DNA of 33,002 bases from an uncultured Mycoplasmatota bacterium (GTDB lineage: Bacteria; Bacillota_I; Bacilli_A; RF39; UBA660): the NCBI GenBank assembly GCA_946494015.1, contig CAMMBL010000006.1:1-33002 (forward strand), in the 5' to 3' direction. Each line of letters starts with the position of its first letter. The stretch's first letter is position 1. Shown one piece after another: positions 1 through 33,002 of this stretch. The notes under the pieces were generated by a model. It searched no databases, was not told where the DNA came from, and was given only the letters and a program-made list of their open reading frames with translations. A program made the translations under genes and the position numbers.

Positions 1-2
1 CA

Positions 3-1121
3 ATTAGTTATAATTCTGAAAATAATACAGCTTTTGAAGGAAGTTATATGGAAGAATGGTTAAATGATATAAGTGTAGATGGCTTTTTAGGTAATTTAAG
101 AAATTATGAAAACTTTATAGAAACCAATGCAAAGTGGAATAATGCGACAGAGACACAATTATCAAGTAAGCCAGTTCAAACAACAATGGTAGAAGATGCA
201 GTAGGACTACTTAATATATATGAATATCAATCTAGTTATAGGGGAGCAAGTGAGTCAACAGGTTATTTAAATAATGGACTTGAATGGTGTACTTTAACAC
301 CAATTGATTCATCTTACATACGTTTGGTGCTTGATGATGGCAGTAGAGGTGGCTTCGGCCCTCCTACTATCACATGTGGTGTTCGCCCATCCATAAATCT
401 AAAATCTAGCATTAAAATCGTAGATGGTGATGGAACAATAGATAATCCATATCGTTTAAGTGGAGATAATGATAGTAATTTAAATGGAGTAAAACTAAAT
501 ACAAGATACAGTGGTGAATATATAAAATTTGGAAATGATGAAAATAATTTGTATAGAATAGTAAGTCATGAAAATGGTATAGGAACAAAGATAACTAGTG
601 CTGAACCATTAAAAAGTTTTGGTGAATTTATAGAAAGAACATTTGGAAATAATACTACTTTTTCAAGTAGTAATACTATAGGAGTATTTTTAAATGGAGA
701 ATATTTAACAAGTTATGTAGGTGATGATTATACTAATATGATAGAGGATAATACAATATGGTATCTTGGAACAGTAGAAGATGGTACATCATATAAATTA
801 GCTAAATATACAAATGAAATGGATAATCTCCTAACATCAAGTAGAACTACAGCAAAGGTAGGACTATTACGTTTAGGCGAGTTAATGGCTAGTCAATTTG
901 AGAAAAGTGAAAATAATCAAGATTATTGGTTATTAACACCAGAAAGTACATCTCACGTGCATTATGCGAGCAACTATGGTGGCACGAACAGCGATTATCC
1001 AAATCTTATTTATGGCGTCCGGCCAACTATGAATCTAAAATCTAATGTAGTAATTACAGGAGGAGATGGAACCAAGAATAATCCATTTACTATTGACTTA
1101 GCAACGGACAGTTCTAATTAA
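3..1121 (+). CDS. Modular surface-type protein, C-terminal part (DUF6273/DUF1566-like modules)
   Basis: The frame is open to the left edge of the window (ISYNSENNTAFEGSY precedes the track's ATG at 48), so this is the 3' part of a larger gene and the ATG at 48 is probably internal. Two modules repeat: 'LTP-(about 25 variable residues)-GVRPSINLKSSIKIVDGDGTIDNPY' and 'YWLLTP-(about 24)-GVRPTMNLKSNVVITGGDGTKNNPF'. The 'YWLLTP...GVRP' pattern resembles the DUF6273/DUF1566 domains, which have or are thought to have a C-type-lectin-like fold. Between the modules lie 'GVFLNGEYLTS' and 'WYLGTVEDGTSYKLAKYT'. In related gut bacteria such modules, as I recall them, often follow a prepilin-like N-terminus, so an exported location is likely but not visible here. 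The last residues (TDSSN) and the stop lie inside an IS end. The two variable loops use unusually many C/G-ending codons. Function is unknown; ligand binding is an inference. Confidence 0.7.
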   Translation: MSYNSENNTAFEGSYMEEWLNDISVDGFLGNLRNYENFIETNAKWNNATETQLSSKPVQTTMVEDAVGLLNIYEYQSSYRGASESTGYLNNGLEWCTLTPIDSSYIRLVLDDGSRGGFGPPTITCGVRPSINLKSSIKIVDGDGTIDNPYRLSGDNDSNLNGVKLNTRYSGEYIKFGNDENNLYRIVSHENGIGTKITSAEPLKSFGEFIERTFGNNTTFSSSNTIGVFLNGEYLTSYVGDDYTNMIEDNTIWYLGTVEDGTSYKLAKYTNEMDNLLTSSRTTAKVGLLRLGELMASQFEKSENNQDYWLLTPESTSHVHYASNYGGTNSDYPNLIYGVRPTMNLKSNVVITGGDGTKNNPFTIDLATDSSN

Positions 1122-1202
1122 AGTGTTGAAAAATAAAGGAAGAATAGATATAAAAGTATGATTCACAGTATATGAATTGGTAACAAAGATGATAAAGTGA
1201 AG

Positions 1203-1241
1203 AAAAAGTGTAACTTTTGATACTGAAAAGTTACACTTTTT
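1203..1241. terminator. Strong bidirectional hairpin terminator
   Basis: A perfect 16-bp stem (aaaaagtgtaactttt / aaaagttacacttttt) encloses a 7-nt loop, gatactg. The arms begin with A5 and end with T5, so it can act in both directions: for the upstream gene on the + strand and for the transposase remnant, whose reverse-strand stop lies at 1288. Confidence 0.85.
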
Positions 1242-1287
1242 ACATAAATTAATACCCAATAAAAAAAACTTTAATTCGTTCAATTTT

Positions 1288-2244
1288 TTAGATGTCATAA
1301 AGAATAAAAGAAAATGGTAATCCACTATATTTAGATGAGTTAAAACTAAGATGAAATAATGTTAGTACTGTATTAAATAAAGGCATTACTCTTTTCTTTA
1401 TTCTAACTCCATTTTGAATAAAATGTTTGTGAGTAGTTATTTTTATTTTTTATAACATTTTGTATTTTTAGAGTAATCAGCACCTAGTACAGTTAAGAAA
1501 AGAATTATAAAACAGGTTATAGAATACATTAAAGTAAAATAATTTAATCCAGCTTTAACGACAGACTCTATATAAAATTCATTAGATTTTTGATTTTTAA
1601 ATAAAGTTTCAATAAAGCCAAAATGATAATTATAATCTTTAATGGTTCTTTTAGGATCACCATTAGAATAATCCAGGACTCATCAACATCATATTTTTTA
1701 TCATAAACAAATTTTTAATATTATTTTTTGATCTAATACATAAAGTATGATCTAGTGAATCAATATGTTGCATTAAAAAAATAGATTTATCGGCAAGGAA
1801 TATTAATTATAGGAAGTATGAAAAAAATTAGAAATATAGGAAATGCCTTGTTTACTAACTTTCATAGAAATTATAAAAATTGTATAAGTATCATGCGAAA
1901 ACATATGACGTGAAGTGATATGAACAGTCTTGTCAGAATGCTTAGTTTTATAATTAGAGATAACATATTTAATAATTTAGTTATAAAATTCATAAGGATT
2001 AAATGATTTATTTTTAAAGAAACGTTTAATTCTTTTGATAACAGAATCAAATTGAACTAAAGAAAAATCATCTTTAAGATGTTTTGCGATATCATTTGTA
2101 ACAGAAGATTTAGATAAAATTATACCTATATATAATTTTAAGCTGTGTCTTTCTAATATAAAGATTAACTTTTGATAAAAATTCTTTCATTTTACCTGCG
2201 ATTTCTTTTTCCCCCCTAGTATTATATACTTTATTCATAAACAT
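1288..2244 (-). pseudogene. IS4-like DDE transposase remnant
   Basis: Reading the minus strand from ATG at 2244 gives MFMNKVYNTRGEKEIAGKMKEF, then after frameshifts and stops LSKSSVTNDIAKHLKDDFSL, FDSVIKRIKRFFKNKSFNPYEFYN, 'SRHMFSHDTYTIFIISMKVSKQGI', 'MQHIDSLDHTLCIR', 'GDPKRTIKDYNYHFGFIETLFKNQKSNEFYIESVVKAGLNYF', 'CFIILFLTVLGADYSKNTKCY' and a C-terminus 'MPLFNTVLTLFHLSFNSSKYSGLPFSFILYDI' ending at 1288. These pieces are collinear and look like an IS4-superfamily transposase from AT-rich Firmicutes (recognised from memory). Compared with that memory, parts of the catalytic core seem deleted, so the gene cannot be functional. The 75-aa reverse ORF of the track near 1098-1325 is only a by-product of this region. 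Confidence 0.65.
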
Positions 2245-2462
2245 TCTCTATTCTATTTTGTGATTATAATAAGAATATCAAAAAAGGTTGTTTCTTTCAA
2301 TTTTAAAAGACAAAATGACTTAGATAAACTTTAGCATTTTTATATCATTTTAAAAACTGTCCGGTTATAAGTGCTATTGAATTAAATTAGATAAATGTTA
2401 ATAATTTTTGATAAAAATTTAAATTTAACTAAGTTTTTTTAATGATTATTTTTTTTAGGTGT

Positions 2463-2468
2463 TATAAT
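2463..2468 (+). promoter_or_regulatory. -10 box of the uvrC operon promoter
   Basis: A perfect TATAAT lies 48 bases before the uvrC start. The -35 region at 17-18 bp spacing (taatga/ttaatg) is poor, and the upstream stretch is T-rich. Spacing to the AGGAG Shine-Dalgarno at 2504 is sensible. Confidence 0.5.
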
Positions 2469-2515
2469 ATTGAAAAACTAATAAATAAAAGCTAAAATAA
2501 ATTAGGAGATGGATT

Positions 2516-4291
2516 ATGCGTGATTTTAAGGAAAAACTAAAATTAGTACCAGAACTTCCTGGTAGCTATCAAATGAAAGATGAAAAAGGATATATCATTT
2601 ATGTTGGTAAAGCAAAAAATTTAAAAAAAAGAGTTAGTAGTTATTTTAGAGGTAATGCTACTGGTAAAACAGCTATGTTAGTTGAAGATATCGCTGATTT
2701 TGAATATATTGTTACAAGTAGTGAATTAGAATCATTAATTTTAGAAATTAATCTAATTAAAAAATATAATCCTAAATATAATATTTTACTTAAAGATGAT
2801 AAAAGTTATCCTTATATAGAACTTACTAATGAATTATATCCTAGATTAAGAGTTGTTAGAAATGTTTCACGTAAAAAGAAAAATCATAAATTATTTGGAC
2901 CATATCCTAATGTTAGTGCTGCAAGAAAAACAGTTAATATGATTAATAGATTATATCCTTTACGTAAGTGTGAAAAATTACCAAAAAAAGAATGTCTTTA
3001 TTATCATATTAATGAATGTTTAGGATATTGTATTAAAAATATAGAACAATCTACTATTAAAGAAATGACCGATGAAATTACTAGCTTTCTAAAAGGAAAT
3101 AGTAGTTTTATAAAAGAAAAGATAACTAAAGAGATGGAAAAAGCTAGTAATAATTTAAATTATGAAAAAGCTTTAGAATTAAGAGAGATGTTAAAAGATA
3201 TTGATATTACTTTAACTAAACAAAAGATAGATTTAAATAAAAACTATAATTTTGATATTTTTGCTTACACTAAAATTGATAATTATTTATCTATTACAGT
3301 TTTCTTTATAAGAGAAGGAATTCTTTTTGGAAGACATCATGAAACATTGCAAACTATTGATAATGAAGTAGATGATATGGAAGAATATATTATACATTTT
3401 TATGAGAAAAATGTCTTAGCTCATGAGATTTTATTACCAGATACATTAGATAGTGAAACATTAAGTGAATATTTAAAGATTAAAATACATGTACCGAAAA
3501 GAGGACCATTAAAAAAATTAGTTGATCTTGCTAAAGAAAATTCAGAAGTAGTATTAAAAGAAGAATTAGAAACTTTACAAAAAGATGATAATGCTAAGAG
3601 AAAAGCTTTAGATGAATTAAGTAAACTATTAGGAGTTAAAACTGTTTCTAGGATGGAATCTTTTGATAATTCTCATTTGTTTGGTACTTATTATGTTGGA
3701 GCGATGGTTGTTTTTAGAGATTTTGAACCATTAAAGAATGATTATCGAAAATATAAAATAAGTACAAGTGTTAAAGATGATTTAAATGCTATGAGAGAAG
3801 TATTATATAGAAGATATTATAGAGCCTTAATGGATAATGAAGTGTTACCTGATTTAATTGTTATGGATGGGGGAGAGTTACAAGTTTCAGTTTGTAAAGA
3901 GATTATTAGTAGTTTACATTTAGATATTCCAATAATAGGATTAAAAAAAGATAGTAAACATAGAACTAATGTAGTTATTGATCAAAACTTTAAAGTATTA
4001 GATATTGCTAGTGATAGTAATCTTTTCTTATATTTATCGAAAATTCAAGAAGAAGTACATCGGTTTGCTATTTATTATCATCGTAATATTAAAAGTAAAG
4101 GATTACTTTCAAGTTATTTAGATTTAGTTAAAGGAATTGGTGAAGTTAGAAAAAAAGAGTTATTAAAAAAATTTGGGTCTATGAAAAAAATGAAAGAAGC
4201 TTCGTTAGAGGAATTAAGTGAAGTGGTAGGAGAGAGTGTGGCTTTAAATTTATATAAAGTATTACATGAGGAGGATGAAAATGTTAAATAA
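2516..4291 (+). CDS. uvrC: UvrABC system protein C (excinuclease subunit)
   Basis: UvrC makes both incisions in nucleotide excision repair after UvrAB damage recognition. The 591-aa product has a GIY-YIG nuclease domain at the N-terminus (PGSYQMKDEKGYIIYVGKAKNLKKRVSSYF, about residues 14-90), a UVR motif near residues 200-235 (EMEKASNNLNYEKALELREMLKDI), the RNase H-like nuclease domain (MESFDNSHLFGTYYVGAMVVF, LIVMDGGELQ) and a C-terminal helix-hairpin-helix tail (GIGEVRKKELLKKFGSMKKMKEA). Length is normal for the family. AGGAG sits 7 nt before the ATG. It leads an operon with the pilin-like gene, mutL and miaA; its 3' end overlaps the next gene. Confidence 0.97.
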   Translation: MRDFKEKLKLVPELPGSYQMKDEKGYIIYVGKAKNLKKRVSSYFRGNATGKTAMLVEDIADFEYIVTSSELESLILEINLIKKYNPKYNILLKDDKSYPYIELTNELYPRLRVVRNVSRKKKNHKLFGPYPNVSAARKTVNMINRLYPLRKCEKLPKKECLYYHINECLGYCIKNIEQSTIKEMTDEITSFLKGNSSFIKEKITKEMEKASNNLNYEKALELREMLKDIDITLTKQKIDLNKNYNFDIFAYTKIDNYLSITVFFIREGILFGRHHETLQTIDNEVDDMEEYIIHFYEKNVLAHEILLPDTLDSETLSEYLKIKIHVPKRGPLKKLVDLAKENSEVVLKEELETLQKDDNAKRKALDELSKLLGVKTVSRMESFDNSHLFGTYYVGAMVVFRDFEPLKNDYRKYKISTSVKDDLNAMREVLYRRYYRALMDNEVLPDLIVMDGGELQVSVCKEIISSLHLDIPIIGLKKDSKHRTNVVIDQNFKVLDIASDSNLFLYLSKIQEEVHRFAIYYHRNIKSKGLLSSYLDLVKGIGEVRKKELLKKFGSMKKMKEASLEELSEVVGESVALNLYKVLHEEDENVK

Positions 4292-4733
4292 AAAAGCTTA
4301 TACTATAGTAGAATTATTAGCTAGTATTGTTATATTAGGACTTTTAGCTACTTTAGCATATATGGGTGTATCTAAGTATTTTAATAAGGCTTTAGATACT
4401 ACTTATAAGAATTTTGAAGAAAATATTAAAACAGCTGCTACTAATTATTTACTTGATAATAGTAATTATATACCTAAAAAGAATGGAAGCTTGGTAATAG
4501 ATGCTAGTAAACTTATTTGTGATGGATATCTTGATGATTTAGAAGATCCTAAGAATGAGAGTAAAACATGTAATATTGATAGTTATGTTATTGTTAAAAG
4601 AGATAATGATAATAATTTAGATATGACTTATCAAGCATGTTTAAAATGTAGTGATTATCAAAGTGATATATGTAGTACATCTATTAATAATATAGAAAGA
4701 CTAAGAAAAGATGAAGCATGTGAGGTAGAGTAA
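4281..4733 (+). CDS. Prepilin-like protein (type IV pilin / pseudopilin N-terminus)
   Basis: The N-terminus MLNKKA|YTIVELLASIVILGLLATLAYMGV is a class III prepilin signal: a short basic leader, a likely cleavage after Ala, Glu at mature position 5 and a hydrophobic helix. The protein would be cut and N-methylated by a prepilin peptidase and assembled at the membrane. The soluble part is small, acidic and contains six cysteines, which may form disulfides. I prefer ATG 4281 over the track's 4266, because AGGAGG at 4269-4274 is 6 nt upstream of it and the earlier ATGs lie in or next to that Shine-Dalgarno. The start overlaps the uvrC end, and the stop overlaps the mutL ATG, so it is translated within a repair operon. 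No other pilus assembly gene is in the window. Exact role is unknown. Confidence 0.85.
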   Translation: MLNKKAYTIVELLASIVILGLLATLAYMGVSKYFNKALDTTYKNFEENIKTAATNYLLDNSNYIPKKNGSLVIDASKLICDGYLDDLEDPKNESKTCNIDSYVIVKRDNDNNLDMTYQACLKCSDYQSDICSTSINNIERLRKDEACEVE

Positions 4734-6529
4734 TGAGTACAATTAAAGTAATGGATGAAATACTTGCTAATAAAATAGCAGCTGGAGAAGTTGTAGAAAG
4801 ATGTTTAAATGTAGTTAAAGAATTAGTTGAAAACTCTATAGATGCTAAGGCAACGGAGATAAAGATAACTTTAATAGATTCAGGAGTTAAAAAAATAGTA
4901 GTTAGTGATGATGGAATAGGTATGGATAAAGAAGATGCTATAATGGCTTTTTCAAGGCATGCTACTAGTAAATTAAAGAATTTAGATGATTTATTTAATA
5001 TTTCATCATTAGGATTTAGAGGAGAAGCCCTTCCTTCTATTGCTTCTGTTTCTTTAGTTAATTTACAAACAAGTAAAGATGGAGTAGGTACAGCTTTAAC
5101 TCTTAATGGAGGAGTAATAGAAAATATTAGTTCATCAGATTTAACAAAAGGAACAACAATAGAAGTATCAGATTTATTTTATAATACTCCAGTTAGATTA
5201 AAATATTTAAAAAATTTATATACAGAATTAGCCCTAATAGTTGAATATGTTAATAAGATGGCTTTATCATATCCTTATATTAGATTTGTTTTAATAAATA
5301 ATGATAAAGTTTTATTAAATACAGTAGGTGATGGTAATTTATTAAAAGTAATTTATGCTATATATGGGATTAATGTAGCTAAGAAAATGATTGAAATATC
5401 AGGAGAGAATGATGATTATGTTATTTCTGGTTATATAGGTTATCCTGAGATTGCTAAAACTAGTCGTAATGTTATTACTACATTAGTTAATGGGAGAGTT
5501 ATTAAAAATCAAGAGTTAAATAGATGTTTAATAGATTGTTATCATACTTATATACCAAAGGATAAATATCCTATGATTATTCTTAATATCGATGTTGATC
5601 CTATTTTAATTGATATTAATATACATCCTCAGAAAATGGATATTAAATTTTCTAAGATGGATAGTTTAAAACAATTAATTACTTATGAAGTTACTAAAAA
5701 GTTAAAAGAGATATTGTTAATTCCTCATGCTAGTATAAGAGATATTAATACAGTTTATGAAATAGAAGATTCTATAAAAAGTTATGATAATTATGATCAG
5801 TCCTATAGTGATACTAGTAGTGTTAAAGTTATAGATAAGGAAGAACTTTCTTTTGATTTTGATAATGATAATAAAATAACTGGTGTTTCTACTAATGAAG
5901 TAGTTAATGAAGAAGAAAGTAATGAAGAAGTTAAAGATGAGAGTAGAATTAAAGAAATGATACCAGTAGGGGTAGTACATAAAACTTATATTATCGCTGA
6001 AAATGCTAGTGGGATGTATATTATAGATCAACATGCGGCCGCTGAGAGAATAAATTATGAGAAGGTATTAAAGGCTTTATTAAAAGATGATTATAAAGTA
6101 ATAGATCTTTTAGTACCTTTAAAACTTGAATATTCAGCTGATGAAGCGATTAAGATTAAAGAACATTTAGATATTTTAAAAAGTATAGGAATTGGTATTG
6201 AAGAATTTGGTGATAATACTTTTATTGTTAGATATCATCCTACTTGGTTTTTTGAAGGATATGAGAAAGAAGCGATTGAAAAAATAATTGCTATAACTTT
6301 AGATAAACATGAATTTGATAAAGAGAAGTTTATTTATAAAACAGCCGCTACTATGGCATGTAAGATGAGTATTAAAGCGAATGATTATTTAACTTTAGAT
6401 GATATGAAAGTACTTCTTGATAATTTAAGATGTTGTGATAATCCATTTACTTGTCCTCATGGTAGACCTACTATTATTACTTATAGTAATTATGATTTAG
6501 AAAAATTATTTAAAAGAGCGATGAATTAG
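4733..6529 (+). CDS. mutL: DNA mismatch repair protein MutL
   Basis: The 598-aa product carries the GHKL ATPase motifs (NKIAAGEVVERCLNVVKELVENSIDA, DDGIGMD, GFRGEAL) in the first 110 residues, a linker rich in acidic residues near 350-400, and a C-terminal dimerisation/endonuclease domain. The metal motif DQHA(X)2E(X)4E is intact from D432 (DQHAAAERINYE), and the C-terminal ACKMSIKA and CPHGRP motifs are present. It is therefore predicted to be the nicking type of MutL found in bacteria that lack MutH. MutS is not in the window. The ATG overlaps the preceding TAA by one base, implying translational coupling. miaA follows after 8 bases, an arrangement common in bacteria. Confidence 0.97.
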   Translation: MSTIKVMDEILANKIAAGEVVERCLNVVKELVENSIDAKATEIKITLIDSGVKKIVVSDDGIGMDKEDAIMAFSRHATSKLKNLDDLFNISSLGFRGEALPSIASVSLVNLQTSKDGVGTALTLNGGVIENISSSDLTKGTTIEVSDLFYNTPVRLKYLKNLYTELALIVEYVNKMALSYPYIRFVLINNDKVLLNTVGDGNLLKVIYAIYGINVAKKMIEISGENDDYVISGYIGYPEIAKTSRNVITTLVNGRVIKNQELNRCLIDCYHTYIPKDKYPMIILNIDVDPILIDINIHPQKMDIKFSKMDSLKQLITYEVTKKLKEILLIPHASIRDINTVYEIEDSIKSYDNYDQSYSDTSSVKVIDKEELSFDFDNDNKITGVSTNEVVNEEESNEEVKDESRIKEMIPVGVVHKTYIIAENASGMYIIDQHAAAERINYEKVLKALLKDDYKVIDLLVPLKLEYSADEAIKIKEHLDILKSIGIGIEEFGDNTFIVRYHPTWFFEGYEKEAIEKIIAITLDKHEFDKEKFIYKTAATMACKMSIKANDYLTLDDMKVLLDNLRCCDNPFTCPHGRPTIITYSNYDLEKLFKRAMN

Positions 6530-6537
6530 GTGATGTT

Positions 6538-7413
6538 ATGATAATTGCAATATTAGGACCAACAGCAGTTGGAAAAACGGCTTTAAGTATTTCTCTTGCT
6601 AAGAAATATAATGCTGAGATAATTAATTTTGATTCAATGCAAGTTTATGAAAAATTAGATATTGGTACTGCTAAAGTTACTAAGCAAGAGATGGATGGTG
6701 TTACTCATCATCTTTTAAGCTATGTTAAATTAGATGAAAATTATTCTGTTTTTGATTATCAGAAAAAAGCAAGAGAAGTACTTGATAAATTATTAAAAGA
6801 GAATAAGAATGTTATTTTAGTAGGAGGGACAGGTTTATATTTAAAAGCAACTTTATATGATTATAAATTTATTGAAAATACTACTAATAAGTTATATGAT
6901 GATTTATCTTCAAGTGAAATTTTAGATAGAATAAAAAAATATGGGATTGATAATTTACCTCATATAAATAATCGTAAGAGATTAGTTAGATTATTAAATA
7001 AATTAGAAAATGGTGAAGAAATTAGTACTGATGGTAATAATTTATTATATTCTAATGTTTATTTTATTGGTCTTACTACTGATAGAAAGGTTTTATATGA
7101 TAAGATAAATAAAAGAGTTGATGCTATGCTTGATAATGGTTTAGTGGAAGAAGTAGAATCTTTAAAAGATTATTTTAATAATTCGAAAGCATTAAATACA
7201 GGGATTGGTTATAAAGAGTTTATTCCTTACTTTGAAAATAAGAAAACAAAAGAGGAAGTTAAAGAGGAGATAAAGAAGAATTCTAGGCATTATGCTAAAA
7301 GACAATATACTTTTTTTAAACATCAATTTGATATTGTGTGGTTTAATACAGATTATAATAATTTTGACAATACTGTTAAGGAAGTAATTAATTATTTAGA
7401 GAAAAATAACTAA
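6538..7413 (+). CDS. miaA: tRNA dimethylallyltransferase
   Basis: MiaA transfers a dimethylallyl group to the N6 of A37 in tRNAs reading codons that start with U. The N-terminus IIAILGPTAVGKTALSISLAKK is the P-loop; NFDSMQVYEKLDIGTAK and VGGTGLYLKATLYD are the family's substrate-binding stretches, and the C-terminal RQYTFFKHQFD is also characteristic (RQxTWF-like, with Phe for Trp). At 291 aa it is slightly shorter than usual (about 300-315), as expected in a compact genome. It is the last gene of the uvrC operon. Confidence 0.96.
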   Translation: MIIAILGPTAVGKTALSISLAKKYNAEIINFDSMQVYEKLDIGTAKVTKQEMDGVTHHLLSYVKLDENYSVFDYQKKAREVLDKLLKENKNVILVGGTGLYLKATLYDYKFIENTTNKLYDDLSSSEILDRIKKYGIDNLPHINNRKRLVRLLNKLENGEEISTDGNNLLYSNVYFIGLTTDRKVLYDKINKRVDAMLDNGLVEEVESLKDYFNNSKALNTGIGYKEFIPYFENKKTKEEVKEEIKKNSRHYAKRQYTFFKHQFDIVWFNTDYNNFDNTVKEVINYLEKNN

Positions 7414-7463
7414 GGTTTAGCATAAAAAAATTATTTGCATAAATTATATAGGAGTTGAGTTTT

Positions 7464-8072
7464 ATGTATAAATTGCCTATATTACCTTATTTATTTCAAG
7501 ATTTAGAACCATATGTTGATATACATACAATGGGACTTCATTATCATAAACATGAGATGAATTATTTAAATAAGTTAAATTTGTTATTAATAAAGAATAA
7601 TTATGATTATAAGTATCCTATTGAAGAATTAATTTATCATATAGATGAGTTTCCTATAGAGGATAGAGAAGATATTTTATATAATTTAGGAGGAGTTTTA
7701 AATCATAATTTATATTTTAAGAGTATGAGTCCTAAAAGAGTATTACCAAGTGATAAGTTAAAAGATGATATAGAAAGTAAATATGGAAGTGTTGATAAAT
7801 TCCTTTTAGAGTTTAAGAATAAAGCTCTTGAATTAAAAGGGGTTGGTTATACTTTTTTAGTAGTAAATGATAATGGTACTTTAGATATTATAAATTTATC
7901 TAATCAAGATTTACCCCAATTATTAGGATATATTCCGCTATTAAATATGGATATGTGGGAACATGCTTATTATTTAAATTATAAGAATGAAAAAAGTAAT
8001 TATATAGATAACTTTTTTTTGATAGTAGATTTTACTAATGCTAATAGTTTATATAATAGTTTGATGAAGTAG
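7464..8072 (+). CDS. Superoxide dismutase, Fe/Mn family, divergent
   Basis: The product (202 aa from the ATG) aligns along its length with Fe/Mn superoxide dismutases: LPYLFQDLEPYVD, LHYHKHEMNYLN, GGVLNHNLYF, LSNQDLPQLLG and DMWEHAYYLNYKN. All four metal ligands are present (H26, H81, D163, H167 here), as are the second-sphere Q148, H30 and Y34. Several tryptophans usual around the active site and C-terminus are Phe or Tyr (GYTFLV for GWAWLV, NFFLIVDF for EFWNVVNW), and the usual HH pair is HY. Activity is therefore likely but not certain. The track starts at a TTG at 7455; ATG 7464 is better because AGGAG ends 9 nt upstream of it. Metal choice cannot be read from the sequence. No strong promoter is visible; it may be read from the miaA side. 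Confidence 0.88.
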   Translation: MYKLPILPYLFQDLEPYVDIHTMGLHYHKHEMNYLNKLNLLLIKNNYDYKYPIEELIYHIDEFPIEDREDILYNLGGVLNHNLYFKSMSPKRVLPSDKLKDDIESKYGSVDKFLLEFKNKALELKGVGYTFLVVNDNGTLDIINLSNQDLPQLLGYIPLLNMDMWEHAYYLNYKNEKSNYIDNFFLIVDFTNANSLYNSLMK

Positions 8073-8146
8073 ATAGTACTATTTATTTTAGGTTATTATA
8101 GTTAAGAAACGATTATTATAGAAAATATAAGATACATTAGATATTA

Positions 8147-8176
8147 AAATCTATATATTATGATAATATAAGATTT
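8147..8176 (+). terminator. Possible weak terminator after the superoxide dismutase gene
   Basis: The arms aaatct-a-tatatta and taatata-agattt form a 13-bp stem with one bulged A and a 3-nt loop. The stem is almost pure A/T, and T-rich sequence follows after a few bases (agataagtttttaatttttt), so termination strength is doubtful. Confidence 0.35.
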
Positions 8177-8270
8177 AGATAAGTTTTTAATTTTTTATTA
8201 ATGGTTAAAAAGATTGTAATTACTATTACTAATTAATGTACGATAGAATAAATATATAAATATTTAATTT

Positions 8271-8297
8271 GGGCACTGAAAAACAGTGCTCTTTTTG
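8271..8297 (+). terminator. Rho-independent terminator
   Basis: The arms gggcactg and cagtgctc form an 8-bp stem (one G-U pair) with an A5 loop, followed at once by ctttttg. It lies about 200 bases after the superoxide dismutase stop and just before the decayed YhcG-like gene. Confidence 0.8.
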
Positions 8298-8321
8298 TAT
8301 ATATAGAAATGGAATATTATT

Positions 8322-8621
8322 ATGAGTACAAAAGTATTAGAAACAAATTAAAAAGTTGTTAATAGTATAGAAGATATTATTACCACTATTAAAAATAAGG
8401 TAGTATATCAAATTAATAATACTTTAGTAAAAATTTATTAAGAGATTATTACTTTCTAATGGCAAAATAAATAAAAAGAAAGTATATGATTTATCTAAAA
8501 AAAACAAGAGATAAATGAACCTACTGATATATTGGAAAATCATTATGTATTTGAATTTTTAGGAATAAAAGAAGAATTAATTGATGAAGTAGAAAGAACA
8601 CTTAAAGAAGTTAATAATTAA
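8322..8621 (+). pseudogene. YhcG/DUF1016-type nuclease remnant
   Basis: From ATG 8322 the translation MSTKVLETN*KVVNSIEDIITTIKNKVVYQINNTLVKIY*EI resembles the N-terminal DUF1016 domain of YhcG-type PDDEXK proteins ('...QVNSTLVQTYWNIGK...'). After a gap and frame changes comes LLLSNGKINKKKVYDLSKK and then EINEPTDILENHYVFEFLGIKEELIDEVERTLKEVNN, which resembles the later 'KPEDIIKDPYVLEFLGL' stretch. Stops, frameshifts and a large internal deletion make it non-functional. Identification rests on remembered family motifs. It implies past acquisition of a defence- or mobile-element-type gene. Confidence 0.55.
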
Positions 8622-8691
8622 GATAAAATGTTTATTTGTAAAATCATTTTTTTCTGTTAATAATATTAGTGTAAACTAAATGTCCTTTTAT

Positions 8692-8720
8692 TTGAAGTGA
8701 ATTTTAAATTAATATATACT
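8692..8720 (+). promoter_or_regulatory. Promoter of the CaCA antiporter gene
   Basis: TTGAAG (8692-8697), a 17-bp spacer and TATACT (8715-8720) form a good housekeeping promoter 30 bases before the start codon. Confidence 0.65.
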
Positions 8721-8749
8721 AGTGTTATAAATAGAAAGGTAGTGAAGTT

Positions 8750-9706
8750 ATGCTTTTAGATATAGTTTTTTTGTTAATAGGTTTTGTTATTATTATTAAA
8801 TCATCAGATGTTTTAGTAGATGCCGCATCATCTTTGGCTTTAAAATTAAGAGTTCCTAAGATGTTAATTGCTTTAACAATTGTTTCTTTTGGAACTTGTG
8901 CTCCTGAAGTTGCTATTTCTTTTAGGAGTATTGCAAATGGTGATGGAGTGATGGCTTTTGCTAATGTTATAGGTAGTTCGATTGTAAATGTTTTCTTGAT
9001 TATAGGACTTGCAAGTTTTATAAGACCTATTAAAGTAAGACATGCTACTATTAAAAAAGAATTACCATTATTATTAATTGTTACTACTGCTTTTTCTATT
9101 CTTATGTTAGATAGTGTTTTTAATCCTTTAACTGATAATATTTTTTCAAGACGAGATAGTATAATTTTGATTTTGTTGTTTTGTATGTTTCTTTTATATT
9201 TAGTAGGAATGTTATTTAAACGTAATAAAAAGGATGAAGAAGTAGAGAAGGGTAAATATTCTCCTTTTGTTTCGTGTGTACTTTTATTAATTACAATAAT
9301 TTTAATAATTTATAGTAGTGATTTAATAGTAAATTCGGCTAAATCTATTGCTAAGGGGTTAAATATAAGTGAAAAGGCTATTACAATGACAGCGATTGTT
9401 ATTGGAACAAGTTTACCTGAGATGATAATGACAGTGATAAGTGCTAAAAAGGGTGAGTTTGATATGGCTATTGGCAATATTATTGGGACTAATATTTTTA
9501 ATATATGTATAGTATTAGGATTACCTATTTTAATTTTTGGTAATATAGCTTTAGAGGGTTTTGGGTTTATTGATATACTTGTTGTCTTTTTATCTTCTTT
9601 TCTTTTATTTATATTTGCAAGGAGTGAGAGAGTAGTTAGTAAAAAAGAAGGAATTATTATGCTTTTAGTATTTGTACTTTATTATGTATATATGTTATTC
9701 TTTTAG
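8750..9706 (+). CDS. Sodium/calcium exchanger (CaCA family, YrbG-type)
   Basis: This 318-aa membrane protein has the two inverted alpha repeats of Ca2+/cation antiporters: 'SFGTCAPEVAISF...NVIGSSIVNVFLIIGL' in the N-terminal half and 'VIGTSLPEMIMTV...GNIIGTNIFNICIVLGL' in the C-terminal half. About ten hydrophobic segments and a short charged cytoplasmic loop (KRNKKDEEVEKGK) between the halves fit the fold. The first signature has Cys where Ser is usual (GTCAPE for GTSxPE). The protein probably exports Ca2+ in exchange for Na+ or H+; the ion is not determinable here. It is a single-gene unit with its own promoter. Confidence 0.92.
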   Translation: MLLDIVFLLIGFVIIIKSSDVLVDAASSLALKLRVPKMLIALTIVSFGTCAPEVAISFRSIANGDGVMAFANVIGSSIVNVFLIIGLASFIRPIKVRHATIKKELPLLLIVTTAFSILMLDSVFNPLTDNIFSRRDSIILILLFCMFLLYLVGMLFKRNKKDEEVEKGKYSPFVSCVLLLITIILIIYSSDLIVNSAKSIAKGLNISEKAITMTAIVIGTSLPEMIMTVISAKKGEFDMAIGNIIGTNIFNICIVLGLPILIFGNIALEGFGFIDILVVFLSSFLLFIFARSERVVSKKEGIIMLLVFVLYYVYMLFF

Positions 9707-9744
9707 TATATTAAACTAAGGTGCTACAAAATGGAAAGAACGAT

Positions 9745-9846
9745 ATGAATTTAGAAATAAAAATTTGGAATTGGAAAAAAGTTACTGTACAAAGTGAAAT
9801 ACTTGATGATTTGTTAATGTTTTTAAAAAAAGTTAGAATATACTAA
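9745..9846 (+). CDS. Possible 33-aa small ORF, doubtful
   Basis: The 263-base gap before ftsK contains MNLEIKIWNWKKVTVQSEILDDLLMFLKKVRIY. No convincing Shine-Dalgarno precedes it and I recognise no family. It may be the remnant of a larger gene. The rest of the gap shows only A/T-rich sequence and the ftsK promoter. Confidence 0.2.
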   Translation: MNLEIKIWNWKKVTVQSEILDDLLMFLKKVRIY

Positions 9847-9940
9847 TAAGAAAAGTATTAATGCTAGTAATTTTATTAATTAATCTAATAAAAAGTGATG
9901 TCAAATATTTGTTAAAATATTTAAAATATCTTTTGGTTTA

Positions 9941-9949
9941 TGCTATACT
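9941..9949 (+). promoter_or_regulatory. Extended -10 promoter of ftsK
   Basis: TGCTATACT is an extended -10 element. It contains most of the track's ATG at 9940, so that ATG cannot be the translation start. No clear -35 is visible; extended -10 promoters need it less. Confidence 0.55.
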
Positions 9950-9969
9950 TAAAAGTAGAAGGTGAAGTT

Positions 9970-12225
9970 ATGGCAAAAAGAAAGAAAAAGAAAGAAACTA
10001 AAAAAGGTTTTGCTCATGCTACAGAGCTTTATGGAGTGTTACTTGTTTTAGCAGCAATTCTAGGTATTGGTAGATATGGTCCAGTGGGAGGGATGATCGC
10101 TTCTTTTGCAATTTTTCTTGTTGGAGTATTTTATAATGTTTTTCTAATTGTATTATTAGTATTAGGGGCTTATTTAATTATAAATAGAGAGTGGCCTAAT
10201 TTATTTACTACAAAAATGCTGGGACTTTATTTATTAGTAATTGGACTTTTAGTATTAATGCATGAAAACTATATTTTACAAAATGATAGTAATGCTATTA
10301 AAGTCTTTAGTGAAACAGTAGATCAGTTAATTAATTCTTTTTCAAATGTTATGAAAGGGGCAAGGCCTGATGCTATTGGTGGAGGTATAATTGGTTGTAC
10401 TTTTGGAGTATTATTTATGTTACTTTTTTCATATAAAGGAATGCAAATAATCGCTTGGGCTTTAATAATTTTAGGATTTTGTTTATTTACAGGCTTTTCT
10501 ATTGTGGATTTTGTTAAGAATAGTGCTAAAAAAGCAAAAGAGAAATTGCCTAAGAAAGATAAAAATGAAGGAAAAGAAGAAGATAAAAAACCTATTATTA
10601 CTGGTAATGAAGAAGTAGCAATGGGAGAAATAAGAGATGATGATAAGAAAATTATTATTTCTAGTATTGATGAATTAACTAAGGCTAGAGTTAATGATAA
10701 TAATGAATCTAAGGATATTGGTTGTGATAATGATAATAGTAAGCCTAAAGTAAAACATAATTATGTTTTACCACCTATTACTTTACTTGATCAACCTAAG
10801 AAAAAGAAAAATAGTGTTAATCAAAGTCAAATTGAAAAGAATATAGAGATATTAGAGAAAGTTTTAAAAGATTTTAATATTATTGGTAAAGTAGTAGAAG
10901 TTCATATTGGTCCTACTGTTACTCAATATGAATTAGAACTTCATTCTGGGACAAAAGTAAGTAAACTTTTAAGTATTCATAGAGAAATTGCCCTTGCTAT
11001 TGCTACAAAGGATGTTAGAATTCAAGCTCCTATTCCTGGTAAGAATACTGTAGGTATTGAAATTGCTAATAGAGAAACTAGTCCAGTTAGTTTTAGAGAA
11101 GTATTAGAAAAAGTTCCTAAATCACTTGATGGGGCGAAATTACTTTGTCCTTTAGGTAAAAATATAATGGGTAATGTTATTTGGTGTGAGATTAATAAAA
11201 CACCCCATCTTTTAGTTGCTGGTTCGACTGGTAGTGGTAAATCTGTTTGTATTAATGGAATAATTTGTTCTATTTTAATGAGAGCGAAGCCTGATGAAGT
11301 TAAACTTGTTATGGTTGATCCTAAAAAAGTAGAACTTTCTGGTTATAATGGGGTACCTCATTTAATGAGGCCTGTTGTAACTGATCCTAAAGAAGCAAGT
11401 GTAGCTTTAGGAAAAATTGTATCTGAAATGGAAAGACGATATGATACTTTTAGTGAAACTAAGACTAAAAATATTGCTACTTATAATGATTATGTTGAGA
11501 AGAAGAATAAAACATTACCTAAAGATGAACAGATTAAGAAAATGCCATTTATTGTGGTTATAATAGATGAGTTAGCTGATCTTATGTTAGTTGCTAGTAA
11601 AGATGTAGAAGCATCTATTATGAGAATTACACAAATGGCACGTGCTGCTGGTATTCATTTAATTATAGCAACTCAAAGACCTTCAACAGATGTTATTACA
11701 GGAGTTGTTAAAGCTAATATTCCAAGCCGTATTTCTTTCGCTGTTTCTAGTAGTATTGATTCAAGAACTATTCTTGATATGACAGGAGCTGAAAAACTTT
11801 TAGGTAAAGGAGATATGTTATTCTTACCAATGGGAGAGGCTGATCCAGAACGAATTCAAGGTGCTTTTATTTCTGATGATGAGATTAAGCGAATTATAGA
11901 TTATACAATTGAACAACAGAAAGCTGAATATGATCAAGCATTTATGAATTTATCAGGTGATAGTGAAAAATCTGCATCACAAAAAGAAGATATGCATCAA
12001 AAGGAAGAATATGATGATCCTTTATATAACGAAATAGTGGAATTTGTTATTGAAACAGGTAAAGCTAGTGCTTCTTTATTACAAAGAAGATTTAAACTTG
12101 GTTATAATAGAGCGGCCAGAATTATTGATTTATTAGAAGAAAGAGGAATTGTAGGTCCTCCTAATGGTTCTAAGCCAAGGGAAGTATTAGTTAAGCTTGA
12201 TGATAATAATAATGAAGAATATTGA
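9970..12225 (+). CDS. ftsK: DNA translocase FtsK/SpoIIIE
   Basis: FtsK is a membrane-anchored ATP-driven DNA pump that clears chromosomes from the closing division septum. The N-terminus is very basic (MAKRKKKKETKKG) and is followed by about four transmembrane segments within residues 15-185, then a charged linker (about 185-280). The motor has Walker A GSTGSGKS at 418-425, Walker B FIVVIIDELADLM near 530, and the ARAAGIHLIIATQRPSTDVITG signature. The C-terminal winged-helix gamma domain (DDPLYNEIVEF... LQRRFKLGYNRAARIIDLLEERGIVG) would read the orienting KOPS-like sites. I use ATG 9970, preceded by AGGTGA, giving 751 aa; the track start at 9940 lies in the promoter. Confidence 0.96.
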   Translation: MAKRKKKKETKKGFAHATELYGVLLVLAAILGIGRYGPVGGMIASFAIFLVGVFYNVFLIVLLVLGAYLIINREWPNLFTTKMLGLYLLVIGLLVLMHENYILQNDSNAIKVFSETVDQLINSFSNVMKGARPDAIGGGIIGCTFGVLFMLLFSYKGMQIIAWALIILGFCLFTGFSIVDFVKNSAKKAKEKLPKKDKNEGKEEDKKPIITGNEEVAMGEIRDDDKKIIISSIDELTKARVNDNNESKDIGCDNDNSKPKVKHNYVLPPITLLDQPKKKKNSVNQSQIEKNIEILEKVLKDFNIIGKVVEVHIGPTVTQYELELHSGTKVSKLLSIHREIALAIATKDVRIQAPIPGKNTVGIEIANRETSPVSFREVLEKVPKSLDGAKLLCPLGKNIMGNVIWCEINKTPHLLVAGSTGSGKSVCINGIICSILMRAKPDEVKLVMVDPKKVELSGYNGVPHLMRPVVTDPKEASVALGKIVSEMERRYDTFSETKTKNIATYNDYVEKKNKTLPKDEQIKKMPFIVVIIDELADLMLVASKDVEASIMRITQMARAAGIHLIIATQRPSTDVITGVVKANIPSRISFAVSSSIDSRTILDMTGAEKLLGKGDMLFLPMGEADPERIQGAFISDDEIKRIIDYTIEQQKAEYDQAFMNLSGDSEKSASQKEDMHQKEEYDDPLYNEIVEFVIETGKASASLLQRRFKLGYNRAARIIDLLEERGIVGPPNGSKPREVLVKLDDNNNEEY

Positions 12226-12238
12226 TAAATAATTAAAA

Positions 12239-12278
12239 AATACAGTCTTATAACAGAGATTGTATTTTATTTTTTTTG
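12239..12278 (+). terminator. ftsK terminator
   Basis: The arms aatacagtct and agattgtatt form a 10-bp stem with one G-U pair, and are followed by ttattttttttg. Confidence 0.8.
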
Positions 12279-12306
12279 CTTTCTTGTGATCGCTGTGCCA
12301 TTAATG

Positions 12307-12344
12307 CAAGAAATATACAAGAAATATAAATAAAGTGCAAGAAA
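12307..12344 (+). repeat. Helically phased CAAGAAA repeats, possible operator
   Basis: Two perfect adjacent 11-bp direct repeats, caagaaatata (12307-12317 and 12318-12328), are followed by a third core, tgcaagaaa, at 12336-12344 that matches the first copy over 9 bp. The CAAGAAA cores start at 12307, 12318 and 12338, about one, two and three helical turns. An inverted copy (ctttcttg) lies at 12279-12286. The array ends just before the -35 box of the downstream gene, a good place for a regulator such as that gene's own winged-helix domain. Confidence 0.5.
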
Positions 12345-12348
12345 ACTA

Positions 12349-12377
12349 TTTACAAACTTTTATAGATATGATATGTT
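12349..12377 (+). promoter_or_regulatory. Promoter of the HTH-TIR-like gene
   Basis: TTTACA (12349-12354), a 17-bp spacer and TATGTT (12372-12377) lie just before a strong AGGAGG (12387-12392). The -10 overlaps the track's ATG at 12373, supporting the downstream GTG start. Confidence 0.5.
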
Positions 12378-12399
12378 TTTAATGAAAGGAGGTAAGAAT

Positions 12400-13314
12400 G
12401 TGACAACAAGTGCAAAAATACAAGAAAAAATACTTGAATTTTTAGAAGATTGTCGTGATCATTCAGTACAAGAAATAAAAAAATATTTGGAAGAAGTTAA
12501 TCTTGATGATTATACGGAAGGACAGTTTGCTGGTTCCATAAATACTTTAGTTAGAAATGGATCTATTAGAAAAAAAGATAGAGGGGTTTATGCTTTAAAA
12601 ATAGGAAGTGAAAAAAGAAAAACTTGTTTTGTTGTATCACCTATTGGAAGTGAAGGTAGTCCTACAAGAAATAATGCTGATAAATTATTTAAATATATTA
12701 TTAAACCAGCATGTGATGAGTGTGATTTTCAGGCAATTAGAGTTGATAAATTAAATGATGCTAATTCTATTACACAAACGATTATTGAACAACTTGAAGA
12801 AGCTGATTTAGTAATCGCTGATATTTCTTTTCATAATCCTAATGTTTTTTATGAGATGGGATTTAGAGCAAGAACAAAAAAACCAATTATTCATTTAAAA
12901 ACTAAAAATGAACAGATTCCATTTGATGTAAATACCATTCGTACTTTTGATTATGATTTAACAGATTTAGATAATGTTTCAGAAATAAAAAGTCGGTTAG
13001 TAAAAACAATAAAGTCCTTCAATTATAAAGAAGATGAAGAAGAATTAGAATTAGATGAAGATATAGATACTAAACCTTCTATTATTCCTTTACTATATCA
13101 AATTTTAGATGCTATTGCCGATTTAAAAAAAGAAGTTAAAAATATTAATACTGAAACTATTGGTACAGTAATTAAATCTATGCAAAATTCCAATGTTAAT
13201 AATTCTTCATTATCATCTATTGAAAGAGATGCTCTGATTGAATTATTAAGTAATCCTGATAGTATTGTAAATTTAATTAAATTATCTAAAGAACTTTCTT
13301 TTGCAAAAAAATAA
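12400..13314 (+). CDS. Winged-helix + TIR/nucleoside-deoxyribosyltransferase-like protein, orphan
   Basis: The 304-aa product (GTG start, 7 nt after AGGAGG) has three parts. Residues 1-68 look like a winged helix (IQEKILEFLEDCRDHSVQEIKKYL... FAGSINTLVRNGSIRKKDRGVYAL). Residues 74-190 match a TIR-like/nucleoside 2-deoxyribosyltransferase-like Rossmannoid domain: KTCFVVSPIGSEGSPTR, an ADLVIADIS strand and NPNVFYEMGFRARTKKPIIHL, with E152 as the likely catalytic glutamate by analogy. Residues 210-304 are acidic, then coiled-coil and helical (DAIADLKKEVKNIN). Related domains cleave NAD or nucleosides in bacterial immunity and stress proteins. The gene is alone between ftsK and a tRNA-modification cluster, with its own promoter, phased repeats and terminator. 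A regulator sensing a nucleotide, or a stand-alone defence effector, are both possible; function is not established. Confidence 0.75.
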   Translation: MTTSAKIQEKILEFLEDCRDHSVQEIKKYLEEVNLDDYTEGQFAGSINTLVRNGSIRKKDRGVYALKIGSEKRKTCFVVSPIGSEGSPTRNNADKLFKYIIKPACDECDFQAIRVDKLNDANSITQTIIEQLEEADLVIADISFHNPNVFYEMGFRARTKKPIIHLKTKNEQIPFDVNTIRTFDYDLTDLDNVSEIKSRLVKTIKSFNYKEDEEELELDEDIDTKPSIIPLLYQILDAIADLKKEVKNINTETIGTVIKSMQNSNVNNSSLSSIERDALIELLSNPDSIVNLIKLSKELSFAKK

Positions 13315-13340
13315 AGAGATTTCTTATATGGTCTCTTTTT
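13313..13340 (+). terminator. Terminator of the HTH-TIR-like gene
   Basis: The arms aaagaga and tctcttt (7 bp) enclose a 12-nt loop and are followed by further T residues. The left arm overlaps the stop codon. Confidence 0.7.
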
Positions 13341-13387
13341 CTTTGTTTTAATTTATGTTAGAATACGTTATATAAAGGACTGGTAAT

Positions 13388-14221
13388 ATGAAAATTTTAG
13401 GTGTTATTAGAGATGATAATTATTTAGAATATTTAAATGAAGGACTTGCTGGTATAATTTTACCATTAAAAGATTATAGCGTTGATTATTTTAAATATTA
13501 TAATCTTTTACAAATAGAAGGATATAAAAAATCTACTGATAAGTTGTGTTTTGTTGTTATTAATAAAATGATTTTTAATAATGAATTAGATAGCTTATCT
13601 AAAGTATTAAAAGAATTAGAGAGAATAAAAGTAGATGGAGTTTTCTTTTATGATTTAGCCATTTTAAATTTAGTTAGAAAAAATCATCTTAACCTTAATT
13701 TGATCTTTAATCAAACTCATATGGTTGCTAATAGTGATACTATTAATCTATATTCTTCTTTAGGGGTAAAAGGGGCTTATTTATCTAATGAAATAACTAA
13801 AAAGGAAATACTTAAAATAAGAGAAAATACAAAAAGTGATTTATTTATTCTTTTATTAGGTAGAGCGGTTGCAGCCATGAGTAGAAGGAATTTACTTACT
13901 AGTTATTTTGCTAATAAAAATAAAGAGAAAAAAGATACAATTATAATTAAAGAGCCTAAGAGTAAACAAGAGTTTTTGGTTATAGAAAATAAGTTTGGGA
14001 CAAGTTTTTTTTATAATAAAATTCTTAATTTAAGTAATGTTTATAAATCTTTAGATGATAGTGGTATTAATTATGGGATAATAGAACAAGGAAATTTTAA
14101 AAAGTGTGAGTATAAGGAATTGATAAGGGCTTTTGTTAATTTTGATAAAGAAAAAATAGATAAGTTAGCAGGGCATAATCGCGGATTTTTATATAGGGAA
14201 ACTATATATAAAGTAAAGTAG
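13388..14221 (+). CDS. Peptidase U32-family protein, YrrN/TrhP1-like
   Basis: This 277-aa protein has the TIM-barrel-like pattern of the short U32 proteins: GLAGIILPL, VDGVFFYDLAILNLV, FNQTHMVANSDTINLYSSLGVKGAYLSNEI and the conserved RRNLLTSYF. It lies two genes before a longer U32 protein with the cysteine cluster, the pairing seen for B. subtilis YrrN and YrrO (TrhP1/TrhP2), which are needed for prephenate-dependent 5-hydroxylation of U34 in tRNA. By that analogy it may be a tRNA hydroxylation factor, despite the 'peptidase' family name. It is diverged and shorter than YrrN, so the specific assignment is an inference. An extended -10 (tgttagaat, 13356-13364) precedes it. Confidence 0.7.
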   Translation: MKILGVIRDDNYLEYLNEGLAGIILPLKDYSVDYFKYYNLLQIEGYKKSTDKLCFVVINKMIFNNELDSLSKVLKELERIKVDGVFFYDLAILNLVRKNHLNLNLIFNQTHMVANSDTINLYSSLGVKGAYLSNEITKKEILKIRENTKSDLFILLLGRAVAAMSRRNLLTSYFANKNKEKKDTIIIKEPKSKQEFLVIENKFGTSFFYNKILNLSNVYKSLDDSGINYGIIEQGNFKKCEYKELIRAFVNFDKEKIDKLAGHNRGFLYRETIYKVK

Positions 14222-14237
14222 TTGAGGTGATGTTATA

Positions 14238-14840
14238 ATGAAGAAGATAGTATTTGCAACTTCTAATGAAACTAAATCTAAAAGATTTAGTGAAGGACTA
14301 TTAAAAAAAGAAATAGAAGTGTTATCTTTAAAAGATATAGATCTTAAATTAAATATAGAAGAAGATGGTAGTAGTGTTATAGATAATGCTTTAATAAAAG
14401 CAAGAGAGTGTTATAAGAAGACAAAGATGCCTAGTATAGGAATGGATGATTCTTTATATATGGAAGGAGTTCCTTTAGATAGACAGCCAGGTTTATTTGT
14501 TAGAAGAATAAATGGAAAGACGTTAACTGATGAAGAAATGATTGAATATTATACTAATTTAGTAAAAGAATATGGAATAAATGAAAGAATTAATTGTAAA
14601 TGGATATATGGTTTGGCAGTTATTGATGAAAAAGGAAGAGAAGCGACTTATACTTGGTTTAAAGATGATTTTTATATGGTAAGTAAGAGAAGTGATAAGC
14701 TTAATAAGGGGTATCCTTTAAATTCAATATCTAAATATAAAAAATTAGATAAGTATTTTACTGATGTTACTTTTGATGAGATGAAGTTAATTGAGGTAAA
14801 TGAAGATGATGTTGTGGACTTTATTGCAAGTCATATATGA
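14238..14840 (+). CDS. HAM1/RdgB-type non-canonical purine NTP pyrophosphatase
   Basis: The N-terminus KKIVFATSNETKSKRFSEGL is the HAM1 nucleotide-binding start (consensus FATxNxxK); SVIDNALIKARECYK and PSIGMDDSLYMEGVPLDRQPGLFVRRI match the ENAxxKA and DDSGLxxxxLxxxPG motifs. The family hydrolyses ITP, XTP and dITP to monophosphates and keeps damaged purines out of nucleic acids. At 200 aa it has the normal length, but the usual DDSGL is DDSLY and the C-terminal SHR-like end differs, so it is a diverged member. It sits between two U32 genes with gaps of about 15-20 bases, as part of one operon. Confidence 0.8.
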   Translation: MKKIVFATSNETKSKRFSEGLLKKEIEVLSLKDIDLKLNIEEDGSSVIDNALIKARECYKKTKMPSIGMDDSLYMEGVPLDRQPGLFVRRINGKTLTDEEMIEYYTNLVKEYGINERINCKWIYGLAVIDEKGREATYTWFKDDFYMVSKRSDKLNKGYPLNSISKYKKLDKYFTDVTFDEMKLIEVNEDDVVDFIASHI

Positions 14841-14860
14841 GTTAAGAGGACAGTGATGGT

Positions 14861-16042
14861 ATGAAAAAAATAGAATTACTAGCACCAGCGGGGGATTTAG
14901 AAAGGTTAAAAGTTACGTTGTTATATGGCGCTGATGCTGTTTATGTTGGCGGAGAAAAGTTAGGACTTAGAGCGAATGCTACTAATTTTACGAAAGATGA
15001 GTTAAAAGAAGGATGTATTTTTGCCCATTCTTTAAATAAGAGAGTATATTTAACTACTAATATAGTTTTTCATGATAGTGATAGAATTAACATGGAAGAA
15101 TATATTAAAATGGCTGTAGATTGTGGTGTAGATGCTTTTATTGTTAGTGATTTATATCTTGCTAAATATATTATAGATAATTATAAAACTGTAGAAGTAC
15201 ATATTTCAACACAAGATTCTATTACTAATAGGGAAAGTGCATCTTTCTATAGAGATTTAGGGGTTAAAAGAGTAGTTTTAGCAAGAGAACTTTCTAAAGA
15301 AGAAATTAAAGAAATATCTAGCATAAATAATTTAGAAACGGAAGTTTTTATTCATGGGGCAATGTGTACTTGTTTTAGTGGAAGATGTGCTTTATCTAAT
15401 TATGTTACTAATCGTGATGCTAATCGTGGTGGTTGTGCTCAAGTATGTCGCTTTGCTTTTGATTATCAAGATGAAGATAAATTTACTCTTGCTACTAAAG
15501 ATTTAAATATGGCAATGTATATTAAAGATTTAATTGAGATGGGGGTTAGTTCTTTAAAAGTAGAAGGACGAATGAGAAGCTTGTATTATCTTGCTACTGT
15601 TATTGGTAGTTATAGATTTTTAATAGATAGTATTTATGATGAAACTTTAACAGATGAAAAATTATTAGAATATGAAAGACGTCTTGATAAGGTTGCTAAT
15701 CGAGATACTACTAGTCAATATTTTAATCATTTAGCAGATGTAACTGATCAATATTATACAGGTAGACAAGAAGTATCTAATCAAGAGTATTTAGGTCTTA
15801 TCATAGGTTATGATGATGAGTTAGAGTCAATTGTTTTAAAAGAACGTAATTACTTTAAAGTTGGGGATGAAGTAGAAATATTTACTCCTGATGGTGATAT
15901 TTATCCTTATAAGATTGATATTATTTATAATGAAAATAATGAAGTAATAGAAATTGCAAGACATCCTGAAGAAATATTAAAATTACCATTTAAAGAAAAA
16001 CTTAAGCCTTATTCAATGATAAGATTAATAAATAAGAGGTGA
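14861..16042 (+). CDS. Peptidase U32-family protein, YrrO/TrhP2-like (tRNA U34 hydroxylation)
   Basis: The 393-aa protein begins KKIELLAPAGDLERLKVTLLYGADAVYVGG and has the family's central motif HGAMCTCFSGRCALSNYVTNRDANRGGCAQVCRF. Cysteines at C169, C171, C176, C192 and C196 include those expected to bind an iron-sulfur cluster in this family. 'SLKVEGRMRSLYYLATVIGSYR' and a C-terminal beta domain (YYTGRQEVSNQEYLGLIIGY) complete the typical architecture. B. subtilis YrrO/TrhP2 and E. coli TrhP (YegQ) belong to this family and form 5-hydroxyuridine at tRNA position 34. The methyltransferase TrmR (YrrM) that acts on this product in B. subtilis is not in the window. Confidence 0.87.
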   Translation: MKKIELLAPAGDLERLKVTLLYGADAVYVGGEKLGLRANATNFTKDELKEGCIFAHSLNKRVYLTTNIVFHDSDRINMEEYIKMAVDCGVDAFIVSDLYLAKYIIDNYKTVEVHISTQDSITNRESASFYRDLGVKRVVLARELSKEEIKEISSINNLETEVFIHGAMCTCFSGRCALSNYVTNRDANRGGCAQVCRFAFDYQDEDKFTLATKDLNMAMYIKDLIEMGVSSLKVEGRMRSLYYLATVIGSYRFLIDSIYDETLTDEKLLEYERRLDKVANRDTTSQYFNHLADVTDQYYTGRQEVSNQEYLGLIIGYDDELESIVLKERNYFKVGDEVEIFTPDGDIYPYKIDIIYNENNEVIEIARHPEEILKLPFKEKLKPYSMIRLINKR

Positions 16043-16046
16043 TTTA

Positions 16047-17168
16047 ATGGATAATTATGAAAAAGCTAAAAAGAATTTTTTAATGAAAGAAAGATATTTA
16101 AGTAAGTATGCTACTAGAAGTAGTGATGCGGTTAGATTTAAAGAGGAGAATGAAGATATTAGACCCCCATTTTTTCATGATATAGATAGAATAATACATT
16201 CTTTATCTTATACAAGATATTTAAATAAAACACAAGTTTATACATTAAATACTAATGATCATGTTAGTAGAAGAATTACTCATGTACAATTGGTTAGTAA
16301 AATTGCTAGAACTATAGGTAGAGCTTTAAATTTAAATGAAGATTTAATAGAAGCGATTGCTTTAGGTCATGATATTGGCCATACTCCTTTAGGGCATACA
16401 GGAGAAGCGATATTAAATGAATTATCTTTAAAAGAGTTAGGTGAGTATTTTTCTCATAATATTCAGGGTGTTAGATATTATATGGATGTTTCTAAAGATG
16501 GGAAGGGACTTAATTTAACATTACAAGTATTAGATGGAATAATGACTCATAATGGAGAGATGTTAAGTTATATATATGAGCCAGTTTCTAAAGATAAAGA
16601 TGAGTTTTTAAGAGAGTATAATGAAGCTTATAAAGATTTAAAAAAATCTAAGACGTATCATCCTATGACTTTAGAAGGATGCGTTGTTAGAATTAGTGAT
16701 ATTATAGGGTATATAGGTAGAGATATAGAAGATGCGATTATGCTTGGAAATTTAAAAAGAGAAGATATTCCTAAAGAAATTAGTAGTGTATTAGGAGATA
16801 ATAATAAAGATATTGTTAATACTATTATCTTAGATATTATTGATGAGAGTTTTGATAAACCTTATATTAAAATGAGTGAAAAAGTATATAAAGCGTTATT
16901 TGAGTTAAAGAAGTTTAACTATCAATATATTTATAGTAAATCTATGACTGAGAGTGAGTATAATTATTATAAAAATGGTATTAATAAACTTTATTATATT
17001 TATTTAGAGGATATAAAAAACAAAAATACTAATAGTGATATTTATAAAACATTTTTATTAGCTCAAGATAAAAATTATTTAGAAAATACTAGTATAAAAA
17101 GACAAATAATAGATTTTATAGCTGGTATGACTGATGATTTTTTAATTAGGGAAATAGAAAAAAATTAA
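16047..17168 (+). CDS. HD-domain dNTP triphosphohydrolase (dGTPase family)
   Basis: The protein (373 aa) starts with the dGTPase-type sequence RSSDAVRFKEENEDIRPPFFHDIDRIIHSLSYTRYLNKTQVY and carries the metal-binding HD motif: H79 (RRITHVQLV) and H108-D109 (LGHDIGHTPLGHTGE), with a later Asp in the helix RISDIIGYIGRDIEDAI. Members remove triphosphate from dGTP or other dNTPs and so balance the nucleotide pool. Substrate preference cannot be read from sequence. The start 4 bases after the U32 stop, with AGAGGTGA upstream, indicates the same operon. Confidence 0.88.
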   Translation: MDNYEKAKKNFLMKERYLSKYATRSSDAVRFKEENEDIRPPFFHDIDRIIHSLSYTRYLNKTQVYTLNTNDHVSRRITHVQLVSKIARTIGRALNLNEDLIEAIALGHDIGHTPLGHTGEAILNELSLKELGEYFSHNIQGVRYYMDVSKDGKGLNLTLQVLDGIMTHNGEMLSYIYEPVSKDKDEFLREYNEAYKDLKKSKTYHPMTLEGCVVRISDIIGYIGRDIEDAIMLGNLKREDIPKEISSVLGDNNKDIVNTIILDIIDESFDKPYIKMSEKVYKALFELKKFNYQYIYSKSMTESEYNYYKNGINKLYYIYLEDIKNKNTNSDIYKTFLLAQDKNYLENTSIKRQIIDFIAGMTDDFLIREIEKN

Positions 17169-17174
17169 ATTAGC

Positions 17175-17203
17175 TTGTAGATTATAATTGTTATTAGTAT
17201 AAT
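17175..17203 (+). promoter_or_regulatory. Desulfoferrodoxin promoter with PerR-box-like spacer
   Basis: TTGTAG (17175-17180), a 17-bp spacer and a perfect TATAAT (17198-17203). The spacer contains ttataat-t-gttatta (17182-17196), a 12-of-14 match to the 7-1-7 PerR consensus TTATAATNATTATAA. Repressor bound there would block RNA polymerase. A chance match in AT-rich DNA cannot be excluded. Confidence 0.6.
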
Positions 17204-17226
17204 AGATTAAGAAAGAAGGTATTAAT

Positions 17227-17598
17227 ATGAAAATTTATGTATGTAAAAAATGTGGTAATGTAGTAATGAAATTAGAAGATAAAAGTGAAGCTTTGGTTTG
17301 TTGTGGAGAAAAGATGGAATTAGTTAGTGCTAATACTACTGAAGCAGCTACTGAGAAACATTTGCCTGTATATGAGATTGATGGAGATGTAATTAATATT
17401 AAAGTGGGGGAAGTAGAACATCCTATGCTTGATGAGCATTATATTTCTTTTATAATACTTGCAAGTGATGATGATTATATGATAAAGAAATTAAAACATA
17501 CTGATAAACCAGAAGCAAGTTTTCCATATAATAGTAAATATAATAAAATATATGCTTATTGTAATTTACATAGTTTATGGTTAACAGAAATTAAATAA
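17227..17598 (+). CDS. dfx: Desulfoferrodoxin (2Fe superoxide reductase)
   Basis: The enzyme reduces superoxide to peroxide without making oxygen, which suits anaerobes. The N-terminal desulforedoxin-like centre I has all four cysteines (C6, C9, C25, C26). Centre II, the catalytic Fe(His)4Cys site, is complete: H45 in TEKHLPV with the conserved E43 beside K44, H65 (EVEHP), H71 (DEHYI), C112 and H115 (YCNLHSLW). At 123 aa it is the usual length for the two-iron class. The electron donor is probably a rubredoxin or rubrerythrin-like protein. It has its own promoter with a possible PerR operator. Confidence 0.96.
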   Translation: MKIYVCKKCGNVVMKLEDKSEALVCCGEKMELVSANTTEAATEKHLPVYEIDGDVINIKVGEVEHPMLDEHYISFIILASDDDYMIKKLKHTDKPEASFPYNSKYNKIYAYCNLHSLWLTEIK

Positions 17599-17669
17599 TT
17601 AAAAATTTCCCAGTATCATTTTCCCTTTTTTGGCATATCATATTAAGATGACATTTCTAAAAAAAATAC

Positions 17670-17698
17670 TTGAAAAAAAGCTAAAAATGTGCTAAAAT
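17670..17698 (+). promoter_or_regulatory. greA promoter
   Basis: TTGAAA (17670-17675), a 17-bp spacer and an extended -10 TGCTAAAAT (17690-17698). It is one of the strongest promoters in the window. Confidence 0.75.
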
Positions 17699-17711
17699 TT
17701 TACTCGTATTA

Positions 17712-17730
17712 TGGTTAGGGGGCCTAATCA
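17712..17730 (+). promoter_or_regulatory. Hairpin in the greA leader
   Basis: The arms tggttagg and cctaatca make an 8-bp stem (one G-U) with a GGG loop, starting only about 7 nt after the predicted transcription start. No T-run follows, so it is not an ordinary terminator. It may stabilise the 5' end or pause polymerase, which GreA would relieve; this is a speculation. Confidence 0.45.
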
Positions 17731-17754
17731 GTATTATTAATTGAGGTGATTATA

Positions 17755-18228
17755 ATGGGAAACAAAAAAGTAGTATATTTAACAGAAGAAGGACTTAATG
17801 ATTTAAAAAATGAATTAAATGAATTAATAAATGAAAAAAGACCAGCTAACATACAAGCAATTAAAGAAGCTCGTAGTTTAGGTGATCTATCTGAAAATGC
17901 CGATTATGATGCGGCTAAAAATGAACAAGCACAAATAGAAAGTAGAATTAAAACTATTGAAAAAATGCTTGAGAATGTGGAAATTATTAAAGATATTCCA
18001 AAAGATGTTGTAGGACTTGGTAGTACTGTAGCAATTAAATATGTTGATGATCCAGATGATTCTGATGAATATAAAATTGTCGGAAGTCAAGAAGCTGATC
18101 CTTTTGAAGGAAGAATTTCTAATGAAAGTCCTATTGCTAAAGCTTTACTTAATCATAAAGTAGGCGATATTATTACAGTAGTTAGTCCTAATGGAAGTTA
18201 TGAAGTTGAAATTACAGAAATTAAATAA
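17755..18228 (+). CDS. greA: Transcription elongation factor GreA
   Basis: GreA rescues backtracked RNA polymerase by stimulating cleavage of the transcript. The 157-aa product has the N-terminal coiled coil with the acidic tip ARSLGDLSENADYDAAKNEQ and the C-terminal domain (VGLGSTVAIKY... RISNESPIAKALLNHKVGDIITV). I choose ATG 17755, 5 nt after GAGGTGA; the track's GTG at 17746 lies inside that Shine-Dalgarno. It is a monocistronic unit with its own promoter and terminator. Confidence 0.97.
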   Translation: MGNKKVVYLTEEGLNDLKNELNELINEKRPANIQAIKEARSLGDLSENADYDAAKNEQAQIESRIKTIEKMLENVEIIKDIPKDVVGLGSTVAIKYVDDPDDSDEYKIVGSQEADPFEGRISNESPIAKALLNHKVGDIITVVSPNGSYEVEITEIK

Positions 18229-18239
18229 TAATTAATTTT

Positions 18240-18268
18240 AAAGCTAGCTAAAAAACTAGCTTTTTTTT
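18240..18268 (+). terminator. greA terminator
   Basis: A perfect 8-bp stem aaagctag / ctagcttt with loop ctaaaaaa runs straight into a T-run. Confidence 0.92.
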
Positions 18269-18371
18269 GTCAATACCCCTTTTAATTTTTCTTTACAAAA
18301 AAATGTCAAGTAAAGTTTTTGTCTAATTAAATAACCCTTATTTTATTTACTTTTTTTAAGATTTTGTGTAA

Positions 18372-18377
18372 TATAAT
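18372..18377 (+). promoter_or_regulatory. -10 box of the mraZ operon promoter
   Basis: A perfect TATAAT lies 8 bases before the first MraZ repeat. The -35 region at the expected spacing (actttt) is poor, so activation or an unusual promoter is possible. Confidence 0.55.
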
Positions 18378-18385
18378 CTTAAGCA

Positions 18386-18410
18386 GTGGTAAATTGTGGT
18401 GAAAAGTGGG
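18386..18410 (+). promoter_or_regulatory. MraZ operator: three GTGG repeats at 10-bp period
   Basis: GTGGT (18386), GTGGT (18396) and GTGGG (18406) recur exactly every 10 bp just downstream of the -10 box and before mraZ. This spacing is the known form of MraZ binding sites, which are direct GTGG/TGGG-type repeats one helical turn apart. The third repeat doubles as the Shine-Dalgarno region (gtggggga) of mraZ. The track's mraZ start at 18386 is inside this operator. Autoregulation by MraZ is inferred. Confidence 0.85.
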
Positions 18411-18418
18411 GGATATAT

Positions 18419-18856
18419 ATGTTTATGGGAGAGTTTCATCATAATCTTGATGAAAAAGGAAGGATTGCTATACCAGCTAAATATCGTGAGATATTAGGAA
18501 AAAATTTTGTTATTACTAGAGGTATAGAACATTGTATTTATGTTTATCCTTTAAATACTTTTCAATCAATTGTTACAAAACTTGAAAGCTTACCATTTAC
18601 AAAAAAAGATGCTAGAGTTTTTACTCGCTTCTTTATGTCTGGTGCTACTGCCGTTGAACTTGATAAACAAGGAAGAATTAATATTCCAACTCCTCTTTCT
18701 AATTATGCTAATCTTGCTAAAAATTGCGTTGTTATTGGTGCTAATGATCGATTGGAGATTTGGAATGAAAATGACTTTAATTCGTTTATGAGTTCATGTA
18801 ATGATGAAATGTCTTTAATTGCTGAAGGTCTGTTTGGTGATAAATATGATGCATGA
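18419..18856 (+). CDS. mraZ: Transcriptional regulator MraZ
   Basis: The protein (145 aa from ATG 18419) starts MFMGEFHHNLDEKGRIAIPAKYRE, the canonical MraZ N-terminus, and has the two AbrB/SpoVT-like DNA-binding modules with DxxGR motifs (LDEKGRIAIP and LDKQGRINIP). MraZ controls the division and cell-wall cluster in most bacteria by binding repeats in its own promoter, which are visible immediately upstream. Its 3' end overlaps rsmH. Confidence 0.96.
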   Translation: MFMGEFHHNLDEKGRIAIPAKYREILGKNFVITRGIEHCIYVYPLNTFQSIVTKLESLPFTKKDARVFTRFFMSGATAVELDKQGRINIPTPLSNYANLAKNCVVIGANDRLEIWNENDFNSFMSSCNDEMSLIAEGLFGDKYDA

Positions 18857-19772
18857 GAGTGTTTTATTAGAAGAAGTACTTAATTATTTAAACTTAAAAG
18901 ATGATAGTGTTGTTGTTGATATGACCTTAGGGTTGGCAGGACATAGTAGTCAAATTTTAAAAAGAATTAAAAATGGGTATCTATTCGCCTTTGATCAAGA
19001 TGAGGAAGCTATTATTGTAGCAAGAGAAAAACTTAAAAAAATAGGTAGTAACTTTCAAATTATTGATTCTAACTTTGTTTATGCTAAACTTAAATTAGCT
19101 GCTTTAAATATTCATAAAGTTGATGCTGTTTTATATGATTTGGGTGTTTCTAGTCCTCAGCTTGATAATGATTATCGTGGTTTTAGTTATCGCTTTGATG
19201 CTCCTTTAGATATGAGAATGGATAAAGATAATAAGTTAAATGCTAAAATTATAGTCAATACTTATGATTTTTCTGATTTAAACCGGATTTTTAAAGAATA
19301 TGGGGAAAGTAAATTTGCTTCTAAAATAGCTAGAAATATTATTAAATATCGATCTCAAAAAGAAATAGAAACTACTTTGGAGTTAGTTGATATTATAAAA
19401 GAAGTAGTTCCATATAAAGAAAGATTAAAAAAGCATCCTGCGAAACAGATATTTCAAGCTTTAAGAATTGAAGTTAATAATGAATTAGAGGTAATTGAGA
19501 AGTCTTTAAATGATTCATTAGATTTACTAAATGTTGGAGGACGAGTTGCAGTTATTACTTTTCATTCATTAGAAGATAGAATTGTAAAACGAAAATTTTT
19601 AGAAGTTACAGAAATAGATCCAGTATCTAAAGGATTACCTAATGTTCCTATAGAAAAAATGCCTGATTTTAAATTAATTACAAAAAAAGGTATAAAAGCT
19701 AGTAGTGAAGAATTGAAACGTAATAAAAGGGCACATAGTGCAACTTTAAGGGTTATAGAAAGAATAAAATAA
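18849..19772 (+). CDS. rsmH: 16S rRNA (cytosine-1402-N4)-methyltransferase RsmH
   Basis: RsmH (MraW) methylates N4 of C1402 in the 16S rRNA decoding centre. The product begins MHESVLLEEVLNYL, the family's usual start, followed by the SAM-binding VVDMTLGLAGHSSQIL, the YDLGVSSPQLDNDYRGFSYRFDAPLDMRMD signature and TFHSLEDRIVKRKF. I use ATG 18849, 8 nt after GGTGA (18846 is equally in frame), giving about 307 aa; the track start at 18819 is too far upstream. It overlaps the mraZ end by 8 bases. Confidence 0.96.
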   Translation: MHESVLLEEVLNYLNLKDDSVVVDMTLGLAGHSSQILKRIKNGYLFAFDQDEEAIIVAREKLKKIGSNFQIIDSNFVYAKLKLAALNIHKVDAVLYDLGVSSPQLDNDYRGFSYRFDAPLDMRMDKDNKLNAKIIVNTYDFSDLNRIFKEYGESKFASKIARNIIKYRSQKEIETTLELVDIIKEVVPYKERLKKHPAKQIFQALRIEVNNELEVIEKSLNDSLDLLNVGGRVAVITFHSLEDRIVKRKFLEVTEIDPVSKGLPNVPIEKMPDFKLITKKGIKASSEELKRNKRAHSATLRVIERIK

Positions 19773-19784
19773 AGGAGGGATAAT

Positions 19785-20084
19785 ATGGCTAAGAGAACAA
19801 TTAAAAAAAGAGTTAAAATGAGTAAATTTGAACGATTAATTTATACTTTTGCTATTGTTTTATTAGTTAGTTCTCCTTTAACTATCGTCTTTTCTAAAGC
19901 AACATTATCAAAAATAAATTTTGAAGTTGAAAAAACTAAGAAAAAAATAGATGATCAAACTAAAACTAATGAAAGTTTATCTATGAAAATTAATGAATTA
20001 GCATCTTTAGATAAAATAGAAGAAGTTGCGAAAGAACAGGGTTTAAGTTATAATAATGATAACATTAAAAATATAGATGAATAA
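19785..20084 (+). CDS. ftsL: Cell division protein FtsL-like
   Basis: The 99-aa product has a basic cytoplasmic start (MAKRTIKKRVKMSKFER), one transmembrane helix (LIYTFAIVLLVSSPLTIVF) and an extracellular coiled coil (LSKINFEVEKTKKKIDDQTKTNESLSMKINELASLDKIEEVAKEQGL). This is the topology of FtsL, which assembles with FtsB/DivIC and FtsQ/DivIB at the septum. Position between rsmH and the PBP supports the call, since sequence conservation is low in this family. AAAGGAGGG lies 8 nt upstream of the start. Confidence 0.85.
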   Translation: MAKRTIKKRVKMSKFERLIYTFAIVLLVSSPLTIVFSKATLSKINFEVEKTKKKIDDQTKTNESLSMKINELASLDKIEEVAKEQGLSYNNDNIKNIDE

Positions 20085-20099
20085 TAGGATGTGATAACT

Positions 20100-22259
20100 T
20101 TGAAAAAGAGAAAGAAAACAAGAAATAATATTAAATATAGTAAACTTGTTATTCTAGGTTCTCTTTTTTTGTTTGTTTTAATGCTAGTTAGGGTTACTCA
20201 ACTTGCTTTATCTGATGAAATAGATGATGTTAATTTACAAGCTTTAGCTAAAAAAAGAACAACTACAACAGATATTATTGAAGCGAAAAGAGGAAATATC
20301 TATAGTAGCGATGGAGAAGTTTTAGCTCAAAATGTATCTTCTTATAAACTTATCGCTTATCTTTCACCTACTAGAACAACTGATCCTGATAATCCAAAAC
20401 ATGTAGTTGATAAAGAAAAAACAGCAAGGGAACTTGCTCCAATATTAGGAATTAGTGAAGAAGAAATATTAAGATATTTAAGTAAAGAAGAAATATATCA
20501 AACAGAGTTTGGTAGTGCTGGTAAGGGTTTAACAGAACTTACTAAAGAAAAGATTGAACAATTAAATTTACCAGGAATTGATTTTGAAGAAAGTTTTAAA
20601 AGATATTATCCTAAGGGAGATTTTGCATCTTACGTTTTAGGTTATGCTAAAGAGGAAGTTAGTGTAAATGCTGAAAATAAAGAAGAAACTTCTATTAGTG
20701 GTGAGATGGGGATTGAGAAGTATTATGATTCTACTTTAAAAGGGGAAGATGGTTATACTACTTATCAGAAAGATTTAAGAGGTTATAAAATCGCTGGTAC
20801 TAATGAAATTAGTAAGGAAGCTAGTGATGGTAAAAATATTTATTTGACACTTAATAGTAGTATTCAGTTTTTTGTTGAACAAGCATTGAAAGAAGCAGCC
20901 GAGAATTATAATTTTGAATGGTTTACAATAATGATAGCAGATGCTAAAACAGGGGCTATACTTGCTTCTAGTACTTCACCATCATTTGATCCTAATAAAA
21001 GAGATATAGCTAATTATTTAGATCTTAATGTTTCTAGTCCTTATGAACCTGGATCAACGATGAAAATATTTACTTATATGGCTGCTATGGAACAAGGTGT
21101 TTATAATGGTAATGAAACATATCATTCTGGTGTTTATACTACTACAGATGGTACAGAAATTGGTGATTGGAATAGAGCTGGTTGGGGAGATATAACCTTT
21201 GATCGAGGCTTTGCTTTATCTAGTAATGTTGGTGTTATAAACTTAATAGATAGACATTTATCAGCAGAAATTTTAAGAAGTTATTTTAAGAAGTTAGGTT
21301 TTAGTAAAAAAACAGGTATAGAACTTCCTAATGAAGCGACTGGTAAATTAAATTTTAAATATGAAACAGAAATATTTAATGCTGGGTTTGGACAGGGTAT
21401 TACTACAACTCCGGTTCAAAATATTCAAGCATTAACATCTCTTACTAATAATGGAGTTATGTTAAAACCTTATTTAGTAGAAAAAATTGTTGATCCTAAG
21501 ACGAAAGAGGTAATTTATAAAGGGAAAAGAGAAGAAGTTGATACAGTAGCTAGTGAAACTACAGTAAATAAAATTAAAGATTTAATGTGGGATACTGTTA
21601 ATACTCCTGGTATGACAGGAGCTGGGTATCGTCTTGATGGTTATAATTTAATAGGAAAGACAGGTACTGCTCAAATTGCAGATGAAAATAGTGGGGGATA
21701 TTTAACGGGTGCTAGTGATATTATTTCTTCATTCGCTGGTATTTATCCTAAAGATGATTCTAAGGTAATTATTTATGCTTCTGTAAAAAGACCAGAAGGT
21801 GGTAATCAAAAAGTTATTTGGGAAGCGATTAAAAATATAGTTGTAAATATCAGTAAGTATTATGGAACTGACCCTGTTAGTGTTAGTGAAGATGTTTTAG
21901 AAGAATATAAATTAACTTCTTACAAAAATAAAGATGTAACAAGTTCAAAAGCTTCATTAGAATCTATGGGGATGAATGTTACTGTTATTGGAAATGGTAA
22001 TGAAATTGTTAAACAGTATCCAACTAAGGGTGAAAAAATTACTAAAGGGACTAATATCTTTTTAATCACAAATGATACTAATTTAACTGTTCCTAATGTT
22101 GTAGGATTATCTAGTAAACAAGCTGAAGATTTACTTAGACTTTTAAATATAAGTGTTAAATTAGATGGTAATGGTTATGTAACTTCGCAAAGTATTGCAC
22201 CAGGTAGTTTAATTACAGGTGGTATGGAAATAACGTTGTCTTTAGCACCTAAGTTTTAA
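20100..22259 (+). CDS. Septal class B penicillin-binding protein with PASTA domains
   Basis: This transpeptidase (719 aa from TTG 20100) has a short basic tail, one transmembrane helix (VILGSLFLFVLMLVRVTQLAL), a PBP dimerisation domain (EAKRGNIYSSDGEVLAQNV) and a catalytic domain with the motifs S319-T-M-K322, S374-S-N376 and K520-T-G-T. Two C-terminal PASTA domains follow (about 600-650 and VPNVVGLSSKQAEDLL to the end), as in PBP2B/SpoVD/PBP2x. It cross-links septal peptidoglycan with FtsW. The track's GTG at 20091 is only 1-2 nt from the AGGA Shine-Dalgarno, so TTG 20100 is preferred with moderate certainty. The usual next genes (mraY, murD, ftsW, murG) do not follow. Confidence 0.95.
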   Translation: MKKRKKTRNNIKYSKLVILGSLFLFVLMLVRVTQLALSDEIDDVNLQALAKKRTTTTDIIEAKRGNIYSSDGEVLAQNVSSYKLIAYLSPTRTTDPDNPKHVVDKEKTARELAPILGISEEEILRYLSKEEIYQTEFGSAGKGLTELTKEKIEQLNLPGIDFEESFKRYYPKGDFASYVLGYAKEEVSVNAENKEETSISGEMGIEKYYDSTLKGEDGYTTYQKDLRGYKIAGTNEISKEASDGKNIYLTLNSSIQFFVEQALKEAAENYNFEWFTIMIADAKTGAILASSTSPSFDPNKRDIANYLDLNVSSPYEPGSTMKIFTYMAAMEQGVYNGNETYHSGVYTTTDGTEIGDWNRAGWGDITFDRGFALSSNVGVINLIDRHLSAEILRSYFKKLGFSKKTGIELPNEATGKLNFKYETEIFNAGFGQGITTTPVQNIQALTSLTNNGVMLKPYLVEKIVDPKTKEVIYKGKREEVDTVASETTVNKIKDLMWDTVNTPGMTGAGYRLDGYNLIGKTGTAQIADENSGGYLTGASDIISSFAGIYPKDDSKVIIYASVKRPEGGNQKVIWEAIKNIVVNISKYYGTDPVSVSEDVLEEYKLTSYKNKDVTSSKASLESMGMNVTVIGNGNEIVKQYPTKGEKITKGTNIFLITNDTNLTVPNVVGLSSKQAEDLLRLLNISVKLDGNGYVTSQSIAPGSLITGGMEITLSLAPKF

Positions 22260-22281
22260 AAAGTACTTTTAAGTACTTTTT
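22258..22281 (+). terminator. Terminator of the mraZ-PBP operon
   Basis: The arms aaaaagtac and gtacttttt (9 bp) with a 6-nt loop begin within the PBP stop codon. The 3' arm ends in T5. Confidence 0.75.
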
Positions 22282-22285
22282 AATT

Positions 22286-22314
22286 TTGTTTAAATATAAT
22301 TAACATGATATAAT
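22286..22314 (+). promoter_or_regulatory. obg promoter
   Basis: TTGTTT (22286-22291), a 17-bp spacer and TATAAT (22309-22314), preceded by TGA as an extended -10. Confidence 0.75.
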
Positions 22315-22338
22315 ACTAATAAAAAGGAGGTTTTAGAA

Positions 22339-23610
22339 GTGTTTGTAGATGAGGTTATATTAAAAGTAATCGCTGGAGCTGGTGGTGATGGTTGTACAGC
22401 TTTTAGACGTGAGAAATATATTGCTTATGGAGGACCATATGGAGGAAATGGGGGTCATGGCGGTGATATTATTTTTAAAGTTGATGAAGGACTTCATACG
22501 CTTTTAGATTTACGATATCAAAAAGAAATTAAGGGTAAAAAAGGCGAAAATGGTAGAGGTAAAAATCAACATGGTAAGGGAGCAGAACCTACAATTATTA
22601 AAGTACCACAAGGAACAGTTGTAACTGATTTAGATACAGGTTTTATTATCGCTGATTTAAAACATAAAGCTGATGAAGCTTTAATTGCTAAAGGTGGTAG
22701 AGGAGGACGAGGTAATACAGCTTTTAAAACGCAGACTAATACCGCTCCTAATTATTCGGAAAATGGTGAGGAAGGAGAGGTTAGGACGATAAAAGTTGAG
22801 TTAAAACTTTTAGCAGATGTTGGTCTTGTAGGTCTTCCTAGTGTTGGTAAAAGTACTATTATCTCTAAAGTATCTAAAGCTAAACCAAAGATTGCAGAAT
22901 ATCATTTTACTACTTTAAAGCCAAATTTAGGAGTAGTAAAAGCTTCTAATGGTAAAAGTTTTGTTATGGCTGATTTACCAGGATTAATAGAAGGGGCTAG
23001 TAAAGGAGAAGGTTTGGGGGATAGATTTTTAAGACATATAGAGAGAACTAGAGTTATCTTACATGTTATTGATATGGCTAGTACTGAGGGGAGAAATCCT
23101 TATGATGATTATGTTCTTATTAATAAAGAATTAGAGGAATTTAATAAAAAATTACTTACTAAACCGATGGTTATTATTGCTAATAAAATGGATATTGCAG
23201 GAGCTAGTGATAATTTAGTTAAATTTAAAGAAAAAGTTAAGGATAAAAAGATTTTTGAAGTAGAAGCGTTGAACGGTTCAGGATTAACTTTGGTAGTTGA
23301 TTATTTAAGTGACTTATTAGATTCTATAAAGAGTGAAAATCTTTATGATGATGAAGTTTTTGAATCTCATGTTTTATATAAATTTAAAGAAGAAGAACCA
23401 TATACAATTGAAAAAGATGGTGATGAGTTTGTCATTAAAGGTAAACAAGTTGAAAAAATATTTAAAATGACTAAGTTTACTGATGAGGGAATTGTAAGAT
23501 TTAGTAAAAAATTACGAAGAATGGGAATAGATGATAAATTAGAAGAAATGGGAGCACAAGATGGGGATAAGGTTAGGATATTAGATTTTTATTTTGAGTA
23601 TCATAAATAA
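22339..23610 (+). CDS. obg: GTPase Obg
   Basis: Obg is an essential GTPase linked to 50S subunit assembly and stress signalling. The 423-aa product has the glycine-rich Obg domain (VIAGAGGDGCTAFRREKYIAYGGPYGGNGGHGG), a GTPase domain with G1 GLPSVGKST (165-173), G3 DLPGLIEGA and G4 NKMD, and the C-terminal OCT domain found in many Firmicutes. The GTG start is preceded by AAAGGAGG with 8-nt spacing. Its stop TAA overlaps the ATG of the next gene, which is therefore probably translationally coupled. Confidence 0.97.
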   Translation: MFVDEVILKVIAGAGGDGCTAFRREKYIAYGGPYGGNGGHGGDIIFKVDEGLHTLLDLRYQKEIKGKKGENGRGKNQHGKGAEPTIIKVPQGTVVTDLDTGFIIADLKHKADEALIAKGGRGGRGNTAFKTQTNTAPNYSENGEEGEVRTIKVELKLLADVGLVGLPSVGKSTIISKVSKAKPKIAEYHFTTLKPNLGVVKASNGKSFVMADLPGLIEGASKGEGLGDRFLRHIERTRVILHVIDMASTEGRNPYDDYVLINKELEEFNKKLLTKPMVIIANKMDIAGASDNLVKFKEKVKDKKIFEVEALNGSGLTLVVDYLSDLLDSIKSENLYDDEVFESHVLYKFKEEEPYTIEKDGDEFVIKGKQVEKIFKMTKFTDEGIVRFSKKLRRMGIDDKLEEMGAQDGDKVRILDFYFEYHK

Positions 23611-24848
23611 TGGTTGATTTAGATAGATTAATTAATAGTGAAGATAGATTAAATAAGTATTTAGATTATTTAATAGAGATACTAGCAAGTGATTATCATT
23701 ATAGTTTTAAAGATTTAATTGCTAAAAGATTAAAAGATGTTGTTTATATTTTTGATTCTTTCCCATCTGATAGTTACGAAGTATTAAAAAGATTAGGCTT
23801 TAATGCTAAAGAAAAGAAAGATTTATTTAATTATTATTTAGAACATAAAGATTATTTAGATAATGAAAGAATTATAGATAAAGTTATTAATAAAAAACGC
23901 GATAATTATTTAAAAGATGCATTTAATATTTCTTCATCATTTTATAAGAAAAATAGAAAGATAATTAATAGTTTAGATTATAAGTATTTTTCATCTTTTT
24001 ATGATGAATATTATGATAGGAGTGATATTAGTAAAGTTATTGATAATTATCGACGAAATTATATTAAAACTTGTAAAAAAATTGGCCTTAGTCCTTTAGT
24101 TGATCAAAAAAAGATAGATTTATTAATAGAATCATGTAATTATCTTAATGATTTTAAAAATTATAAATTATTAAATAGTACACTTTTTGGTAAGAGAATG
24201 AAAGAAAAAATAGGACTAAAATTGCAAGTTAATTCATCTTTGCAAAATAAATATTTAAGAAATTTATTAGATATTGAAGAACATACTTTAGCATTTACTA
24301 CTTGTATAAAAAATAAAACAGTAATATATTTTCCTATTTTAGCTAATTATCAAGAAAGACTTGATGTAGTTTTATTACATGAGATGATTCATGCCCTTGA
24401 AAGAGTTAACAATAATTATGGTTTAGATATTGTAAATTTAGAACAAACTACTTTTAACGAATTAAGAACGCAAAAGAAAGCTTTAGAAATTAGTAAAAAG
24501 TTAAGAAAAGATCATGTTTATATTTTTGATATGGATGATAGAAATACTAAAAGTAATATTACTTATGATAAATTTATTCCTTTAGTTTCTAATTTTTTAG
24601 AAGAAAATAAACAATTACTTGATTATGCTGCTTTAACTAATAGAATGAGTATTTTATATAAGATGTTTTCAAAAGATGATTTTGAACTATATACTTATAT
24701 TTTGGAAAATATGTATTATTTATATCAAGTAAATGGATACCAAAATATATCTTCAATTATTAAAGATAATAAAAATGAAATTTGTGAGTTAGAAAAAAGG
24801 ATGGTATTAACTAAAGCATCAGCAAAAAACATTATTAAAATATTTTGA
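23610..24848 (+). CDS. Unknown protein with an HExxH zinc-protease-like motif
   Basis: I do not recognise this 412-aa protein as a named family. Residues 1-200 are helical and rich in Tyr, Asp and Lys with no signal peptide or membrane segment. The C-terminal half contains DVVLLHEMIHALERVNNNYG, with HEMIH at 257-261, and TTFNELRTQ with E284 placed 22 residues after the second His, a layout compatible with a gluzincin-type metallopeptidase. Preceding beta-like segments (NKTVIYFPILANYQERLD) fit a zincin substrate-binding strand. The ATG overlaps the obg stop. A cytoplasmic zinc-dependent peptidase or an inactive relative is the best reading, by motif only. Confidence 0.6.
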   Translation: MVDLDRLINSEDRLNKYLDYLIEILASDYHYSFKDLIAKRLKDVVYIFDSFPSDSYEVLKRLGFNAKEKKDLFNYYLEHKDYLDNERIIDKVINKKRDNYLKDAFNISSSFYKKNRKIINSLDYKYFSSFYDEYYDRSDISKVIDNYRRNYIKTCKKIGLSPLVDQKKIDLLIESCNYLNDFKNYKLLNSTLFGKRMKEKIGLKLQVNSSLQNKYLRNLLDIEEHTLAFTTCIKNKTVIYFPILANYQERLDVVLLHEMIHALERVNNNYGLDIVNLEQTTFNELRTQKKALEISKKLRKDHVYIFDMDDRNTKSNITYDKFIPLVSNFLEENKQLLDYAALTNRMSILYKMFSKDDFELYTYILENMYYLYQVNGYQNISSIIKDNKNEICELEKRMVLTKASAKNIIKIF

Positions 24849-24891
24849 TAGGTTGTTTTACTAAGTTATTTATGATATTATTTTAACCGAG

Positions 24892-24924
24892 AATACTTAA
24901 ATTAAAGCTAAGTATTTCCTTTTT
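24892..24924 (+). terminator. Probable terminator after the HExxH gene
   Basis: The arms aatactta and taagtatt form a perfect 8-bp stem with a 9-nt loop, and are followed by tcctttttag. The T-run is interrupted, so strength is moderate. Confidence 0.5.
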
Positions 24925-24942
24925 AGATAAGGATTTGATACT

Positions 24943-25593
24943 ATGACATTAAAAATAGATGGAGAAAGTTATAATGTATCTGTTGTAAAGAAAAGTACTA
25001 CTAAAAATATTTATATAAGAGTTAAAGAAGATTTAACTATTTATATAACATGTAATACTTTAACTTCTAATAAAAGAATTATGTCTTTAATTGAAGATAA
25101 TTATGATTCTATTAGAAAAATGATAAAAAAAGTTAAGGAAAAGTTAAAATATAATAGTGAATTTTATTATTTAGGTAAGAAATATGATATTATATACACA
25201 GAATTTTGTGATCTTAAATTAGGGGAAAATAAAGTTTTTATTAGTAGAGATTTTGATTTAGATAAATGGAAGAAAAAGCAAGCTTTATCTATATTTAGTG
25301 AACGTTTAGAAAAGTGTTATCAAAATTTTTCTAGAAAGATTCCTCATCCAACTTTGAAATTAAGAAAAATGACATCAAGATGGGGTGTATGTAATATTAA
25401 AACTCATGTTATTACTTTAAATACAGAATTAATTACTAAAGATATAGGATGTCTTGATTATGTTATTTATCATGAATTAAGCCATTTAGTCGAAGCGAAT
25501 CATTCTAAGAAGTTTTGGAATGTTGTAGAAGAAAACTGTCCTGATTATAAAAAATGGCGTAAATTAACTAATAATTATGGAGATGAGGAGTAA
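24943..25593 (+). CDS. YgjP-like M48-type metallopeptidase (DUF45)
   Basis: The 216-aa protein matches the YgjP/DUF45 family: an N-terminal beta-rich part (KKSTTKNIYIRVKEDLTIYI), the MTSRWGVCN motif near residues 143-151 and the zinc motif YHELSHLVEANHSKKFW with H177, E178, H181 and H187. Family members are small WSS1/SprT-related proteases with no firmly established bacterial substrate. No signal peptide is seen, so it acts in the cytoplasm. AAGGAT lies upstream at somewhat long spacing. Its last codons overlap the Shine-Dalgarno of the next gene. Confidence 0.88.
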   Translation: MTLKIDGESYNVSVVKKSTTKNIYIRVKEDLTIYITCNTLTSNKRIMSLIEDNYDSIRKMIKKVKEKLKYNSEFYYLGKKYDIIYTEFCDLKLGENKVFISRDFDLDKWKKKQALSIFSERLEKCYQNFSRKIPHPTLKLRKMTSRWGVCNIKTHVITLNTELITKDIGCLDYVIYHELSHLVEANHSKKFWNVVEENCPDYKKWRKLTNNYGDEE

Positions 25594-25594
25594 T

Positions 25595-26335
25595 ATGGTT
25601 ATAACTAGTTTAGATAATGAGAAAGTAAAATATTATTATAAATTACAAAAGAAAAAGTATCGTGATCTTAAAGGGCAATTTATTGTAGAAGGGGAGCACT
25701 TAATATTAGAAGCATATAAAACAGGAATTTTAAAAGAAGTTTTAATAGAAGAAGGTCTTGTTTTACCAATAGATGTAGAACAAATTGAAGTAACTAGGGA
25801 AATTTTAAAAAAAATAACAACTTTAAATTCTCCTCCTAAAATGATTGGTTTATGTGAGAAAATAATTGATACTACAATTGGTAAAAGAATACTTATTGTG
25901 GATGAAGTTCAAGATCCTGGCAATATAGGAACAATTATTAGAAGTGCTGTTGCCTTTAATATTGATACTATTGTAATAGGAGATAATACTGTTGATATTT
26001 ATTCTCCTAAAGTTGTAAGAGCGACTCAAGGAATGTTGTTTCATGTACCAATAGTTTTTTATTCAATTGATAAATTAATTCCTATTTTAAAAAAAATTAA
26101 AATACCAGTATTGGCAACAAATGTTAAATATGGTGAAGAAGTAAAAAACTTAACTAAGGAAGAAAAAAAAGTTTTTGCCCTTATTATTGGTAATGAAGGT
26201 AGTGGGGTTAATCCTAAATATTTAGAGATGAGTGATAAGTTTATCTATATACCGATGAATGATGTAGTAGAAAGTTTAAATGTCGCTGTTGCAACTAGTA
26301 TAATACTTTATGAAATGGATCAAGATAATGACTAA
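25595..26335 (+). CDS. SpoU/TrmH-family RNA 2'-O-methyltransferase
   Basis: The protein (246 aa from ATG 25595) has the N-terminal RNA-binding part (KYYYKLQKKKYRDLKGQFIVEGEHLILEA) and the SPOUT knot motifs: DEVQDPGNIGTIIRSAVAFNIDTIVIG, IIGNEGSGVNP and IPMNDVVESLNVAVATSIILYE. These proteins methylate ribose 2'-O positions in 23S rRNA or tRNA; which target applies here is unclear. The track's ATG at 25577 is replaced by 25595, because GAGGAG (25585-25590) sits 4 nt upstream of it. Confidence 0.92.
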   Translation: MVITSLDNEKVKYYYKLQKKKYRDLKGQFIVEGEHLILEAYKTGILKEVLIEEGLVLPIDVEQIEVTREILKKITTLNSPPKMIGLCEKIIDTTIGKRILIVDEVQDPGNIGTIIRSAVAFNIDTIVIGDNTVDIYSPKVVRATQGMLFHVPIVFYSIDKLIPILKKIKIPVLATNVKYGEEVKNLTKEEKKVFALIIGNEGSGVNPKYLEMSDKFIYIPMNDVVESLNVAVATSIILYEMDQDND

Positions 26336-26807
26336 AATATATATAGGTAGAATTGTTAATACTCATGGTATTAAAGGTGAACTTAGAATAAAAAGTGATT
26401 TAACTACTACTCAGAAAAAAGAAATATTTAAAATAGGGAGTAATTTAGTAATTGATGATAAATTATACTTGATAACTAGTTATAGAACTCATAAAGATTA
26501 TGATATGGTTACTTTTAGAGGCTTTAATAATATAAATGATGTTTTATTTTTAAAGAGTAAAAAAGTTTATAAACTTAAAGAGGAGATAAATCTTTGTGAT
26601 GATGATATTTTAGATAGTGAACTTGTTACTTATAAAGTTAGAACTATAGATAATTTAGAAGGGAAAATTATTGATATAGAAAAAACAGGTATTAATTATA
26701 AGATAATTAGAGTATTAATAAATAATAAAGAAATATTAATACCATATCATAAAGATTTTATAAAAATAAATAGTGAAAAAAAAGAAGTTTTAGTTAGAAT
26801 TCCTTAG
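26328..26807 (+). CDS. rimM: Ribosome maturation factor RimM
   Basis: RimM binds S19 and helps the 30S head mature. The product (159 aa from ATG 26328) starts TKIYIGRIVNTHGIKGELRIKSD, the conserved N-terminal barrel, and ends with a PRC-barrel domain (YKVRTIDNLEGKIIDIEKTG... ILIPYHKDFIKI). The start overlaps the methyltransferase stop by 8 bases; the track start at 26310 lies further inside that gene. rpsP, which usually precedes rimM, is absent. Confidence 0.94.
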   Translation: MTKIYIGRIVNTHGIKGELRIKSDLTTTQKKEIFKIGSNLVIDDKLYLITSYRTHKDYDMVTFRGFNNINDVLFLKSKKVYKLKEEINLCDDDILDSELVTYKVRTIDNLEGKIIDIEKTGINYKIIRVLINNKEILIPYHKDFIKINSEKKEVLVRIP

Positions 26808-26817
26808 GAGGTTTATA

Positions 26818-27498
26818 ATGAAAATAGATGTATTAACTTTGTTTCCTGATATGTTTAATAGTGTTTTTAGTGAATCTATTATTAAAAGAGCATTAGATAA
26901 AAAAATAGTAGAGATTAATATTCATAATATTAGAACTTATAGTAATGATCCTCATAAAAAGACAGATGATACTCCATATGGAGGAGGAGCTGGAATGGTT
27001 TTAATGTGTCAACCTATTTTTGATGCTGTTAAAAGTTTAAAAAAAGATAATACTAAAGTAATATTATTAACACCTAGTGGTAAGTTATATAATCAAGCTG
27101 TTGCTATAGATTTATCAGGTGAAAAACATTTAATTATTATTTGTGGTCACTATGAAGGATTTGATGAGAGAATTAAAACGATTTGTGATATGGAAATATC
27201 TATTGGTGATTATATATTGACTGGTGGAGAAATACCAGCGATGGTTTTAATTGATTCTATTACGAGATTATTAGATGGTGTTATAAGAAAAGAAAGTTAT
27301 CAAAATGAATCATTTGCTAATAATATGTTAGATTATCCAACTTACACAAAACCAAGAATTTATGAGAATTTAGAAGTTCCTTCAGTTTTAGTTAGTGGTG
27401 ATCATGAGAAAATTAGAAAATGGCGCGAGGAAAAACAATTAGAGATAACAAAAAAGAATAGACCGGATTTATTAAAAGGAGATGATTCTTTTGAATAA
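26818..27498 (+). CDS. trmD: tRNA (guanine-37-N1)-methyltransferase TrmD
   Basis: TrmD methylates N1 of G37 in tRNAs with G36 and prevents +1 frameshifting. The 226-aa product has the SPOUT knot motifs PYGGGAGMVLMCQPIFDAV, LIIICGHYEGFDERI and SIGDYILTGGEIPAMVLIDSI and the C-terminal SGDHEKIRKWREEKQLEIT. An AGGAGG precedes the start. Overlap by 8 bases with the following gene shows continued coupling; rplS, the common neighbour, is missing. Confidence 0.97.
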   Translation: MKIDVLTLFPDMFNSVFSESIIKRALDKKIVEINIHNIRTYSNDPHKKTDDTPYGGGAGMVLMCQPIFDAVKSLKKDNTKVILLTPSGKLYNQAVAIDLSGEKHLIIICGHYEGFDERIKTICDMEISIGDYILTGGEIPAMVLIDSITRLLDGVIRKESYQNESFANNMLDYPTYTKPRIYENLEVPSVLVSGDHEKIRKWREEKQLEITKKNRPDLLKGDDSFE

Positions 27499-27901
27499 TT
27501 ATTTAAAAGTAGAGAAAAGCTTTGGTTATGTTGGATGTTTACCTTTAGGTAAAGAGCTTATTATTAATCTTCAAAATAATAAATTATATATTTATAATTT
27601 AGATATACAAAAAGTTTTTATTAGTAACAAAGTTTATAAAAAATATTTAAAATTATTAAAATTAGTAAACTTTTATTTAGATAGTGAAGATGATACTGGT
27701 ACTGCTTATCAAGAAGCTTTAAACGAAATAGAAAGGTTTAGGCAGCTTGTTAAAAATAAATATAGAGCTTATCTTTTAGATAATGTCTTAAAAGAGATGT
27801 CTTTGGGTTTAGTATGTAAGGTTAATGAGACTAAAAGAAGATTAATGATACTAAATATTAAAAGTTATAATTATATTAATGAAAATAAACATAGTAAATA
27901 A
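27491..27901 (+). CDS. Small conserved-looking protein of unknown function after trmD
   Basis: This 136-aa product (MNNYLKVEKSFGYVGCLPLGKELIINLQNNKLYIYNLDIQ...) has a short beta-rich N-terminus and a helical C-terminal two-thirds, with no membrane segment or recognised motif. The track starts at ATG 27482, directly against the AAAGGAG Shine-Dalgarno; the TTG at 27491 has 9-nt spacing and is more likely. It overlaps the trmD stop. Codon use resembles its neighbours, so it is likely a true gene of this lineage. Function unknown. Confidence 0.7.
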   Translation: MNNYLKVEKSFGYVGCLPLGKELIINLQNNKLYIYNLDIQKVFISNKVYKKYLKLLKLVNFYLDSEDDTGTAYQEALNEIERFRQLVKNKYRAYLLDNVLKEMSLGLVCKVNETKRRLMILNIKSYNYINENKHSK

Positions 27902-27905
27902 AAAC

Positions 27906-27934
27906 TTTACTAAATTAGAGATTTATGCTATTAT
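27906..27934 (+). promoter_or_regulatory. Promoter of the Gre-like gene and tgt
   Basis: TTTACT (27906-27911), a 17-bp spacer and an extended -10 TGCTATTAT (27926-27934). Confidence 0.7.
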
Positions 27935-27961
27935 ATCATCATTATTGAAGGGGGAATTGTA

Positions 27962-30453
<2,492 letters not shown>

Positions 30454-30458
30454 ATATC

Positions 30459-30487
30459 TTGACTTTTAATAGGAGGTTTACTATAAT
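30459..30487 (+). promoter_or_regulatory. Promoter of the perR-hydrogenase operon
   Basis: TTGACT (30459-30464), 17-bp spacer and TATAAT (30482-30487): the promoter closest to consensus in the window. Confidence 0.85.
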
Positions 30488-30492
30488 TTAAG

Positions 30493-30507
30493 TGATAATA
30501 ATTATCA
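30493..30507. promoter_or_regulatory. Perfect 7-1-7 Fur/PerR operator
   Basis: TGATAAT-A-ATTATCA is an exact inverted repeat equal to the classical 7-1-7 Fur-family consensus. It lies 5 bases after the -10 box, over the transcription start, and before the Fur-family gene, so autorepression is expected. Confidence 0.9.
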
Positions 30508-30520
30508 ATAAGGTGAAAAG

Positions 30521-30889
30521 ATGGAACGTAAAACAAGACAAAGAGAATTGATATTAGAGATTATAAAGAGGTGTTATACGCATCCTACTATTAAAGAACT
30601 TTATAGTTTAGTAAATAATAAATATCCTGATATTGGACAAGCGACAGTTTATCGAACTGTTAATAAGTTAGTTAATGATGATATTATTAAGAGAATTGAT
30701 TGTCCTGATGGTATTCATTATGATTATAGAAAAGATCATTATCATTTTTATTGTCTTAATTGTAATAATATTACTGATGTCTTTTTAGAAAAAGATTTAG
30801 TTGATAAATTATTATTATCTTCTAATTTAGAGGATGTTAAGCATATTAACTTGGTTTTTGAAGGAATATGTAGTAAATGTAAGAAGTAG
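30521..30889 (+). CDS. perR: Fur-family regulator, PerR-type
   Basis: The 122-aa protein has the Fur winged helix (THPTIKELYSLVNNKYPDIGQATVYRTVNKLVNDDIIKRI) and a dimerisation domain with the structural Cys4 zinc site (C78-x2-C81 and C117-x2-C120). The regulatory metal residues correspond to those of B. subtilis PerR: H21, D68, H73, H75 and D86. Asp at the D68 and D86 positions is PerR-like, whereas Fur has Glu at equivalent places. PerR senses peroxide by iron-catalysed histidine oxidation. Its neighbours (hydrogenase, rubrerythrin) fit peroxide control. The operator itself is closer to the Fur consensus, so an iron-sensing role is not excluded. Confidence 0.87.
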   Translation: MERKTRQRELILEIIKRCYTHPTIKELYSLVNNKYPDIGQATVYRTVNKLVNDDIIKRIDCPDGIHYDYRKDHYHFYCLNCNNITDVFLEKDLVDKLLLSSNLEDVKHINLVFEGICSKCKK

Positions 30890-30897
30890 GTGTTTTA

Positions 30898-32202
30898 ATG
30901 AATTTAGATAAAGCAGTTAGAATTGATGAAGATAATGTAGCGATAAAAAGAGTTAAGGAAATGTGTATTAACTGTGGTAGATGTAAAACTATTTGTGAGG
31001 ATATTGTAGGTATTCATTATGATGAAAAATGTAAGGAAGCGGTATGTTTACATTGTGGTGAATGTATATTAAATTGTCCTGTAGGAGCTTTAGTTCCTAA
31101 GTATGATTATCGAAAAATTTTAGATTATTTACATGATACAGAAAAAATTGTTACTATTTCTATTGCTCCTGCTGTTAGATCATCAATTGGTGAAGGCTTT
31201 GGCTTAGAACCCGGAACTTTTTTAGAAAAACAGTTAGTAGGTGCTTTAAAAGATGTGGGTTTTGATTATGTTTTTGATGTAACTTTTGGTGCTGATATGA
31301 CAGTTATGGAAGAAGCTAGTGAGTTAGTAGATAGATTAAAAACTAAAAAGGGTCTTCCTATGTTTACATCATGTTGTCCATCTTGGGTTAAATATTTAGA
31401 AATATATCATCCTACTATTAAAGAACATTTATCAACTGTAAAAAGTCCTATTGGCATTCAAAGCTCAGTTTTGAATACTTACTTTTTAAAAATGATGAAT
31501 ATTCCTAAAGAAAAGCTTGTTAATGTTGTTGTAGTTCCTTGTACTGCGAAAAAATTTGAAATTAGAAGGACGGAATTAGGTATGGATTTTGCTATTACAA
31601 CAAGTGAATTAGTTTTATTGTTAAAAGAAAGCAAAATTGATTTAACTAAAGCGAGGGAAGAAGAATTTTCCGCTCTTTTAGGTAAAGGAAGTGGTTCAGG
31701 AGTTATTTTTGGAAGAAGTGGTGGAGTTATGGAAGCTACTCTTAGGTGTGCTAATTATTTATTAACTGGAAAAGATAAAATAACTTCGTTTTTAACTCTT
31801 GAAGAAAATCAAAAAAGTGATAAAATAAAAAAGGCTATAGTTAATATTGGTTCATTTACTTTAAGAGTTGCATCTGTTAGAGGAATGATAGGTGTAGAAG
31901 AAATATTAAAAGATTTAAAAGATTATGATTTTATTGAAGTAATGAACTGTAAAGAAGGATGTGTGTCTGGAGGAGGACAGGTCTTAACAGCGATTTCTAA
32001 ACAAGATGAAATTAATTTAGCTAGAGCCAAAGCTTTAGAACTTGATGATTTAAATAGTAAAATTAGATTTTGTTATAAAAATCCTGATGTTATAAATATT
32101 TATAAAACATATTTTAATTATCCAAATAGTCCTAAAGCAAAGAAACTTCTACATACTAATTTTAAAGATAGAAGTAGTATATTAAGAGAGAAATCTCTTT
32201 AA
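30898..32202 (+). CDS. [FeFe] hydrogenase, compact two-cluster form
   Basis: The 434-aa enzyme has two ferredoxin-like 4Fe-4S sites (C23, C26, C29, C33 and C50, C53, C56, C60), then the H-cluster domain. L1 is TSCCPSW (C159, C160), L2 is VPCTAKKFE (C215, E221) and L3 is EVMNCKEGCVSGGGQ (C351, C355). All four cluster cysteines and the putative proton-relay Cys in L1 are present; L3 differs from the common EVMACPGGCxGGGGQP. SIAPAVR, TFGADMTVMEEA and SGVIFGRSGGVMEATLR are further family marks. It would couple ferredoxin to H2. The maturases HydEFG are outside the window. It is co-transcribed with perR (8-base gap) and probably with rubrerythrin. Confidence 0.93.
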   Translation: MNLDKAVRIDEDNVAIKRVKEMCINCGRCKTICEDIVGIHYDEKCKEAVCLHCGECILNCPVGALVPKYDYRKILDYLHDTEKIVTISIAPAVRSSIGEGFGLEPGTFLEKQLVGALKDVGFDYVFDVTFGADMTVMEEASELVDRLKTKKGLPMFTSCCPSWVKYLEIYHPTIKEHLSTVKSPIGIQSSVLNTYFLKMMNIPKEKLVNVVVVPCTAKKFEIRRTELGMDFAITTSELVLLLKESKIDLTKAREEEFSALLGKGSGSGVIFGRSGGVMEATLRCANYLLTGKDKITSFLTLEENQKSDKIKKAIVNIGSFTLRVASVRGMIGVEEILKDLKDYDFIEVMNCKEGCVSGGGQVLTAISKQDEINLARAKALELDDLNSKIRFCYKNPDVINIYKTYFNYPNSPKAKKLLHTNFKDRSSILREKSL

Positions 32203-32235
32203 TATAAATAAAATAAATAGAAAGAAGGTATTTAA

Positions 32236-32778
32236 ATGGAATTAAAAGGTTCAAAAACTGAACAAAATTTAATGACTGCTTTTGCTGGTGAAAGTCAAGC
32301 TCGTAATAAATATACTTATTACGCTTCTAAAGCTAGAAAAGATGGTTATGAACAAATAGCAGCTATTTTTGAAGAAACTGCTAATAATGAAAAGGAACAT
32401 GCTAAGTTATGGTTTAAAGAATTACACGGTGGTGATATTCCTGATACTATGACTAATTTAGAAGATGCTGCTGCTGGTGAAAACTATGAGTGGACTGATA
32501 TGTATAAAGGTTTTGCTGAAACAGCTCGTGAAGAAGGGTTTGATCGTCTTGCTTATCTTTTTGAAAGTGTAGCAAAGATTGAAAAAGAACATGAAGAAAG
32601 ATATTTAACACTTTTAAAAAATGTTAAAGATGATAGAGTATTCCATAAAGATGGTGATAAAATTTGGATTTGCCGTAATTGTGGACATGTATATGTTGGT
32701 AAAGATGCTCTTGATGTATGTCCAGTTTGTAATCATCCAAGAAGCTTTATGGAAGTTAGAGCAACTAATTACGAATAA
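32236..32778 (+). CDS. rbr: Rubrerythrin
   Basis: Rubrerythrin reduces hydrogen peroxide to water in anaerobes. The 180-aa protein has the N-terminal diiron four-helix bundle with its carboxylate/His motifs ([47 protein letters not shown]) and a C-terminal rubredoxin domain ([29 protein letters not shown], two CxxC pairs). It starts 33 bases after the hydrogenase stop, with AGAAGG upstream and no separate promoter visible, so PerR control through the operon promoter is likely. Confidence 0.97.
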
Positions 32779-32792
32779 AATGTTAAATTATA

Positions 32793-32822
32793 GGGAGTTA
32801 TTTATATATAACTTCTTTTTTT
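32793..32822 (+). terminator. Rubrerythrin terminator
   Basis: The arms ggagttat and ataacttc (one G-U) with loop ttatat are followed by T7. Confidence 0.85.
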
Positions 32823-32899
32823 AGTTATTATATAGACTAATATGTCTAAATATGTTAACATAAAGTTATAAGAAGATAGGAGAAAGGAGTAGGTAAAAG

Positions 32900-32947
32900 A
32901 TGATAGATATCCGTTTACAAATAGTTACCTGGGGGGGGGTCATTTAG
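32900..32947 (+). CDS. Short ORF with a G9 tract (possible start of a frameshifted gene)
   Basis: After aggagaaaggagtaggt, a strong purine-rich ribosome site, an ATG begins MIDIRLQIVTWGGVI and stops at 32945-32947. Codons 11-14 contain nine consecutive G (32931-32939). With one G fewer the frame would run on as ...WGGSFSHNLVPFFYYEIRAG before stopping. The product is not recognised. A phase-variable or leader peptide, a pseudogene, or a sequencing error are all possible. Confidence 0.3.
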   Translation: MIDIRLQIVTWGGVI

Positions 32948-33002
32948 CCATAATCTAGTCCCTTTCTTTTACTATGAAATAAGAGCAGGATAGATATATT
33001 CT

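Follow-up and report, generated by a model that had tools for sequence, protein, structure and literature searches.

The window, meaning the whole stretch of DNA that was analysed, is the entire contig C6 (33,002 bases) of a metagenome-assembled genome (MAG) of the genus Candidatus Onthousia (Bacilli), which comprises 1.23 Mb in 78 contigs and is 94% complete with 2.8% contamination. The gene at its 5' end encodes a protein with two modules that matches Pfam DUF6273 over two stretches (5.2e-7, 30.1 bits, cut-off 23.5), and it is truncated on its 5' side by the contig end, with loss of the N-terminus. The features of this part of the window, with template-derived variable regions abbreviated as VRs, are the following:

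3 to 1121, plus strand: 3' part of the gene for the two-module DUF6273 protein, an open frame of 372 amino acids
304 to 387, plus strand: VR1, template-derived variable region of module 1, the most decayed (z 3.9)
945 to 1023, plus strand: VR2, template-derived variable region of module 2 (z 4.7)
1097 to 2371, minus strand: decayed insertion sequence (IS) abutting the target gene, with pieces 83-90% identical in locus L090

The modules share conserved borders, as the first-pass annotation had described: LTP-25 residues-GVRPSINLKS (294-407) and LTP-24 residues-GVRPTMNLKS (933-1043), both in the plus-strand frame 3-1121. The C/G-ending codons that it quoted from the inner stretches are also present, and their enrichment over the rest of the frame has been measured. 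The fraction of G/C-ending codons (GC3) is 0.32 (9/28) in loop 1 (Fisher p=0.006) and 0.44 (12/27) in loop 2 (p=6.5e-5), where the remainder of the frame has 0.117, and none of 5113 windows of 28 codons from 11 other C6 genes attains the GC3 of loop 2. A C-type-lectin fold is predicted for the modules from their DUF6273 membership and from a published AlphaFold/DALI model of a phage DUF6273 target, which resembles a C-type lectin (PMC10743442). AlphaFold2 models of module 2 built from two alignments were of low confidence (mean pLDDT 44 and 39) and their fold search gave no usable match, while searches against solved structures, both by profile and by sequence, gave nothing usable.

The window gene is one of about 28 paralogous loci in this genome (L001-L030 range) and is 64-68% identical to its nearest paralogues, among them the target gene adjacent to the template repeat described below. 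Since such loci cluster at contig ends, 26 of the 28 lying at most 600 nt from one, the window starts inside a paralogue. The DUF6273 family fragments the assembly, and the true copy number may exceed about 28. Full-length paralogues carry a hydrophobic stretch in their N-terminal segments, which match no profile and suggest membrane anchoring. A pilin-like protein with an N-methylation motif is encoded at 4266-4733 of the window. At a locus of a relative (L119:10530-12191), two DUF6273-like modules are joined in one protein to an N-terminus of similar pseudopilin type, and this fusion suggests pilus-like display of such modules elsewhere.

Diversity-generating retroelements (DGRs) of bacteria reverse-transcribe an RNA template and make errors only where the template has an A. 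The first-pass annotation had proposed that the loops look like targets of such an element, and had stated that the window holds neither a reverse transcriptase (RT) nor a template repeat (TR). The latter is correct, and both sit on contig C1 of the same genome, in which a search revealed exactly one RT, beside Avd, a non-coding TR and a paralogue of the window gene. The assignment of C6 and C1 to one organism is based on binning, the shared family and the template relation. The complete DGR, composed of a two-VR DUF6273 target gene, TR, accessory ORF, Avd and RT, occupies C1:46555-50533. In the numbering of locus L032, which corresponds to C1:40000-58000, its parts are:

6556-8487, same strand as the rest of the DGR: target gene, a two-module paralogue of the window protein
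about 8580-8661, same strand: TR, non-coding repeat of the target's loop
8941-9165, same strand: small ORF
9271-9612, same strand: Avd (phrog_3206, 1.7e-5)
9581-10534, same strand: RT (phrog_1423, 6.7e-73; RVT_1, 1e-20)

The RT lies 1.3 kb downstream of the paralogue, followed by housekeeping genes. Its sequence contains the motifs IGNYTSQ and YMDD, signatures of DGR-RTs, and profiles and motifs together place it putatively in the DGR clade. As for Avd, the match to Pfam bAvd (0.081) is below the cut-off; the copy in L090 matches phrog_3206 at 3.3e-7. The sequence just 3' of the TR is conserved in 16 loci of the genus and folds well, with little covariation and a single compensatory pair. No strong hairpin was found downstream of the core or window VRs; in BPP-1, a stem-loop downstream of the VR is reported to be helpful and not strictly required (PMC12875486). 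Between TR and Avd, an ORF of 112 amino acids (L032:8941-9275; L090:2131-2469) is kept in about 16 Onthousia DGRs; it gave no family match in the profile search, and it is split by a frameshift in the genome of the window and in L082. It is a candidate new accessory protein, or else its frameshift is a candidate sign of an impaired DGR, so that even the C1 core may be impaired.

Close copies of the RT are found in many species of the genus, mostly at 79-88% identity, and a pattern of conserved flanks recovered 15 TRs of the genus, the resident one included. When the VRs beside TRs are pooled over 13 genomes of the genus, 301 of 612 template A bases are changed, compared with 118 of 1385 other bases (p=4.6e-88), and several of these VRs have non-A changes at 0/58 or 0/59 sites. 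The core VRs of the genome itself differ from their TR at 10/24 and 14/25 A sites, and at 3/53 and 8/55 non-A sites. Copies differing mainly at template adenines, as envisaged for a DGR, are found in the TR-VR pairs of this genome and in the 13-genome pool. Change concentrated at template A is the defining signature of a DGR, and it is present in both loops of one protein.

This signature extends beyond the C1 locus. Fifty-five loops were extracted from the genome and compared with the templates, taking as the null synonymous recodings of the same peptide with a matched number of G/C-ending codons. Seventeen loops, from nine genes, beat these GC3-matched recodings (z 3.9 to 8.1), while the remaining 38 show no such excess, with values spread about zero (z<=2.7), and serve as negative controls; the TR score of the loops goes with their GC3 (rho 0.75). 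Codon-shuffle z-scores were dropped as a test in favour of synonymous recoding, since loops with no other template sign reached z 8 through protein resemblance. Counts restricted to template-invariant columns (those constant among four related TRs), ungapped and with no fitted scoring, are free of the bias of the template alignment, whose scoring lets a template A mismatch freely and favours A changes, and they give 103/210 A against 46/360 non-A columns changed in ten VRs of the genome (p=5.7e-21). In this pool, 39 of the 46 non-A changes run from G/C to A/T.

Both window loops are nearer to the templates than their GC3-matched recodings. The best template score of VR1, 49, is weakly above this null (32.7, maximum 44; z 3.9), in an alignment that requires three single-base gaps, and VR2 reaches z 4.7; against host-codon recodings, the values rise to z 8.2 and 9.3, respectively. 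In the ungapped comparison of VR2 with the four related TRs, 11/21 invariant A columns are changed versus 7/36 invariant non-A columns (p=0.012), most of these seven non-A changes being from G/C to A/T, and its 3' end, GGCGTCCGG, is identical to the 3' end of the TRs of G019 and G027. The proposal that the loops are DGR targets is upheld by the preference of the VR2 changes for template adenines and by the proximity of both loops to the templates. Judged by sequence, both window loops are template-written and since drifted.

Non-A mismatches to the present TR amount to 16/56 in VR1 and 16/52 in VR2, and the 3' end of VR2 (GGCGTCCGGC) differs from that of the TR (GGGGTTCGCC), so that the gene fits the resident TR poorly at non-A sites and at the 3' end, where a current target would match. 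Because of this mismatch, current hypervariation of the window loops is doubtful, and the gene has probably been retired as a target. The explanation considered the probable one is that it is a remote target of the DGR family, written by an earlier template and now retired and drifting. As in known DGRs, the Avd/RT complex would make cDNA from the TR RNA, inserting random bases wherever the template has an adenine, and this cDNA would replace the VR, yielding NNC/NNT codons in the ligand-binding loop of a surface-anchored protein. The window copy would stem from an earlier state of the template and is unmatched by today's TR at sites that include the 3' end; its VRs would be drifting towards the high A+T content of the host genome, with the reading frame retained. 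The family looks like one actively rewritten gene accompanied by a repertoire of fixed variants.

Three paralogues on different contigs (L002, L007, L009) have between them six loops that depart from the present TR at the same seven non-A sites; the TR-adjacent gene lacks almost all of these differences. A TR bearing this seven-site signature was not found in the assembly with a hand-made reconstruction from the loops as the query, and the sequence closest to the reconstructed template, at 92% identity, is the TR that G019, a different species, carries. In other species, the loops of remote genes often fit the TR of another species better than their own; one loop of a remote protein of G010 fits the resident TR (3/55 non-A), and the other has a better fit to the TR of a different species (80 vs 53). 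This suggests that templates are replaced or exchanged between lineages, the main alternative being a second, unassembled TR. A succession of templates is put forward tentatively, with the balance inclined slightly against it: in this genus, one TR at a time would rewrite the large dual-VR surface family, the TR core would be replaced or exchanged, and the paralogues would keep loops of extinct templates, serving both as a record of past templates and as a store of fixed variants. A further observation concerns the TR of G017 (L067), in which a stretch is altered to AACTTTTGGCTTCGCG, absent from other TRs and from its own VRs; the VRs of G017 may predate this change.

A second TR or DGR, present in the organism and missing from the assembly, could have written the window loops and those with the seven-site signature, which is judged unlikely. 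It would have parallels in G019, with two TRs, and in G013, with two close RTs, and the fragmentation of the MAG, disrupted by this very family at 26 of 28 loci, means that a further TR could be absent from the assembly. However, the genome has a single RT, a second TR was found neither by BLAST with the present TR nor by the conserved-flank pattern nor with the reconstructed shared older template, and the non-A changes of VR2 are AT-biased, as drift predicts. It is decidedly improbable that the C1 DGR still diversifies the window gene in trans, tolerating mismatched VR ends. DGR loci that act in trans have been reported (PMC10907252), L004, on another contig of the same genome, departs little from the present TR (at 4/48 and 6/48 non-A sites), and the frame of the window gene is intact; yet recent rewriting should leave a match at non-A sites and at the 3' end, as in most core VRs, and this is where the window VRs depart from the TR. 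The loops could also differ because paralogues recombine or shuffle cassettes, with no reverse transcription involved; cassette-shuffled surface proteins were the alternative offered by the first-pass annotation. Many paralogues share conserved borders, and a plausible exchange among them would spread template signatures, but shuffling does not predict change concentrated at template A, and the paralogue loci showed no silent partial cassettes, which leaves this option superfluous and very hard to sustain. Lastly, that the G/C-ending codons reflect chance or a translation-related bias in an ordinary lectin-like loop has practically no standing, even for loops this short and with VR1 less certain than VR2, given that no 28-codon window of the 11 other genes equals loop 2 and that GC3-matched recodings score far below the real loops against DGR templates.

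The reading of the window gene as a retired remote target has precedents. In Treponema denticola, whose DGR has remote targets, the 'excessive mutations' in some of them were called suspicious, and a remote VR of isolate SP32 is closer to the TR type of another isolate than to its own (PMC4891356). As in the genome of the window, one RT and one TR serve several dispersed target genes, although T. denticola has two to seven targets, whereas the genome of the window has about 28 paralogues, nine with template-derived loops, and differs in its two VRs per target and its DUF6273 modules. DUF6273 targets of DGRs are also known from gut phages, with the VR at the C-terminal end of the domain (PMC11792537, PMC10743442); those are phage proteins, whereas the Onthousia family is chromosomal, among housekeeping genes. 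A prophage origin was considered and dropped, as scans of viral contigs found nothing related to the target module, and the RTs that they yielded were all distant (at most 37%). Cyanobacterial DGR variable proteins include dispersed paralogues, one of which retains a remnant of TR-VR homology with no RT close by, and exchange of DGR components has been proposed for them (PMC7517822); their CLec modules are borne on kinases and caspase-like domains, in contrast to the N-terminal membrane-anchor-like segments and two lectin-like modules of Onthousia. In Thiohalocapsa PB-PSB1, DGRs have several targets, some in trans, and multiple VRs per target (PMC10907252), but that genome has several DGR loci, the Onthousia genome one RT and one TR, and the target architecture differs. 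A survey reported multiple VRs in 28.6% of DGRs, and a few genomes in which a single TR comes with dozens of VR copies (PMC6642488). DUF6273 targets, remote targets and leftover VRs have thus already been described; what is new is how large the family is, that its VRs are doubled and that it keeps a record of lost templates. A single-template DGR serving about 28 paralogues, mostly with two loops, would give an uncultured gut-type bacterium with a genome as small as 1.2 Mb a large and diversified set of surface proteins, and its loops can be ranked by their distance from the present template, which bears on how targets are recruited, retired and fixed, and on whether templates are replaced.

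The left end of the IS beside the window gene appears to supply the last codons of the gene (LATDSSN). Its relative in L090 has an intact transposase-like ORF of 349 amino acids. A weak match to DDE_Tnp_1 (1.1e-4) is just under the cut-off, and the likely terminal repeats, read by eye, are CTTAnnAnCGGACAGTT. In G031 (Ca. Onthousia faecavium), this near-relative (L090:340-1830) separates the target gene from the tail of a TR whose 5' part is missing, and G031 would be a case of natural template loss. The two species have a like IS at the same end of the gene.
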